The notes beneath the pieces were generated by a model. The model had not been told where the DNA came from and made no database searches. It worked only from the letters and a program-made list of their open reading frames with translations. From positions 62,001-126,000 of the forward strand of contig NZ_JAVJSQ010000044.1 in NCBI RefSeq assembly GCF_040219335.1: 64,000 bases of DNA, in the 5' to 3' direction. The translations under genes and the position numbers were made by a program. Positions 1 to 64,000 of the stretch are shown here, piece by piece (within the stretch, counting starts at the first letter, position 1; every line of letters starts with the position of its first letter). Source of the stretch: Gimesia sp. (GTDB taxonomy: Bacteria > Planctomycetota > Planctomycetia > Planctomycetales > Planctomycetaceae).

Positions 1-570
1 ACCTGGATGTTTCACCGCTCGGACTTCCGCCCCGGAATAACTGGTGCAGGCATGGAAGCGATTGTCGAGTCCCCAGAGCAGCGTGTTCAATGACGGATCG
101 GTCCGGTTCTCCAGACGACGAAAGCCGGTGAAGACCACCTCCCGCGTATCGGCTGTTCCGTCCCCGTCCGTATCCTTACAGAACAGCAGGTCGGGGGCGG
201 CTGCCACGAACAGCCCCCCATCGTAACAGGCAACCGCAGACGGCGCCGCCAGGTCCGAGACGAACACCGTGCTTTTGTCATACTGCCCGTCTCCGTCGGT
301 ATCTTCCAGCATCCGCACGCTGCCCGTTACCGGCTGTTTGTCTTTCGCGAACTGCTGGTTGTATTCGGGATACTCCACCACGAACATCCGACCGTTTTCA
401 TCGAAGGCCAGCGCCACCGGATCCCGCAGCAAGGGCTCCGCCGCCACCAGTTCGACACGAAATCCCGGCTTGACCTGAAACGATGACAGCGCGTCCGCCT
501 TTTTCTCATCCGCCATCGCAGTCTGTAACAGCATCACTCCCGTCAGCAATGACAGGCATAAACTTCGCAT
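1..570 (-). CDS. PVC-type membrane-bound dehydrogenase / haem-binding protein, N-terminal part (cut by window edge)
   Basis: The frame opens with ATG at 570 (MRSLCLSLLTGVMLLQT) and runs without a stop to base 1, so only about 190 N-terminal residues are visible. A Sec signal peptide ends near MADEKK. It is followed by a beta-propeller start typical of planctomycete/verrucomicrobial membrane-bound dehydrogenases: FQVKPGFRVELVAAEPLL, then DPVALAFDENGRMFVVEYPEY, then two DTDGDG-type calcium-loop segments. In complete family members a HEAT-like region and a CxxCH cytochrome domain follow; those would lie outside the window. The protein should act in the periplasm, probably in sugar or alcohol oxidation. 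It begins 17 bases after the upstream amidohydrolase stop, so the two are probably cotranscribed. Confidence 0.85.
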   Translation of the reverse strand, partial: MRSLCLSLLTGVMLLQTAMADEKKADALSSFQVKPGFRVELVAAEPLLRDPVALAFDENGRMFVVEYPEYNQQFAKDKQPVTGSVRMLEDTDGDGQYDKSTVFVSDLAAPSAVACYDGGLFVAAAPDLLFCKDTDGDGTADTREVVFTGFRRLENRTDPSLNTLLWGLDNRFHACTSYSGAEVRAVKHPG

Positions 571-587
571 CAGCTTTCCCTTCCCAC

Positions 588-1541
588 TCACGCATTCCCG
601 TTCAAGGCGCGTTCGGCGTTGTTGTAGAAGATGTCCTGCAACGTGGCTTCATCTTTCACCATCCGCACGAGGAACTCCTGCAGCCGCGTGCTGTAACAGA
701 CACCATTGAACTCGCCACCTTGACCGTCACTACAGGGGCAGTCACTGCCGAACAGCATCTGTTTCGGATGCCGTTCCAGGAAACCGGCGGTGAAGTCTTC
801 ATCCCGCGACAGCGCATTAAACCCGCTGCCGGCGGACATGTCCGCATACAGGTTCGGATAATTGCTCAGCAGATGATCCAGCAGTCCACCCGGCTTGACC
901 GGTCCCCGCGGATAGAGCGTCTTATCCGGCGACGGAACATCGGCACTGATATGTGACCAGAAGGACTGGGCATGTCCGATGATCCGCACCCGCTGGTATT
1001 TCTTCAGATACGGTTCCAGGTATTGTTCGATCCCCTGGTTGAATCCTTTTTTATCATCCTGGAAATGAATTGTGATCGGCCAGTTGAGTTCGTCGCACTC
1101 CGCGATGACCGCCTCCACCCGTTTGTCATTCAAAGGCAGATGTTCTTTCTGTTCGCCGATTCCCCGGCACCCCAGCAGGTGGTAAGCCCGAATTCGCTCG
1201 ATCACATCGGGCTGACGAATGTCGGTCTGGCAGAAAGGAATCAGACGCTCCGGGTACTGATGAAACGCATGCAGCACAGTTTCGGTCCTTAGCGTCACGC
1301 CCCCTTCTCCCGTCTCTAAAGGCAGGATGAACGCCTTATCGGTTCCGGTGTTATCCATATGCTTGATCGTATCTTCAATTGTGCGTCCCTTGTGGTTGAT
1401 ATGCAGGTGGCAGTCCAGCTTCTTATATTTCTTCGCCTGTTGCGCCGGATCGGCAGCTGCACTCACAGGCAACAACGCACTACAGCAGGCCGCGCCCGTT
1501 GCATACAGAAAACCACGTCGCGAAATGGTCGGGTTCCACAT
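588..1541 (-). CDS. Exported amidohydrolase (amidohydrolase-2 family)
   Basis: This 317-residue protein has a Tat-type N-terminus (TISRRGFLYATGAACC) and then a metal-dependent TIM-barrel hydrolase. Visible metal ligands are the HxH pair in KLDCHLHINHKG, the histidine in ITIHFQDDKKG, the histidine in VRIIGHAQSFW, and the aspartate in LFGSDCPCSDG, the order expected for PF04909 enzymes. The substrate cannot be read from sequence; family members hydrolyse or decarboxylate cyclic or aromatic compounds. ATG at 1541 has GAGGTAG three bases upstream, which supports this start. It is the first visible gene of a minus-strand pair with the PVC dehydrogenase. The Tat signal implies a folded, metal-loaded periplasmic enzyme. 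Confidence 0.85.
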   Translation of the reverse strand: MWNPTISRRGFLYATGAACCSALLPVSAAADPAQQAKKYKKLDCHLHINHKGRTIEDTIKHMDNTGTDKAFILPLETGEGGVTLRTETVLHAFHQYPERLIPFCQTDIRQPDVIERIRAYHLLGCRGIGEQKEHLPLNDKRVEAVIAECDELNWPITIHFQDDKKGFNQGIEQYLEPYLKKYQRVRIIGHAQSFWSHISADVPSPDKTLYPRGPVKPGGLLDHLLSNYPNLYADMSAGSGFNALSRDEDFTAGFLERHPKQMLFGSDCPCSDGQGGEFNGVCYSTRLQEFLVRMVKDEATLQDIFYNNAERALNGNA

Positions 1542-1710
1542 ATCTACCTCGTTTCATTCAAATTAATGCAGCGCTGGAATAAAATCGTTCTGTTATGATT
1601 CACTTTCAATATATCATAAACAACGTTAAGTTATCACGCATGAATCTGAATTTTCGCCGGTACATTCACGGGCGAAACACCTGTCAACCGCCTGTTGAAA
1701 AGAGTTTGAA

Positions 1711-2613
1711 ATGACCCTCGCCCGACCGTTGCTCGCCTGCTGTCTCTCCCTTCTGTTCCTCTCTGTCAGCCCGTTACAGGCCGCCGATCAGAGCCCGGAA
1801 CGACTCTACGATCCCGGCGTTCCCGAAACCGGCTTCCTCACTCTCGAGACAGACAACTACACCATCCCCATGGACGCCGCCAGTGGCTGGACCATCGATA
1901 AGATGTTTTATAAAGGGCACGAGTTCGGTCTCAACAACGGGCAGTACGGCACTGTCATGCGTCCCAAGGGACAACAGTGGTGGGGCACCGGCCACAAAGA
2001 AGGGGGCCGCGAGGTCGTTCATAAGGTACAGCTCATTGTCGACGGCAAAGCAGTCCCCATCACGAAGACCGGCGAGACGATCAAAGGCCAGCGAATTGAG
2101 TTCATCAAGGAATCCACGATCTGGAAGTTCAAAGTCCGCGCCGAAACCACGATCACCAATTCCGAAGTCTTCGAACGCACACAGCTGGAAGCCCTCGCAG
2201 ACTGCGAGCTCGACCTGCTCTATTACTTCATGCACTGCTTCCCGCCGACTTCCACGAAATGGATGGCACGACTCCCCGACGGCACCATCGAAACCGGCCC
2301 GCTCTCGCACTCAAAGAAAATGGCCGTCAGTCTGGACACATCCTGGGTCGCCCAGTTCAATCCGGCCGAACAGCTCAGCGTGCTCTGTTACACTCCCCGC
2401 ATCATCACCGGTAACAAAAGCGCCAGCATGATCTGGGACCTCGACCGCTACCACAAATACTACCTCCGCCACAACGACGGCCAGGCCTTCAAAAAGGGAG
2501 AAAAGCTCGACTTCACCGTCATCGTCAAAGCCATCCCCCAGGAAACCGGCGACTGGAAAGCCACACAGAAAGCGGCCGCAGAATTGATGAAACAGTTTCC
2601 TGCGGAGAAGTGA
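1711..2613 (+). CDS. Exported protein of unknown function
   Basis: A 300-residue protein with a clear Sec signal peptide (LLACCLSLLFLSVSPLQAAD). The mature part is rich in beta-strand-like segments, aromatic residues and glycine (YTIPMDAASGWTIDKMFYKG, QWWGTGHKEGG), suggesting a beta-sandwich or sugar-binding fold. I do not recognise a named family. It is transcribed divergently from the amidohydrolase, with about 170 bases between starts. It ends seven bases before the stop of the convergent DUF2721 gene. Secretion and the surrounding hydrolases make a role in polysaccharide handling possible, but that is inference from context only. Confidence 0.75.
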   Translation: MTLARPLLACCLSLLFLSVSPLQAADQSPERLYDPGVPETGFLTLETDNYTIPMDAASGWTIDKMFYKGHEFGLNNGQYGTVMRPKGQQWWGTGHKEGGREVVHKVQLIVDGKAVPITKTGETIKGQRIEFIKESTIWKFKVRAETTITNSEVFERTQLEALADCELDLLYYFMHCFPPTSTKWMARLPDGTIETGPLSHSKKMAVSLDTSWVAQFNPAEQLSVLCYTPRIITGNKSASMIWDLDRYHKYYLRHNDGQAFKKGEKLDFTVIVKAIPQETGDWKATQKAAAELMKQFPAEK

Positions 2614-2619
2614 GGTTCG

Positions 2620-3033
2620 TTACCGCTCAGAATCCCGCTCGATCCGTTCAAAGTGTTCGTCGATCACATTCAGACTCAACAGCGATTCACGCACCAGCTG
2701 CACCGAGGCGAACACCACGCAGCCGATGCCGACGATAATCAGTCCGCCCACAAACCAGAGCGACTGCGGCCGCCAGAGATTCACAACACCCCCCAGCAGA
2801 CTTCCCAGCGAAAACAGTCCCACGCTGACATACAGGCTCGCCAGTGCGTCGCGGAACAGCCGCGCCCGCTGCTGCAGGTTGCGTGACAGGATCTGCGCCC
2901 CTGCATCGGGGTGATCCAGCAGGTGGTGAAACTCGGTATGAATCTGACCAAAGCGGGCCGAAGTCGAACCAATCAGCAACGCCACCCCCGGCAACAGGAT
3001 CAGCGGCGTTAACCAGAATTCCGTACTCGTCAT
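2620..3033 (-). CDS. Small membrane protein, DUF2721 family
   Basis: 137 residues with the DUF2721 pattern: an N-terminal transmembrane helix (LTPLILLPGVALLIGSTSAR), a polar helix with RFGQIHTEFHHLL and LQQRARLFRDAL, then two further helices (LYVSVGLFSLGSLLGGVV and LWFVGGLIIVGIGCVVFASV) and a charged C-terminus. The family has no defined function. Start ATG at 3033 has no strong Shine-Dalgarno. A 27-base sequence 36-62 bases upstream resembles one placed almost identically upstream of the next minus-strand gene (see the repeat entries), hinting at shared control of the two small membrane proteins. Confidence 0.8.
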   Translation of the reverse strand: MTSTEFWLTPLILLPGVALLIGSTSARFGQIHTEFHHLLDHPDAGAQILSRNLQQRARLFRDALASLYVSVGLFSLGSLLGGVVNLWRPQSLWFVGGLIIVGIGCVVFASVQLVRESLLSLNVIDEHFERIERDSER

Positions 3034-3068
3034 GGTGGTATCTTTCTCTGGTCAGTTTAGACGCGACA

Positions 3069-3095
3069 CAAATAAATATCGTGCCTTTCTTGGTT
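3069..3095. repeat. 27-base repeat, copy 1, upstream of the DUF2721 gene
   Basis: This copy and the one at 3729-3755 match at 22 of 27 positions by direct reading. The shared core is CGTGCCTTTC, then T or G, then TGGTT, preceded by an AT-rich CAAAT stretch. The near edge lies about 35 bases from the start codon of the small membrane gene to its left. It could be a short dispersed intergenic repeat or a shared regulatory site. Confidence 0.6.
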
Positions 3096-3131
3096 TCTTC
3101 AAATCATACATGATTAAAGCTGTTTGCCCAC

Positions 3132-3692
3132 TTACTCCACCTCGACACCGATCTCCCGTACAGCACACCACGCCTGTATCGAGTCCAGTTTCTGTTGTGT
3201 CGCTGCATTCCGGACAAGGTGCAGCGGCAGTTCCGTGGTGTGGCCCTCCTGTTCATAACAGAGAGTCAAAATTCGCGACATCGCTGACTCAGAAATCCTC
3301 AGCCCGGTGATCTGTTTCACATCGATCGAACTACTGCCGTTGAGCACCCGCTCCTTTTCAAACGCCACGGGCGGAACAACCAGAATCGCAAACAGGCTGA
3401 GCAGCGTGAGTAACAAGGTACTGCCGCCAATCACTATCAGCACAAATCGCAGCACTTTCCAGGCCTCTCCCAGATTCCCGGGTAACGGGATGAAGCCCGC
3501 GACGAGGCCCGCAATTAACAGACCCAGCGCGACCAGCCCAAAGAATGAACCAAGCAACCTTAAGCTCATCCAGCAGGTGAGATAAAGCGACACACCCATC
3601 GATTTCATGAGCTGTACCAGCACAATTCCCAGGCTGAGCTGATCCTCCCTGAGTAACGTCACCTCCGTGTCATCCAAAACTTCCATGTTCAT
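3132..3692 (-). CDS. Membrane protein of unknown function
   Basis: A 186-residue protein with a cytoplasmic-looking acidic N-terminus. Two or three hydrophobic segments follow: LLGSFFGLVALGLLIAGLV, and a longer one, FVLIVIGGSTLLLTLLSLF. A soluble C-terminal domain of about 75 residues comes last, after VVPPVAFEKERVLNG. The C-terminal part looks like a small PH-like or membrane-associated beta domain, but that is a guess. No named family recognised. ATG at 3692 or the ATG two codons later could start it. It lies between the DUF2721 gene and a sulfatase, all on the minus strand. Confidence 0.7.
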   Translation of the reverse strand: MNMEVLDDTEVTLLREDQLSLGIVLVQLMKSMGVSLYLTCWMSLRLLGSFFGLVALGLLIAGLVAGFIPLPGNLGEAWKVLRFVLIVIGGSTLLLTLLSLFAILVVPPVAFEKERVLNGSSSIDVKQITGLRISESAMSRILTLCYEQEGHTTELPLHLVRNAATQQKLDSIQAWCAVREIGVEVE

Positions 3693-3728
3693 CCTTGCCG
3701 CTTATAAAGAGACGATTTCGAATACCTG

Positions 3729-3755
3729 CAAATTATTTGCGTGCCTTTCGTGGTT
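3729..3755. repeat. 27-base repeat, copy 2, upstream of the 186-residue membrane protein gene
   Basis: Second copy of the element at 3069-3095, with the identical core CGTGCCTTTC-K-TGGTT. It starts 37 bases upstream of the ATG at 3692, almost the same distance as copy 1 from its gene, and has the same orientation relative to transcription. It also sits just beyond the stop of the sulfatase gene at 3772. Confidence 0.6.
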
Positions 3756-3771
3756 CATGAAAGACTCGTTA

Positions 3772-5235
3772 TTACCGCTTCGCTTTCTTTATACCCCCGC
3801 CCGGAATTCCCGGTTTCTGATCCCACTTCTGTGGCGGATTCTTTTCGTACCGCGGAGCAGCATCTTTTTCCGGGAACTGGTCTGCGATCGCCGTCAGCCG
3901 TTTCAGGGCAGCCTGGTCTTCTGGGTTATCAGAGTCGATCAGGTTCTTCTCTTCCCACGCGTCGCCGCTGATCTGATACAGCTTGACCGGTTTCCCCTTC
4001 GCATTGATCCACAGCTTATAGTCTTTGTCGCGAATCACGCGGTCGTCGTAATCCAGTGCGGGCTGAACGCGTCCGTCACGCAGCGCCGCCGGCCCGCCAC
4101 CCATTGAGAGAATCCATTCCCGCGGCCCTGTTTGCGTCTCACCCAGAATCAGCGGTGCGAACGATTTCCCATCTACCACGCGATCCGCCGGCAGCCTGGC
4201 TCCCGCCAGTTCGGCAAACGTGGGCAGAATATCGGTGAAGTCGATCAGGGCGTCCGTCTCCACACCCGCGGGCACCGTACCCAGGCAGTTGACGATGAAC
4301 GGCATCGCCGTGCCATTCTGCTCGGTCATCTTCGTCTTACCACCCCGCACCATGCGACCATTGCGTTTGTTGCTCTGGCCGCCGGTACCGTTGTCGGTGG
4401 TAAAGACGATAATCGTATTCTCACGCACCCCCGCAGCGTCCAGGGCGATGAGCAGTCGTCCGACCAGCTTGTTGGTGTAACGCACCATGCCGGCGAACAT
4501 CCGTTGTTTTCGCTCACTTTGATCCAGGTCGTTGTCGTTTTCGAAGTCCTGTTTATTGTCGGGCGTCGTCGTCAGCGGACTGTGTGTCAGTACCATCGGA
4601 TAATAGAGCAGCATCGGCTCGTCTTTGTGTTTCTGAATGAAGTCCGCGAGGTAGTTACAGAAAATATCGGGACCGAATTCACCTTGAAAGGTCTTGCTCC
4701 CTTTCCCCTTGATATTGATATAGGGATTCCAGTACCGCTCGGCACTCGGCGGGTTATCTGCTTCATAGCCCGTCCACATGCACCAGTCATCAAAGCCCGC
4801 TTCTTCCATTGCCTTTGGTTCAACACGAAAATCGTCGATCTGCCACTTCCCGACGGCACACGTTTTGTAACCGGCGTCGCGGAGTACATTCGCAAATGTC
4901 GTATTCAAACTCGGATCAAAATGCGCACCCGCGCCCCAGCGGGGCACATCCCAGTGATTGGTCCAGCCATGCCGAAACGGATACTGACCCGTCAGCAGAG
5001 TCACCCGCGTCGGAGTGCACTGCGGCATACACCACGCGTTGTTGAACTTCATTCCGGTCGTCGCCAGCTGATCGATGGCCGGCGTCCAGACTCCCTCACC
5101 CCCGTAACTGCTGATCCACTCCTTGCCCAGGTCATCCACCAGGATAAACAGGATGTTCGGCTGACGGCGCTCTTCCGCCGCCGCGGGCTGAATCAGTAAC
5201 AGTAACACAATCAGACACAGCAGGCTGCGATACAT
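3772..5235 (-). CDS. Exported sulfatase (type I, formylglycine-dependent)
   Basis: 487 residues from ATG at 5235; the open frame extends 13 codons further upstream, but this start gives a proper Sec signal peptide (LLCLIVLLLLIQPAAAEE) and has AGAGG seven bases before it. The sulfatase signature is plain: metal-binding ILFILVDDLG near residue 30; CTPTRVTLLTGQYP, whose Cys73 would become formylglycine; GKWQIDD; and IVFTTDNGTGG as the second metal site. The C-terminus is Lys/Pro-rich, common in planctomycete sulfatases. It should desulfate extracellular polysaccharides in the periplasm. A formylglycine-generating enzyme is required and is not in this window. The gene diverges from a GH43-like gene, consistent with polysaccharide use. 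Confidence 0.93.
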   Translation of the reverse strand: MYRSLLCLIVLLLLIQPAAAEERRQPNILFILVDDLGKEWISSYGGEGVWTPAIDQLATTGMKFNNAWCMPQCTPTRVTLLTGQYPFRHGWTNHWDVPRWGAGAHFDPSLNTTFANVLRDAGYKTCAVGKWQIDDFRVEPKAMEEAGFDDWCMWTGYEADNPPSAERYWNPYINIKGKGSKTFQGEFGPDIFCNYLADFIQKHKDEPMLLYYPMVLTHSPLTTTPDNKQDFENDNDLDQSERKQRMFAGMVRYTNKLVGRLLIALDAAGVRENTIIVFTTDNGTGGQSNKRNGRMVRGGKTKMTEQNGTAMPFIVNCLGTVPAGVETDALIDFTDILPTFAELAGARLPADRVVDGKSFAPLILGETQTGPREWILSMGGGPAALRDGRVQPALDYDDRVIRDKDYKLWINAKGKPVKLYQISGDAWEEKNLIDSDNPEDQAALKRLTAIADQFPEKDAAPRYEKNPPQKWDQKPGIPGGGIKKAKR

Positions 5236-5460
5236 GATAAACCTCTCGAGAAGGCAACGTTGATTAATGATCACTCAACCTGCGATTCTAACTCTACGCT
5301 GGCACCAGCTCAACAACAAAGCACTGGCCGGCGGGAACCGCACATTGCAATCTCTCATCACGCAGGCTACTGTGAAGGGAGCGACGGAGCGTGTGCATCA
5401 CACTTCCGTTCACTCCCGGAGTCCTCTGAACCTCGCGCAACTTCATCGGAAACCAGAACC

Positions 5461-6951
5461 ATGCCACAGCATTCAACCTGCTTCATACTCAGTTCCCTGC
5501 TCTCTCTTTCCCTCACGACGATTGCTGTCGCTGAAGACTGGGTGATCGATACACAACAGCAATGGACAGCTGCAGCCAACTATCAGACGCACCTGGAATT
5601 CAAAGACGGCACTGCGATTCCCACTGACAGCAAAGCCACCTTCGTGAGTGAAGTCGAACGCTTTAAACAGAAACACAAAGCGAAATCGCTGGTCGTCCAG
5701 CAGTCTCCTCTCTGGCAGAACTGGGAACCCGTGGCGAACCTCGGCCCGGTCAACCTGCAGGATGCTCCCGTCTTTCTGCCCATCGGCCCTGATAATTACT
5801 GGGTCTTCGGGCGTTACGGCGGCGCGAAGAAAAAGCAGGGCTTTCAACCCGAACCCGCTCAACTCGACGGGTTCGACGTCAAGCTGCAGACCACTCCCTG
5901 GAAACATCAGTTTGATGCACCGGGGGGACTCAACAAGGGGCTTGGCGGCTATCACGCCTGGCAGAGCCGCGACATGGTCAACTGGGTGCATCACGGCCCC
6001 GTCACCGAAGCCTTCTCCCGCTGGGTGACCAGCGCCGAGTATAAAGACGGCAAAGTCTATATCTATTACGACTACCCCAACGACCAGGACCCGCACGTCT
6101 ACATCGACGAAGATCTCACCGATGGGAAACCCGGCAAAGACATGGGCCTGGCCGTCAAAGATCCTTCACACGGCTCCGACGCCGGCTTCATCCGTGACAA
6201 ACAGGGACGCTTCCATGTGATCCTCGAAGACTGGAGCCCCATCAACGCCAGCAAACGTTCCTGGGACTCCCCGTTGGCTGCCCACGCGGTCAGCGAAGAT
6301 GGCGTCACGGACTGGAAGTTCCTCGCCCCACCCGTCGACAACCGCACAAAAGACACCGGCAAAATCGCTGAATACAAACACCCGCACTGGCTGCAGCACC
6401 CCGACTGGAACACCAACATCGGGAAATACCACGTTCACGAGCCCGAGCAGGAAGCCTACGGTGACTGGGCCCCCATCTGCGTCGGTTCACAATACTACCT
6501 CTTCGGCGATTACGATCCCGCTGGCGGCGGACACATGAGCGTCGCCTGGTTCACCAGTCCCAGTATCGACGGACCTTTCGCCTGGTGCGACAAGATCGGC
6601 GAAGGACACCCCGATCCCGATATCGGCTTTGCCGAAGGTCGCTTCTATCTCTTCACCCAGCAGAAAACCGATTTTACCAGCCCTGGTCCCTGGGTAGAAC
6701 AGGTCCAGGCCCGTGTCGGCGTAGACACCGACAACGACGGCAAACTCGATACCTGGACCGACTGGCAGGAAGTCAAAGAGACCTACGACTACACGCCCGG
6801 CCTATCCAAACACGTCAAAAAAACACCGGCTCAACTCGACCTGACCAGTTTACCCGCCGGTTATGGCTTCGGCTTCGAACTGAAACTGAAAGACACGACC
6901 GCCAACAAGTCAAAACCGATGATTGACAAAGTCACGCTCACGTTTGAATGA
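5461..6951 (+). CDS. Exported GH43-like beta-propeller glycosidase
   Basis: 496 residues from ATG at 5461. The open frame begins 67 codons earlier, but only this start yields a signal peptide (FILSSLLSLSLTTIAVAEDW). The mature protein shows blade-like repeats typical of five-bladed propeller glycosidases: DAPVFLPIGPDNYWVFGRYGG, HAWQSRDMVNWVHHGPV, GSDAGFIRDKQGRFHVILED, HEPEQEAYGDWAPICVGSQY and HPDPDIGFAEGRFYLFTQ. Acidic residues recur at blade starts, as in GH43/GH32-like folds, but I cannot assign the catalytic triad or substrate. It shares a 225-base divergent region with the sulfatase at 3772-5235; together they would suit degradation of a sulfated glycan. Confidence 0.8.
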   Translation: MPQHSTCFILSSLLSLSLTTIAVAEDWVIDTQQQWTAAANYQTHLEFKDGTAIPTDSKATFVSEVERFKQKHKAKSLVVQQSPLWQNWEPVANLGPVNLQDAPVFLPIGPDNYWVFGRYGGAKKKQGFQPEPAQLDGFDVKLQTTPWKHQFDAPGGLNKGLGGYHAWQSRDMVNWVHHGPVTEAFSRWVTSAEYKDGKVYIYYDYPNDQDPHVYIDEDLTDGKPGKDMGLAVKDPSHGSDAGFIRDKQGRFHVILEDWSPINASKRSWDSPLAAHAVSEDGVTDWKFLAPPVDNRTKDTGKIAEYKHPHWLQHPDWNTNIGKYHVHEPEQEAYGDWAPICVGSQYYLFGDYDPAGGGHMSVAWFTSPSIDGPFAWCDKIGEGHPDPDIGFAEGRFYLFTQQKTDFTSPGPWVEQVQARVGVDTDNDGKLDTWTDWQEVKETYDYTPGLSKHVKKTPAQLDLTSLPAGYGFGFELKLKDTTANKSKPMIDKVTLTFE

Positions 6952-6982
6952 AGAGTAAACACGCTGGAGGGAAAGACTGCGT

Positions 6983-9931
6983 CTACTTTGGGCTCGCTTG
7001 ATCAATCTGCATTGCCGCAGGGGGGGTGATGTGGGCAATAGCCCGGCGAAATTCCAGTTCAAGCGTGCTGGAGGTACCGGTTCCCGCGAATTTCACATGG
7101 ACTGGATCGGGTTTGACCCATTTGGGAAACGTTATGCGCGAACGCAGTCCAGAGAATTGACCAACGCGGTCTCCGTCCAGGGTAACATCGATGTTGACGT
7201 TTTCACCGTGGTGGCGGACTTTTGCCGTCAAGCGCTGCCAGACATTTCTTTTCAACCTGGCGTCCTTGTTACTGTGCTCTGGTGCAGCGTCTCGATCTTC
7301 TTTGCCATCGATTACCATGAGTGCACTGCCGAGTCCGCCTAGATGCAGGCGGATCGCCTGCTTATCGCCCAGTGGTAAGTCAATTTGCAAAGGTGCAAAA
7401 CCCGATTGCTTCAACTCCAGTTCCAAGTCAAAATCGCCGCTGATCTCCTGTGGAAATATCGCACCGACCCATTCTTTTTTCTGCCTGGATGCACTACTGC
7501 TGCCGGCAAGGATTCCGTCTTTCATCTGCCATGTCATATTCTTGGAATTCAATGCGGTTGGCACGAGATCAGCCAACAGGTCGATTGTCTGACTTGAACT
7601 CTTTCCAACTTTCACCCACTTCGCATCGATGATATTTCCGTCATGACCGTTGCCGGAGTAGTCTTTGAGAATATCTCCCTGACCTTCTTGGAAAAGGTAA
7701 AGTGCTTCAGTAGTACTGTCGTTGGTTAACTCCGCGGGTGGCATGAAATCTTCGTTGTAGCGGGCTCCTTTTGAGTAGCGCACGCCTTCGATCAGGCCAC
7801 GAAACGGACTCATGCCTGCCATACGAGTGTTTCCGATCAACAATTCTCTGACCAGAGCGGGGGGGGTGCCCTGCGCAGGGGTTCGCTCAGGGCCGTAGTT
7901 CACTTTATCCAATCGTTTTCCATCTACATAAAGGCAGACTTCACCATTTTCAAAAACGGCTGCAATGTGGTTTCTTTCACCGCGTATAGCAATATTACTA
8001 TTTGTATAACTGCCCCTGCAGATAACATACTCATATCCAGGGATGAGTTTCGTCGTCGTTACGAACGACCACTTGTTGAGTCTCTGATCATGAACTAAAT
8101 TGAGCATCATTTGAAAAGACAAATCGAGAATGCTTTCATTAGGCGGGGCTTCCCCATTCGCTGTGGGGAAGCTATCTCCCTCGGACACCCACGCCTCAAG
8201 TGTAAAGTCTTCATCGAGTCTGAACGGTGCTTTCACCTCGACAACACTTGTTGGCTCCGGGAAAGTTAATGCGTAGCGCTGTGAGTTGCTTGCTGCAGGG
8301 GGTGGATTCTTAATAGATTCACTCGCAGAGTGACTGTTTGGCAGCGCTCCATTCAGCAAGCCATCGAGCTGACCATTCACAACCTTGGCCGTCAGTGCCG
8401 TTTTTCCAGCGACGCGATTTGTGATGCCGGGATCGTCCTGCGTGATCTGTACATCCTGTTTGCCATCGCGAACGAAATAAGCCATCCCCAGCAGCAGTAA
8501 CAATCCGCCTATGCCGCCAGCGATCAGCAGTTTCTTTGGCGGGCCGGATGATTTTGATTTTGAAGCGGCAGTCGACTTGCCCTTTGACAATGACTTCTTC
8601 CCCTGTTTCGTACGCAACCTGACTACCGAGGATTCAGTACGGTCGATTGAAATCAAAGCCGGATTCGATTCATCTTTCGCGGTGGGAAGTGATTTCGGTT
8701 TCTGGCCCTTCTTTTTAGCTTGTGCCTGCTTATGTCTTTCATCCGGGTTGCGGAGTACTTCCTGCAGATCATTCGCGACGTCCGTCATTGACTGGTAACG
8801 CTGCTCCCGGTCCCCCGCAATCATTTTCAGGCAGATGGCTTCCAGACGCGGATCAATATCAGGGCGCAATTCGGAAGGCTTCGTTGGGTCGTTGAGTGCG
8901 ATCTGCTGCAGCAGCGCCATCAGGTTTCCCTTGAATGGCATCTCGCCAGTAATCAGCTCATACATGATGACGCCCAGCGCGTAGATATCGACCTGGTGAT
9001 CAATTACTGCCTGATCGCCGGCTACCTGCTCGGGAGCCATGTAGGCAGGCGTACCAATAATGGCGCCACTTTGCGTCACCTGCACATCATCACTCGAACT
9101 GCGTCGCGCCAGACCAAAGTCCATGACGACCGGTTCCCCTTTCCGATCGATCATGATATTCGCGGGTTTTAAATCACGGTGTATCACACCAATTTCGTGT
9201 GCCTCGGACAGTCCCAGCGCAAGTTTCCGGATGGTAGTGATGATCTGCTTTTCGGAATGGGTCTTCTTCGACTTCGTATAATCCTTCAGCGGTCGGCCTT
9301 CGATGAACGCCATGGTGATGTAGTGCTGACCATCGATTTCGCCGACATCATAGACGGGACAGATGTTGGGACTCCGCAGCGTCGCTGCTGCCCGGGCCTC
9401 GCGATAGAAGCGTGCGAGCAGTTCTTCCTCATCGACACCATTCCCGTCACCGAACTTGGGAATCTTCAGAGCCACATCACGATCCAGCTGCGTATCTTTA
9501 GCGAGATAGACTGCCCCCATCGCTCCCTGGCCGAGCACTTTCTGAATCTCATAGCGACTGAACGAATTGGAGATTTCGATTTCCGAGGTTGCTTCCGTAT
9601 TGGGTTGTTGAAAGTCCCGGGTGAGTGATGATTCTGAATCACCTGTCCCCTGAATCATTGTGTGAGCAGTTGCATCTTCGAATGAGATTTTGTCAGGCAC
9701 ACTGGTTTCCGTTGACGACGTGTCTGTTTCCGCTTTGTCAGACTGTGTAGGAGTTTCCGATTCTTTCCACTGTTGGAAATACCGTGTGAGTTCAGCGGTA
9801 TGTTCGGGATGTGCCTCGAGCAATTTCTCGAAGGAGAACTGTTCACCAGGCTTGGTGTGAGCTTTGAAATCAGCGACCAGCTGATCAATATTTAAACTCT
9901 GCCCGTCGGCCTCTGAAGGTGGGTCGCTCAT
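6983..9931 (-). CDS. Membrane Ser/Thr protein kinase with LamG-like extracytoplasmic region
   Basis: 982 residues. Residues 1-60 hold a short module often seen before planctomycete kinases (SFEKLLEAHPEHTAELTRYF). The kinase domain spans about 125-395: glycine loop VLGQGAMGAVY, catalytic Lys156, IHRDLKPANIM with Asp253, DFG at 271-273, then GTPAYMAPEQV. A basic Ser/Lys linker leads to one transmembrane helix at about 468-486 (LLIAGGIGGLLLLLGMAYF). Outside the membrane there is a LamG/concanavalin-like domain (about 570-760) and a second beta-rich domain (about 785-970) resembling DUF1080-type modules. This arrangement suggests a receptor kinase sensing a carbohydrate-like ligand. Its start overlaps a small upstream open frame by ATGA. 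Confidence 0.92.
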   Translation of the reverse strand: MSDPPSEADGQSLNIDQLVADFKAHTKPGEQFSFEKLLEAHPEHTAELTRYFQQWKESETPTQSDKAETDTSSTETSVPDKISFEDATAHTMIQGTGDSESSLTRDFQQPNTEATSEIEISNSFSRYEIQKVLGQGAMGAVYLAKDTQLDRDVALKIPKFGDGNGVDEEELLARFYREARAAATLRSPNICPVYDVGEIDGQHYITMAFIEGRPLKDYTKSKKTHSEKQIITTIRKLALGLSEAHEIGVIHRDLKPANIMIDRKGEPVVMDFGLARRSSSDDVQVTQSGAIIGTPAYMAPEQVAGDQAVIDHQVDIYALGVIMYELITGEMPFKGNLMALLQQIALNDPTKPSELRPDIDPRLEAICLKMIAGDREQRYQSMTDVANDLQEVLRNPDERHKQAQAKKKGQKPKSLPTAKDESNPALISIDRTESSVVRLRTKQGKKSLSKGKSTAASKSKSSGPPKKLLIAGGIGGLLLLLGMAYFVRDGKQDVQITQDDPGITNRVAGKTALTAKVVNGQLDGLLNGALPNSHSASESIKNPPPAASNSQRYALTFPEPTSVVEVKAPFRLDEDFTLEAWVSEGDSFPTANGEAPPNESILDLSFQMMLNLVHDQRLNKWSFVTTTKLIPGYEYVICRGSYTNSNIAIRGERNHIAAVFENGEVCLYVDGKRLDKVNYGPERTPAQGTPPALVRELLIGNTRMAGMSPFRGLIEGVRYSKGARYNEDFMPPAELTNDSTTEALYLFQEGQGDILKDYSGNGHDGNIIDAKWVKVGKSSSQTIDLLADLVPTALNSKNMTWQMKDGILAGSSSASRQKKEWVGAIFPQEISGDFDLELELKQSGFAPLQIDLPLGDKQAIRLHLGGLGSALMVIDGKEDRDAAPEHSNKDARLKRNVWQRLTAKVRHHGENVNIDVTLDGDRVGQFSGLRSRITFPKWVKPDPVHVKFAGTGTSSTLELEFRRAIAHITPPAAMQIDQASPK

Positions 9932-10125
9932 ATCTGCAGCCTGATATCCAATTCTTGATGGTATTCAATAAAGCGCTGATTGATCATATCTGGAATTCCG
10001 GCGTCGACGCAGCCAACCCATTCAGCATCTAAGTTGATGCCACAAAATGGAATAGGGCGAACCAGAACGTAAATCGCGAACATTCTCCTGAACTTAACAT
10101 TCTGACCATGTTTACAAGTGATCAC
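9928..10125 (-). CDS. Possible small ORF overlapping the kinase start
   Basis: A 65-residue open frame whose stop overlaps the kinase start codon (ATGA), the arrangement of translationally coupled genes. An in-frame ATG 14 codons in would give 51 residues. No signal peptide, motif or family is recognised. Kinases of this type are often preceded by an ECF sigma factor gene, but this sequence shows no sigma-factor motif. It may be a real coupled leader, a decayed remnant or chance. Confidence 0.25.
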   Translation of the reverse strand: MITCKHGQNVKFRRMFAIYVLVRPIPFCGINLDAEWVGCVDAGIPDMINQRFIEYHQELDIRLQI

Positions 10126-10385
10126 AACCCCAAATCAGCAATCAACAGGCCTGGTTACCGATCAATCATTGACAGTCTTCTGTCACACGATTCGCGAAAT
10201 TCTCATCAATCTGGATAGTCCGCGATCTGTTTCCCGGCAATCTGGGACTGGAGTTTCTCAGAGGACAACTGCTAAAATAGAGAGTTGCTTTCCACGTTTT
10301 CCAGAAGAGACCTCGCTGAGACGCCGACTGAAAACGCTGCTGAGAAAGTTACATATCAAGGCTCACCCTTTGGAGTACACAAGGT
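9932..10385. other. Divergent intergenic region between kinase and repeat-protein gene
   Basis: About 450 bases. Apart from the weak 65-residue minus-strand frame, no coding region is convincing. A perfect 6-4-6 inverted repeat, TGACAG-TCTT-CTGTCA, lies at 10170-10185 and could be a regulator site. CTAAAATAGAG near 10272 contains a -10-like TAAAAT that could serve the plus-strand gene at 10386. No riboswitch or RNA gene seen. Confidence 0.4.
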
Positions 10386-11711
10386 ATGCAAGTCTTACGT
10401 CTCAGTCTGGTTGTTGTATCTGGTTTGCTCTCAACTCTCTTCATAACCGGAGCCAACTGCTTGACAGCAGCGCCCGCGAAAACCCCCGGCAAGGCGGCAA
10501 CAACCGCTGAAGCAGAAGCGGTTCTCGACCTGGCCACGTTCCCTTTACCTGCCGATGCCACGATGCAGGGCCCCCGCAGAATGGCAACTTTGAGTTACAC
10601 GGTTCAAAAGCCGCTCAAAGAAATCTTCGACTTCAATGTCAAAGAACTGACCGGGCGGGGGTGGAAAGAGGTCGCAGGCAGCCGTCGCGAAGGACCGTTC
10701 GCCGGCGCTGAGTTCACGCATGGTGATTTTCACCTCAACCTCTCGGTCATGCAGCCTGCTCCTACCAATCCGGTCAACGTGACCTTTTCTCGCTACGGCA
10801 ATATTCCATTGACTGCCCTGCCGGTCCCCAAGGGAGCAAAGCAGGTCTATGCGTTTCCAGCAACCATCATGTACACAACCGAAGCCCCTGTGAAGGAGAC
10901 GGCGGAACAGTGCAGCGCTCTGATGCTGAAAGCAGGCTGGACCCCCTACGGCAGCGCCAGTACCACGGCCTATTATCGTCAGAACGCGGTGCTGGTGATG
11001 GTCAACGTCATGAGTGCACCAGGTCAGGGAGGCAAAACCGCAATTACTTATACCAGTTCGCTGCTCTCACTCGCTCTGCCGGCTTTTCCGGATGCCATCG
11101 ATTTTCGTTACACCGATATGACCTCCGAGTTGTCCTTCGATACAAATGCCACTCTCCAGGCCGTGACCGACTTTTATCGCAAGGCACTGGCGACCGAGGG
11201 CTGGAAGGCCACAACCGACGAGCCGGTTGCCATCAAATGGAAGAAGCTCACCATCTTCCGTAAACCGGGACAGCAGATGATTACGATCACCACTCACGAT
11301 TTTGAAGGCCGTACCCGCGTGCGAATTAAACATCAGACCGCCGCTGAGGTAGCGGAAGAAGAGTTTCTCGCTTACGAAGAAGAGGGACGCAAAGGCACAT
11401 ATCGTAAAGGCGAAAAACCGGAAGTCGCTGTTCTGACGAAAGACAGTCTCAAAGTGCAGCAGGAAAAACCGTACGCTCTGCGGATGCAGGTCAAATCGGG
11501 TTCCGCATTCGCGGTGGGCAAGGCTGTAGTTGATGCGCTGATGGCCGCCGGCTGGAGCGGCACCCAGCCGAAGAAAGCTCCGGTCTTTACTACTTGTGCT
11601 CTGAAAAAGGGGGAGGCACAAATCTGGGTGATCGCGACGGAACCAACCAAAGCCGATCCCTGGGTCGCCGTAATCGGAGCCGGCGTCACGCTCAAACCCA
11701 TAGACCAATAA
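10386..11711 (+). CDS. Exported protein with four related modules, unknown function
   Basis: 441 residues, with GGAG nine bases before the ATG and a Sec signal peptide (LVVVSGLLSTLFITGANCLTA). The mature part appears to be built from about four modules of 75-100 residues, each with an amphipathic helix ending in a GW pair and then two or three beta strands. The helix ends are FNVKELTGRGWKEV, CSALMLKAGWTPYG, FYRKALATEGWKAT and VDALMAAGWSGTQ. The recurring sense is 'change in a chain, then -GW-, then a strand with a hydrophobic/aromatic core'. No named family or catalytic motif is recognised. A periplasmic binding or scaffolding role is possible, but unsupported by neighbours. Confidence 0.75.
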   Translation: MQVLRLSLVVVSGLLSTLFITGANCLTAAPAKTPGKAATTAEAEAVLDLATFPLPADATMQGPRRMATLSYTVQKPLKEIFDFNVKELTGRGWKEVAGSRREGPFAGAEFTHGDFHLNLSVMQPAPTNPVNVTFSRYGNIPLTALPVPKGAKQVYAFPATIMYTTEAPVKETAEQCSALMLKAGWTPYGSASTTAYYRQNAVLVMVNVMSAPGQGGKTAITYTSSLLSLALPAFPDAIDFRYTDMTSELSFDTNATLQAVTDFYRKALATEGWKATTDEPVAIKWKKLTIFRKPGQQMITITTHDFEGRTRVRIKHQTAAEVAEEEFLAYEEEGRKGTYRKGEKPEVAVLTKDSLKVQQEKPYALRMQVKSGSAFAVGKAVVDALMAAGWSGTQPKKAPVFTTCALKKGEAQIWVIATEPTKADPWVAVIGAGVTLKPIDQ

Positions 11712-11877
11712 TGTCTGCAGCTGCTTACTGCAGGAATCAATTCCCATATCAATGAGGGGGCGGGTTAACCATAGCTTCATCTCCTCTTAATTGAATTCCG
11801 CCGCGCACTCTCTCTATACTGAGGAATGCTCTGGCGGTACAGCAGTGCGCTGACCGTCAGTCCTTCTCTGTCTTCTG

Positions 11878-13455
11878 ATGAAAGTGAATGTGATGAACCG
11901 CTCAAATTTCTGTGCCGGTCTGCTCTGCTGCCTGCTGGCGTCTCTGTTCCTGCAGACAGTTCAGGCAAAAGAACCCGCTGATCAATCCAACAGGCATGTC
12001 CTCATCATTGGTATGGACGGCACCCGCCCCGACGCCCTGCTGAAAGCGAAGACCCCCACCTTCGACAGACTGATTAAGGAAGGTGCCTTCACCGACGATG
12101 CCAATATTCTGGGCACGCGTTATCAGAAGAACGATACCATCAGCGGTCCCGGCTGGTCGAGCATCCTCACCGGCGTCTGGGCCGACAAGCACGGCGTGCA
12201 TGACAACAGCTTCAAAGGGAAAAACTACGAACTCTTCCCCCACTTTTTCAAACGCCTTAAACGCCAGCGGCCCGACGCGAAAACTGTCTCGCTCGTCTCC
12301 TGGGATCCCATTCACGAACACATTCTCTCAGAGGCCGATGTCGCTCAGGTCTTCCCGCTTCCCCGCAGTAAACAGCAGATCGCAGACCTCCGCGTCTCTG
12401 GTGATAAACTCAACATCGACACCCGCGACGGCAAATGGCATCACCTGCTCGCAACCCGTCACAAAGACACTCTGAAACTCTATCTGGACGGCAAAGAAAT
12501 TGGTTCGCTCTCCGGCGTCGACCTCGATTATACACTGGGTGGCGACTTCTATTTTCTCGGCCGGGATTCCCGCACCGGTCCGACCTGCTTCCATGGTCAA
12601 CTCGACGACATCCGACTCTGGAACCGGTCGTTAACCGACAAACAGATTGCACAAGCCGCCAGCGGTGCGACTCCCGATCGCCAGGGCCTGGTTGCCGAAT
12701 ATCGCTTTGAAGACGCTGCCGACTCCGGTTCACAGGTCCTCGATCTTCCCAATAATGGCGGGAAAGACCACGGTCTGCAGATTCCATTAACCGAATCCCT
12801 CAAACAGTTGCCGCATGCTGATTTCACCATCGAAGCTCGCTTTCGCACGACCGATAAGGGACGCAATATTCTCTTCGGCAATTACAACGGCAAAGCCGGC
12901 GCCCTCAATCTGGAATTGCACGAAAAGAACAGCGTCCGCGTTTACGTTCAACCCCCCGATCCCCGCAACACCGATGCCCTCGCACGGGAAGGAGAGCGGG
13001 ACAAAACTATTGCCGAGACCGCCGTCCGCATACTCCGGGAAGAAGATCCCACCGCGATGTTCGTCTACTTTCATCAGACCGACGCCACCGGCCATGCGAT
13101 CGGCTTCAGCCCTGAAGTGCCCGAGTACATCACCGCGATCGAGAACATTGACAGTCGCGTCAATTCGCTGTTGAAAGCCGTTCAAGCACGACCGAATTTC
13201 AAGCATGAGGACTGGCTCACCATCGTCTGCACCGATCATGGCGGTTTGAAACGCAGTCACAGCGACGGCCTGAATGTACCGGAAATCCGTCGCGTCTTTC
13301 TGATAGCCCACGGCCCCTCCGTGGCGCCCGGTAAAATCTCGCAGCAGGCTTACCTGGTGGACGTCACCGCGACTGCGTTACAGCACCTGTTGGGCGAAGT
13401 CGATCCCAAATGGCAGCTCGACGGCAAACCGGTCGGTCTCAAAGCGACGAAGTAA
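11878..13455 (+). CDS. Alkaline-phosphatase-superfamily hydrolase with inserted, apparently permuted LamG domain
   Basis: 525 residues with a signal peptide ending near VQAKEP. The phosphatase/phosphodiesterase core is split. Residues 38-168 carry the first metal site (VLIIGMDGTRPDAL) and the nucleophile region (SGPGWSSILTGVWADKHGV). Residues 366-520 carry VYFHQTDATGHAIGF, IVCTDHGG and the terminal HG-rich region. Between them sits a LamG/concanavalin-like insert whose order looks inverted: residues 171-262 resemble the second half of a LamG (DGKWHHLLATRH, LKLYLDGKEIGS, FYFLGRDSRTGP, GQLDDIRLWNRSL), and 268-360 resemble the first half (GLVAEYRFEDAADSG, ADFTIEARFRTTDKGRNIL, ALNLELHEKNSVRVYV). 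The enzyme should be periplasmic. Start could also be the ATG five codons later (11893). Confidence 0.85.
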   Translation: MKVNVMNRSNFCAGLLCCLLASLFLQTVQAKEPADQSNRHVLIIGMDGTRPDALLKAKTPTFDRLIKEGAFTDDANILGTRYQKNDTISGPGWSSILTGVWADKHGVHDNSFKGKNYELFPHFFKRLKRQRPDAKTVSLVSWDPIHEHILSEADVAQVFPLPRSKQQIADLRVSGDKLNIDTRDGKWHHLLATRHKDTLKLYLDGKEIGSLSGVDLDYTLGGDFYFLGRDSRTGPTCFHGQLDDIRLWNRSLTDKQIAQAASGATPDRQGLVAEYRFEDAADSGSQVLDLPNNGGKDHGLQIPLTESLKQLPHADFTIEARFRTTDKGRNILFGNYNGKAGALNLELHEKNSVRVYVQPPDPRNTDALAREGERDKTIAETAVRILREEDPTAMFVYFHQTDATGHAIGFSPEVPEYITAIENIDSRVNSLLKAVQARPNFKHEDWLTIVCTDHGGLKRSHSDGLNVPEIRRVFLIAHGPSVAPGKISQQAYLVDVTATALQHLLGEVDPKWQLDGKPVGLKATK

Positions 13456-13480
13456 CACACACAGACCTTTAAGAAGACGT

Positions 13481-13517
13481 AAATAAAACGGGCCCCCTCG
13501 TCTTGGGAGGGGGCCCG
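13481..13517 (-). terminator. Intrinsic terminator for the ABC operon
   Basis: A perfect 11-bp stem, CGGGCCCCCTC (13489-13499) and GAGGGGGCCCG (13507-13517), with a 7-base loop. On the minus strand it is followed by GTTTTATTT, an imperfect U tract. It lies about 30 bases after the ABC ATPase stop. It may also act on readthrough from the convergent phosphatase gene, but there is no T run in that direction. Confidence 0.8.
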
Positions 13518-13545
13518 CAGCACTTCTACCAGGTCGTGATTAACT

Positions 13546-14238
13546 TCAAGCCGATTTCTTCAGATCCTCTTCAGTGCCTGATTGAATTCGACCCTCGGAA
13601 AGCTTCAGGGTCCTGCGGGCGCATCCCGCAGCGGAGAGGTCATGCGTAACCATGATGATCGTCCGACCCTCTTCGTTGAACTGCCGCAAAAACGACAGGA
13701 CCTGATCCCGGGTATCGGGATCGAGGTTTCCCGTCGGTTCATCGGCCAGGATGATCGAAGGGTCGTTTGCGAGCATCCGGGCCAGCGCCACGCGCTGCTG
13801 CTGGCCGATACTCAGCTCACTCGGTTTATGCTGCAGACGATCCTGCAGGCCGACGGTGGCCAGCAGTTCCTCGGCCCGCTGCTGTCGCTCCGTTTTATAC
13901 TTCTGCGACAGCATCATGGGGACCTGCACATTCTCTATCGCCGTCAGATAGGGGATCAGGTTGAATGTCTGAAACACAAACCCGAGCTTATTCTGACGGA
14001 CTTCGGCCCGTTGTTCGACAGGGAGATCATAGATCGATTCCCCGTCCAGCAGAATCCGTCCCTCGGAAGGGGCGGACATCGCTCCCAGCATTGACAGCAG
14101 CGTTGTTTTGCCACTGCCACTGGGGCCGATGATCGAAACAAAATCTCCCCGCGGAATCTCGACACTGGTGGACTCCAGGGCCACGACTTCGTCCTGTTTC
14201 TTGCGGTAGACTTTTTTGACATTTTCTAACTTCAACAT
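13546..14238 (-). CDS. ABC transporter ATP-binding protein (MacB/LolD type)
   Basis: 230 residues from ATG at 14238 ([17 protein letters not shown]). The open frame extends 57 codons upstream through the permease gene, but AGGAGG lies nine bases before this ATG and the length then fits the family. Motifs: Walker [14 protein letters not shown]-loop [11 protein letters not shown], signature [15 protein letters not shown], Walker [14 protein letters not shown], and H-loop VTHD. This pattern is the LolD/MacB subfamily that works with FtsX-like permeases, using ATP for periplasmic work or lipoprotein release, not classic import. It starts four bases after the permease stop, so the two are translationally coupled. 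Confidence 0.93.
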
Positions 14239-14242
14239 GCGG

Positions 14243-15463
14243 TTAGACCTCCTTGAAACAGAGACAGGGATCGAGGCGGGATGCCTGGCGAGCCGGAAAG
14301 TAACTGGCCGCCAGTGTAACCAGCACCGCGACAGCCGCAGCGACCAGTGCCAGACCGGGAACCGGAACGACGGCAACATCCGCAAAGGCAGGACCCAGGA
14401 AGACAGCAATCACGCTGCCCAGGATATACCCGCAGATCCCACCGGCCAGGCCCAGCAGCGCTGCTTTCGCCAGGAAGAGCCGTGTGACGAAACGCGGCGT
14501 CGCTCCCAGTGCCATCAGCGTACCGATTTCCCGGCGGCGTTCGATGACATTTGCGAAACTCGCGCTGGCCATACTCGCACCACCCACGGCAATCAGAATT
14601 GCTAGGAACAGGTACGACAGGTTCGTCATCATCCGGTTAATCGAAACCTGCGTCTCGACCACGTTGGCGATGGTGACCACCTTGGTACCGGGCAGCAGCT
14701 TTGACAGATCGCCTACCAGTCCATTGGCCACATCCTCGCAGCAGCCCATCACTTCGATGATGTTCACAACCGGACCCGCAGAGGACAGCCGCTGGACGGT
14801 ATGCAGGTGAGCAAACACCCGGCTGTCATCCACAGTACCGGTTGCAGGGAGTACGGTCAGGACGTTGAATGACTCTCCCAGCAGGTCCAGTGAATCACCG
14901 GCTTTGAGGTTGTTAGCGGCAGCGAAGTCCGATCCCAGAATGACTTCCGATTTATTCAGATGCTGCAGCGAACGTCGCTCGGCCAGGGCCTCGGGGGAAT
15001 CCTGGTTTTCGTCAGCAACGTTGATCTTCGCTTTACAGCCTTCGTGCTTTTTGAAGAGCATGCCGCCCCCCGACCAGGCATTCATCTTCTGAATTTCTGA
15101 TTGAGGCAGAATCCCCGTCAGAATCACATCCTGGTCGTCGACCTTGGTCGGGACACACAGCTTCGGCGTAATCGCTTCTACTCCGGTAAGTCCTGCCAGT
15201 GCCAGTTCGGCCACGTGTTCTTCAGGAATCGTTTCCTGGTGCATGTCCGCTGCGTAGTAGTCCTGCAAAGTGACTCCCTGGGGGAGAATCAACACGTTGG
15301 CCCCCAGTTCGTCGAGTTTGCCGGCGACTTCCTGTTCAGAAAAGATCGTGACGTTGCGGATCGCCACCAGCGCTGTCACACTCAGGATGATCGCCAACAG
15401 ACTGGCAATCAACGCCGTGGGACGCTCCTTCAGTTCTTTCCAGATCATGGTGCTCATTGTCAT
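14243..15463 (-). CDS. FtsX/MacB-like ABC transporter permease
   Basis: 406 residues. ATG at 15463 has AAGGAGG six bases upstream. Four transmembrane segments are visible: one near the N-terminus (ALIASLLAIILSVTALVAI) and three in the C-terminal FtsX domain (LFLAILIAVGGASMASASFA, LLGLAGGICGYILGSVIAVFLG, LALVAAAVAVLVTLAASYFPA). Between them is a periplasmic MacB_PCD-like domain of about 230 residues. RRREIGTLMALGATPRFV after the second helix is a typical FtsX-family loop. With the downstream ATPase it would form a mechanotransmission-type exporter or redox-related complex. The gene upstream encodes an exported thioredoxin-fold protein in the same operon, which may indicate the substrate or partner. 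Confidence 0.9.
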   Translation of the reverse strand: MTMSTMIWKELKERPTALIASLLAIILSVTALVAIRNVTIFSEQEVAGKLDELGANVLILPQGVTLQDYYAADMHQETIPEEHVAELALAGLTGVEAITPKLCVPTKVDDQDVILTGILPQSEIQKMNAWSGGGMLFKKHEGCKAKINVADENQDSPEALAERRSLQHLNKSEVILGSDFAAANNLKAGDSLDLLGESFNVLTVLPATGTVDDSRVFAHLHTVQRLSSAGPVVNIIEVMGCCEDVANGLVGDLSKLLPGTKVVTIANVVETQVSINRMMTNLSYLFLAILIAVGGASMASASFANVIERRREIGTLMALGATPRFVTRLFLAKAALLGLAGGICGYILGSVIAVFLGPAFADVAVVPVPGLALVAAAVAVLVTLAASYFPARQASRLDPCLCFKEV

Positions 15464-15492
15464 GAGAAACCTCCTTCAGTGAGTGAGACGGT

Positions 15493-16293
15493 CTATTCTT
15501 TACAGTGCTTACAGCCTTCCACGCCACAGCTTTTGCCCGCTTTTTTAAGCTCGGCGATCAACTGCTGGCTGGTAACCTTGCCGCTGTATTGACCAATCAT
15601 CACACCTGGAGGCGCCATGAACACGATTGAAGACTCCTGTGAAGCCGGCACTTCCAGCTCTTTCAGGAAGTCACCTTCACCCGGTGCACTACGGTCGACG
15701 GTCACGACTTCCACCACGTCCTTGTAACAGGGAATCGCTTTAAATGCCTCTACGCCCGCAGGTACGCCTGTGTTGCCACCGGGATTGACACAGAGCAGAA
15801 CCATTTTGCGGCTCTGCAGGTTCAGCATGCAGCGGGCCTTAGTGGCAGACACGAAGGCCTGCTGAATGTAATCATCGTTGATCTGTTTCACGAACGATCC
15901 GGTGATGGCACCATTGGGAGCAACCGCCAGCGTCAGCGGCATCGGTGCCCGGGAGACACCGTACTCTTCAATGATTTTCTGCTCTTTAGGATCGTTGGTG
16001 TTCACGGCGACAAAAGAGGTGGTCTCTTTCTTGCCGTTCAGGTTCTGCGACAGCGTATTCCACATGCTTTTCGTCGCGTCATCCTGGTCTTTGTAGAACA
16101 TGATGAACGTGTATTTGTTCTGTTGCGAAGCTGTAGCCCGCGAGCTTTCGGCTCGACTCAGGGCAGCGACGCGGGGTACCTCTTCAGCCATCGATACCGT
16201 GGTCAGAGAACTCAGCAGAGTTCCGGCGGCCAGCAGGCGGATACCGTTAACTTTGAACAGTCTGAGAATCGAAGGAGTCATCATAGCGATCAT
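15493..16293 (-). CDS. Exported thioredoxin-fold protein with C-terminal Cys cluster
   Basis: 266 residues with a signal peptide (LLAAGTLLSSLTTVSMAEE). The first half resembles a thioredoxin fold (YTFIMFYKDQDDATKSMW, TSFVAVNTNDPKEQKIIEEYGV, and a cis-Pro-like RAPMPLTLAVAP), but no CxxC is present in the usual active site. A second thioredoxin-like half follows, with SIVFMAPPGVMIGQYSG. The last residues hold a compact cysteine/histidine cluster, CGVEGCKHC, suited to metal binding or disulfide exchange. Start could be ATG 16293 or a nearby in-frame ATG at 16284 or 16281. The stop is 29 bases before the ABC permease start, so it likely heads that operon. Confidence 0.75.
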   Translation of the reverse strand: MIAMMTPSILRLFKVNGIRLLAAGTLLSSLTTVSMAEEVPRVAALSRAESSRATASQQNKYTFIMFYKDQDDATKSMWNTLSQNLNGKKETTSFVAVNTNDPKEQKIIEEYGVSRAPMPLTLAVAPNGAITGSFVKQINDDYIQQAFVSATKARCMLNLQSRKMVLLCVNPGGNTGVPAGVEAFKAIPCYKDVVEVVTVDRSAPGEGDFLKELEVPASQESSIVFMAPPGVMIGQYSGKVTSQQLIAELKKAGKSCGVEGCKHCKE

Positions 16294-16464
16294 TTTCCTT
16301 GTCAGTAATGGGAATGAATAAATCTATTTTGGTGAGAGGAGCCAGCGATGGACGTAATGCGTTCTCCGTGTGAAGATCTCTGATCTTCTGATGGATTTAG
16401 CGCAGCGCTGTTCTCCTCGGTATATCAACTGAAAGACAACTCTGGTTCAGCATCCAGAGCGATC

Positions 16465-16481
16465 GCCTGCGCAAAGCAGGC
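16465..16481. other. Short perfect hairpin downstream of the Cys/His-rich gene
   Basis: GCCTGC-GCAAA-GCAGGC lies ten bases after the stop of the minus-strand gene at 16491. There is no U tract after it, so it is at best a weak terminator or an RNA-stabilising stem. Confidence 0.35.
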
Positions 16482-16490
16482 CACGAGAAT

Positions 16491-16883
16491 TTATAAACGC
16501 AAGGGGAGCGTCAGCGGCGTCTGTGATGTGTCCCTGGAGAAAGAATCCAGGACGGTGAAACGCGCCCCGTCCTGATCATGATTGACCACAATTCCGGGAA
16601 GTGGTGTCACACTGATGAGTGGCACTACTGGTGCATTCGGTGCAAAAACCTGATCGGCCATATGACAGATACAGGGGCAGTCATGGTGATCATCATGCGA
16701 GGATTCACTGCGGATCTCTGCCGACTTCGAGGTATGTACGCAACAACTGCAATTCGAAGCGGGAGCGAGACAGACTTCGCCTGCGGTGGAAACAGCTTCA
16801 TCGCAGCCGGCCAGACCATGTCCCCAGCAGACGGGGCACGGTTGCAGCAACAGTGCGATCATTAAAAGGCGAAGCAGTTTCAT
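16491..16883 (-). CDS. Small exported Cys/His-rich protein, possible metal binder
   Basis: 130 residues from ATG at 16883 (MKLLRLLMIALLLQPCP); an ATG 11 codons upstream is also open. After the signal peptide there are ten or so cysteines and many histidines: CPVCWGHG, NCSCCVH, then SHDDHHDCPCICH. The second half is a Val/Pro-rich region without cysteine. The HDDHHDCPCICH stretch is typical of metal-binding peptides found near metal efflux or redox genes. I do not recognise a named family. It lies between the thioredoxin-fold gene (same strand, about 200 bases) and katG (divergent). Confidence 0.65.
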   Translation of the reverse strand: MKLLRLLMIALLLQPCPVCWGHGLAGCDEAVSTAGEVCLAPASNCSCCVHTSKSAEIRSESSHDDHHDCPCICHMADQVFAPNAPVVPLISVTPLPGIVVNHDQDGARFTVLDSFSRDTSQTPLTLPLRL

Positions 16884-19822
<2,939 letters not shown>

Positions 19823-19856
19823 ATCTGATGATCAACGCCTGAAACGTTGACGCGAA

Positions 19857-19893
19857 CGGGGGAGTGGGCCTAACGGCCTGCTCCCCTTTTTTT
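19857..19893 (+). terminator. Intrinsic terminator after katG
   Basis: GGGGAGTGGGCC (19859-19870) pairs with GGCCTGCTCCCC (19875-19886), including two G-T wobble pairs, across a TAAC loop, and is followed directly by seven T residues (19887-19893). A textbook rho-independent terminator 35 bases after the katG stop. Confidence 0.93.
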
Positions 19894-19909
19894 GATTACT
19901 GGCCGCGTC

Positions 19910-21355
19910 TCATTTCTGCTTGAGAAAGCTGCGCTCAGTCGCAACCGGGTCGGCATCATCCCAACGCTGCAGCCAGATATGCAGTTCCCCTTTCAGCCGC
20001 TTCAACACCGGTGCCATTTCCGGCTTGTCGACGAGATTCTCCAGCTCTTCCGGATCCGCCTGACGGTCATATAACGCCCATTCCGGACGATGGTGCAGTC
20101 GCTGCACCAGTCTGTCCTGAGACTGACGTTTCGTCTTTTGAGCTCTGCGGACCCACGATCCCGCGGTGTCTGCCCGGCCCTGTGAGTTACCGGCTTCAAT
20201 CCACGTAAGTGCCTGGGTGAGCGTGGTGTTGGATGTGATCTCCTGGTCTGCACGTGGCGACCAGATCAACGTATAGCGCTGGTCGCGGATCGAACGAATC
20301 GGAAAAATCCGTTCCCGGTTATCAATGATGTTGCAGTTGGTGAAGGCACCGTAAGCGTATTTATGCACCCGCTGATTGCCGCCTGTCAGGTTGGCCCACT
20401 GACTGCGTCCATCAAAATCCTGATCGTCAGGCTGGCCTCCCGCAGCGGTGAGCAGCGTGGGGGCGATGTCGGCCAGCCACATCAGTTGGGAGTTGCGCTT
20501 CCCTTGAGGAATCACTCCAGGCAGCGAGACCACAACACCGGTAGCCAGCCCATCATCGAAACAGGTCCACTTGGAAAAAGGAAACGCATTCCCCTGCTCG
20601 GAACAGAACAGGACCAGCGTGTTGTTCGCAAGTTGTTCTTCCTTCAGTACGGTCCGCAGCTGTCCCAGCAGATCATCCAGATTGGTGATCTCTGCGTAAT
20701 GTTGGACCAGTTCTCTGCGATAGGCCCGCGTATCAATGGTGTCGGCGTTGAGTGATAATCCCTGCTGATCATATTGGCTGGGGTCACCCGTTGTAGAAGG
20801 TCCGTGCGCATCATGCGAGGCGACAACCAGGCAGAAAGGCTGACCCGCCTCGCGGGCGGTCGTCATGTACTCCCGTGCCAGCTTGACCGCTTTGGGGTTC
20901 GCATTTTCCTGCTTGGACAGACTGCCGACATTGTCGAAGGGATAGCACTCGTTCGGTCCGATGTGACGCTTCCCCAACAGGCCCACACGATAACCCAGCG
21001 GTTTCAGATAGTGCGGCAGACTCTTTGTCCCTTTGACCGACTTGGAATGATTGGGCATCGCCCGCGTCCGCCAGACAGTGCGACCACTGTAGAGTTCCTG
21101 CCGAAAGGGAGCACACATCGCGACGTTGCAGTACACGTTGTCCAGTCGCATGCCGTCCCGCGCGAGTTGATCGAGGTGCGGCGTCTGTGCCTGACCACCC
21201 CACGGGCCCAGGGAATCGCGGTCGATGTCATCGCCCAGCAGGATCAGAATATTCGGCGGTGCTGCTTCAACGTCCGTTTCTGCAGACCAGGCACAGAACA
21301 CCAGCAGTACCAGAATTCCACTCACAACAGGAACGCGCATCATCGAACCACCCAT
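19910..21355 (-). CDS. Exported sulfatase
   Basis: 481 residues; ATG at 21355, with alternatives at 21343 and 21340 that give a tighter signal peptide (VSGILVLLVFCAWSAETD). First metal site ILILLGDDIDRDSLG; formylglycine motif CNVAMCAPFRQELYSGR with the modifiable Cys in CAPFR (Cys81); VGLLGKRHIGP; and a later VLFCSEQGNAFPFSKW, where the usual TSDHG-like site is replaced by SEQG. Family enzymes remove sulfate esters in the periplasm. It lies downstream of the Gfo/Idh/MocA gene, 119 bases apart on the same strand, and could be cotranscribed with it. Confidence 0.9.
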   Translation of the reverse strand: MGGSMMRVPVVSGILVLLVFCAWSAETDVEAAPPNILILLGDDIDRDSLGPWGGQAQTPHLDQLARDGMRLDNVYCNVAMCAPFRQELYSGRTVWRTRAMPNHSKSVKGTKSLPHYLKPLGYRVGLLGKRHIGPNECYPFDNVGSLSKQENANPKAVKLAREYMTTAREAGQPFCLVVASHDAHGPSTTGDPSQYDQQGLSLNADTIDTRAYRRELVQHYAEITNLDDLLGQLRTVLKEEQLANNTLVLFCSEQGNAFPFSKWTCFDDGLATGVVVSLPGVIPQGKRNSQLMWLADIAPTLLTAAGGQPDDQDFDGRSQWANLTGGNQRVHKYAYGAFTNCNIIDNRERIFPIRSIRDQRYTLIWSPRADQEITSNTTLTQALTWIEAGNSQGRADTAGSWVRRAQKTKRQSQDRLVQRLHHRPEWALYDRQADPEELENLVDKPEMAPVLKRLKGELHIWLQRWDDADPVATERSFLKQK

Positions 21356-21474
21356 GGCTTGAGAACATCTGGAGAAAGATCACCGTAATCCACAAAGCAT
21401 CCACGGAAAGACGCTCGACCGGATCGCGCAGTGACGCACAACCCGGTCGAGTCTGTTCCCTGAATCCAACGGGA

Positions 21475-22845
21475 TTACATGTTGATCTCATACCCCTTGC
21501 GGTTTTCGCGGGAGAGGAATGAGTTCGCCTGATCGTCGCCGACGATTTCGCGTTTCTTCGGATCCCAGTTGAGATCGCGACCAAGACGCATTGAGATATT
21601 CGAGAGATGGCAGATTTCCAGCATCCGGTTATGCGACCAGACGTCCGAAATCGGCTGCTTGCGGGATTTCATTCCCTCAATGAAGTTGGCAGTGTGGTTT
21701 TCACTCACTTTGCCGCCATACACAGCTTCAATCGCGCCGTCTGGCAGCGGATTGTCTTTCAATGCTTCAACGGGAGCACCCACAATCTTGCCCCGGTTGA
21801 CGAAGAACCGGCCTTTGGTCCCTTCGAACAGAATACCGTTATCTCCTTCGCTGGTGATAATCATTTCCACATCTTCAGGCATGTCGACCTTGATACGAAA
21901 ACTCGTGGCGGCATTGTACTGATCGTTGACGACGGGATGACCGTCTTTGTATTCCACAGGCAGTTCGTAACTGACGGGGGAAATCTTGCTGGGGCCAGTA
22001 TCGGTGGCACCCAGTGCCCAGCAGGCGATGTCGACGTGATGGGCACCCCAGTCGGTCAGCTTACCGCCGGAATACTCGTGCCAGTTGCGGAATGAATAGT
22101 GGCAGTTACTGAAGAGCGGCACTCCTCCGCCGTAACCTTCACGCATTTCAGGCAGAGCTCGATAAGCGACCTTCGGTGCTGGTCCCAGCCAGAATTCATA
22201 ATCCAAGCCTTCCGGAACTTCCGCTTTGGGAATTTTGGGAGACCCTTCCATGCCGTTGATGCCACAGGTCACTTTCTGAACCTTGCCGATCCGACCATCG
22301 CGGATCAGGGCAATCGCCTGCAGGAACCGCTGTCCCGATTCAGATCGCTGCATGGTTCCCACCTGGAACACACGACCGGTCTGCTTGACCATCTTTTCGA
22401 TCAGCTTGCCTTCGTCGATGGTCAGCGTTAATGGTTTTTCGCAGTAAACGTCTTTGCCCGCCAGCATCGCTTCGACGGCGATCTTGGTATGCCAGTGATC
22501 GGGAGTCGCAATCATCACAGCATCGATATCCTGACGATCGAGCACCTTGCGGTAATCTTTATAAGCGTCCGGTTTTTTATCCTGCTTTTTGACCAGCTTC
22601 TCAACGTTCGCGCCCAGTACGTTATCATCCACATCGGCCAGTGCCGCAAAGTCGGCGAACTTGGTTGATTTGTTGGTGATCGCCCAACCCTGGTTTCGCA
22701 GACCGATGGTCGCAAACACCGGACGTTCGTTGGGGGACTCATATCCCATGGCCCGATTAAGTGAAGGGCTCAGGATACCGGCAGCACCCGCGAAGGCGAC
22801 TCCCTGGATAAAATTGCGGCGCGACATTTTTTGAGAAGTTGACAT
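21475..22845 (-). CDS. Tat-exported Gfo/Idh/MocA-family oxidoreductase
   Basis: 456 residues with a Tat signal (KMSRRNFIQGVAFAGAAGIL). The Rossmann part is partly hidden because the usual GxGxxG is replaced by a variant in FATIGLRNQGWAI. The dinucleotide-binding half then continues with FAALADVDDNV, IDAVMIATPDHWHTKIAVEA and the hallmark EKP in DVYCEKPLTLTIDE. The C-terminal half contains GGKLTDWGAHHVDIACWAL, typical of the secreted planctomycete/Bacteroidetes group. These enzymes bind NAD(P) and oxidise or cleave sugars; Tat export with the cofactor is known for the group. The neighbouring sulfatase suggests glycan processing. Confidence 0.92.
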   Translation of the reverse strand: MSTSQKMSRRNFIQGVAFAGAAGILSPSLNRAMGYESPNERPVFATIGLRNQGWAITNKSTKFADFAALADVDDNVLGANVEKLVKKQDKKPDAYKDYRKVLDRQDIDAVMIATPDHWHTKIAVEAMLAGKDVYCEKPLTLTIDEGKLIEKMVKQTGRVFQVGTMQRSESGQRFLQAIALIRDGRIGKVQKVTCGINGMEGSPKIPKAEVPEGLDYEFWLGPAPKVAYRALPEMREGYGGGVPLFSNCHYSFRNWHEYSGGKLTDWGAHHVDIACWALGATDTGPSKISPVSYELPVEYKDGHPVVNDQYNAATSFRIKVDMPEDVEMIITSEGDNGILFEGTKGRFFVNRGKIVGAPVEALKDNPLPDGAIEAVYGGKVSENHTANFIEGMKSRKQPISDVWSHNRMLEICHLSNISMRLGRDLNWDPKKREIVGDDQANSFLSRENRKGYEINM

Positions 22846-23063
22846 TCAGTGAAATCCTCTTGGAGAAATAAATGAAATTCTGCAGATGTAATCAGACTCA
22901 TACTTTGCCGAACATATCAATTCGAGAAGCGAAGTCCATCGGGACCATAAATTGTAGCTGATGATACGAGCCGAGTACACCGCAAATGTCCCATGTCAAA
23001 TACGGGTTCGACTGGTTCCTTGTGAGGGGAATCGATTCATCAGACCTCGAATATCGAGCCGCT

Positions 23064-24701
23064 TTATGGAACCGGCTGGATCTCACTCGGCTGCCAGGTC
23101 CTGTCAAAGAATGAAGGTAGCGGACTATAGAGCCGCAGAATGGTAAACCAGCCTTTTCCGGGGGTGGTTTGAATCCAGTTTCCACGCGGGACATCGTCTG
23201 GTTTCTGAGGACTGAAATAGACCGTAGTACTTCCCGCTGCATCCGATTCCGCTGCCGGCGAAGGATAACTCTGGCTCCCTGCGCGCGGGTATTTTTGAGG
23301 AGTTTGTAACATCGAACGGGTCTGGTTATCGTAGACTGTCAACGACCAGAATGCCCGCGCGGGGATTCCTTTGGGTAAAGTGACTCGATAAGTGGCTGAA
23401 CCATCGAAGGGCTCACCACTGTCATCAGAAAAGGCGATCAGGTACTGCGAACCAACACCAGGAATCCGCATAATCATCCCGGGGGAATCAAGCGTATACG
23501 CGAAGTAGAATGCAGTTCGTGAGTCGAGCGTGCGTGCCCCGGTGGGAGGATATGGTTTGAAAATGCCGTCTTTGTATGCGGGTGGCGGAGTCTCGAAGAA
23601 AGCCCCACCCTCAAACAGCATGTTCATCCACTGGGATCCTTTATAGTAGGCCCACTCGGGATGGCGTTGTGCAAAACGCCAGTTCAGCATCCTTCCACTG
23701 GCATTGCCGATGGCAGCGGCATCGGTCAGGATTTTCTTCGTACGTGCATCCGGCTCAAACGGTTTCCCTTTGACAATCCCGATCGCTGCCAGCTGTCCTG
23801 CGAGTTCTACATCATAACTGGTAGCCGGCTCCTGCTGAACGTTTTCGTTAATCAGTTCGAAAAATCCGTAATCGCTTGGAGGCACCGTATTGAAGCTTTT
23901 ACCGCTGGCTTCAATAAACCGGGTTGGGGGAACAGGAGGATTTTGCGCGAGGCGGACCTTCCCCTCCAGCGCTGAGGCAATACTCGTCCCAAAGCCGCCG
24001 GGGGTGTAAGGATAAATTTTCAGGTTCTGCTTGATATTGTCTACCGCCGGTTTCGGATCATTATCGACCAGAAAGGAACGCGCTGCATACAGAACGCGGT
24101 TTGTTTTGGAATGCGCGATGAAATAACCTCCCTCAGGTAACGGACCCTGGTAGCCGGGAGGCACAAGCAGATACCTGCCTCCTGCACCGCGGTCCGGGCC
24201 GGGACGCCCGATATCAATAATCCAGCTGAACCACATATCGTTGATGGTTCCCAGTCCGAGGGGAGGCTGTTCGATTACCATGGGGCCTTGAGACAGATTG
24301 ATAACGCCCATGTAGTAGACGGTATCAGCGTTTGCCGTCAGAAACAGAGAATGAGCATCCATCAGCTTTGAAAAAATAACGATCGTATTATCTTCAGCTC
24401 CGATACTCTGGAATCCCTTACCGAGCGCATACGCCGATGCCCCCCGGTAGCTGTTATTATAGACATTAACACCCCTGACAAGATCCAGCATGCTGGATGT
24501 TCTGCCAGCGGTGTTCTCTGTCGGGACACCATTTTGAAATTCCAGGGTTCCAATCGAAGAGTTCAGTTCGTCCGGAGTCACAAGTTCAGCCGGTGGTGGT
24601 GTATATTCCTGTGAGTGGGCCTGAATTGTGGCGAACAGAATCAGTACCGTTACTGACAAAGAGAGGCATGCTGAACGGAAAATGCACAATGTTTTATTCA
24701 T
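23064..24701 (-). CDS. Exported DUF1254/DUF1214 protein
   Basis: 545 residues from ATG at 24701 (MNKTLCIFRSACLSLSVTV); 54 more codons are open upstream, but this start gives the signal peptide and has AGGTCC nearby. DUF1254 occupies roughly residues 85-210 (VNVYNNSYRGASAYALG, SLFLTANADTVYYMGVINL, GPMVIEQPPLGLGTINDMWF). DUF1214 follows in the C-terminal third, with FAYTLDSPGMIMRIPGVGSQY, TYRVTLPKGIPARAFWSLTVYD and NWIQTTPGKGWFTILRLYSPL. The pair is common in secreted bacterial proteins of unknown activity, often near hydrolases. No catalytic residues can be named. Confidence 0.88.
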   Translation of the reverse strand: MNKTLCIFRSACLSLSVTVLILFATIQAHSQEYTPPPAELVTPDELNSSIGTLEFQNGVPTENTAGRTSSMLDLVRGVNVYNNSYRGASAYALGKGFQSIGAEDNTIVIFSKLMDAHSLFLTANADTVYYMGVINLSQGPMVIEQPPLGLGTINDMWFSWIIDIGRPGPDRGAGGRYLLVPPGYQGPLPEGGYFIAHSKTNRVLYAARSFLVDNDPKPAVDNIKQNLKIYPYTPGGFGTSIASALEGKVRLAQNPPVPPTRFIEASGKSFNTVPPSDYGFFELINENVQQEPATSYDVELAGQLAAIGIVKGKPFEPDARTKKILTDAAAIGNASGRMLNWRFAQRHPEWAYYKGSQWMNMLFEGGAFFETPPPAYKDGIFKPYPPTGARTLDSRTAFYFAYTLDSPGMIMRIPGVGSQYLIAFSDDSGEPFDGSATYRVTLPKGIPARAFWSLTVYDNQTRSMLQTPQKYPRAGSQSYPSPAAESDAAGSTTVYFSPQKPDDVPRGNWIQTTPGKGWFTILRLYSPLPSFFDRTWQPSEIQPVP

Positions 24702-25008
24702 GATTTGGACCTGAAAATATCTACCGGCACTGGAATTGCTGGTACAGGTCCCTGATGAGATCCGGATGCCAGCTGGAATTGGAAGGTATTCAGATTCTAA
24801 ACAATTCATTTTCAACATCCTACAACATTCCAGAGATTTTACTGAATCTTCATGCCCCGTCATTCGGGTCCGGAAATGAATTTACTGAAATTCTATTTTC
24901 AGTTCGACGGCAGAAAACTTATCATAAAAGACGGTGTTTACTCTGAGTTCCCGCCGGTTGTGGATATCGATGACTTCCGGCTTATTTTAATTGAAAGTGA
25001 ATTCTCCC
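24702..25008. other. Divergent intergenic region, DUF1254 gene / dienelactone hydrolase
   Basis: About 307 bases, AT-rich in its middle, with no convincing gene, hairpin terminator or known RNA. It should contain the promoters of both flanking genes, but no clear -35/-10 pair was identified by eye. Confidence 0.5.
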
Positions 25009-25905
25009 ATGGAACGCAAATCCGCATCTGAATTCGATCAGAAAGTTCTGGACCTCTACGACGACTATGCCCACGGCCGACTCAATCGGCGGGATTATAT
25101 TAAACAACTCGGTGCCTTTGCTGTGGGAGGCCTGACCGTGGAAGGCCTGCTGGCCAGTCTCTCTCCCAACTACAGCTGGGCCGAACAGGTTAAGCCTGAT
25201 GACCCGCGCATTAAAACCGAACGCATCACCTACGACTCCCCCGACGGAGCTGGCAAAATGAAGGGCCTGCTGGCCTGGCCCGCAAAGGGAGATAAATTTC
25301 CCGCGGTCCTCGTGATTCATGAAAACCGGGGCCTGAATCCCTACATTGAAGATGTGGCCCGCCGCCTCGCTGCACAGGGTTTTCTGGCACTGGCTCCCGA
25401 CGCTTTAACGCCCCTGGGTGGTTATCCTGGTAACGATGACGAAGGCCGTACCATGCAGCGGAAACGGGAACCTGAAAAAATGAAAGAGGATTTCGTCGCA
25501 GCCGCGAAACTGCTCGACAAACATGACAAGTCCACCGGCAAAGTAGGCGTGGTTGGTTTCTGCTTCGGTGGGGGCATGGTCTACCAGGTGGCGCTCGAAC
25601 TCCCCGACGTCATCGATGCCGGCGTCCCCTACTATGGTCGCCAGCCCGACACTGCCGAGGTTCCCAAGCTTAAGACTCCCCTGCAGATTCACAATGCGTC
25701 ACTGGATCGCCGCATCATGGCAGGTGCTCCCGAACTGGAAGCCGCTCTGAAAAAGAACGACAAACCGTTCGAGGCCTATGTCTACGAAGGCGCGAATCAT
25801 GGCTTCCATAACGATACCACTCCCCGCTACGACGAGAAGTCCGCAGAACTCGCCTGGAAACGAACGATCGACTTCTTCAAGAAACAGCTCGGGCAACAGA
25901 GCTAA
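25009..25905 (+). CDS. Dienelactone hydrolase family protein
   Basis: 298 residues from ATG at 25009 ([11 protein letters not shown]); a TTG start six codons upstream is open but less likely. The N-terminus has [20 protein letters not shown], a Tat-like motif also found in related predicted exported DLH proteins. The alpha/beta-hydrolase core shows [13 protein letters not shown] with a Cys nucleophile (the carboxymethylenebutenolidase form), and a C-terminal histidine in [30 protein letters not shown] is the oxyanion-side strand. Family members open lactone rings such as dienelactone. Whether that is the substrate here is unknown. Confidence 0.9.
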
Positions 25906-25939
25906 GTAAAACTCGTGGACCAATGAAGGTGCAGCGTTT

Positions 25940-26464
25940 GTGAGACGGATTACTCTGAATCGCCCCAACAGGAAACTGAGAGGCGTACGGCGTCATTTAC
26001 GAAGCCTGACGAAGTGGGCAGATCTGATTCATTTTGAAAATGATATTCGACCGGGGGAGAAGTATGTTAACTTCAAAGTCCCACTCCCCGCTGCACTGGT
26101 CGAAGGGCCGCGGTCTCGACATCGTCTACAGGCAGACGTGATTTCACAGTTACTGCGGGCAGCCGAGAAACTGGCCAGGCAACAACCACCTGAGAATAGC
26201 CAATTCTACCGGGTGGCAGTCCTGTTGACTTTGCCTGACCTGTTTGCAAGTGAAGTCACTCTGTTTTTTGATGAAGACTATTTCCACGGATTCCTCTACG
26301 AGAACAGTCTGCCCGATTCGCAACGCCCCAGTCAGCTCTATGCCGTCAAAATTCCAGAGATATTTGATATCGAGTGTGGCTGCCTGGTCTCATACACGGA
26401 TGACGAGTATGTCTATCGCAGCCATCATTGGACGATTACTGCTTCAACCCCACATCAGATCTGA
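25940..26464 (+). CDS. Unknown small protein, possible DUF3916
   Basis: 174 residues from GTG at 25940 with GAAGGTG about eight bases upstream. It is basic at the N-terminus (RKLRGVRRHLRSLTKW), followed by FKVPLPAALVEGP, a helix, and FYRVAVLLTLPDLFASEV then TLFFDEDYFHGF. The order 'KLRGxRR... F-VPLP... YRVA..LPDLFxS... FFDEDYF' resembles DUF3916 as I recall it, a family of unknown function. No signal peptide or membrane helix, so probably cytosolic. It starts 35 bases after the dienelactone hydrolase stop and is followed by another small unknown gene on the same strand. Confidence 0.6.
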   Translation: MRRITLNRPNRKLRGVRRHLRSLTKWADLIHFENDIRPGEKYVNFKVPLPAALVEGPRSRHRLQADVISQLLRAAEKLARQQPPENSQFYRVAVLLTLPDLFASEVTLFFDEDYFHGFLYENSLPDSQRPSQLYAVKIPEIFDIECGCLVSYTDDEYVYRSHHWTITASTPHQI

Positions 26465-26531
26465 ATTCTTTTTTGCCAGTAGTTGACCAGGCTGTTCATC
26501 CAGTCGTAGAGAAAGTATCGAAGAGCCCGTG

Positions 26532-27014
26532 ATGCATCGATTTTATCACATCGAAGAAGTTGACGGCGTTTTCGAAACGGTGTTACCGCCCTTCGATCAC
26601 ACAGCCTGGCCAGATATTGTGCCGGAACAGGGATATGTCTGGATCAGTAACCCCGGTCTCGAAATCGCAGGGAAATTGGATTCCATCCTCTCCCAGGCAC
26701 TTTTTCAGACAGACGCGATCGACTTAAAAAGTTCCATTCATCGGCTGGAATTCGATGTCTCAATTCCCGCTGCTGATTTTTTACGCTTTGCCGAATCGAA
26801 GTTCACTCAAGGCATCGATTTCATCCTCAGTGAAAAACATCAACCTGCGGAATTTCAATGGTCCTCCCTGCCCCGGCACAGCTGGCCAGGCATCATGGCG
26901 CAGAACCAGATCACCCTTGTCTTTCACAGACCGGCCGGTGGAGAACCTTCAAAAATCATCTCATCATCCGGGGACATATTGAAAAAGCTCATCGACCGGA
27001 TTTCCAGTCGATGA
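26532..27014 (+). CDS. Unknown small cytosolic protein
   Basis: 160 residues from ATG at 26532 (a GTG one codon earlier is in frame). Sequence has FYHIEEVDGVFETVLPPF, YVWISNPGLEIAGKL and FDVSIPAADFLRFAESKF. No signal peptide, membrane segment or recognised motif. It follows the possible DUF3916 gene by 67 bases and converges with the RND gene. The pairing of two small soluble unknowns is the only functional hint. Confidence 0.6.
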   Translation: MHRFYHIEEVDGVFETVLPPFDHTAWPDIVPEQGYVWISNPGLEIAGKLDSILSQALFQTDAIDLKSSIHRLEFDVSIPAADFLRFAESKFTQGIDFILSEKHQPAEFQWSSLPRHSWPGIMAQNQITLVFHRPAGGEPSKIISSSGDILKKLIDRISSR

Positions 27015-27105
27015 TCGATAGGTTTGCCTCAACTCAATGTAATCGCAATGATTCCAGCTTATGTGTCGCAACCAATAGCGTGATTCAAGTGGTTTGATCG
27101 GCCAC

Positions 27106-30100
27106 TTAAACCCGCTGGATTACAGCAAACAACGCGTGTGGTCCCCCTTCCGAGAAGTGGGTGTCCGCGTCTTCCCGCGTGACGAAACGACAGTCAACGA
27201 TCGACTGTACCTGCCAGCCATCCTGGAAGGTGGCACGCAGTTCTTCGCTGCTCACGCGTCGCGGTCCTTCGCCCGCAGGTTCCTTATCGCTGAAGCACTG
27301 CAGATAAAGCGTCGCCCCCGGTTCCGTTACCTGGGCCAGTTCACTCAGGTAACGTACACGGTCTTCATTCGAGAGAATGTGGAAAAATCCACAGTCGAGT
27401 ACATTCTCAAACAGCTGATTCAACTCTGAAAGCTGTAATGCGTTCTGTTGCAGGAACGTTGCCCGCAAACCCCGTTCGGTCGCCTTACGATTGGCTTCTG
27501 CAATCGGGGCGGCCAGCAGATCAATGCCGGTCACTTCACAATCCTGGGCCGCGAAGAACAGCGCATTCTCTCCTGTCCCACAACCGACGTCCAGCACGCA
27601 GCCCCGGATCCGGTCTGCCATGTTCGCAAACTCCGGCTGCGGTTCACCAATGTCCCAGGGAGGCCTCTCTTCCGCGTACATCTGTTCGAAGTTCTCGGCA
27701 GGAGTGGTCTCTCTGTCAGCCGGACCAGGGGAAGCCGAGTCGGAACTGCTTGTGTTAGACTGGCTGCGGGAAACATGTTCGTCGGATGGTAACATCGCAT
27801 TGATCTCCTGGTTCAAAACGGCAGCATCCCCGCCGGCCACTGCAGGCTTACGGGAGAAACGCCGCAGCACCACATAGAAGACCGGGGTCAGAAACAGACC
27901 AAACAGGGTGACTCCCAGCATACCACTGAAGACCGCGGTACCCAATACCCGTCGCATTTCAAAACCGGCACCGGTGGCGATGAGCAAAGGAATCACACCC
28001 AGAATGAAGGAGAACGCTGTCATCAGAATCGGCCGCAGTCGTAAACGACAGGCCGCGACAGCGGCTTCAAACCGGTCCTTGCCCGCGTCTTCTTCCGCCT
28101 TGGCGAATTCCACGATCAGAATCGCATTTTTACAGGCCAGACCCACGAGTACGATGAATCCGATCTGCGTCAGAATGTTGTTGTCCATGCCACGGAACCA
28201 GATCCCCATGATGCCGAACAGTAGACACAAAGGCACAATCAGAATGATGGCCAGCGGCAACAACCAGCTTTCATACTGGGCTGACAGCGTGAGGAATACA
28301 AACAGCACCGCCAGCGGGAACAGGAATACAATCGTATTCCCTGCCTGCCGTTCCTGGAATGCGAGTTCAGTCCACGCATAACCGAATCCGGGGGGCAGAC
28401 TCTGTTCCGCCAGCTGTTCCATCGTCGTCAGCGATTGTCCCGTACTGAAACCGGGGACGGTGTCACCATTCAGGTCAGCAGCAGGGAACAGGTTGTAACG
28501 CACCAGGCGGTCCGGTCCTGCTGTTCGCTTCAACTGCACCACCGAACCCAGCGGAATGCTCGTGCCCCGGGCACTGCGGGTGCGCAGGCGGAGAATGTCG
28601 CTCGGTTCGTCACGGAACTCGGGTTCCGCCTGTGCCGTTACGCGATACGTACGCCCCAGGAAGTTAAAGTCATTCACGTACACCGAGCCCAGGTAGACTT
28701 CCAGTGCATCGAAAACGTTGTTAATCGGAATATCGAGCATCTGTGCCTTGGTCCGGTCCACCTCCGCATAAATCTGAGGCACGCTCGTTCGGAAGTTTGA
28801 ATAGACCTGCACCAGCCCGGGCTGTTGATTGGCTTCCGCCACCATCCGCTCGGTAACCTGGTTGAGGGCTGCCACGCCGGCGCCACTCTGGTCCTGCACG
28901 TACATCTTATATCCGCCACCACGACCGATCCCACGGACCGGGGGCGGGGGAATGATGAAGATCTGTGCTTCATTGATTGAAGAGACTTCACGTCGCAGGT
29001 CCCCGATAATCGCATCCAGGTTCCGTCCCCGCTTGGCCCGCTCCTTGGCATCTTCCAGCGGGAGGAACGTCACCGCGGCGTTAGGGCTGATCGTGAACGT
29101 CGAACCCGACAGACCGGCAATCCCGACGGAATGTGCCACACCATCAATCTCACTTCCGATTTGCGCAACCTGTCTGGTAACCACATCGGTTCGCGACAGA
29201 GAAGCACCATCGGGCAGCCGGATACTGACAATCAGATACCCCTGGTCCTGGGCGGGGATGAATCCTGACGGGACCATACCAAAGCTGTACCAGGTCGCCA
29301 CCAACAGGCCGCCATAGAGTATCAGTGACAGTGCCGACACACGAATGATGCGGGAAATGAAGCCCGCGTAGACATTCCCGGTGAAGTCAAAGAAACGATT
29401 GAACCCACGGAAAAACCAGCCGAAGAAGAAGTCGACGAATTTCCCCATCTTGTTCCGCTCGGCGTTCTTCGGTTTGAGCAGTAACGCACACAGAGCCGGG
29501 CTCAAGGTCAGCGACACGAATGTTGAAAACGCGGTCGAGATGGCAATCGTCATCGCGAACTGTCTATAAAAGCGACCACTCATGCTCGGTACGAACATGG
29601 TCGGCACGAACACGGCAATCAGCACCAGGGTCGTCGCGATCAGCGCAGAGCCGACCTCGTCCATCGCTTTATGTGTGGCTTCGCGCGGCGAATAACCATC
29701 GCCGATCAGACGTTCCACATTCTCCACCACCACGATGGCATCGTCCACCACAATCCCGATCGCGAGCACCAGCCCGAACAGCGAGAGCGTATTCAATGAA
29801 ACGCCCAGCACCTGCATCGCGGCAAATGTTCCGATCAACGAAATCGGAATTGCGATCACGGGAATGATCGTCGGTCGCCAGCCGTGCAGGAACAGGAACA
29901 CCGTCAGCACTACCAGCGCCGTCGTGATATAGAGAGTTTCAAACACCTCCGCGATCGACTCTTCGACGTAGTCGGTCGGGTTGTAAGCAATCTCGTAGCC
30001 TACCCCTTCAGGGAAGTCCTTATTCAGAATGGCCATGGTCTGCTTCACTTCGGCTGCCGCATCGACCGCATTCGTACCGGGCCGCTGATAAATCAGAATC

Positions 30101-30972
30101 GCCACCGCCGGCTTCCCGTCCAGGTAACTGATACGCGAGTAATCCTGGGCTCCCAGTTCAATTCGGGCCACATCATTCAGACGCGTCACGCGACCATCAT
30201 CGCCTCGTTTCACGATGATATCGCCGAATTCATCCTCTTCTCGCAGACGTCCCTGGGTGGTGACGTTCAGCTGAAAGTCACCAGAGGCATCAATGGGGGG
30301 CTGGCCAATCACACCAGCCGCCACCTGCGCGTTCTGCTGACGGATCTCCGAAACGATGTCGCCCACGGTCAGACCCACGTGCGTCATCTTCTCAATGTCG
30401 AGCCAGATCCGCATCGAGTATTCGTTACCACCGGCGACACGAATATCCCCCACACCATCCAGACGCATCAACGCGTCGCGAATGCGCAGGAAGGCAAAGT
30501 TACTGATGTAAAGCTGGTCCCGGCTGTTGTCGGGTGAGTTCAAGTGCACCACCATCAGCATGTCGGGAATCTGTTTGCGGGTGGTCACACCAATCTGGCG
30601 CACCGCTTCAGGCAGCCGCGCTTCCGCAACCGCGACCCGGTTCTGTACCAGCACCTGTGCGTCGTCGAGGTTGGTTCCCAGCTGAAACGTGACGGTCAGC
30701 TGCATGGTACCGTCACTACTCGAGGACGATTCCATATACAGCATGTTGTCCACACCGTTCATTTCCTGTTCGATCGGCGTCGCCACCGTATCCGCGATCA
30801 CCTGGGGCGTCGCACCCGGATAACTGGCGCGAACCACAATCGTCGGCGGGGCCACATCGGGATACTGGGAGACCGGCAATGAGAAGTACGCCAGACCTCC
30901 TACCAGAACCACGATGAAGGAGAGCACCGACGCAAAAATGGGGCGTTCAATAAAGAAATGGGGGAACTTCAT
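27106..30972 (-). CDS. RND multidrug efflux permease fused to a C-terminal SAM-dependent methyltransferase
   Basis: 1288 residues from ATG at 30972 (MKFPHFFIERPIFASVLSF); the frame is open 28 codons further but that lies in the adaptor gene. Residues 1-1041 are a complete HAE1/AcrB-like pump: porter and docking regions, 12 expected helices, and the proton-relay pair in LAIGIVVDDAIVVVENVERL. A Ser-rich linker follows (about 1055-1090), then a full class I methyltransferase at about 1094-1288: MYAEERPPWDIGEPQPEF, motif I CVLDVGCGTGENALFFA, acidic VTGIDLL, then FHILSNEDRVRYLSELAQV. AcrB relatives normally stop near 1045 residues. Its start overlaps the adaptor stop as ATGA. An internal ATG at 27795 with AGGAG nine bases before could also make a free methyltransferase. 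Confidence 0.93.
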   Translation of the reverse strand: MKFPHFFIERPIFASVLSFIVVLVGGLAYFSLPVSQYPDVAPPTIVVRASYPGATPQVIADTVATPIEQEMNGVDNMLYMESSSSSDGTMQLTVTFQLGTNLDDAQVLVQNRVAVAEARLPEAVRQIGVTTRKQIPDMLMVVHLNSPDNSRDQLYISNFAFLRIRDALMRLDGVGDIRVAGGNEYSMRIWLDIEKMTHVGLTVGDIVSEIRQQNAQVAAGVIGQPPIDASGDFQLNVTTQGRLREEDEFGDIIVKRGDDGRVTRLNDVARIELGAQDYSRISYLDGKPAVAILIYQRPGTNAVDAAAEVKQTMAILNKDFPEGVGYEIAYNPTDYVEESIAEVFETLYITTALVVLTVFLFLHGWRPTIIPVIAIPISLIGTFAAMQVLGVSLNTLSLFGLVLAIGIVVDDAIVVVENVERLIGDGYSPREATHKAMDEVGSALIATTLVLIAVFVPTMFVPSMSGRFYRQFAMTIAISTAFSTFVSLTLSPALCALLLKPKNAERNKMGKFVDFFFGWFFRGFNRFFDFTGNVYAGFISRIIRVSALSLILYGGLLVATWYSFGMVPSGFIPAQDQGYLIVSIRLPDGASLSRTDVVTRQVAQIGSEIDGVAHSVGIAGLSGSTFTISPNAAVTFLPLEDAKERAKRGRNLDAIIGDLRREVSSINEAQIFIIPPPPVRGIGRGGGYKMYVQDQSGAGVAALNQVTERMVAEANQQPGLVQVYSNFRTSVPQIYAEVDRTKAQMLDIPINNVFDALEVYLGSVYVNDFNFLGRTYRVTAQAEPEFRDEPSDILRLRTRSARGTSIPLGSVVQLKRTAGPDRLVRYNLFPAADLNGDTVPGFSTGQSLTTMEQLAEQSLPPGFGYAWTELAFQERQAGNTIVFLFPLAVLFVFLTLSAQYESWLLPLAIILIVPLCLLFGIMGIWFRGMDNNILTQIGFIVLVGLACKNAILIVEFAKAEEDAGKDRFEAAVAACRLRLRPILMTAFSFILGVIPLLIATGAGFEMRRVLGTAVFSGMLGVTLFGLFLTPVFYVVLRRFSRKPAVAGGDAAVLNQEINAMLPSDEHVSRSQSNTSSSDSASPGPADRETTPAENFEQMYAEERPPWDIGEPQPEFANMADRIRGCVLDVGCGTGENALFFAAQDCEVTGIDLLAAPIAEANRKATERGLRATFLQQNALQLSELNQLFENVLDCGFFHILSNEDRVRYLSELAQVTEPGATLYLQCFSDKEPAGEGPRRVSSEELRATFQDGWQVQSIVDCRFVTREDADTHFSEGGPHALFAVIQRV

Positions 30973-32369
30973 GGGTTGTTCCTCGGCTTTCCAAACAATG
31001 AACTGACCTTGGGTGCCGGCTTCGTCGGCAGGGGATCGGGTTCGGGGGAGATCCATTGCTCAGGCGGCAAGGGACTGTAATCGTTGGGCAGACCATCTTC
31101 GACGACTTCGATTTTCCCGGGTTTCACCTGGACCTCCATCTCCGGACGTACCAGCAGCAGACCGGCGATGATGAGTTGCTCATCCCCTTTCAGCCCCTCG
31201 CGTACCACGCGTAATCCATCCACAATCGGCCCCGGTTGAATCACGCGTTGCTCGACTTTGCCATCCACCACGACATACACAAACTGCGATGACTGATCGG
31301 TGCCCACTGCAGAGTCGGGAATCAGGATCGCTTTATAAGCGGCACTTCCCGGAATCCGGATCCGGGCAAACATCCCCGGCAGCAGCGTCCCGTTTTTATT
31401 CGGGAAAATAGAACGTGCCCGCATGCTGGCGGTATCCACATCAAACCGGTTGTCTACGAAGTCCATGTGTCCCTGGTGAGGAAACCCTTTCTCATCTACC
31501 AGCCCCAGAAAGACGGGGTTTTTAGCCACACGGGAACTGGCACGTTTGCCGTTCTGAGCCAGGCGAGTGTATTTCAAAACTTCCTGCTCGTTGGCATCGA
31601 AGTTACAGTAAATCGGTGCGACCGAAGTAATCGTCGTCAGCATCGTCGAAGTTGAAGTACCTCCGCTGACGAGGTTCCCTTCCGTGACATGTTTCTTACT
31701 GGTTCGTCCCGTGACGGGAGCATAGATCCGCGTGTAATCCAGATTCAGTTCGGCTGTCTCGACTTGTGCTTTCGAAGCTTCGATGACCGCCCGCGCGGTT
31801 TCAATGGCCGCCTTCGCTGAACTGATGCCTGCCTGGCTCGCTTCCACATTTGCTTTGGCCTGCAGAAAAGCCGCTTCCAGCTGATCGAGTTCATCCTGCG
31901 TTGTCACGTTTTTTGATTTGAGCGAGCGCGTCCGCTTGACCTGGGCAAATGCCAGTTCCAGTTGCGCCTGTGTCTGTTCCTTCTGGGCATTTGCTTCTTC
32001 AAGTTGTGCCCGGGCCTGCACCAGTTGCGAATTCGACTGGCTGAGTGTCGCTTTGGCAAGACTCAGCTCCGCTTCGAAAGGGCGGGGATCTATCACGAAC
32101 AGCAGATCGCCTTTATTGACCATCTGCCCTTCATCAAAGTGGGTGGATTTCAGATAACCACTGACCCGCGCCCGCACTTCGACAAAGTCGATTGCTTCCA
32201 GTCGACCGGTGTAAGCGTCCCACTCGACAATCTGCTTGACGACTGGCTTGGCAGTCGTCACAGTGGGGGCCACTTTCTGGGGTGGGGCCGTCTGGGCTTC
32301 GTTACATCCCGAAAGGCTGACACACAGTCCGCCCAACAGGACCAGGAATAAACTCATTAAATACTTCAT
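30969..32369 (-). CDS. RND efflux periplasmic adaptor lipoprotein
   Basis: 466 residues from ATG at 32369 (MKYLMSLFLVLLGGLCVSLSGC); the open frame upstream lacks a signal. The lipobox VSLSGC puts the lipidated Cys at 22. A barrel-sandwich/lipoyl region (VEVRARVSGYLKSTHFDEGQ) flanks a long alpha-hairpin of about residues 90-200 rich in Ala, Gln and Glu (SQLVQARAQLEEANAQKEQ). Beta-barrel and membrane-proximal domains follow (RARSIFPNKNGTLLPGMFARI). It would link the RND permease encoded next to an outer-membrane channel, which is not in this cluster. Stop and permease start overlap by four bases. Confidence 0.93.
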   Translation of the reverse strand: MKYLMSLFLVLLGGLCVSLSGCNEAQTAPPQKVAPTVTTAKPVVKQIVEWDAYTGRLEAIDFVEVRARVSGYLKSTHFDEGQMVNKGDLLFVIDPRPFEAELSLAKATLSQSNSQLVQARAQLEEANAQKEQTQAQLELAFAQVKRTRSLKSKNVTTQDELDQLEAAFLQAKANVEASQAGISSAKAAIETARAVIEASKAQVETAELNLDYTRIYAPVTGRTSKKHVTEGNLVSGGTSTSTMLTTITSVAPIYCNFDANEQEVLKYTRLAQNGKRASSRVAKNPVFLGLVDEKGFPHQGHMDFVDNRFDVDTASMRARSIFPNKNGTLLPGMFARIRIPGSAAYKAILIPDSAVGTDQSSQFVYVVVDGKVEQRVIQPGPIVDGLRVVREGLKGDEQLIIAGLLLVRPEMEVQVKPGKIEVVEDGLPNDYSPLPPEQWISPEPDPLPTKPAPKVSSLFGKPRNNP

Positions 32370-32723
32370 TGAACTCGCCGATGGTTGATTGAATCTGAAG
32401 GAAGGCTGTTTTCGGAAAAGCGTTGCTGGCATTCGGATCGCCCTGTTTTCCGGGTGGTACACACTTACGACGCTAATCGGTAAGCCTGGCTAATAGTTTA
32501 TACGAAAACTATTCACATGAAGTTTATGGGAGATGTCGATATGAGGCAATTGCAGAATTCAGATTTTTCAGCAGAAAATCGGAAGGCCTGTTCTTCTTAA
32601 CTGCAGGAAGCTATTCAGGATGTGACTGTCCGGAAAGTTTGCCCTGGACACTTGGTTTTAGGCCCGTATCAGAGAGTTCGTCGAGGAACCCTGAACCCTG
32701 AGACCATCGCTTCAGGCCCGTTT
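32370..32723. promoter_or_regulatory. Leader region of the adaptor-RND operon with a palindrome
   Basis: About 354 bases between the TetR stop and the adaptor start, without a supported gene. A perfect inverted repeat, AATAGTTT-ATACGA-AAACTATT, lies at 32492-32513, about 123 bases before the adaptor start. Its 8-6-8 layout is compatible with a TetR-family operator, though its half-site differs from the palindrome at 33385. No convincing terminator after the TetR gene. Confidence 0.45.
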
Positions 32724-33344
32724 TCAACAGGAGTATTGAGCCAGAAACATGCTGACCGTCGACTCCACCAGCTGTTTCTTCTGAACTTCCGTGAGTGGCG
32801 CTTCCTTGCCGATTAATGGGGGCCAGAAAGCGAAGGATTGAATCAGTCCCAGAAACTGCTTCGCCGCCAGTTGGGCATCAGGAATGTGCAGGTTACCATC
32901 CTGATGCGCTGTTTCCAGCCAGACGATCAACCCCGCCTCAAACTGGGTCGAATCAATCATCATCTCACGGGCCAGGTCCGGCGACTGCAAAAAACGGGAA
33001 AGCGTAACCCGGGCCAGGTCCTGAAATTCGGGGGAAGCCATCAGATCGACGGCCGTCTGACCGATGTCGCTCAGCTGAGTGGCAATGGGTTCACTGGGAG
33101 TATAGTCGGAGACTTCGATCAGCTGACATCGTGACATCAGTTCATCCACAATCGCAGCAAACAGATCCTCCTTGCTGGGAAAATGATTGTAAACCGTTCT
33201 CTTGGATACAGATGCGACTTCCGCAATCCGGTCCATACTGGTGTTGTCGAAACCGTTCTGCTTCAACTCCGAAACGGCGGCCTCCATGATTGCGGCCCGT
33301 TTCCGATCTGTCAGTCTTCCCTTGTTTGCCGATTTTGACGTCAT
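32724..33344 (-). CDS. TetR-family transcriptional regulator
   Basis: 206 residues. N-terminal helix-turn-helix typical of TetR: RAAIMEAAVSELKQNGFDNTSMDRIAEVASVSKRTVYNHFPSKEDLFAAIV. The C-terminal helical ligand-binding domain is consistent with TetR_C forms found beside AcrAB-type pumps (YTPSEPIATQLSDIG, FQDLARVTLSRFL, LGLIQSFAFWPPL). It is divergent from the second adaptor-RND operon and upstream of the first, so it is the likely repressor of one or both. The 103-base divergent region contains a 20-base palindrome. Confidence 0.92.
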   Translation of the reverse strand: MTSKSANKGRLTDRKRAAIMEAAVSELKQNGFDNTSMDRIAEVASVSKRTVYNHFPSKEDLFAAIVDELMSRCQLIEVSDYTPSEPIATQLSDIGQTAVDLMASPEFQDLARVTLSRFLQSPDLAREMMIDSTQFEAGLIVWLETAHQDGNLHIPDAQLAAKQFLGLIQSFAFWPPLIGKEAPLTEVQKKQLVESTVSMFLAQYSC

Positions 33345-33384
33345 AAAAAAAGTACACTTTGCGGTTTACATACTTTAATAAAAA

Positions 33385-33404
33385 ACTACACTACCCGGTG
33401 TAGT
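33385..33404. promoter_or_regulatory. Candidate TetR operator between tetR and the second RND operon
   Basis: Perfect inverted repeat ACTACAC-TACCCG-GTGTAGT, next to AGTATACT (33402-33409), whose TATACT could be a -10 for the plus-strand operon. Also nearby is the weaker pair AAAGTA...TACTTT at about 33350-33376. Location between divergent regulator and target, size and overlap with a possible promoter fit TetR autoregulation. Confidence 0.6.
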
Positions 33405-33447
33405 ATACTTGCGCTTCTACCCAATTCCCATAGAGACCACGGAAATT

Positions 33448-35154
33448 ATGAACGTTCCCTGCGCGGTTCTGCTGATAGCAGTAGCCATCTTATCAACAGC
33501 CTGTGATTCATCCAGTCAAATCGAATCAAAACCCAAAGCCCCCCGGCCGGTCTCAATTTTTATGCTCCACGAGATGACCCCGGTTTCCCATTCGCTCGTC
33601 ACCGGATCGGTGGGTGCCTGGAAAACCGAGAAAATCGGCTTTGAAATTTCGGGACGCGTCGAAAGCGTGCTTGAGCCCGAAACCGAAATCGAAGGCCGCG
33701 TACTCGACCAGGGGAGTGGCAAAGTGCTGGTGCCGGGCACCGTCCTGGCTCGACTGCACGACGAACGGTACCGCATTGCCGTTGATTCCGCCCGGGCTGA
33801 CGTCGATGTCGCCCTGCAAAGAAAAAAAGCGATGCAGGTGGAAATCGCCGAAGGCCTTCCCGCCCGCCTCGCTTCGGCGCAGGCGGAACAGCATCTGGCC
33901 AAAGCCGAGTCTCAGCGCACGGTGACCCTGGTCAGCAAAAAAGTCGCCACCCGTTCCGATTACGACCGGGCAATGGCCGAACTGCAGACCACGAACGCCA
34001 CGGTCAAAAATCTTGAAGCAGAACTGAAAACCAAACAGGCGGAACTCAGCTCCCAGGATGCAGAGATCGAAAAAGCCCGCTTTCAACTCGCAGAAGCCGA
34101 ACGCAATTTACGCGATACGGTCCTCTATTCCTCCTTTCGCGGACAGGTCGCCCAGGTACACGCGGTTCCCGGCAGCTACCTCGATGCCGGTGATCCGGCT
34201 TTAACCATTCAGATCATGGATCCCATCAAAGTCGAGCTGGAACTCTCTGCAGCCATGTCGCGGCGTTTTCATCGAGGTGATATCGTACGGGTCATCGCCG
34301 AAAACAGCCAGGGACAGCAGACCGGACTCGAAGGCTATGTCTATATGACCGACCCCAATGCGGATGCGGAGACCAGAACCTTCACCGTTACCCTGCTTGT
34401 GCGCAATCGGAAATCGCAACTCAAAATTCCCCGCGGCTATCCGACTGAGAATATCGCCCGTACGAAAGATATCTGGCCTTTGAATTTCGCTCCGATTGTC
34501 AGCGGTGGTAACACGCTCATGACTGAAGAAAAAGCGATCAGACGGGACACAAACGGCGCTTTTCTCTGGAAGATTACAAACCGCCGGGCAGGTGAAATCA
34601 CATCGTCTGGCAATCGCGTCTTGAACGTCGAAAAAGTCCGCATCACGCCCGGTACGATTCGGGTTCCTTTCCTGGGAAACTGGTACTTCGTCCCAGTGGA
34701 AATTCAGCCAGGACAGAACTTTGATCCGCAACGTGATTTGGTGGCCGGGGAACTCAAGGTCAGCCAGGGGCAGCCGGACAACTGGAACGGACGCCATATC
34801 CTCCTCGACGAATCAAGCTGGCTGCTCAGGCCCGGCGATGTCGTCCGCGTCGGCCTGGATCAGGGAGCGACCACACCCGGACTCTACGTGCCCATGAAAG
34901 CCATCCGCCAGCAGGCCGGCAAAACTTCAATTTTCATAGTTGACGACGCGACTGAGCAGACCATGGCCCGTGAAGTCGAAATCGTCCTTTCGGAAAGCAG
35001 CTTCCCTTCCTCGCGGGAAATGATGTTACGTCAGATCAGACCGGCCCCCGGAGTGAAGCTGCCTCATAAAGCGAGAGTCATTCTGGAGGGCATGCCCTTC
35101 CTCAGTGACGGCGAACCGGTGACAGTCGTCGGGAAACCGGAGGCCGTCCAATGA
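33448..35154 (+). CDS. RND efflux periplasmic adaptor lipoprotein, second system
   Basis: 568 residues from ATG at 33448 (MNVPCAVLLIAVAILSTAC); the open frame begins 13 codons earlier without a signal. The lipoprotein cysteine is at about 19. Order: lipoyl half (IGFEISGRVESVLEPETEIEG), a coiled hairpin (SAQAEQHLAKAESQRTV... AELKTKQAELSSQDAEIEKAR), second lipoyl half (FRGQVAQVHAVPGSYLDAGDPAL), beta-barrel, and an unusually long C-terminal region of some 250 residues that includes VEKVRITPGTIRVPFLGNWY and LVAGELKVSQGQPDNWNGRH. That extra length is more than the typical 350-400-residue adaptor. Its stop overlaps the permease start by ATGA. Confidence 0.9.
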   Translation: MNVPCAVLLIAVAILSTACDSSSQIESKPKAPRPVSIFMLHEMTPVSHSLVTGSVGAWKTEKIGFEISGRVESVLEPETEIEGRVLDQGSGKVLVPGTVLARLHDERYRIAVDSARADVDVALQRKKAMQVEIAEGLPARLASAQAEQHLAKAESQRTVTLVSKKVATRSDYDRAMAELQTTNATVKNLEAELKTKQAELSSQDAEIEKARFQLAEAERNLRDTVLYSSFRGQVAQVHAVPGSYLDAGDPALTIQIMDPIKVELELSAAMSRRFHRGDIVRVIAENSQGQQTGLEGYVYMTDPNADAETRTFTVTLLVRNRKSQLKIPRGYPTENIARTKDIWPLNFAPIVSGGNTLMTEEKAIRRDTNGAFLWKITNRRAGEITSSGNRVLNVEKVRITPGTIRVPFLGNWYFVPVEIQPGQNFDPQRDLVAGELKVSQGQPDNWNGRHILLDESSWLLRPGDVVRVGLDQGATTPGLYVPMKAIRQQAGKTSIFIVDDATEQTMAREVEIVLSESSFPSSREMMLRQIRPAPGVKLPHKARVILEGMPFLSDGEPVTVVGKPEAVQ

Positions 35155-38100
35155 ACATTCTCCCCGAATTTGCCATCCGCTATCGGACGATTGTCTTTAC
35201 CATCGTCGGTCTGCTGGTCATCTGGGGCATCGTCTCCTTTCAGACCATGCCCCGCCGCGAAGACCCCGAATTTACCATCATGACCTGCGTCGTCACGACT
35301 CCCTGGCCGGGAGTCTCGGCGGAAAAAGTCGAAGAGCTGATTACCGATCCACTCGAAGAGGTCCTGGATGGTATAGAAGAAGTAGACGTTCTGCGTTCGA
35401 CTTCCATCAACGGGCTGTCGACTATTTTTGTCGATCTGTATGACAACGTCTCCCCCGCACACGTCGATCAGGTCTGGGATCAGGTACGCGCCCGTGTCCG
35501 AAACGTGGAGATGCCCGAGGAAAATATCACCCCCATCGTCACCGACGACTTCGGCGACACGAGCGTAATCCTCTTTGCCATCTATCAGAAACCGTTGCCG
35601 GGCCAGACAGAGATCGACCCGCACCGCGTATACACCGACCGGGACCTGGATCTCTATTCAGAACGCGTTCGCGATGCCCTCCGACTGCTCGATGGCGTAG
35701 CCAAAGTCCAGCGGTTCGGCGTTCGTGAAGAAGCGATCTACATCGAGACCGATGCCGGCACCTGGTCGCAGCTGCAACTGACCACCGGAGACCTTAAAGA
35801 CCTGATTTCCGACCGCAACATTATTGAAGCAGGAGGCCTGCTCGATACCGGCGATGGACGTTTTTATGTCAAACCGGGCGGGAAACTCGACGGCGTGAAT
35901 GAAATCAATACGATCGTCGCTGATCTCTCCAGTTCAGACAAAGGTTCCAACCAGGTGTATCTGGATGACCTGGGGCTGAATGTCAGACGTGCTTACCAGG
36001 ATCCCCCCTCACTGATCTGTCGCTACAGCGATCCGGAGACTTCGCAGTCCGCAGTGATTGTCGCGGTTACCATGAAATCGGGGTCGAATATCATCGATAT
36101 CTGTAATGCCTCCAAAGCCCGCCTGGAGGAAATGCAACATCAAACATACGAACTCCCCCCAGATCTCGGACTCGTGCCCATCTCCGACCAGTCTGAAAGT
36201 GTGAATAACCGCATACACGAAGTGATCATCAATGTCATTGAAGCGGTGATCATAGTGGTCGTGGTCGTCTATCTGGTTGTGGGCTTTCGCACCGCCACCG
36301 TCATGGCCGCCAACATCCCCTTTGTGACCCTGATAGCCGTCGGCGTCATCATGCTCTTCGGAGTCCAGCTCGAGCAGATGTCGCTGGCCTCCATGATTAT
36401 CTCGCTCGGCCTGCTTGTGGATAACGCGGTGCAGATTTGTGATCAGTCGCGCACCAACCAGATCGAAGGCATGGGACCGATTGAAGCCAGCGTCAGCGGA
36501 GCCCGCATGTTGGCCGCTCCCATGCTGAATGGAACCCTTACCACTATTGCCTCTTTCGTGCCAATGGTCATCTTCTTTGAAGGAGGCAACCGCGAATTCA
36601 TCTACAGTCTGCCGGTCACCCTTTCTGTGATGCTGGCCGTCAGCTGGGTTCTGGCGATGACCTTCTGTGTCATCCTGGCAGCCATGTTCATTCGCCCGCC
36701 CAAATCCAAAGACCAGCCCAGTGCGCCCCTGGTTCGCTGCTTCTACTGGTTCAAAACGCTCTTCCGCCGCAAACGGGCCGCCGACGAAATCTCCTGGAAA
36801 TCGGAGAACCAGCATTACATCAGTCGGGTTTACGGGACACTTGTCTCGCAGGCCATTAAACATAAATTTCTCACGCTGGGCGTTTCCATCGGTCTCTTTT
36901 TCCTGGCACTCAAACTGCCGGTCAGCACCGAGTTCTTCCCCCAGGGAGAACGGGACCAGTTTGTCGTCGGCGTCTGGCTCCCGGAAAACGTGAGCATCGA
37001 ACAGACCAACCAGGCCGCCAGGCAGGTTGAAGAACTGCTCCGCAAACTGAGCCCCACCACCGACGAAGCCGGCAATCAGGTCGAACGCCTGCGGGCCATG
37101 CGCACCCTGGTTGGAGGCGGCGGCTCTCGCTGGTATCTTTCCTGGAACCCCGAATCGAGGAAAGCCAATTACGCCGAGATCCTGATTCGAACCTCTGATC
37201 CGAAACTCACGCACGACTTTGCCCAGCAGGTGCGTCAGGTCGCACTCACCGGCGATGCGGACCTGGGCATCGACCCGCTGCCCGGCATCCGCGTTGTCCC
37301 CATGGAGATGATGCTCGGACCGCCGGCGGCCCCTGTGGCCTTGCGGATTACCGGAAATGGCTTCGCAGATCTGCACAAACTCCGCGAGGTCGCCGGCCAG
37401 GTGGAGAAGCTGATCCGTGATCAGCCCGAGACCTGGAACACGCATGATTCCTGGGGCGCCGACGGTTACCAGTTGCAGGTCAACGTGGATGCCGACCGCG
37501 CCAGTCTGGCAGGAGTCAGTAATGCCCAGATCGCCTCGACCCTGAATACCTACTATTCGGGAAAACAGCTGACCATGTTCCGCGAAGGAGACTATTCGGT
37601 TCCCGTCTATTTCCGTCTGATTCCCGAGGGACGCAAAACAGTGTCGACCATCGAATCCGCATACATCGAAGGTCGCAACGGCAAGGTTCCCATCAAATCG
37701 GTCGCAGCCTTCGAGTATGGCTGGGAACCCGCAGTCATCGAACGCCGTGATATGAACCGGACCATCGAAGTTTCTGCCCGCGTCGAACCCGGCGCCTCCG
37801 GGAACGATATCGTGAGCCGGATCATGTCCTCGGATGAATTCAAACAGATCGAAGCGAATCTGCCTAACGGGTTCCGTATCGAAATTGGCGGCGCACTCGA
37901 AGAATCGATGCAGGCTTCCGGCATGATGCTCAAAGCCTTCGGCATGTCTTTTGTGACCATCCTGCTCCTGCTGGTCATTCAATTTAACAGCATTTCGAAG
38001 TCGATCATGATCATCTTCACGCTTCCCCTGGCATTGATTGGGGCCTTGCTCGGTCTGTATCTCACCAGTAATCCCCTGGGCTTCATGCCCCAGCTGGGGA

Positions 38101-38519
38101 TTCTGTCTCTGTTCGGCATCGTATTAAATACGGCTATCATTTTCATGGAGTTCGCCGACTACCAGATCGCTACTCGCTCGAAGGCCAGCAACGGGCGCGG
38201 CCCCATTGTCGGGCTCACCCGGGACGAATTCCGCGACTGCCTGGCCGAGGCCGGCAAGCAGCGGCTGCTCCCCATCTTCCTGACCACAGCCACCACTGTC
38301 GGCGGCCTGCTCCCCCTCGCCCTGGCCGGGGGCCCCTTGTGGGTGGGCATGGCCTGGCTGATGATCGTCGGCCTGTTGATGGCCACCCTGCTGACCCTGT
38401 TCGTCATTCCGGCTCTCTACGCCATCATTGTTGAAAACTTCCGCATCAGCCCGCTCAGTGTTCCCATGGAGGATGAGCCCGTTCTCAAGGAGGTGCCTCA
38501 ACCACTATCTGCCGTTTGA
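35151..38519 (+). CDS. RND efflux permease, second system
   Basis: 1122 residues. Complete RND layout: N-terminal helix (YRTIVFTIVGLLVIWGIV), first large periplasmic loop, TM cluster with the proton-relay segment SLGLLVDNAVQICDQSR (one Asp, then Asn, not the canonical double Asp of AcrB), second half starting HKFLTLGVSIGLFFLALKLP, and final helices LWVGMAWLMIVGLLMATLLTLF. The motif region resembles the broad-substrate HAE1 group near MexB-like or NolG-type pumps rather than a heavy-metal CusA. It is translationally coupled to the adaptor. Downstream, 90 bases away, is an exported methyltransferase gene on the same strand. Confidence 0.93.
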   Translation: MNILPEFAIRYRTIVFTIVGLLVIWGIVSFQTMPRREDPEFTIMTCVVTTPWPGVSAEKVEELITDPLEEVLDGIEEVDVLRSTSINGLSTIFVDLYDNVSPAHVDQVWDQVRARVRNVEMPEENITPIVTDDFGDTSVILFAIYQKPLPGQTEIDPHRVYTDRDLDLYSERVRDALRLLDGVAKVQRFGVREEAIYIETDAGTWSQLQLTTGDLKDLISDRNIIEAGGLLDTGDGRFYVKPGGKLDGVNEINTIVADLSSSDKGSNQVYLDDLGLNVRRAYQDPPSLICRYSDPETSQSAVIVAVTMKSGSNIIDICNASKARLEEMQHQTYELPPDLGLVPISDQSESVNNRIHEVIINVIEAVIIVVVVVYLVVGFRTATVMAANIPFVTLIAVGVIMLFGVQLEQMSLASMIISLGLLVDNAVQICDQSRTNQIEGMGPIEASVSGARMLAAPMLNGTLTTIASFVPMVIFFEGGNREFIYSLPVTLSVMLAVSWVLAMTFCVILAAMFIRPPKSKDQPSAPLVRCFYWFKTLFRRKRAADEISWKSENQHYISRVYGTLVSQAIKHKFLTLGVSIGLFFLALKLPVSTEFFPQGERDQFVVGVWLPENVSIEQTNQAARQVEELLRKLSPTTDEAGNQVERLRAMRTLVGGGGSRWYLSWNPESRKANYAEILIRTSDPKLTHDFAQQVRQVALTGDADLGIDPLPGIRVVPMEMMLGPPAAPVALRITGNGFADLHKLREVAGQVEKLIRDQPETWNTHDSWGADGYQLQVNVDADRASLAGVSNAQIASTLNTYYSGKQLTMFREGDYSVPVYFRLIPEGRKTVSTIESAYIEGRNGKVPIKSVAAFEYGWEPAVIERRDMNRTIEVSARVEPGASGNDIVSRIMSSDEFKQIEANLPNGFRIEIGGALEESMQASGMMLKAFGMSFVTILLLLVIQFNSISKSIMIIFTLPLALIGALLGLYLTSNPLGFMPQLGILSLFGIVLNTAIIFMEFADYQIATRSKASNGRGPIVGLTRDEFRDCLAEAGKQRLLPIFLTTATTVGGLLPLALAGGPLWVGMAWLMIVGLLMATLLTLFVIPALYAIIVENFRISPLSVPMEDEPVLKEVPQPLSAV

Positions 38520-38609
38520 CGGTTTCCTCGCAGGTACCTTACATGTAAAATAAAAGCACTGGCCAAATCGAATAAATTGTTTCGCATCCCCTTTATTCAG
38601 GAACCTGCT

Positions 38610-39320
38610 ATGCGTGTTATATGTTTGACTCTGCTCGCCACCGTCTGCCTGCATTTTTCTCCTGTCATGGCCCAGGAGACTGCTACCGCGCCACCACAAA
38701 GTGTGAAGCCGGGCATCAACAAGTCATTCCTCGATCCCGATCTGGATGTCGATCAGTGGATTAAACGCTTTGAAGTTGAAAGCCGGGAAGTCTTCCGTGC
38801 CCGCGACCAGATTGTGAAACAGCTGAAACTCAAACCCGGCGATCGTATTGCCGACGTCGGGACCGGGACGGGACTGTTCGTGGAACCGTTCTCCCTGGCA
38901 GTTGGAGAAAAAGGCTGGGTGTTTGCTTTGGATATTGTCCCCAAATTCGTCGAACGGGTCGGAAAAATCTCAGATATCCTGGATCTGAAGAATGTCACTC
39001 CCGTCCTCTGTGGACAGGACGACGTCCGCCTGCCCCCCGCTTCAATTGACGCTGCCTTCATCTGCGATGTCTACCACCATTTCGAATACCCGTCCCGTTC
39101 GATGGCCTCCCTGCACAAGGCAATCGTTCCCGGCGGTCAGCTGATTCTGATCGACTTCGAACGCATCCCCGGCAAGTCCCGCGAATGGACGCTGGGCCAT
39201 GTTCGTGCAGGCAAAGAGACCTTCCGTAAAGAAGTCGAAGATGCTGGGTTCGAATTCGTGGAAGAAGTCAAAATTCCCGCCTTTGAGGAAAACTATTTCC
39301 TGCGTTTCAAACGCAAGTAA
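38610..39320 (+). CDS. Predicted exported SAM-dependent methyltransferase
   Basis: 236 residues from ATG at 38610 with AGGAA eight bases upstream; a TTG 11 codons earlier is open. A signal peptide (VICLTLLATVCLHFSPVMAQE) precedes a class I methyltransferase: motif I DRIADVGTGTGLFVEPF, GWVFALDIVPKFVERV for the ribose site, then IDAAFICDVYHHFEYPSR and a C-terminal GFEFVEEVKIPAFEE. SAM-dependent enzymes are rare in the periplasm; exported examples are known from planctomycete-type genomes but their substrates are unclear. It follows the second RND operon by 90 bases, mirroring the methyltransferase fused to the first RND pump. It converges with the FAD oxidoreductase gene eight bases away. Confidence 0.85.
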   Translation: MRVICLTLLATVCLHFSPVMAQETATAPPQSVKPGINKSFLDPDLDVDQWIKRFEVESREVFRARDQIVKQLKLKPGDRIADVGTGTGLFVEPFSLAVGEKGWVFALDIVPKFVERVGKISDILDLKNVTPVLCGQDDVRLPPASIDAAFICDVYHHFEYPSRSMASLHKAIVPGGQLILIDFERIPGKSREWTLGHVRAGKETFRKEVEDAGFEFVEEVKIPAFEENYFLRFKRK

Positions 39321-39328
39321 GTCCGAGC

Positions 39329-41407
39329 TTACTTTTCAGCGATCGGCAGCAGCTGGATCGCATCCAGAATCACGAAGCCGTCAGTCTGATCGTTGCTGAC
39401 GGTGATCGTGGTTTCGGTAGCGCCCTGCAACCGGACTGTTCCGATCTCGCGAAACTGTTTCCCCGCCGGCAGTGGTCTGGTCTGATCGACGGTCAGCGTC
39501 GCTTGGTCTGTGCCGCTGGATACGGTCACGGGAACCTGTTTCGCACGGGTCGGATGCGCCGAGTAAGCCATCAACAGCTGATAACGGCCCGTGTGGGGGA
39601 CTTTGAAGCGGAAAGTCGCCGACGCACTTCCGTTCCCCGACTTACCGTCGTGTACATAACCCTTGCCGATATAGGGTTTGAAATTTGTCGAACGACTCCA
39701 GCTCCCTTTGAGTTCCGCGGCACCATCATCCAGCACCACGCCCGGCAGTGTCTTCGGATCAATGCCGCTCACGGTCTTCGGTTCCGGGGGGACTTCGGGC
39801 AACTCCAGTACCTGTCCCCGCTCCAACAGTCTCGCCCGCAGTTCCGGGTAGGGAAGTTTCTGCACGGTCGTGTTCTTACTGGCAGTCATGGCCGCCGCGA
39901 TGCCGGCACTCTGACCGAGGATCATCCACGTGGGCTCCACTCGAATCGAAGAGATACCGACGTGAGTACAGGAGAGAGCCACCGGCACCAGCAGGTTGGT
40001 GCATTCATCCGGTTTTGGCAGGATCGAACGATAGGGGACGTGATACGCATAGCCCTGTTTCGGATACGCGCGTCTGACGGGGAAAATCGTCCCCTCATTG
40101 ATCACGCCGCCCCCTTTCAGGGCCACCCGCTGACAGTCATGCGAGTCAATCGGGAAGGACGAGATCACAATCGGATCCTCTTTTTCGGGCTGTTCCAGAA
40201 TGTCTTTCTGGCTCAGCACAAACATGCCCCGCATTCGTCGTCCCTCGCGCACATACAGGGCCGGAGAGAAATGTCCGTACTCGGGAAACTCATCTTTGCA
40301 GAGCCCCAGCCGAGCATACTGCTGACGAATCTTTTCCGGGACCACAGGATCCGTTGTCAGAAAATGATAAAACTCCAGCGTGTACTGCTTATGTTCTTCC
40401 CAGATCGCGGCCCGCCCTGCTGCGTCGGCTTCACTCCAGCCGTTACACGCTCCTACCAGGCCGAGCGAGAACTGGCCCCCAATCGAATTGTTGCCGTCCA
40501 GTTTACCACCGGGCAGCGGATACATATCCCAGCCCACGCGACCACCTGATTTCACATAGCGTCGCACCACCTCAAATCGGGCGGGGTCGTAATTTTTCGG
40601 CTGGGGGAAAGGGACCCGGTTGTCGGGATCATCCGTCAGACAGAGCCGGAAACTGTAAACCATGACAAGGGAATCCCCCTCATCTTCAGGGCCTGCATCG
40701 GTTGTCGTGATCAAAGGCAACGGTTTGCCGCTCTCAGCGAATCCATTGATGTTCATCTTTCTTTTGGGATAGCGTTTACCCGCCAGGGACTCACCATATT
40801 CCGCTTTCCCTTCGCGTCCGATGGTCCAGCTGACGCCTGCCGCTGCCATCAGATCCCCTTCGTATGTGCCGTCCACGAAGACCTGCGCCGCGAAGTGTCC
40901 CCGGCTGGTGACCAGTTCTTTGATTTGCGTCCCTGCTTTCTGAACCGACTGCAGACGCTGTTCCGGCAGTACTTTGACGCCCGCCTCTTTCAGCATCTGT
41001 CGCGTCACCCGCATTGCCACGTGTGGCTCGTAGGTCCATTTCGACTGGTCTTTCACACTCACCTTGTATGGCAGCGTGATCCCCCGGTCGGCATAGTCTT
41101 TTTCAATCCGCGTATGCCATTCATCAAACAGCCCCATGACCGTACTGCGGACTGTCTGGTTCGAATCGCTGAAGCTTAAACCGCCGGTATTCAAGCCCCC
41201 GATATGGTCGGTCGGTTCCAGCAGAATCACTTCGGCCCCCTCGCGTGCTGCCGCAAGCGCAGCGCAGAATCCCCCCGGCGTTGCCCCGTAAACGATGACA
41301 TCAGCCTTTAGCGGTTTCTGTTGCTCAGTTTGCGCTGCACGGAGCGGACTTTGTAGAAGGAAAAGGGCTGCCAGTAACAGGGAGAGTAGACGAACCGGTT
41401 GAAACAT
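39329..41407 (-). CDS. Exported FAD-dependent oxidoreductase with C-terminal golvesin-like domain
   Basis: 692 residues with a signal peptide (LLSLLLAALFLLQSPLRAAQ) and AGGAT upstream of the ATG. FAD-binding is shown by DVIVYGATPGGFCAALAAAREGAEVILLEP and HIGGLNTGGLSFSD, the FAD_oxidored (PF12831) pattern common in planctomycetes. Later come VGISSIRVEPTWMILGQSAGIAAAM. Residues from about 560 form a golvesin-type beta domain (GSWSRSTNFKPYIGKGYVHD, TFRFKVPHTGRYQLLMAYS, FVILDAIQLLPI). Likely a secreted oxidoreductase tethered to a carbohydrate or surface structure; electron acceptor and substrate are unknown. Convergent with the methyltransferase gene. Confidence 0.92.
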   Translation of the reverse strand: MFQPVRLLSLLLAALFLLQSPLRAAQTEQQKPLKADVIVYGATPGGFCAALAAAREGAEVILLEPTDHIGGLNTGGLSFSDSNQTVRSTVMGLFDEWHTRIEKDYADRGITLPYKVSVKDQSKWTYEPHVAMRVTRQMLKEAGVKVLPEQRLQSVQKAGTQIKELVTSRGHFAAQVFVDGTYEGDLMAAAGVSWTIGREGKAEYGESLAGKRYPKRKMNINGFAESGKPLPLITTTDAGPEDEGDSLVMVYSFRLCLTDDPDNRVPFPQPKNYDPARFEVVRRYVKSGGRVGWDMYPLPGGKLDGNNSIGGQFSLGLVGACNGWSEADAAGRAAIWEEHKQYTLEFYHFLTTDPVVPEKIRQQYARLGLCKDEFPEYGHFSPALYVREGRRMRGMFVLSQKDILEQPEKEDPIVISSFPIDSHDCQRVALKGGGVINEGTIFPVRRAYPKQGYAYHVPYRSILPKPDECTNLLVPVALSCTHVGISSIRVEPTWMILGQSAGIAAAMTASKNTTVQKLPYPELRARLLERGQVLELPEVPPEPKTVSGIDPKTLPGVVLDDGAAELKGSWSRSTNFKPYIGKGYVHDGKSGNGSASATFRFKVPHTGRYQLLMAYSAHPTRAKQVPVTVSSGTDQATLTVDQTRPLPAGKQFREIGTVRLQGATETTITVSNDQTDGFVILDAIQLLPIAEK

Positions 41408-41673
41408 ATGTAAATCCTGTGGGTGAGCGCGAAAAGTAAAATAAATTCTGGTACCGAAAGCAACGCGTGGACGAGTGCTTCCAGCCTGGCTTCAATATAA
41501 AGCGTTTCTTCTCATTTTCCCAGTCGATCAGCAGACGTTCCCGATTTGATGTCCTCCTGGGAAGAACCACGCAACCTGTCACTTCTTAAATTTTAATTAG
41601 AGAATCTTCTTCGGATTGGGATAGAATACTGCGTCAGTTTAAGGTGATCTGAGGAAAGGATTCGAAAATAGAT

Positions 41674-43227
41674 ATGACCGCCGATGATGAGATTACAGGC
41701 CATGCTTCCCCCGTACTACAGAAACGCGGTGCCGGCCTGCTGCTGCATGCGACATCCTTACCCGGTCCGTATGGTATCGGCGATCTGGGAGCCGCGGCCC
41801 GTGACTGGATCGACCTGCTCGCCCGGGCAGGACAGTCCTGGTGGCAGTTGCTCCCCCTGTCGGCAATCGGCTACGGAGATTCACCCTACCAGCCCATCTC
41901 CTCTTTCGCCGGCAACTGGCTGTTGATCAGCCCTGAAGATCTCCTCGCGGTGGGGCTTGTTCATGATAATGAACTAGAGGTTCCCGATTTCTCAACCGAC
42001 CATGTCGATTATCCAGCAGTCCGAGCATTCAAACAGCGGTTGCTACAGACGGTCTCTGCGAAATTTCATTCCTGGGCCAGTGAGGAACTGCGCCAGGACT
42101 TCGCACGGTTCTCGGAACAGGAACAACACTGGTTGGAAGAATACACCCTGTTCCAGGCGCTCTCAGATCGCTATCAGGGAGCCAGTTACCTCACCTGGCC
42201 TGCAGAACTGGTCCACCGGGAAGAGGCTGCCCTGGCTGAAGCGCGTCGACAACTGACCCCGAAAATCGAACAGATCCGCCTGGCCCAGTATCTGGTGTAC
42301 CGTCAGGCGGAGCGACTCAAAGAGTATGCGCACGAGCAGGGCATTCAGCTTATCGGCGATCTCCCCTTTTTTGTCTCCCCCGATTCCTGTGATGCCTGGG
42401 CAAATCCGGAACTGTTCCTGCTGGATGAACAGTTCCGGCCGAAGTACGTCGCGGGCGTCCCTCCCGATTACTTCAGTGCCGAGGGGCAGCTCTGGGGCAA
42501 CCCAGTCTTTGACTGGGAGGCACTCCGAGCGACCGGCTATCAGTGGAACATCAATCGCATCCGCGCACTCCTGCAGCATGTGGACCTCATCCGCCTTGAT
42601 CATTTCCGGGGCTTCGCTGCCGCCTGGCACGTCCCCGCTGGCGCACCAAGTGCGCTTACTGGAGAATGGGTGACCGGACCGGGCAGTGACTTCTTTAATG
42701 TCGTACAGAGGGAACTGGGCTCACTCCCCTTTATCGCTGAGGATCTGGGAGTCATCACCGACGACGTCAACGAACTCCGCGACCGTTTCCAGTTGCCGGG
42801 AACCCGGGTTCTGCAGTTTGCCTTCGACGGGGATCCCGCGAATCCTTATCTGCCTCAGAATTTTAATCAGAATTCCGTCGTCTATACGGGCACGCACGAT
42901 AACAACACCACCCGTGGCTGGTTCCGCAGTCTGTCTGCAGAGGAACGACTGCCGATTTATCAGCTTCTGCAACGTGCGGAAGTATCCGAGACAGAAATCG
43001 CACCGCTCTTCCTGGAACAGGCCTGGTCCTCCGTGGCAATGTTATCGATCGCCCCCCTGCAGGATCTGCTGAATCTGGACGAGGAAGCCCGTATGAATAC
43101 ACCCGGAACGTGTGAGGGGAACTGGGGCTGGCGGTGCACAACGGATATGTTGTCGGACTCAGCCTTTCAATCGCTGCGGAAATTGACGACAATGGAAAAT
43201 CGATTCACGGAAACTCAAAGAGAATAA
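41674..43227 (+). CDS. malQ: 4-alpha-glucanotransferase (amylomaltase)
   Basis: 517 residues, the usual GH77 length. Landmarks: RGAGLLLHATSLPGPYGIGDLG, SWWQLLPLSAIGYGDSPYQP, GDLPFFVSPDSCDAWANPELF, the nucleophile Asp in LIRLDHFRGF, the acid/base Glu in LPFIAEDLGVIT, and the third carboxylate in VYTGTHDNNTTRGW. The enzyme moves alpha-1,4-glucan segments between chains in cytosolic maltodextrin or glycogen metabolism. No signal peptide, as expected. Followed after 27 bases by a transaldolase gene with a strong AGGAGG, so the two form a small sugar-metabolism operon. Confidence 0.96.
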   Translation: MTADDEITGHASPVLQKRGAGLLLHATSLPGPYGIGDLGAAARDWIDLLARAGQSWWQLLPLSAIGYGDSPYQPISSFAGNWLLISPEDLLAVGLVHDNELEVPDFSTDHVDYPAVRAFKQRLLQTVSAKFHSWASEELRQDFARFSEQEQHWLEEYTLFQALSDRYQGASYLTWPAELVHREEAALAEARRQLTPKIEQIRLAQYLVYRQAERLKEYAHEQGIQLIGDLPFFVSPDSCDAWANPELFLLDEQFRPKYVAGVPPDYFSAEGQLWGNPVFDWEALRATGYQWNINRIRALLQHVDLIRLDHFRGFAAAWHVPAGAPSALTGEWVTGPGSDFFNVVQRELGSLPFIAEDLGVITDDVNELRDRFQLPGTRVLQFAFDGDPANPYLPQNFNQNSVVYTGTHDNNTTRGWFRSLSAEERLPIYQLLQRAEVSETEIAPLFLEQAWSSVAMLSIAPLQDLLNLDEEARMNTPGTCEGNWGWRCTTDMLSDSAFQSLRKLTTMENRFTETQRE

Positions 43228-43254
43228 TATCTGACTATAACAGGAGGTCATTCC

Positions 43255-44334
43255 ATGCCAGCCACGCAACAACTTCACGATCTGGGGCAAAGTCTCTGGA
43301 TTGATAATATTACCCGGGACATGCTGAAAGAGGGCACGCTCCAGCAATACATCGAAGAGCTTTCACTCACAGGTCTGACTTCCAATCCCACGATCTTCCA
43401 GAAAGCCATCAAGAGCAGCAAACTCTACGACGATTCCATCCTGGAACTGCGAAACCAGGGACGGGAAGGCGAACAGCTCTTTTTCGAACTGGCACTGCAG
43501 GATATCCAGGAAGCCGCCGATTTATTTCGACCGGTCTGGGAACGAACCGCGGGGGTCGACGGCTGGGTCTCACTCGAAGTCTCACCCACCCTGGCTTACG
43601 ATACCGCAGGCACAATCGCTTCTGCCCAGGATCTGCATGAACGTGCGGACCGGTCGAATGTCCTGATCAAAATTCCGGGGACGACAGAAGGTTTGCCCGC
43701 CATTGAAGAATCGATCTTCGCCGGCATTCCCGTGAATGTCACGCTGCTCTTTTCTCCCGAACACTACGTGGCTGCTGCAGAAGCCTACCTGCGTGGTATT
43801 GAACGCCGCATCGAAGCGGGACTGAATCCGGTCGTGGGCTCGGTCGCTTCCCTGTTTATCAGTCGCTGGGACCGCGCTGTCGTTGATCAGGTTCCCGAAA
43901 ACCTGCATAACCGCCTGGGTATCGCCATCGGTCAGCAGTGTTACAAAGCCTATAAAGAGCTGATGAATTCACCCCGCTGGCAGCGGATCTTCAACTGTGG
44001 TGCGCAGATGCAGCGCCTGCTCTGGGCCAGTACCGGGGCGAAAGATCCCAACGCTTCTGACGTTCTTTATATCACATCACTGGCCTCCCCCTTCACCGTG
44101 AATACGATGCCCGAAGAAACGCTGCACGCGTTTGCCGATCACGGCGAGACCGGAGAACTGCTGGAAGACGACGGCGGCGAAAGCGGCTCCCTGTTAGGTG
44201 AGTTCACCAGTGCAGGCGTCGACTGTGATGCACTCGCTGCAAAACTGCAGAAAGATGGTGCCGAGTCGTTCGTCGATTCCTGGAAAGATCTACTCGAGCA
44301 GCTGGCCTCCAAGAGTGCTTCGCTGACCAACTGA
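43255..44334 (+). CDS. tal: Transaldolase
   Basis: 359 residues with AGGAGG seven to ten bases before the ATG. Contains LGQSLWIDNITRDML, LTSNPTIFQKAIKSSKLYD, DGWVSLEVSPTLAYDT and the Schiff-base lysine region RSNVLIKIPGTTEGLPAIEE. Length and these motifs match the larger transaldolase group of actinobacteria and cyanobacteria rather than short TalC. It transfers dihydroxyacetone between sugar phosphates in the pentose phosphate pathway. Cotranscription with malQ is likely from the 27-base gap. Confidence 0.95.
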   Translation: MPATQQLHDLGQSLWIDNITRDMLKEGTLQQYIEELSLTGLTSNPTIFQKAIKSSKLYDDSILELRNQGREGEQLFFELALQDIQEAADLFRPVWERTAGVDGWVSLEVSPTLAYDTAGTIASAQDLHERADRSNVLIKIPGTTEGLPAIEESIFAGIPVNVTLLFSPEHYVAAAEAYLRGIERRIEAGLNPVVGSVASLFISRWDRAVVDQVPENLHNRLGIAIGQQCYKAYKELMNSPRWQRIFNCGAQMQRLLWASTGAKDPNASDVLYITSLASPFTVNTMPEETLHAFADHGETGELLEDDGGESGSLLGEFTSAGVDCDALAAKLQKDGAESFVDSWKDLLEQLASKSASLTN

Positions 44335-44382
44335 GCGACACTCGGTAGAACATAAATAGAAGAGCAAAAAACACCAGTGCCA

Positions 44383-45354
44383 TCAGTGCTCGGGAATCAC
44401 CCGCGTATCGTGGCACTGGTTTTCTGCTGCGTCAGCGAATTCGAATTCCAGTGTCGAGTGTTCAATCTGAAATTCGTGTACCAGTAATTCCTTGATCTGC
44501 TGCTTGATGATCTCCATCTGCTCTGCATTCTGTTTTCGGATGACCACGTGTGCCTCCAGCGCTGTGTGCTCTTCATCCAGTTCCCACAGGTGCAGATGAT
44601 GGATCTCTTCGATGTCGGCAAGAGCTTCGACGCGTTCGACCAGGGCCGGAATATCGAAGTCAGCGGGGGTTCCTTCCATCAGCATCCGCATCGCCTGCGG
44701 GAGCATCTTATAGACTTCCCAGAGAATATAACCCGAGATCAGTACGGTAATCAGCGGATCGACCCAGTTCCAGCCGAACCAGATAATCGCCGCTGCACCC
44801 ACCAGGACCGCGATACTGCTCAACGCGTCGACAATGTTATGAAAAAAAGCGGCCCGGACATTTAAAGACCCCTTGCTCATCGACCACAACAGTAGTGCCG
44901 ATCCGACATCGACCACCAGGGCCAGAATCGCGGTATAGGCCATCACCGAACCCATGACGTGCTCTGGTTCGAAAAACCGGGAAATCCCTTCATAAACCAG
45001 GTACAGGCCTACAATCGCCAGCAGCGTCAGATTGATCAAAGCACCAATCATCTCAGCCCGGCGATAACCAAAGGTGAACCGTTCATTGGCTTCCTTTTGG
45101 GAAATCCGTCGCGCAATGTAGGCAATCAACAGCGCGTTGGCATCATTGAAATTGTGAGCAGCATCAGACAGCAGCGCCACACTGCCCGAATAAATTCCCG
45201 CGACCACCTGCCCGACCGTCAGCAACTGATTCAGGACGATCGCCCAGATCAGCCGCGAACTGCTCACACCCCGCAGGGAATCCGCATGTGTCAGGCCATG
45301 TGAGTGACCGGCGTGGTCCTCGCCGGCAGGTTCGTGTTCTGTTGCTTGAGTCAT
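44383..45354 (-). CDS. Cation diffusion facilitator (CzcD-like)
   Basis: 323 residues from ATG at 45354 ([20 protein letters not shown]); 30 codons upstream are open but hydrophilic and unlikely. A His-rich N-terminus precedes six transmembrane helices: [20 protein letters not shown], then [21 protein letters not shown] carrying the HxxxD cation site, a His-poor loop, and [13 protein letters not shown] with a second [12 protein letters not shown] site. The C-terminal cytosolic domain ([43 protein letters not shown]) is the CDF dimer-interface fold. It likely exports zinc or a related divalent metal from the cytosol. The GS-like gene next on this strand starts more than 90 bases away. Confidence 0.93.
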
Positions 45355-45520
45355 GGTCAGCTCAGGTCGCTTCCGTTCTAACAGGTGACAACGGGAGATC
45401 GTCCGCTTGATGACGATCTCTCTTTTCGTTGCACTATAACACATCCTGTTTTCAGAGAAGGACCAGAACTCGCATTCATTGCGATTTTCTGCAAATCACA
45501 GTTCGCTGACATTTTCGCGA

Positions 45521-46879
45521 TCAGAAAAACGTCAGGTACTCATCAATTTCCCACTGCGTTACCTGACGATCATAGGTTTCCCATTCCTGCGTTTTCAGTT
45601 CGATAAACTCATCGGCGATCACACCCAGGGCACCTTGAATGACCGTGTCCTGTCTGAGTTCCTGAATCGCCTCCCACAGAGACTGAGGCAGAATCCTGAT
45701 TCCCTGCTCCAGAATTTCCGCAGGCGTCTTTTCATAGAGATTGCCCAGGTTTGGTTCGCCGGGATCGATCTGGTTCTCAATCCCGTCCAGGCCCGCTGCG
45801 AGGTAAGCCGCCAGCGCGAGATATGGGTTGCATCCCGCCGAGACCGTCCGGTCTTCAAAATGCCCGGGCCCCGCGGTCCGAATCATCTGGGTGCGGTTGT
45901 TGTCCCCATAGGAAACAAACGCAGGCGTCCACGTGTATCCGCTCCGGCTGGAATAGAGGCCGGAACCGAGTTGCAGCCGTTTATAGCAGTTCACAGTCGG
46001 ACTCGTGACGGCACACAGGGCCGGCGCATGTTTGAGCACACCGCCAATGAAGTGATACGCCAGTTCCGAACAGCCCAGCCCCCGTTTGTCGGCAGCGTCA
46101 TCAAACAGGCAGGCCCCTGTTTCCGCATCTGCGAGGTGAAAGTGAACGTGCAATCCGCTGCCCGTCCGATCCGCAAACGGTTTGGGCATGTGCGTAGCGA
46201 TGGCACCATATTTTTGGGCAATCTGCGACGTCGCCATTTTGAAAAAAGTGATCCGGTCCGCGGTGGTCAACGCATCCTGGTAATCAAAGTTTATCTCGTA
46301 CTGACCATTGCCATCTTCATGATCGGTCTGATACACGCCCCAGCCCAGCTCATTCAACGCCGTGGTCAGCTCCTGCAGATAATCCATCGCCGGTGCCATC
46401 GAGCGGAAGTCGTAACAGGGTTTGGCCAGCGAATCCACGCCGTCCGGGTTCCAGGGAGACAGGCTTCCATCCGCGTTCTTTGTCACCAGGAAGTGTTCCG
46501 GCTCCATCCCCACATTGAACACATACCCTTTCTGTTTCGCTTCCGCGAGGACCCGTTTCAGGTTGGTCCGCGGGCAAAAAGGATACGACTCCCCATCCAC
46601 GAACAGGTCCGCAGCGAAGCGGGCCGTGTTCTCTTTCCAGGGGAGTGGCGTGTAGGTTGATAGATCAATACGGGCCAGCATGTCATGCGAACTTGGGCCC
46701 TGTCCCACGCCCCAGACCGCAGCACCTGCGAACCCGGCCCCCGAGTCGATCATGTCATCGAAACCGGAATAGGGGACCATCTTCACTTTAGCCGAACCGT
46801 GTATGTCGACGAACTGAGCGAGCAGAAATTCGATCCCGGCGGTATTCATACGGCTCCGGATTGCTTCACGGTCACTCAT
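45521..46879 (-). CDS. Type III glutamine synthetase-like enzyme (GlnT / gamma-glutamylmethylamide synthetase group)
   Basis: 452 residues, ATG with GAGGAACC eight bases upstream. GS catalytic-domain motifs: FLLAQFVDIHGSAKVKMVP near the N-terminus, GMEPEHFLV, VYQTDHEDGNGQYEINFDY, the ATP-binding FKMATSQIAQKYGAIATHMPKPF with GSGLHVHFHL, and NCYKRLQLGSGLYSSRSGYTWTPAF near the C-terminus. The layout matches rhizobial GlnT and methylotroph GmaS, not GlnA-I. GmaS makes gamma-glutamylmethylamide from methylamine and glutamate; GlnT makes glutamine from ammonia. Sequence alone does not separate them. It is the last gene of an operon with three glutamate-synthase-like subunits, 50 bases after the FMN subunit. 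Confidence 0.85.
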   Translation of the reverse strand: MSDREAIRSRMNTAGIEFLLAQFVDIHGSAKVKMVPYSGFDDMIDSGAGFAGAAVWGVGQGPSSHDMLARIDLSTYTPLPWKENTARFAADLFVDGESYPFCPRTNLKRVLAEAKQKGYVFNVGMEPEHFLVTKNADGSLSPWNPDGVDSLAKPCYDFRSMAPAMDYLQELTTALNELGWGVYQTDHEDGNGQYEINFDYQDALTTADRITFFKMATSQIAQKYGAIATHMPKPFADRTGSGLHVHFHLADAETGACLFDDAADKRGLGCSELAYHFIGGVLKHAPALCAVTSPTVNCYKRLQLGSGLYSSRSGYTWTPAFVSYGDNNRTQMIRTAGPGHFEDRTVSAGCNPYLALAAYLAAGLDGIENQIDPGEPNLGNLYEKTPAEILEQGIRILPQSLWEAIQELRQDTVIQGALGVIADEFIELKTQEWETYDRQVTQWEIDEYLTFF

Positions 46880-46929
46880 CGTGGTTCCTCATTGTCAGTT
46901 GCTGCGCCTGCGGCCCGCGTTTTGTGCGC

Positions 46930-48285
46930 TTAAACGGAACCAGTGCCCGGAATCCAGCTGGTTCCGGCCAGGGGGACTTTGGCCATCGCCGCTGCTTCAA
47001 CAGTCAGCGCGGCCAGATCTTCTTTCTCCAGATGATGTACGTTCGACTTGCCGCAGGCCCGTGCCAGGGTCGTCAGCTCCATATTCAGAACCTGCAGATA
47101 ATTCTTGAGACGCTTCGCCCCGACCTCCGGAATCAACCGGGGTTCGAGTTCGGGATCCTGCGTGGTAATGCCCACCGGACACTGTCCCGTATGACAGTGA
47201 TGACAATACCCGGGGGCCGTCCCCAGTTTTGCATAGTCCGCGGTGACGTCGACCTCTTCTCCGTCCGCCCGCTGATACGCATGATGATTGCAACCCAGCG
47301 CGACGAGCACACCCTGACCAATCGAAACCGCATCCGCCCCCAGGGCGAGCGCCTTGGCGACGTCGGCTCCCGTACGAATCCCTCCCGAAATAATCAGTTG
47401 CACTTCACCCAGTACGTTCATATCGCTGAGCGCTTCGACCGCCAGGGGCAACGCAGCCAGGGTTGGAATGCCCGTATGTTCGATGAAGACCTGCTGCGTC
47501 GCCGCAGTTCCTCCCTGCATCCCGTCAATCACCACCACATCCGCGCCCGCTTTGACTGCCAGCTTGACGTCCTCCCGCACGCGTGTCGCGCCCATCTTGA
47601 CGTACACCGGAATCTTCCAGTCGGTGATCTCCCGCAGTTCTTCGATTTTGATTTTCAGATCATCGGGTCCCGTCCAGTCCGGATGCCGACAGGCCGACCG
47701 CTGATCAATCCCTTCGGGCAGCGTCCGCATCTGTGCCACGCGGGGAGAAACCTTCTGCCCCAGCAGCATCCCGCCGCCTCCGGGTTTCGCGCCCTGTCCG
47801 AGCACCATCTCGATTGCATCCGCTTTCCGCAGGTCGTTAGGATTGAACCCGTAACGTGAAGGCAGACACTGATAGACTAAAGTCTTCGACGATTCCCGCT
47901 CTTCCGGCGTCATTCCGCCGTCGCCCGTCGTTGTGGACGTTCCCATCTGCGTCGCCGCCTGACCCAACGCTTCCTTCACATTCGCGGAGAGCGAGCCAAA
48001 ACTCATCCCGGCAATGGTGATCGGAATCTCCAGTTCGATCGGCTGCTTCGCATACCGCGTGCCCAGCACCGTTTTCGATTCGCACTTCTCACGGTAACCT
48101 TCCAGCGGATACCGCGACGCGGACGCGGAGAGGAAGATCAGATCATCGAAGCTGGGTACACGCCGTTTCGCACCCATGCCGCGGATCTCGTACAGCCCGT
48201 ACTCAGCGGCCTGCCGGATGTAAGAGAGGGAATGCTCGTTGAAACTGGCACTCTCTTCGCGTTGAATCGACTTGTCCGAACTCAC
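46930..48285 (-). CDS. Glutamate synthase-like FMN-binding subunit (GlxD/MgsC-like)
   Basis: 451 residues starting at GTG 48285, with GGAGAG upstream (GGAG-8-GTG). The FMN-binding TIM barrel of glutamate synthase is clear: YAKQPIELEIPITIAGMSFGSLSANVKEALGQA, IKIEELREITDWKIPVYVKMGATR, VVVIDGMQGGTAATQ and ISGGIRTGADVAKALALGADAVSIG. A cysteine cluster follows, CHHCHTGQCPVGITTQDPEL, which in glutamate synthase binds a 3Fe-4S cluster. In the split Glx/Mgs form this subunit receives ammonia from the GATase subunit and reduces 2-oxoglutarate; MgsC instead makes N-methylglutamate with methylamine. Middle gene of the operon. Confidence 0.9.
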   Translation of the reverse strand: MSSDKSIQREESASFNEHSLSYIRQAAEYGLYEIRGMGAKRRVPSFDDLIFLSASASRYPLEGYREKCESKTVLGTRYAKQPIELEIPITIAGMSFGSLSANVKEALGQAATQMGTSTTTGDGGMTPEERESSKTLVYQCLPSRYGFNPNDLRKADAIEMVLGQGAKPGGGGMLLGQKVSPRVAQMRTLPEGIDQRSACRHPDWTGPDDLKIKIEELREITDWKIPVYVKMGATRVREDVKLAVKAGADVVVIDGMQGGTAATQQVFIEHTGIPTLAALPLAVEALSDMNVLGEVQLIISGGIRTGADVAKALALGADAVSIGQGVLVALGCNHHAYQRADGEEVDVTADYAKLGTAPGYCHHCHTGQCPVGITTQDPELEPRLIPEVGAKRLKNYLQVLNMELTTLARACGKSNVHHLEKEDLAALTVEAAAMAKVPLAGTSWIPGTGSV

Positions 48286-48323
48286 ACTTGCTCTCCGCTG
48301 CTGATTTCGTTGCAGTACGTGGT

Positions 48324-49016
48324 TTAATATTCCTGATGGGCGTCCGCATTCCAGTGATACAGACTGCGGGCCGAACTGACCCGTTTGAATTCGCGGGCGT
48401 CATAATTCATCTCCGCCCGGGACAGCAGTTCTGCGACCTTTTCAAAATCGTCTGCCTGCATCTCTTCTTCGCGGGCGTCAGCACCAAAACTGTGAATGGA
48501 CCCGCGGACGTAGATCGTCGCTTCATACAGCGAATCACCCAGGTTTGGGCCGGCATCGCCACAGACCACCAGCGTCCCCGCCTGTGCCATGAAAGCAGAG
48601 AAGTGACCGACACTCCCCCCGACAACAATCTCGGTCCCTTTGAGCGAAATGCCACACCGGGAAGAGGCGTCTCCTTCAATCACTAAAAGTCCGCCGTGTC
48701 CCGAAGCCCCCGCACATTCAGACGCATGTCCTTTCACGCGAACCACGCCCGACATGATGTTCTCCGCCACACTCCAGCCGACGTTTCCGTGAATCGTCAC
48801 CCGGGCCCGCTGATTCATCCCCGCGATGAAATAGCCCGCGTGCCCCAGGATGTCGATCTCCACTTCCGTATCCAGGCCGGCGGCAATGCTGTGCAAACCG
48901 TCGGGGTTCAGGATCTCCACCCGCGCGGGTCGTTCTTCCAGCAGTTCCCCATGCAGGTACTCGTTGACCTGGCGGACACTCAAGTCGGTTAAATCAAGCT
49001 GTTTCAGACTGACCAT
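48324..49016 (-). CDS. Glutamate synthase GXGXG-domain subunit (GlxC/MgsB-like)
   Basis: 230 residues forming the beta-helix GXGXG domain found at the C-terminus of GltB: repeats with glycine at turn positions run throughout (GHAGYFIAGMNQRARVTIHG, VGWSVAENIMSGVVRVKGHA, GASGHGGLLVIEGDASSRCG, VGHFSAFMAQAGTLVVCGDAG). In normal glutamate synthase this is part of one large protein; here, as in GlxC/MgsB, it is a separate chain. Its start overlaps the GATase stop by about 13 bases, a typical coupling within an operon. Structural role likely. Confidence 0.88.
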   Translation of the reverse strand: MVSLKQLDLTDLSVRQVNEYLHGELLEERPARVEILNPDGLHSIAAGLDTEVEIDILGHAGYFIAGMNQRARVTIHGNVGWSVAENIMSGVVRVKGHASECAGASGHGGLLVIEGDASSRCGISLKGTEIVVGGSVGHFSAFMAQAGTLVVCGDAGPNLGDSLYEATIYVRGSIHSFGADAREEEMQADDFEKVAELLSRAEMNYDAREFKRVSSARSLYHWNADAHQEY

Positions 49017-49897
49017 GAATAAATCTGTTCCGGAGCCGGCTCATACACGTGAGCATGTTTGATATCAGGCAGATGTGCCAGGGAGCGAAATTCCGAACTG
49101 ACGGCGACATAATCGTCCGTCTCCGCGACGACCGCGGGCTTGCAGGCAAAGGCATCCCGCACGAGTACCAGCTTGTCAGCGGTCGCCATCAGAAAGGTGT
49201 AAAAGCCATCCAGCTCCGCCTGGGCCACTTCGATGGCGGTCTCCAGCGTATCCCCTTCCCTCATCCGCCATTCCAGAAAACGACAGCCCGCTTCCGTATC
49301 GTTATCCGTTTCAAAGGCGATTCCCAGGCTCTCCAGCTTCCGCCGCACACTGTAGGGGTTTGACAGCGAACCGTTATGCACCAGGCAGAAATCCTCACCG
49401 GCCGTAAAGGGATGTGCATGAGCCGGCGAGACCGCCGATTCGGTCGCCATCCGCGTATGGCCGACAACGTGTGTACCCACCATTTCGGTAAAGTGGAACC
49501 GCCGGGCAATCTCTTCGGGATGCCCTTCGTCTTTGAAGATTTCAATCGCGTGCCCCGTCGAGAGCAGATGCACTTCGGGAAACGTCGAATTCAGCCAGGG
49601 TTTAAAGATGTCCGGCTGGAGTTCGCTGATGAGCGATGCATGATTTTCGAGAGCGGCGACCGGCGCGGGCAGTCCCAGTTCCTGCTGACAGGATTCAGCC
49701 AGCGCCTGCCAGTCAAATTTGCGATCGTGGGTGGAGAGCGCAAACCGCCGGGAGGCTGGGAGTGGACGGTGAAACAGAGCCAGGCCTGCGGAGTCAGGTC
49801 CGCGGGTCGCCATGCATTCCAGCATGGGAGTGACGAGTTGTCCCAGACGTTCGCGATCAGCGTCGCGTCTGGCCAAAAAACCGACGATGCCACACAC
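49004..49897 (-). CDS. Class II glutamine amidotransferase subunit (GlxB/MgsA-like)
   Basis: 297 residues starting at GTG 49897, so that the catalytic Cys becomes residue 2 after Met removal (MCGIVGFLARR). The longer ATG frame at 49915 would bury that cysteine behind six extra residues, which class II GATases do not tolerate; GTG is therefore preferred despite a weak GGGGTTG upstream. Further class II motifs: MLECMATRGPDSAGLAL, GHTRMATESAVSPAHAHPF, VHNGSLSNPYSVRRKLES and DTEAGCRFLEWR. The subunit hydrolyses glutamine to ammonia for the FMN subunit. First gene of the four-gene operon, whose order matches glxBCD/mgsABC followed by the GlnT-like gene. Confidence 0.9.
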   Translation of the reverse strand: MCGIVGFLARRDADRERLGQLVTPMLECMATRGPDSAGLALFHRPLPASRRFALSTHDRKFDWQALAESCQQELGLPAPVAALENHASLISELQPDIFKPWLNSTFPEVHLLSTGHAIEIFKDEGHPEEIARRFHFTEMVGTHVVGHTRMATESAVSPAHAHPFTAGEDFCLVHNGSLSNPYSVRRKLESLGIAFETDNDTEAGCRFLEWRMREGDTLETAIEVAQAELDGFYTFLMATADKLVLVRDAFACKPAVVAETDDYVAVSSEFRSLAHLPDIKHAHVYEPAPEQIYSWSV

Positions 49898-50056
49898 GGA
49901 CAACAACCCCGGCAAGAGCTCATTTCATGCGAGCGAAACACGAAATGTTAGATAGAAACCGTTCAGGTTTTCCACACCCGAAGATACCAGACCCGCCCCC
50001 CGGAACCAACTGAACTGTGAGAGATTTGTGATTTTTTTGGGTGGAGGTGTAGAAGA

Positions 50057-53000
50057 CTATCCTACTGCTTGACGTGCCATTTGACGGTAAAGTCTAGCAG
50101 GTACGGAATGTTGAAGTCGCCAGATAATACTCATTGGCCGGTCTCCAGTATGGGAGACATAGTCACAGGGACCTAGATAGTAATAGGGAGAAGCAAGACC
50201 TGATGTAAGTTTTTTCACTTCACGAACAAACAATAGTGGTGTGTAACCCTGCTTTTTATGGTTGATGTACCGCTGCCCTGTGGGGGATCCAGATGAAGTA
50301 TTGCTCTGCGATTGCCAGTGAAATAGTTCATGCGAAATTAAATAGTCTTCGTACATTGTTGTCGGGGAATACTCTTCTTCCGTTTTTTGTAGAGTGACGA
50401 AGAGGGCATCAATCTTTTTATCTTTCAGATGCAATACTCCCTCACGGTGATCTGGCCGATGTTCGAGAGACCAGTGCCCCAAACCAACTAGAATTTCATC
50501 ACGTGTGTATTGTGCATGAATCGTTAACGGTCCTGAAACTTCCGGAAGACGACCAGCATGAAGTGAAGGAGCTTTCTGAATACGGTAGTCAAGAACTGAG
50601 GCTAAATCCTGCTTGGCAGACATATTGTCTAATAATCGATTGTGTGACTCTTCAATGGTCCAGCCTAGACCTTCTTTACCCCACAGTGTGACATAGAGCA
50701 TTTCTAGTGCTTGTTTCTCTTCTTTAGAATACGGCATCAATCCTGACTGGATATGTTTGGTCCAGTATTCGATTTGAGTTGCACAATCAATGTGTATTAA
50801 GCGACGTAATCCTTTCGCGAGTTGAGTTTCGTCAGAATCTGAAATTGGTTCAATGAGACCTGCTTCTGCGAGCAAACGAGACCAGAGTCCCCGCTTTAAT
50901 AACTCATCTAAGTTAGTATGTAGATAATCCAAAGCTTCTTGAAGTAATGGACTACGTCCGAGGATTCGTCCCAATTCTTTAAGTCGTATGATGATAGTTG
51001 GTTTATTGAGTCGTAATGAATCACGGATATTGTCTAATACACGTTGCTGAGCAACGCGTTCCAATTGAACTACACAACCACTTGGTAAATGAGGGAAACC
51101 ATGCTCGATTTCGCGATCGAGACGCAGTTCGGGTTTCGTACTGAGTGCACGAAATCTCGATGCAAACTGAAATTCCCGTCGTTGAGCGCCGATGAAATCG
51201 AGGATTGTCAAACACTCTTTTTCATCATGGAGACGCATCCCTCGTCCAAATTGTTGTAAAAAGATGGTGAGACTTTCTGTTGGTCTTAGAAAAAGTAAAG
51301 TGTCAATTTCAGGAATATCGACCCCTTCGTTATACAGATCGACAACAAAGATAAAGTTAATTTCTCGAGAACGAAGTTGAGCCTGCACTTGGTTTCTTAG
51401 GTCATCAGCAGAATCGGCAGTCAACGCAGCTGCAGGGATCCCATGTTCGTTAAAGAATCGAGCCATGAACTCTGCATGAGCTTTACTGACACAAAAACCC
51501 AGCCCACGCGAATCCAATGGATTGAGTAGGATTTCGTGTGTTTTTTCTAAAATCAATTGCGCACGGCGATCGTTGCCAGTATAAATACGATCCAGATCAT
51601 CGATCGCGTATCCACCTCGTTGCCAGTTCAGATCATCAAGGTTTTCACTATCTGAGACACCAAAGTATTGAAATGGGCACAGTAATTTGCGATTGATGGC
51701 ATCAGGTAATCTGATTTCAGCACTGGTCCGCCCTCCGAACCATTTTAGGACATCGAGTTGATCGGCCCGCTCTGGTGTTGCGGTCAGACCCAATAAGATA
51801 TTAGGGCGTACGTGATCTAGTAAACGTTGGTAGCTTGGTGCAGCCGCATGATGAAATTCATCGACAACTATGTATTCGTATTCATCAATTGGACTCTTCC
51901 AGAGTTCACGCGAGTTGTAGCTTTGAATAGAACAAAATAGATGTTTCACCTGAGATGGGTCTCGACCTCCTACTAGCAGATCTCCAAAATTCTGATCGCG
52001 TAGTACGCCACGAAATGATGCGAGTGCTTGTTTCAAGATCTCTTCTCGATGCACTATGAAAAGAAAAGAAGGTTGGCGGCCCTCTTCTTTGCAGATGCGT
52101 GCATAATCAAAGGCAGCTAACATTGTCTTACCCGTTCCAGTAGCGGCAACTACCAGGTGCGTTCTTTTGTTTTGGACTTCACGCTCTGCAGCCAGGATGT
52201 CCAATATTTCATCTTGAAAAGGGTATGGGCGAATATGAAATGCAGGCAGCATCGATGGATCTGATGAACTCAACCGTTCATTCTTAATGGCAGATCTTAG
52301 CCGTTCAGGAGCCTCACCGCTGAATGGCTGGAATTCATCGTCCTGCCAATATGTCTCAAAGGTTCCGGTGATCTTACCCCAAAGATACGAGAGCTCGTAT
52401 TGGCTAACTTTGGTTGTCCATTCGAGTCCCTCTGAAAGGGCGGCATTTGAAAGGTTCGCTGAACCGACGTAGGCACTGCCGAAATCGGTATCTCGATGAA
52501 AGAGATAAGCCTTGGCATGCAAACGGGTTCGTTTCGTATCATAACTGACACGAATCTCAGTGTTGGGGAGGTCGCTTAATGCTTCTATTGCCTTTGGATC
52601 GGTAGCTCCCATGTAACTAGTGGTAATAACCCGAATGCGGGGACGATCAGGGTGAGGGCTTGACGCCAATTCTTTTAATTCGTCCAGAATGACACGGAGT
52701 CCACTCCATTTCACAAAGGAACAAAGAATATCAACAGAGTCTGCGGTTGATATCTCTTTTTTTAATTGGCTTCCCAAACTGGGGTCCAACCGAGTCCCTG
52801 TCAAAAGTGCAGAGCGAGATAAGGGAGTATCAGGGCGATTCTCAGGAGTTTCAGACTCGGTACGATGAATTGCCAGCAGTCGTTCGAGCGGAGTCGCGAT
52901 ACGTAATCGATTTTTCCAGTCTTGTCCCAGTTCTTCTGCAAGCAAATTGAGAATACGATCAACTAAACGTTTTTGTTTCTCAGTTGCTTCTTTACCACGA

Positions 53001-53182
53001 AATCCAGCAATTCCAGTGGCTAAAACATGTTCCAGGTATTGGGCAATCGCAGTATGTGCATCTTCGGCATCAACTTTACCTATCGTGGCGTAGAGACGCG
53101 GGTCAGCGATTGTCTGTAACTGCTCCTTTAATTCTTCAGTGAGAAGTTGTTCATAGAGTCCTGGCTGGAAGCTGTCTGTCAT
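50057..53182 (-). CDS. PLD-nuclease / superfamily II helicase with DUF3427-like C-terminus
   Basis: 1041 residues from ATG at 53182 (MTDSFQPGLYEQLL), AGGA seven bases upstream; six more codons are open. Domains: a PLD-type phosphodiesterase (about residues 125-280) with the HxK core at 222-224 (TRLHAKAYLF) and VGSANLSNAALS; an SF2 helicase with Walker A ATGTGKT at 347-353, box II DEFHH at 441-445, motif III GLTATP, and late motifs with QQFGRGMRLHDEKECL; then a long C-terminal region that I read as DUF3427-like (VLHLKDKKIDALFVTLQKTEEEYSPTTMYEDYL, FHWQSQS). Such nuclease-helicase proteins are often in defence or mobile regions. Codon use is visibly more AT-rich than the neighbours. It stands alone, without a methylase. 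Confidence 0.88.
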   Translation of the reverse strand: MTDSFQPGLYEQLLTEELKEQLQTIADPRLYATIGKVDAEDAHTAIAQYLEHVLATGIAGFRGKEATEKQKRLVDRILNLLAEELGQDWKNRLRIATPLERLLAIHRTESETPENRPDTPLSRSALLTGTRLDPSLGSQLKKEISTADSVDILCSFVKWSGLRVILDELKELASSPHPDRPRIRVITTSYMGATDPKAIEALSDLPNTEIRVSYDTKRTRLHAKAYLFHRDTDFGSAYVGSANLSNAALSEGLEWTTKVSQYELSYLWGKITGTFETYWQDDEFQPFSGEAPERLRSAIKNERLSSSDPSMLPAFHIRPYPFQDEILDILAAEREVQNKRTHLVVAATGTGKTMLAAFDYARICKEEGRQPSFLFIVHREEILKQALASFRGVLRDQNFGDLLVGGRDPSQVKHLFCSIQSYNSRELWKSPIDEYEYIVVDEFHHAAAPSYQRLLDHVRPNILLGLTATPERADQLDVLKWFGGRTSAEIRLPDAINRKLLCPFQYFGVSDSENLDDLNWQRGGYAIDDLDRIYTGNDRRAQLILEKTHEILLNPLDSRGLGFCVSKAHAEFMARFFNEHGIPAAALTADSADDLRNQVQAQLRSREINFIFVVDLYNEGVDIPEIDTLLFLRPTESLTIFLQQFGRGMRLHDEKECLTILDFIGAQRREFQFASRFRALSTKPELRLDREIEHGFPHLPSGCVVQLERVAQQRVLDNIRDSLRLNKPTIIIRLKELGRILGRSPLLQEALDYLHTNLDELLKRGLWSRLLAEAGLIEPISDSDETQLAKGLRRLIHIDCATQIEYWTKHIQSGLMPYSKEEKQALEMLYVTLWGKEGLGWTIEESHNRLLDNMSAKQDLASVLDYRIQKAPSLHAGRLPEVSGPLTIHAQYTRDEILVGLGHWSLEHRPDHREGVLHLKDKKIDALFVTLQKTEEEYSPTTMYEDYLISHELFHWQSQSNTSSGSPTGQRYINHKKQGYTPLLFVREVKKLTSGLASPYYYLGPCDYVSHTGDRPMSIIWRLQHSVPARLYRQMARQAVG

Positions 53183-53396
53183 TCTGATTCCTGATCTCAA
53201 ATCATCGTGGTGCCTGCCTCAATGGTTTCCCTATCACTGTAATCAGAAGTCAAGTGATTGACTACCGGATGGAACAAGTGGATTAACTCATAAAACAAAT
53301 AATTGCGGAAATGATTTGTCATTGTTTTTTATTCAATTTTCGCGATAAGATGAGAGAATGGAGTTAGTCTTACAAAAATAAAAGAAAGTCCCACCC

Positions 53397-54662
53397 ATGC
53401 CTCTCAATCGTCGTGATTTCCTCCACACCTCCCTCTGTTCCCTGGCTGCGGCCTCTGCTGCGGGGACGGCTTCGTTGCAGGCTGCGGAATCGAAGCCGTT
53501 GATCGGCTCCATTTCGAAAGAAACGCTCTTCCGCAATCGTGATGGGGCCGGCGTCACCTGGTTTCATCCGCGGGGATGTATGGTTCCCGGGGCCGAGGGA
53601 AAAGCGACGTTTCTGTTGAACCTGCAGGAGATTGGCGGCTCGGATTACTTCGGGCAGGTGCACTGGACCGAATCGACGGATCGGGGCAAGACCTGGAAAG
53701 AGCCGGCACCCATTGCCGCACTCGGTCGGGATCCGGTCAAGGAACATCCCGGTCTCAAGGCGGGCGTCTGTGATGTGACGCCGCAGTATCATCCACAGAC
53801 CGGAACCGTTCTTGCGTTGGGGCACGTCGTCTTCTATCGCGGTCCCCGCTTTGCCCGCGGCGATCAGCTGGCCCGCTACCCCGTCTACGTCACGCGAGAC
53901 AAAGACGGCCAGTGGTCAGAACGTAAGATTCTGCAGTGGGACGATCCCCGCGGTGCCGAGATCTATACCAATAATTGTGGACAGCGACTCGTGATGCCAG
54001 ACGGCGATATCCTGATGTCCTTCACCTTCGGCGCAGGTAAACAGCCCCGCATGGTGGCCGGTGTACGTTGTGCCTTTGACGGCACGACACTCAAGATTCG
54101 CGAAGTCGGTCCGCCCCTGGAGAACAAAGTTGGCCGGGGCCTGCTCGAACCGTCTATCGCCCGCTTTGATAACCAATACTTCATGACAATTCGTGCCGAA
54201 GATGGACACGGCTACGTCGCGGTCAGCCCGGATGGTTTGAATTATCAGCGAAAGACCGCCTGGGCGTTTGACGACGGCACGCCAATTGGAATGTCCACCA
54301 CGCAGCAGCACTGGCTCACTCATTCCGACGGACTGTTCCTGGTCTACACTCGTAAAGATGAGACAAACAAAAACATCATCCGCTGGCGATCTCCCCTCTG
54401 GGTGGCTCAGGTCGATCCGGAAAAGCTCTGCCTGATCCGCGACACCGAACGGGTCGCCCTACCGCTCGTCGGGGATGGCGTGGACGATCCCAACAATGTT
54501 GCGCTGATGGGGAACTTCGATGTCACCAACATCAGCCCGGACGAATCGTGTGTGACCGTCGGTGAATGGATGCCGCGGAACAAGGCCAAAGGCGATCTGT
54601 TGCTGGGACGCATCGAATGGAATCTGCCCAACCGCAGCGTCCCGGATTTTGTAAAAACCTGA
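53397..54662 (+). CDS. Tat-exported sialidase/BNR-like protein
   Basis: 421 residues with a Tat signal (LNRRDFLHTSLCSLAAASAAG). Beta-propeller blades of the exo-alpha-sialidase type: TWFHPRGCMVPGAEGKATFLL, HWTESTDRGKTWKEP (an Asp-box-like SxDxGxxW), VTRDKDGQWSERKIL and SPDGLNYQRKTAWAFDDG. Family proteins are extracellular; some cleave sialic acid, others bind glycans only. I cannot identify the catalytic Tyr/Glu/Arg triad, so the activity is unsettled. Single gene between the AT-rich helicase and the divergent... convergent Old Yellow Enzyme gene. Confidence 0.82.
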   Translation: MPLNRRDFLHTSLCSLAAASAAGTASLQAAESKPLIGSISKETLFRNRDGAGVTWFHPRGCMVPGAEGKATFLLNLQEIGGSDYFGQVHWTESTDRGKTWKEPAPIAALGRDPVKEHPGLKAGVCDVTPQYHPQTGTVLALGHVVFYRGPRFARGDQLARYPVYVTRDKDGQWSERKILQWDDPRGAEIYTNNCGQRLVMPDGDILMSFTFGAGKQPRMVAGVRCAFDGTTLKIREVGPPLENKVGRGLLEPSIARFDNQYFMTIRAEDGHGYVAVSPDGLNYQRKTAWAFDDGTPIGMSTTQQHWLTHSDGLFLVYTRKDETNKNIIRWRSPLWVAQVDPEKLCLIRDTERVALPLVGDGVDDPNNVALMGNFDVTNISPDESCVTVGEWMPRNKAKGDLLLGRIEWNLPNRSVPDFVKT

Positions 54663-54683
54663 GTGTCTGTTGAGATTCCCGTT

Positions 54684-55781
54684 TCAGGAAGCGCTGCTTT
54701 CCGCCAGTGAAGGATAGTCGACATAGCCCTCTGGACCCGTCGAGTAGTAGGTGCTTGGATCGGGATCATTCAGGCTGGCGTCGGTCCGCAATCGCTCCGG
54801 CAGATCGGGATTGGCGATAAACTTCTGGCCAAAAGCGATGGCATCCGCCTCCCCTTTTGCGATGGCCTCAGTCGCAGAAACTCTGTCATATCCGCCGTTG
54901 GTGATCAACACTCCCTGGTAAGCTTCGCGGATAACGGGAGTCACACGCGGTACATTCGGATTATAGAGCCGCCCCGGCTGAATCGCTTCGGCAGTATGGA
55001 CGTAGGCCAGCTCATATTGATTCAGTGCCTCAGCCACCTGTGAGTACAACGCGATCGGATCGCTGTCCCCCATCCCTTTATCGTTCATCGTTGGACTGAG
55101 CCGTAACCCGGTCCGGTCTGCCGACCAGGCCTCGACCACCGCTTCAATCACCCCTTGCAGAAAACGCATGCGATTCTCGATGGAGCCCCCAAAGTCGTCG
55201 GTCCGCTGGTTCGAAGAATCACGCAGGAACTGATCGATCAGGTAGCCGTTTGCGCCATGAATCTCCACACCATCAAAGCCTGCAGAACGTGCCCGTTTGG
55301 TGGCGGTAGCATAGTCTTCATAGATGGCGTCGATTTCCGATAAGCTCAGCTCGCGCGGCACAACATAGGGCTGCTTCCCCGTTGGTGTGTGGGCATCCCC
55401 CTGAACTGCGATCGGGCTGGGGGCGACTGGCAACTGACCGTTGTGATAATCGGGATGCGACTGCCGTCCCATGTGCCAGAGTTGCAGGAAGATCCGACCA
55501 TCGGCGGCATGCACGGCACTGGTGACTTCACGCCAGCCTGCTTCCTGTTCGTCGGTGTACATCGCAGGGGCACCGTGCCAGCCGTAACCCTGGGCACTGA
55601 TGGCGGTCGCTTCAGAAATAATCAGACCGGCAGAGGCCCGTTGCGTGTAGTACTCAACCATTAACGGATTGGGAACACGGTCTGTGGCCCGGGCCCGTGT
55701 GAGCGGTGCCATGAGAATCCGGTTGGGTAGAGTCAACGCGCCTACAGTAAGTGGCTGAAACAAAACCTCGTAATCGCTCAT
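54684..55781 (-). CDS. Old Yellow Enzyme family alkene reductase
   Basis: 365 residues. FMN-binding TIM-barrel landmarks: LTLPNRILMAPLTRARA at the start, ISEATAISAQGYGWHGAPAMY, FLQLWHMGRQSHPDYH, GFDGVEIHGANGYLIDQFLRDSSN with the substrate-binding His-x-x-Asn, NRMRFLQGVIEAV, then VLITNGGYDRVSATEAIAKG and DAIAFGQKFIANPDLPERL. Length and pattern match NemA-like ene-reductases that reduce activated alkenes with NAD(P)H. No signal peptide, so cytosolic. The C-terminus is convergent with the sialidase-like gene, about 20 bases apart. Confidence 0.94.
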   Translation of the reverse strand: MSDYEVLFQPLTVGALTLPNRILMAPLTRARATDRVPNPLMVEYYTQRASAGLIISEATAISAQGYGWHGAPAMYTDEQEAGWREVTSAVHAADGRIFLQLWHMGRQSHPDYHNGQLPVAPSPIAVQGDAHTPTGKQPYVVPRELSLSEIDAIYEDYATATKRARSAGFDGVEIHGANGYLIDQFLRDSSNQRTDDFGGSIENRMRFLQGVIEAVVEAWSADRTGLRLSPTMNDKGMGDSDPIALYSQVAEALNQYELAYVHTAEAIQPGRLYNPNVPRVTPVIREAYQGVLITNGGYDRVSATEAIAKGEADAIAFGQKFIANPDLPERLRTDASLNDPDPSTYYSTGPEGYVDYPSLAESSAS

Positions 55782-55932
55782 GATATTCCCCTCGCAAAAA
55801 GTCCATTCTGCGGCTGTCTGTCTCTGAGAGCCATCTGCAGGATCAGTCGCTTCGACCCGTCGAAGGGAATGCTATGCCGTTATACTTTACGTGTCAACTA
55901 TATTGTTCGGGAATTAATATTGGTCCTGTGTA

Positions 55933-58900
55933 TCAATCCGCGGACTTTCCCTGCAGTTCCATCCGCCAGATCAGGCGTTGCTGTTTCTGAGTGGTTGCGC
56001 GGTTGAACAGATCCAGTTCTGTTTTCCCTGTGCGGGAGATGGGGACACCTGCGACCGATGGTACGTCGGCGACAGGGACACGGGGAACCGTCAATGACTC
56101 TTTCGCCGAATCATCAATCCACAGATTTGCTGCTGACTCGCTCTGCTCTTTCTCATCGTCAGCTAACTGCAGTTGCAGATGATGCTGACCGGCAGGAAGT
56201 TCCCGGGTGAAATACTCTGTCTCGACCGGCTTCTCCCCGGATTCATCCACAGAGAACAACCTCACTCTGGCAGTCTGACCTTTCGGAATAACGCAGTTCC
56301 AGGCATGCCAGTTTTTTAAGTCGCGACGACCACCGGCCACAACCAGTTCGCCGGGTTTCACCTCAAGCGGTTTGAACTGATGCGAGTTCTGGAGATCAAC
56401 CTTGTAGAGAGGTTTATCGTCCACACTTTCCTGAACTGGCGCGATGAACTGATCGCGAACACCATCCCAGATCAGCATCCGGGGAGCCAGAGTCCCATTG
56501 GGCAACACGCCGCAGACAAGATGTTCCATATCTCTGCCATTAAATTTCAAATCGAGATAACCAAATTCGGCCAGTGGTTTTGAGGGGCCCGGTTTGGCAT
56601 TCCAGGCGGTCGCATTCGCATAGCCATAAAAGGTGAGTGCCGGTTTGTCTTCCTGACCGAGCTGGTACCAGCGCTGGATATATTCAAAGGGACCGTGCGG
56701 TTCAAACGCAGAGGTCGAGATAAAATAATCGTCGGCCCCACCCAGGTTAGAGAGCATCAGGTTATTGTAACTGCCGCTGGAAGATGCCCAGCCACCCAGC
56801 ATTCGGATCAGCGTACCTTCCGGATTAAAAATAAACGCTGCCTTGGGAGGAAATCGCTGTTTCGGTTTCACGTCCCAACTGGCACCACGGGGACGGACTT
56901 CACAGAGCACAACCACACGCTCACCCTGGTCAGTGGGAAGCGTCGTAATGGCGACCCGTTCCGATCTTCTGGTACTGTCAGTTCCTACCAGGTTCCACTT
57001 GCTCGTAAATTTTAGCGGTGTGGCAGCTTCGAAGTCGTTCAAAGAGAGTAACTGCTTCAACACGATCAGAGACGCTTGTTTCTGCAACTTTTGAATCAAT
57101 ACTTGCGGGGAGTTGCTCAACAGTTCTGAAGACTGCAGGTAGTCGACTGCAACATCGTAAAATGCGTATTTCTCTTTTGGTTTTTCATCTGAGACAGTCA
57201 GCACCACCACCCGCCCGTCGGCTTCGCGAGGAATAATCAGACGCTTGCGTTGCACATACGCGTCCTGCCCTTTCTGTTCGATGCGTCCCAGTATCGTAAT
57301 TCGCAGTCGGGAAACCGCTTCTCCGTTCACTTCCAGGGGAACACGTAACTGGACGTTCCCGTCTTTGTCCGATTCCCCTGTCGCCAGCGGTCCAAACCGC
57401 TGTGAAGCCCAGAGTTGCCAGTCGTCGGGGGCATTTTCAAATGCAATCTCACTGACGGTAATTTTGATGTCGGATACTGGCTCCGCCTGACGATTGACAA
57501 CCATTATTTTTCGAGGCGAACTGGGAACATACTTCTCCATGGTAATCGTTCGTCGCATTGTCTGACCACCTGCCAGATCAATCAGCGCATAGCGCGAAGG
57601 ATCGTCGAGAGAAGAGGTTGGATAGACGGGCATCTGGTATCCGTCCGCAGTAACCTTGTACGATTCCCGATCGTCGGCGGGTAGATTCCGGACCCGGGCA
57701 ATTCCCTGGGCATCGGTTTTGACGCGCAGAAAGGTCTCTTGTGCCCACTCTAAGCGCTGCTTGCGTGCCTCCTTATCAGGAGCGATGATTTGGTTTGCCA
57801 TCGACCAGACTTCCGTGGCAGGAATAAACAGCTTCCCTCCAAAAAACAGCCCGTTGGGATTGAATTTGACTTCGGCACCTTCGATTGGCTGGCCGATGGG
57901 GTCGACCACTTTGACATTCAGGGACGTAGTTGGCGTGCAGGGAAGTTCCACCTCGGTCTTATACAGTCCCGGCGTGAGCGGAAACAGGTGCGGCCAGAAG
58001 GCATCGTGCCGACTGATGGCATTATCCAGGATCGATGCCTCTCCCGCGTTGTGCAGCTCCAGGTAGTTTTTATAAGACTCAACCGTCGGTCGAGTCGACT
58101 GATATCCGTCGACCAGCGCAAACAGCTGAGCAGTACCGCCGGTTGGCAGGGAATCAAAGACGAAGGTCCCATCTGGTTTCACAGAGGTGGACTGCTGCCA
58201 GGTCCAGCTGCCGTCGATCTTATGATCTTGCCCTTCACTAATATAGAGTTCCACACACCCATACTTAATCGGCCGGGGAACCGAGTCATCCAGACGTCCT
58301 TCCAGCCGGATACCCGGTTCGAGAATCGCCACAATTGTACCATCGTCTTCCACGCGTTCCGGATTAGTGACATCGATCAGGTGACTGAACAGCACCGGCC
58401 CGTCTTCGTTGCTGGCCACAACCCGCATCCAGCGGCGGTCCAGTTTGACAACCGGAGAAGTAAAGTAACCGAGCCGCCGAGCGTCCTGTTTGAACTCGCG
58501 TCCGATCACACGATTGTTTTCCAGTACGGGATAGGCATCGGGCAGCAGTTGGCCTTGAGTATCGACCGCTTTGACGCGAATGATGCGTCCCGGCTGAAGA
58601 ACCAGTTTCGGGTTGCCGTTGAGTGAATATTGCGTGCCCGCTTTAGCATAGCCTTCAGCCTCGGCGGAGATCTGTGCCCGGGCGGCTCCCTCGGGAACCT
58701 GAATTGTGACTTCGCCTTTCTGATTCGTAACGGGAGGATTGATTGTAATTTTTCCCAGCATGTCCCCTTCATTATCTTCCCACCAGCCGACACGGACCTT
58801 GGCGCCGGCAATGGGCCGATCCTGTTCGTCGACAACCGTCACGATTTTCGGCGATGTCTGCTTCAGGTTAATGTCGGGTTTCCCCGGTTTTCGAACCTTC

Positions 58901-60207
58901 CGGTCAGCCGGTTTCTTTTTCTCTGCCTGGGGTTTATCTGTTTTCTCTTTCGTTTCTGCCTGCTTTGCTTTCTGAGGGGCATCCGGTTTTTGCGCAAGCA
59001 CCTGCGGACTGAAGTGAACCGTCGCCACGACGACCGCAGAAAGGAATGCGAGCATTCCAAAACCATACCGCCAGGCAAGTGGAAGTCGATCGACGTCAGC
59101 CGGACGTTCGAGCCACTTGAGCCGCCGCAGCATTTGTGAACGGTCCGCCATCGCCAGCGCAGCCAGACGGGATTCCGCTCCCTGTCTCCGCAGAGCCCAG
59201 TGTGCCAGCAGACGCCGATATTCACTGAGACTGCTGATGGCATCAGCGGCTTGCGCATCTGATAAATGCTCACAGGCCAGGCGATGCCGATGCGGCAGCC
59301 TCCAGACCAGCGGATGAAACCAGTAGACCGCTTGTGTCAGATGGATGACCAGATTCCAGAACACATCGCGGCCGGCCACATGCGTGAGTTCATGCATCAG
59401 GATGGCCGACTGTTCCTCTGCCGACAGTGTTTCAAACCATATGCGGGGGAGATAGATTACCGGCCGAAAGACTCCCGCAGTACAGGGGCTTTCAATCTCT
59501 GTTGAATACCGCACACGGGGTGGACTTTCCAAGCGGAGTCGGTCCGCCAGGGACTGACACTGTTGCAGGATGTGATCGGGGACCAGCTCAGATTGTTTAC
59601 GCAGAACGACAGCCCGGCGTACCTGCCAGCTGAGTCTGCTTAAGAGAACCATCATGCCAGCTAACCAGATCAGGGTGATTAAAGTGCTTCTTGACAGGGA
59701 AGACTTGTCTGATGCTGGTTGCTGGTGAACTGTGTTAGTGGATGGGATCGGGGGAGATTCAGAAGTCACCTCGTTTGATTCCAGATTACCGGAGGGCGTC
59801 GTGCTCGAGGATATCGCGATCTCGGGTTCCTGTTCCAGGGGCAGCGGATTGCTGTGCTCCGGCGGAGGTGTTTCTTGCGGTACGAAGGGAGTCGTTTGTG
59901 TTTCCTCTGTCAGGGATTTCGGAACGGATTCGCTCTGGGAAGCAAAAGCGGGATGCTTCATGTCGGGAGCACTCTCGACAACGGCTTTTGTCCTCTCTGC
60001 TTCTACGGGGGGTAAAATCGCCAGCCCCAGAGGTGGTAATACATAACAGACCAGCGGAAACAGCAGGCAGACAACAGACAGAAAGCGAGTCCACAAAACG
60101 GACCAGCGCGGATTGACTGCGGAAAGCGAGTACAGAAGCAGCCACCCGACTGCCAGTAACAGAGTCAGGCGGAGCAGTGTGTTTTGCAGTAGCTCAGATA
60201 TATCCAT
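55933..60207 (-). CDS. BlaR1/MecR1-like M56 metalloprotease with giant repeat-bearing ectodomain
   Basis: 1424 residues. N-terminal membrane helices near 11-30 and 42-66; a Pro/Ser/Glu-rich periplasmic loop (75-170); helix 176-192; then the M56 zinc protease with HELTH at 272-276 and the third zinc-ligand region ACEHLSDAQA at 311-320; a final helix near 381-400. After a Lys/Pro-rich linker there is no penicillin-binding domain; instead there are several carboxypeptidase-regulatory-like modules (VTVVDEQDRPIAGAKVRVGW, LNVKVVDPIGQPIEGAEVKF, IMVVNRQAEPVSDIKITVS) and about 350 C-terminal residues without a named fold. Typical BlaR1 is about 600 residues. It follows the BlaI gene by 56 bases and likely cleaves it when the ectodomain senses something outside the cell. 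Confidence 0.92.
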   Translation of the reverse strand: MDISELLQNTLLRLTLLLAVGWLLLYSLSAVNPRWSVLWTRFLSVVCLLFPLVCYVLPPLGLAILPPVEAERTKAVVESAPDMKHPAFASQSESVPKSLTEETQTTPFVPQETPPPEHSNPLPLEQEPEIAISSSTTPSGNLESNEVTSESPPIPSTNTVHQQPASDKSSLSRSTLITLIWLAGMMVLLSRLSWQVRRAVVLRKQSELVPDHILQQCQSLADRLRLESPPRVRYSTEIESPCTAGVFRPVIYLPRIWFETLSAEEQSAILMHELTHVAGRDVFWNLVIHLTQAVYWFHPLVWRLPHRHRLACEHLSDAQAADAISSLSEYRRLLAHWALRRQGAESRLAALAMADRSQMLRRLKWLERPADVDRLPLAWRYGFGMLAFLSAVVVATVHFSPQVLAQKPDAPQKAKQAETKEKTDKPQAEKKKPADRKVRKPGKPDINLKQTSPKIVTVVDEQDRPIAGAKVRVGWWEDNEGDMLGKITINPPVTNQKGEVTIQVPEGAARAQISAEAEGYAKAGTQYSLNGNPKLVLQPGRIIRVKAVDTQGQLLPDAYPVLENNRVIGREFKQDARRLGYFTSPVVKLDRRWMRVVASNEDGPVLFSHLIDVTNPERVEDDGTIVAILEPGIRLEGRLDDSVPRPIKYGCVELYISEGQDHKIDGSWTWQQSTSVKPDGTFVFDSLPTGGTAQLFALVDGYQSTRPTVESYKNYLELHNAGEASILDNAISRHDAFWPHLFPLTPGLYKTEVELPCTPTTSLNVKVVDPIGQPIEGAEVKFNPNGLFFGGKLFIPATEVWSMANQIIAPDKEARKQRLEWAQETFLRVKTDAQGIARVRNLPADDRESYKVTADGYQMPVYPTSSLDDPSRYALIDLAGGQTMRRTITMEKYVPSSPRKIMVVNRQAEPVSDIKITVSEIAFENAPDDWQLWASQRFGPLATGESDKDGNVQLRVPLEVNGEAVSRLRITILGRIEQKGQDAYVQRKRLIIPREADGRVVVLTVSDEKPKEKYAFYDVAVDYLQSSELLSNSPQVLIQKLQKQASLIVLKQLLSLNDFEAATPLKFTSKWNLVGTDSTRRSERVAITTLPTDQGERVVVLCEVRPRGASWDVKPKQRFPPKAAFIFNPEGTLIRMLGGWASSSGSYNNLMLSNLGGADDYFISTSAFEPHGPFEYIQRWYQLGQEDKPALTFYGYANATAWNAKPGPSKPLAEFGYLDLKFNGRDMEHLVCGVLPNGTLAPRMLIWDGVRDQFIAPVQESVDDKPLYKVDLQNSHQFKPLEVKPGELVVAGGRRDLKNWHAWNCVIPKGQTARVRLFSVDESGEKPVETEYFTRELPAGQHHLQLQLADDEKEQSESAANLWIDDSAKESLTVPRVPVADVPSVAGVPISRTGKTELDLFNRATTQKQQRLIWRMELQGKSAD

Positions 60208-60263
60208 CGCAGATCCTTTCGAAGTGGGAATCTGTGGTCTGTTTCAGTATAGCAGATTTTCGC

Positions 60264-60620
60264 TTACTTTTCGCCGCGGGCAATTTTCTTGAGCTGTTTG
60301 AGTTCTTCGGGACTCAGACGCTCCTTCTCAGCCAGCTCCATCAGCAGCTGTCCGGTTGAGCCGCCGGTAAAGACTTCCGCCAACCGGCGCACCATCTGTC
60401 GCAGGTGTGTTTCCCGCTTGAGCTTGGGTGAATACAGATACGCCCTGCCTTCGCGCTGACGCGAGAGCATGCCCCGCTCGACCATACTCACCAGCACGCT
60501 ACGCAAGGTGCCGTTATCGATCTCCCAGCCAAAGGACTCCTGGATTTCACCCGGCTTTTGCGGCGATTTGTTCCACAACAGACGCAGAACCTCCAGCTCA
60601 TTCTGATTGGGCTGTTCCAT
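60264..60620 (-). CDS. BlaI/MecI/CopY-family repressor
   Basis: 118 residues. The winged helix: NELEVLRLLWNKSPQKPGEIQESF, NGTLRSVLVSMVERGMLSRQREGRAYLYSPKL. A C-terminal dimerisation helix follows (MVRRLAEVFTGGSTGQLLMELAE), ending in a basic tail. Family repressors bind palindromes near their own promoter and are cleaved by the partnered BlaR1-type protease. A perfect palindrome lies 41 bases upstream of its start. Cotranscribed with the M56 gene. Confidence 0.95.
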   Translation of the reverse strand: MEQPNQNELEVLRLLWNKSPQKPGEIQESFGWEIDNGTLRSVLVSMVERGMLSRQREGRAYLYSPKLKRETHLRQMVRRLAEVFTGGSTGQLLMELAEKERLSPEELKQLKKIARGEK

Positions 60621-60660
60621 TTAACACTCTCCCATGACGGAACATCAAAAATCCAAACTG

Positions 60661-60681
60661 AACTGTGATTGTTTCACAGTT
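60661..60681. promoter_or_regulatory. Candidate BlaI-type operator upstream of blaI
   Basis: Perfect inverted repeat AACTGTGA-TTGTT-TCACAGTT, 41 bases before the repressor ATG. A weaker half-like stretch, GTGTGGAAAGTTCACAG at 60704-60720, could be a second site. The 8-5-8 form and position fit an autoregulatory operator for a BlaI/MecI-type repressor, although the half-site is not the TACA/TGTA of Staphylococcus. Confidence 0.6.
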
Positions 60682-60763
60682 GATGGGAGGGTGCAAGAAG
60701 AAAGTGTGGAAAGTTCACAGAATGAAATGGGAGTGCGAGGTGAACTTGTTTCAGAGGCAGGAG

Positions 60764-61573
60764 TTACTGATTTTTCAATGCCAGCAGCAGGCTGGGATCG
60801 TCGGTATAAATGCGTTCGACGCCCTGCTTGAGCAGTTGCTGCATCAAATCGGGATCGTTGACAGTCCAGGCGCCCGGTTCTAGGCCGGCGGCTTTAATCT
60901 GCTGGACTTTTTCTGGAGTAATACCGCTGTAATGTAGAACCAGGGCTTCAAAGCCGCGCTGCCTGGCAATCTTGATGTCGGCTGCAATATCCGTATCCGC
61001 ACCACGATCCCAGAAGACAGGCATCTCGGGAGCCAGCTGTTTGACCTGGGTCATAAAATTCAGGTTTCCGTCATTGAAGCCGACCCAGGGCTCCATCTTC
61101 AGACGCTTGACCAGTGCGACCGCCTCTTTAACACAGTCGGCCTTGGGCTGCAGCGAAACACGTGTTTTGTGCTGTTGCTTGACGAGCAGCAGTACTTCCT
61201 CGAGCAACGGCATCCGCTGGGGTGGGCATTCTGTTCTGGTCAGCTGCTTTCTGCGACGGAAGTCGGTAGCGACGTCAATCGTTTTCAGTTCTGCATACGT
61301 GGAATCGGACACATTCCGGTTCTGATCACCCACCCGCTTCGTGGTCTTGTCATGGGTGACGACCAGCTTGCCGTCCTTCGTGAGAAAGATGTCGAGTTCC
61401 AGCCAGTCTGCACCCGCTAAGATTCCACTTTCAAAGGCGGGGATCGTGTTTTCCGGCCAGGCAACAGAATTGCCGCGGTGGGCGGTGACCCCGTTGTTTA
61501 AAAAGGAATGTTCCTCAGCAGGAAGTACCGTCAGCAGATTGAGAGTGAACAGCAACGCGCATACAAATTTCAT
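60764..61573 (-). CDS. Exported glycerophosphodiester phosphodiesterase
   Basis: 269 residues with a signal peptide (VCALLFTLNLLTVLPAEEH). GDPD family residues: VTAHRGNSVAWPENTIPAFE carries the HRG and the EN pair; GADWLELDIFLTKDGKLVVTHD carries the metal-binding ELD and the catalytic His. Then CVKEAVALVKRLKMEPWVGF, and LEPGAWTVNDPDLMQQLL with the late W/V-D region. It should hydrolyse glycerophosphodiesters from lipids in the periplasm. Single gene; the DUF1501 gene lies upstream on the same strand with about 90 bases between. Confidence 0.94.
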   Translation of the reverse strand: MKFVCALLFTLNLLTVLPAEEHSFLNNGVTAHRGNSVAWPENTIPAFESGILAGADWLELDIFLTKDGKLVVTHDKTTKRVGDQNRNVSDSTYAELKTIDVATDFRRRKQLTRTECPPQRMPLLEEVLLLVKQQHKTRVSLQPKADCVKEAVALVKRLKMEPWVGFNDGNLNFMTQVKQLAPEMPVFWDRGADTDIAADIKIARQRGFEALVLHYSGITPEKVQQIKAAGLEPGAWTVNDPDLMQQLLKQGVERIYTDDPSLLLALKNQ

Positions 61574-61662
61574 CTCTTGAGACTCCAGAAAAAAGACCAG
61601 GACTCATGCTAGCGGGCCCCAGTGAAGATCTCAAGAAGAGCAGATGAAATTCAGCGACGCGG

Positions 61663-63138
61663 TCAGGCGATGATATCGTGGACGACATTCGTTTCGAACT
61701 GATGCGTCAGCCGTTCGCCCAGGCCGTTGCGCTGGTAGACGAGTCTTTCATGATCCATGCCCAGCAGATGCAGAATGGTCGCGTGCCAGTCCTGGATGCT
61801 GACGCGGTTCTCTACGGAAGCGTAGCCGACTTCATCAGTGCTGCCGTAAACCAGACCCCGTTTGACTCCGCCCCCCGCCATCCAGGCTGAGAAACCGTAG
61901 GGACCATGATCGCGGCCGGCGAGTTTCATCTGGGCGTTATTTGTGATCTGGGCCGTCGGCAGACGTCCAAACTCCCCACCCCAGAGGACCAGGGTCGAAT
62001 CGAGCAGTCCCCGCTGACGCAGGTCTTTGAGCAGTCCCGCGACCGGCAGGTCGGTCTGGCCACAGGCACTCTGCAAGGAATTTGCAATCTTGGAGTGGTT
62101 ATCCCAGAGTTGTGTGCGGGTATAAAGCTGAACGAAGCGAACTCCTTTCTCGACCAGACGTCGGGCCAGCAGGCAGCGTCTGCCGAAACTTTCGGTCTCT
62201 TGCTGATCGATGCCATACATGGCCAGGGTTTCCTGCGTTTCCTGTGCCAGGTCGAGTGTCTCGGTCGCTTCGAGCTGCATGTTGGCAGCCATCTCGTAAT
62301 TCTGTATGCGGGCTTCCAGTTCCTGCTGACCGGGGCGTTGTTTCTGATGCATGCGGTCGAGTTGTTTGAGCAGCTGTTGTTTGTTGCGACTGACCTGCTC
62401 GGCGTGAGCGTAATCGGGAGCCAGGTTCAACAGCGGAGAGCCCGTCGATTTCATTCGCGTTCCCTGGTAGAGGGGCGAAAGGTAACCCGACATCCAGTTG
62501 TCCACGTTGTTGACAGGCAGTCGATTGGTGGGATCAGCGAGCACCACGTAAGCAGGCAGATTCTGATTTTCATTCCCCAGCCCGTAGGTGACCCAGGAAC
62601 CGAGCACCGGATGCCCGGGAAACGTCTGGCCGGATTGCATTTTGTAAATGGCCGGTTCGTGGTTGGGATGCACGTTGTACATCGAGCGGACAATCGTCAT
62701 CTCGTCCACTTCCTGTGCAATGTGCGGCAGCGCATTGGAAACCCAGGCCCCCGACTTGCCGTGCCGCTTGAATTCAAATGGGCTCTGCATCAGTTTCCCG
62801 GTGCGGTCGGTTTCGAATACTGCGTTGCCGGTCAGTTCGCGGGGAGCGGTCTGTCCGTGATATTTCTTCAAGGCGGGCTTGGGATCAAACAAGTCAACCT
62901 GGCTGGGGCCTCCCTGCATGCAGAGATGAATGACCGACGTGGCGCGGGGAGTGAAATGCGGACGACGTGGCTGCAGGTTCTCTGGAAGATTCTGAGCGCG
63001 ATGTGTTTCTGCTCCGAAGGTCTGCTCACCCAACAGGGAAGACAGCGCAACGCCACACAGACCGTCTGTCATGCGATCAAAAAAGCGACGACGGGAAAGT
63101 TCGGTCAGCAGTTCATTTTGTAGCGGGGGAACGGTCAT
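61663..63138 (-). CDS. DUF1501 protein (planctomycete export/catabolic operon partner)
   Basis: 491 residues with a Tat-like N-terminus (ELSRRRFFDRMTDGLCG). DUF1501 marks: SVIHLCMQGGPSQVDLFDPKPALK near residue 70, then FKRHGKSGAWVSNALPHIA, MYNVHPNHEPAIYKMQSGQTFPG, LLARRLVEKGVRFVQLYTR, and a C-terminal VLWGGEFGRLPTAQ followed by GRDHGPYGFSAWMAGGGVKRGLVYGSTDE. The fold is related to sulfatases/alkaline phosphatases but the activity is unknown. In planctomycetes it is almost always paired with a DUF1549-DUF1553 cytochrome-type gene; here that partner ends six bases before this start and would be translated first. Confidence 0.94.
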   Translation of the reverse strand: MTVPPLQNELLTELSRRRFFDRMTDGLCGVALSSLLGEQTFGAETHRAQNLPENLQPRRPHFTPRATSVIHLCMQGGPSQVDLFDPKPALKKYHGQTAPRELTGNAVFETDRTGKLMQSPFEFKRHGKSGAWVSNALPHIAQEVDEMTIVRSMYNVHPNHEPAIYKMQSGQTFPGHPVLGSWVTYGLGNENQNLPAYVVLADPTNRLPVNNVDNWMSGYLSPLYQGTRMKSTGSPLLNLAPDYAHAEQVSRNKQQLLKQLDRMHQKQRPGQQELEARIQNYEMAANMQLEATETLDLAQETQETLAMYGIDQQETESFGRRCLLARRLVEKGVRFVQLYTRTQLWDNHSKIANSLQSACGQTDLPVAGLLKDLRQRGLLDSTLVLWGGEFGRLPTAQITNNAQMKLAGRDHGPYGFSAWMAGGGVKRGLVYGSTDEVGYASVENRVSIQDWHATILHLLGMDHERLVYQRNGLGERLTHQFETNVVHDIIA

Positions 63139-63144
63139 GTCTTC

Positions 63145-64000
63145 TCAGTCGATGTAAAGAAATTCGGCGGAGTTGAGCAACACGTGGCAGTATTCAGTAA
63201 ATCCGTCAGCAGGACGGGAGTCCTGTTGGGAATCATTTTTTGCAGGGGGATTCAGCAACTTTAGCGAGTCGAGGGCCAGCGCAAGTTCTGTCTCAGCAGG
63301 GGGACGCTGGTAGGCCAGCTGGTAAGCCAGCTTAATCTGTTGAGCAGGATCGTCTCCTGCCTGCTTCCGTACTCGATCCGCAAAGTAGACCGCCAGTTCG
63401 TGTACCATTTTATTGTTGACCAGCAGCAGGGGCTGGGAAACGACGTTGGAAATCTTCCGTTCGGTGCAGTTCGGGTTCATCTGAGGCAGGTCGAACACTT
63501 CCAGGAAGGTCGGCATTTCTTTACGGCGGTGACGGACATAAACGCTGCGTCGCCAGCCGTCTTCACTCCGCTTCGCCGTAACCAGGCCATCTTTTCGGAC
63601 TTCCACAGCAACCGGCTGACCATATTTCGTCTCGTCGAGTTCGCCGGCAGTGAAGATTAGAGCGTCGCGCAGTTCTTCTGCTTCGAGTCGTCTGAGTGGC
63701 ATCCGGGAAAGCAGTTCGTTTTCCGGATCCAGTTTCTCCAGTTCCGGTGTGACTGTAGATGACTGGCGATAGGCTCTCGAGGTCATGATCAGGCGATGCA
63801 GTTTTTTGAACTGCCAGCCCTGCTGAACGAATTCGACCGCCAGCCAGTCTAGTAGTTCGGGATGGCTGGGAGGCGTTCCCAGGGCGCCAAAGTTGTCGAT
63901 ACTCTTCACCAGGCCGGTACCAAAATGTTTGTGCCAGATGCGATTCACAATCACCCGGGAAGTCAGCGGATGGTCGGGCTGCGTCAACCAGCGGGCAAAT
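63145..64000 (-). CDS. DUF1553-domain protein, C-terminal part (cut by window edge)
   Basis: The frame is open to the right edge, so only about 285 C-terminal residues are visible; an internal ATG at 63987 is not the true start. DUF1553 signature: ARWLTQPDHPLTSRVIVNRIW, HFGTGLVKSIDNFGALG, PSHPELLDWLAVEFVQQGW, then FKKLHRLIMTSRAYRQSS and LRRLEAEELRDALIFTAGELD. In complete genes, an N-terminal cytochrome-c-like and DUF1549 domain precede this. The stop is six bases before the DUF1501 start, the standard pairing. Confidence 0.92.
   Translation of the reverse strand, partial: FARWLTQPDHPLTSRVIVNRIWHKHFGTGLVKSIDNFGALGTPPSHPELLDWLAVEFVQQGWQFKKLHRLIMTSRAYRQSSTVTPELEKLDPENELLSRMPLRRLEAEELRDALIFTAGELDETKYGQPVAVEVRKDGLVTAKRSEDGWRRSVYVRHRRKEMPTFLEVFDLPQMNPNCTERKISNVVSQPLLLVNNKMVHELAVYFADRVRKQAGDDPAQQIKLAYQLAYQRPPAETELALALDSLKLLNPPAKNDSQQDSRPADGFTEYCHVLLNSAEFLYID

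Follow-up and report, generated by a model that had tools for sequence, protein, structure and literature searches.

An RND efflux permease with a C-terminal methyltransferase domain in Gimesia and other planctomycetes

In the window (the whole stretch of Gimesia sp. DNA analysed, 64,000 nucleotides), a single gene was found to encode an RND permease that continues, through a linker, into a class I SAM-dependent methyltransferase (MT). The fusion recurs in other planctomycete genomes, its MT has intact motifs and a well-predicted fold and is maintained by selection, and the phylogenies of MT and pump are discordant. As the MT is related to enzymes that act on small toxic molecules, the fusion suggests that modification and expulsion may be coupled in one protein in several planctomycete lineages.

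Architecture of the fusion gene

The start ATG is located at 30972-30970 and the stop codon ends at 27106 on the minus strand (Table 1). The 1288-aa minus-strand frame contains no internal stop, while the plus-strand frame over the same interval is interrupted by stops. The frame and the Pfam matches confirmed the order given in a preliminary description of this DNA, i.e. a permease, a Ser-rich linker and a full class I MT in one frame, and also its coordinates, to which the minus strand has to be added.

Table 1. Coordinates of the fusion gene, its parts and adjoining genes in the window
Feature	Position	Strand	Basis
RND permease-MT fusion gene, 1288 aa	27106..30972	minus	continuous frame; Pfam ACR_tran and Methyltransf_25
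HAE1/OqxB-like RND permease, about residues 1-1037	27862..30972	minus	Pfam/NCBIfam scores, proton-relay residues, structure matches
Linker, residues 1038-1093, Ser/Pro-rich, mostly predicted disordered	27694..27861	minus	limits set for dN/dS; pLDDT
Class I SAM-dependent MT domain, residues 1094-1288	27109..27693	minus	Pfam, motif I, predicted fold
Possible internal start, AGGAG-9 nt-in-frame ATG (Met1060)	27793..27809	minus	sequence
Periplasmic adaptor, RND_mfp family, MexE/OqxA-like	30969..32462	minus	4-nt overlap with pump start; Pfam/NCBIfam
TetR/AefR-like regulator, upstream of adaptor	32724..33344	minus	Pfam

The pump part was matched by ACR_tran (PF00873) over residues 5-1036 (1118.8 bits; cut-off 28). 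With NCBIfam-type models it scored as a general multidrug permease, passing RND_permease_1 (NF000282; 1341.6 against 1250) and 2A0602 (TIGR00915; 1150.2 against 940.35); the exception-level OqxB model (NF000037) gave 1171.2 against a cut-off of 2200, and the pump is OqxB-like, not OqxB. VVDD at residues 408-411 and ACK at 946-948 contain the proton-relay residues D410, D411 and K948, which we take to correspond to D407, D408 and K940 of AcrB, the Asp-Asp pair and the Lys presumably having the same proton-relay roles. From its family membership, the pump is predicted to be a drug exporter. It resembles the HAE1 permeases AcrB, MexF and OqxB in the whole permease, in the proton-relay residues and in the MexE/OqxA-like adaptor alongside, but differs from them by the linker and 195-residue enzyme added at its C-terminus. 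The 60 solved homologous chains listed (query cut at residue 1045) were 1031-1069 aa long; the MT is therefore extra to the usual pump.

The adaptor (RND_mfp score of 236.1; cut-off 94.9) adjoins the pump, and a homologue precedes the pump in 10 of the 10 other complete fused loci. The TetR/AefR-like regulator was present in the fetched stretches of three genomes (G001, G005 and G012) and absent from the other fetched stretches. Pfam analysis of 13 neighbours, from 19910 to 44334, returned TetR, two adaptors, a second permease, DUF, hydrolase, oxidoreductase, sulfatase and sugar-enzyme families, one neighbour being without a match.

In the MT part, Methyltransf_25 (PF13649) matched residues 1126-1219 (66.3 bits; cut-off 27), and motif I, DVGCGTGENA, is located at residues 1128-1137. 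The Pfam families TPMT (39.2; cut-off 26) and TehB (23.9; cut-off 20.4) were also passed, and the scores for the TehB and TPMT equivalogs were below cut-off (TIGR00477, 29.1 against 219.5; TIGR03840, 21.2 against 223.2). In the predicted structure, pLDDT was ≥90 for 164 of the 258 modelled residues, including the MT portion nearly throughout; means per ten-residue block were 29-55 for residues 1031-1080 and 73-85 for residues 1081-1100. The top structure and sequence matches were 6mro/8gdu, 4nec (presumably Ecm18) and Rv0560c (7bgg, 7ndm, 7noy, 7nmk), followed by TehB, and the close structural kin include the biosynthetic MTs 4nec (echinomycin pathway) and MitM. Judged by sequence and predicted fold, the MT groups with small-molecule (thiol, heterocycle or tellurite) methyltransferases, i.e. 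Ecm18, Rv0560c and TehB.

The enzymes 4nec, thiol methyltransferase 1, TehB and TPMT are alike to the fused MT in fold and sequence; all are free enzymes with other, known substrates. 4nec has PPWDIGxPQP and DAGCGTGE in common with the fused MT. Rv0560c, a heterocyclic toxin MT of Mycobacterium tuberculosis, has the same fold at 29-30% identity (E 1.5e-24) and the same PPWxIGxPQP stretch near the N-terminus, but is a free enzyme with DVGCGEAA as motif I. Rv0560c is reported to methylate an inhibitor and to weaken it (PMC6652808).

Free planctomycete class I MTs (P0014-P0131, with P0017, P0034 and P0068 doubtful or excepted) are 51-60% identical to the fused MT and have conserved residues in common with it; nearly all residues conserved among these free relatives are retained in the fused form. 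The motif I letters D-x-G-C-G-T-G-E-N, together with D1151, D1193, H1198, C1226 and S1228, were kept in all 19 fused MT rows. Conversely, the derived residues Q1175 and N1190 occurred in 18/18 core fused MTs but in only 1/53 (Q1175) and 0/53 (N1190) of the free ones. The fused MT is predicted to be catalytically active, presumably on small molecules of the kinds named above.

Distribution of the fusion and integrity of its junction

An uninterrupted pump-to-MT frame was identified in 13 genomes from two planctomycete families. Eleven copies are complete, one ends at a contig edge (G483) and one extends over two contigs, one of which bears the junction (G335). Single-contig genomes (G001, G012, G009 and G517) are among the 13, Rubinisphaera italica has the fusion as a single 1288-aa protein, and 11 protein clusters (nine, plus two found later; three of the 11 partial) contain it. 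Permease and MT are thus not always separate genes among homologues; the preliminary description had named the opposite finding as one that would refute the fusion. The idea that the fusion is conserved across planctomycetes holds as far as recurrence is concerned but not as a general trait, since only five out of 17 Gimesia genomes carry it. Five other Gimesia have a pump 89.6-91.8% identical that ends at 1059-1079 aa, without an MT; no MT remnant was detected within 1.5 kb behind these five pumps, and a decayed MT was rejected for them.

In a class sample of 397 genomes, the MT was found in 64 (E 1e-40) and was fused only in five Gimesia and in G335. A search with P0017 at a strict threshold (E 1e-60) matched 4 of 392 phylum genomes, in a draw that overlaps the earlier samples, all four belonging to the window's genus. 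Pump sequence was present at 2/27 and 7/20 MT loci, in each case as a fusion; the other 25 and 13 loci, 38 in all, have short MT frames and no pump in the flanking DNA retrieved (up to 1.5 kb). Free MTs of the family are common, MT-pump pairing is no general operonic theme, and a usual operon partnership of the MT with RND pumps was rejected. For a viral source of the MT, P0017 patterns gave no match in the viral collection; for plasmid copies of the fusion, the best ten matches listed, of at least 5000, all end at residue 1114 or before. In genome G023 (L031), a large frame has its extra part ahead of the pump start, and this part resembles a low-complexity, non-coding frame.

P0013 and P0034 each lie within a longer continuous frame, the contigs measuring 7,828,706 and 9,565,229 bases, respectively. 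Public annotation gave the MT separately despite a continuous frame in both checkable cases, so that the fusion is easily missed. Furthermore, two 'free' entries, P0017 (216 aa, 1756-base contig) and P0068 (213 aa, 1158-base contig), group within the fused clade and have N-termini similar to the linkers of fusions; neither matched inside the fusion frames examined. Both are taken here to be pieces of fusions; if truly free, they would break the restriction of this MT group to pumps.

The linker ranges in size from 31 to 61 codons, with the frame retained in 11/11 complete fused copies, and its dN/dS was 0.12-0.64 in 13 of 14 pairs, one pair being undefined; the junction thus behaves as coding sequence. 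Among the 14 within-group pairs (10 copies), dN/dS was 0.04-0.15 for the MT and 0.01-0.07 for the pump, and the MT is under purifying selection.

Histories of the methyltransferase and of its carrier pumps

The pump-borne MTs form one clade (16/17 rows, support 100/98). P0010, on a long branch, lies outside, and one clade including it was not rejected in an earlier MT tree (p-AU 0.40; p-AU values are used as guides throughout). The carrier pumps are scattered among unfused pumps, a single clade being rejected (p-AU 4.5e-7) and six changes being forced, which places one MT lineage on several pump lineages. As 52 of the 68 rows of the pump tree are without an MT, the domain is not needed for pumping.

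P0017 and P0068 were excluded from the MT trees behind these results and from the residue comparison, and P0034, being part of G517, was not used in the MT trees. Of 53 free rows, 30 were included in the earlier MT trees and 24 in the final one (support 100/98), from which the near-identical Gimesia rows L134 and L135 were also excluded. The pump trees are quick trees, the final one being built under the simpler LG+G4 model without L032-L038, L091 and L134-L136; pumps whose matched frame contained a stop were not used. The fused groups were defined once a first tree was available, which, with the quick trees, is why the p-AU values serve as guides.

The MT may have spread by repeated domain transfer, or through one fusion followed by about 14 losses. 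It appears doubtful that the pump subfamilies descend from one ancestor that already had the fusion, with many later C-terminal losses and no transfer. The single clade of pump-borne MTs fits that history, and loss of a C-terminal domain requires only a nonsense mutation, but about 14 losses would be needed on the sampled pump tree (13 on an earlier tree, or 10 with weak forks collapsed) and no remnant was found within 1.5 kb of the five unfused Gimesia pumps. Moreover, MTs of the Gimesia group (G000, G009 and P0003) are 61-65% identical to those of type-B fusions at 61-63% pump identity, whereas with MTs of the remaining type-A fusions compared they share 50-62% identity, although the pumps are 82-85% identical, and one clade of the MTs of type-A pumps was mildly rejected (p-AU 0.031). 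These comparisons would argue for transfer rather than repeated loss.

With a probability just short of even, the pump-borne MTs may represent a dedicated lineage, i.e. a cytosolic detoxification enzyme so far found only as an RND C-terminal domain (two short entries being in doubt) and passed between pump lineages at one post-TM12 junction. Such transfers would have yielded single-polypeptide methylate-and-export machines, partly hidden by split annotation. With discordant histories of domain and carrier, the fusions would also illustrate clearly how an enzymatic module can be reused at a single site on transporters.

Possible roles of the tethered methyltransferase

The gene product would serve, in the inner membrane, as the permease subunit of a tripartite efflux system of the OqxAB/MexEF type, each protomer bearing a SAM-dependent small-molecule MT on a flexible cytosolic tether after TM12 and, if assembly is AcrB-like, each trimer bearing three. 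In the MT group, the targets of methylation are thiols, hydroxyls or ring nitrogens on small toxic compounds. The substrate of the fused MT would most likely be nucleophilic, in many cases charged, and methylated at the membrane's inner face. Its product, neutral and more lipophilic, could partition into the bilayer and be captured and expelled by the same trimer, thereby combining conjugation and export in one polypeptide. A specialised MT lineage would have become a pump add-on, now present on several pump lineages. Such a tethered methylate-and-expel detoxification enzyme is the most likely mechanism, and we give it an even chance. A point against it is that AcrB-type pumps draw substrates mainly from the periplasm or membrane, leaving a cytosolic MT without a direct hand-over route. 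The earlier proposal that compounds are modified before or as they are pumped agrees with the MT group as regards small-molecule modification; the coupling of methylation to efflux is a prediction.

Cells normally defend themselves against small toxins by efflux and by enzymatic modification as two separate layers. GtmA, the gliotoxin S-methyltransferase of Aspergillus, is reported to help protect its producer from a toxic small molecule. It pairs with the exporter GliA, whose transporter class differs; the two are separate proteins in the fungus, in contrast to the single chain described here. A pump with a tethered modifying enzyme makes cooperation of the two layers directly testable: if they are coupled, inactivation of the MT should alter what the cell exports. 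If the substrate range of the MT is narrow, it could also point to a compound that the otherwise promiscuous pump exports in nature.

The MT might instead serve a single native metabolite (a planctomycete natural product, thiol or lipid), either in its tailoring or in self-protection, with the pump as its dedicated exporter. The structural closeness of 4nec and MitM and the patchy occurrence in Gimesia, which would fit a clade-specific metabolite, speak for this, but we consider it unlikely, as the 13 Pfam-annotated neighbours show no sign of a biosynthetic cluster and the model scores mark the pump as a multidrug permease of general type.

There is a small chance that the tether only secures co-expression and dosage, a free soluble MT being released by initiation at Met1060 or by linker cleavage. 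AGGAG-N9-ATG was found in the linker of 5/5 Gimesia copies, of 23 hand-picked ATG starts in the window, 12 follow an SD-like motif, a motif present in 8% of random 15-mers, and P0013, a 234-aa NCBI entry from G. panareensis corresponding to residues 1060-1293 of the G009 frame, begins at the Met matching Met1060; in Gimesia, this internal start could release a free MT. However, an SD-like motif with a start codon was detected in the linker of none of the six other complete copies tested (G564, G555, G565, G475, G444 and G517), and an internal start as a general trait of fusions was rejected (5/11 copies, Gimesia only). The SD letters, moreover, also code for a conserved Gln-Glu, the five genomes are close relatives, and every complete copy retains the linker frame.

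A SAM-dependent regulatory or sensing role, with the pump or another protein as the target of the MT, is very unlikely: its position on the pump is the only point in favour, whereas its nearest neighbours in sequence and fold are small-molecule MTs and it retains nearly all residues conserved in free relatives. Finally, an assembly join or missed stop, as raised in the preliminary description, or a neutral read-through passenger is already refuted, even though certain copies are divided in public databases (as P0013 and P0034), by the continuous frames in independent, including single-contig, genomes, by the selection on linker and MT, and by the undivided R. italica protein.

Fused gene and its surroundings in the window

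The preliminary description of an RND pump fused in frame to a methyltransferase (MT) was upheld, as a single stop-free frame was shown to carry both ACR_tran (residues 5-1036) and Methyltransf_25 (residues 1126-1219), each well over the Pfam cut-off. The permease belongs to the HAE1 family and resembles OqxB and MexF (NF000282 over cut-off; NF000037, representing OqxB, under cut-off) and retains the proton-relay Asp-Asp and Lys residues. A MexE/OqxA-like adaptor is encoded upstream, its 3' end overlapping the pump start by 4 nt, with a TetR regulator next beyond it. A second RND system, whose permease is ~22% identical to the fused pump, is divergent from the TetR gene, suggesting that one regulator may stand between two pumps; this system was also found in genomes G001, G005 and G012. 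The genome as a whole (assembly of 7.93 Mb) is rich in RND permeases, with 30 ACR_tran match places, several of which are pieces of one gene.

Features of the fused gene and the neighbouring RND system in the window
Feature	Coordinates	Strand	Remarks
RND permease-MT fusion gene	30972 to 27106	minus	1288 codons, stop-free
AGGAG and in-frame ATG of Met1060	27793-27809	minus	
Second RND system	33409-38519	plus	HlyD-type adaptor, 581 aa; ACR_tran permease, 1122 aa

Occurrence of the fusion

The fusion recurs in planctomycetes, as 13 fused genomes and 11 RND+MT protein clusters were identified. Among 59 genomes sampled from the genus, family and class, the full 1288 residues were matched in five, all of them Gimesia and the same five, out of 17 congeneric genomes, that contain a close MT. 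One further congener exhibited only a partial MT match (36%) at another place, and the pumps of five others, of 89.6-91.8% identity, terminate at 1059-1079 aa. A class-wide sample of 397 genomes contained 64 with an MT at an E-value of 1e-40, the fused representatives being the five Gimesia genomes and G335, in which the junction lies at a contig edge; none of the other MT places listed for this sample lies in a frame longer than 496 aa. In planctomycete family f5, 20 of 241 genomes encode an MT at an E-value of 1e-50 (query P0017, a short 'free' database entry): in seven (G475, G444, G517, G483, G564, G555 and G565) the MT and a pump share a frame, and in the other 13 the MT frame spans 210-311 aa and the fetched flanks contain no pump. 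The 13 fused genomes comprise 11 complete copies, all with an in-frame linker of 31-61 codons, one copy cut at a contig end (G483) and one split over two contigs (G335).

Region searches of a 5.8-billion-protein set with two fused MTs yielded 10 and 9 proteins from 896 and 1111 candidates, respectively; nine proteins from each search displayed the RND+MT architecture, together representing the 11 distinct clusters, three of which are partial. Among these is a Rubinisphaera italica protein of 1288 aa, named by NCBI as one protein. The number of fusions may be undercounted, since P0013 (234 aa, Gimesia panareensis, 85% identical to the window MT) and P0034 (212 aa, Lignipirellula cremea) are entered as separate MT proteins, yet their frames are continuous with a pump (loci L129 and L124): P0013 is contained letter for letter in the fused frame of G009, and P0034 within that of G517, on a contig of 9,565,229 bases. 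P0012, named G. chilikensis, is 96% identical to the window MT. An RND permease at G177:C4:134478-137657 lies within a 2220-aa open frame, perhaps representing another fusion or merely open high-GC sequence.

Methyltransferase and pump phylogenies

Comparison with free MT homologues, as proposed at the outset, placed 16 of the 17 fused rows in a clade of their own (41-row tree with 24 free rows; support 100/98, and 96/98 in a 47-row set), with P0010 outside on a long branch. An initial MT tree of 72 rows had nested two short 'free' entries, P0017 and P0068, among the fused MTs (support 93). Judged from the protein entries, their N-termini resemble fusion linkers, and the two entries of free size that were compared with their contigs, P0013 and P0034, are continuous with a pump. 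Q1175 and N1190 were each present in 18/18 core fused rows, compared with 1/53 and 0/53 free MTs, respectively, and are near-diagnostic marks of pump-borne MTs. The conserved letters of motif I, D1151, D1193, H1198, C1226 and S1228 were retained in 19/19 fused rows (several being close relatives), while certain positions near-fixed in free MTs vary in some of these rows (e.g. I1192 kept in 2/19, W1281 in 10/19 and D1177 in 13/19). For 14 within-group pairs, covering 10 copies in three groups, NG86 dN/dS values were 0.01-0.07 for the pump, 0.12-0.64 for the linker (one pair undefined) and 0.04-0.15 for the MT, which evolves faster than the pump, yet is clearly under constraint.

Eight label changes are required by the 68-row pump tree, in which 16 rows are fused, at least six of them forced by starred branches; the first pump tree, under a mixture model, required six, of which five were forced. 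A single clade of the 13 fused pumps of type A, the subfamily of the Gimesia pump, was rejected (p-AU 4.5e-7), as were, in a smaller pump set, single clades of the type-A fused pumps (p-AU 1.6e-4) and of all 14 fused pumps (p-AU 2.2e-4). Carrier groups in the best pump tree were Gimesia with P0003; G517/G444/G475/P0006; genus g228; P0133; P0007 (G335); and R. italica P0132. Two more, P0004/P0005 and P0010, belong to other pump subfamilies; where forks are unresolved, some of the carrier groups could merge. One MT lineage is therefore common to several pump lineages, which renders the fusion of more interest than first stated.

These data suggest that the MT domain has likely moved between pump lineages by transfer. 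A single fusion followed by losses only would require ~14 losses (13 in an earlier tree, or 10 with weak forks collapsed), and the distances speak against it: for the Gimesia MTs (window genome and G009), identity to type-B MTs is 62-65% where the pumps share 61-63%, yet only 51-59% to type-A MTs of f5, whose pumps share 82-84% with those of Gimesia. As one clade of type-A MTs was only mildly rejected (p-AU 0.031), transfer is likely rather than proven. Type-B fused pumps were nearer to an unfused type-B pump in every alignment segment compared, up to the last, indicative of a fusion junction directly after TM12. P0010 (1313 aa) has a pump of a third subfamily, and in the best trees its MT does not group with the other fused MTs; it may have arisen by a separate, second fusion of this type.

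Methyltransferase class and candidate function

A sequence search of solved structures placed 6mro (E 1.1e-34), 8gdu, 4nec and Rv0560c on top, with thiol methyltransferase 1 further down; a profile search returned the identical top five and, in addition, TehB entries. AlphaFold2 modelling of residues 1031-1288 (49 sequences) predicted a confident MT (mean pLDDT 84.3; at least 90 in 164/258 residues) and a low-confidence linker. Foldseek ranked 6mro, 4nec, 8gdu and the Rv0560c entries first, followed by TehB. Rv0560c methylates the inhibitor TPSA, thereby weakening it (PMC6652808). Together, these matches provide good support for a small-molecule, detoxification-type class of MT. The earlier proposal that the MT could modify drugs or metabolites for export is partly supported, as regards enzyme class, while its coupling to export is one that we infer.

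The word 'methyltransferase' is absent from the first 300,000 characters of a tripartite-pump review (PMC8277102). Among the papers listed in searches of openly available full text, none dealt with an RND-methyltransferase fusion, which does not by itself establish priority. The fusion consists of known components, an HAE1 pump and a detoxification-type MT, in one protein.

RND C-termini and SAM are both cytosolic, so that the MT would be able to act where it is located, and HAE1 pumps draw their substrates chiefly from the periplasm and membrane. Methylation could neutralise a thiolate or phenolate, allowing the product to enter the bilayer, from which the same trimer could pick it up; conjugating and exporting steps would thereby be united in one protein. 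For gliotoxin in fungi, the corresponding steps are carried out by two different proteins, GtmA and an exporter.

In 5/5 Gimesia copies, AGGAG lies 9 nt ahead of the in-frame ATG of Met1060, whereas a linker start codon with an SD-like motif was absent from 6/6 other complete copies. A second, free MT product through this internal start is possible in Gimesia. SD-like motifs precede 12 of 23 hand-picked starts in the window, compared with 8% of random 15-mers, which shows that SD signals matter in this genome.
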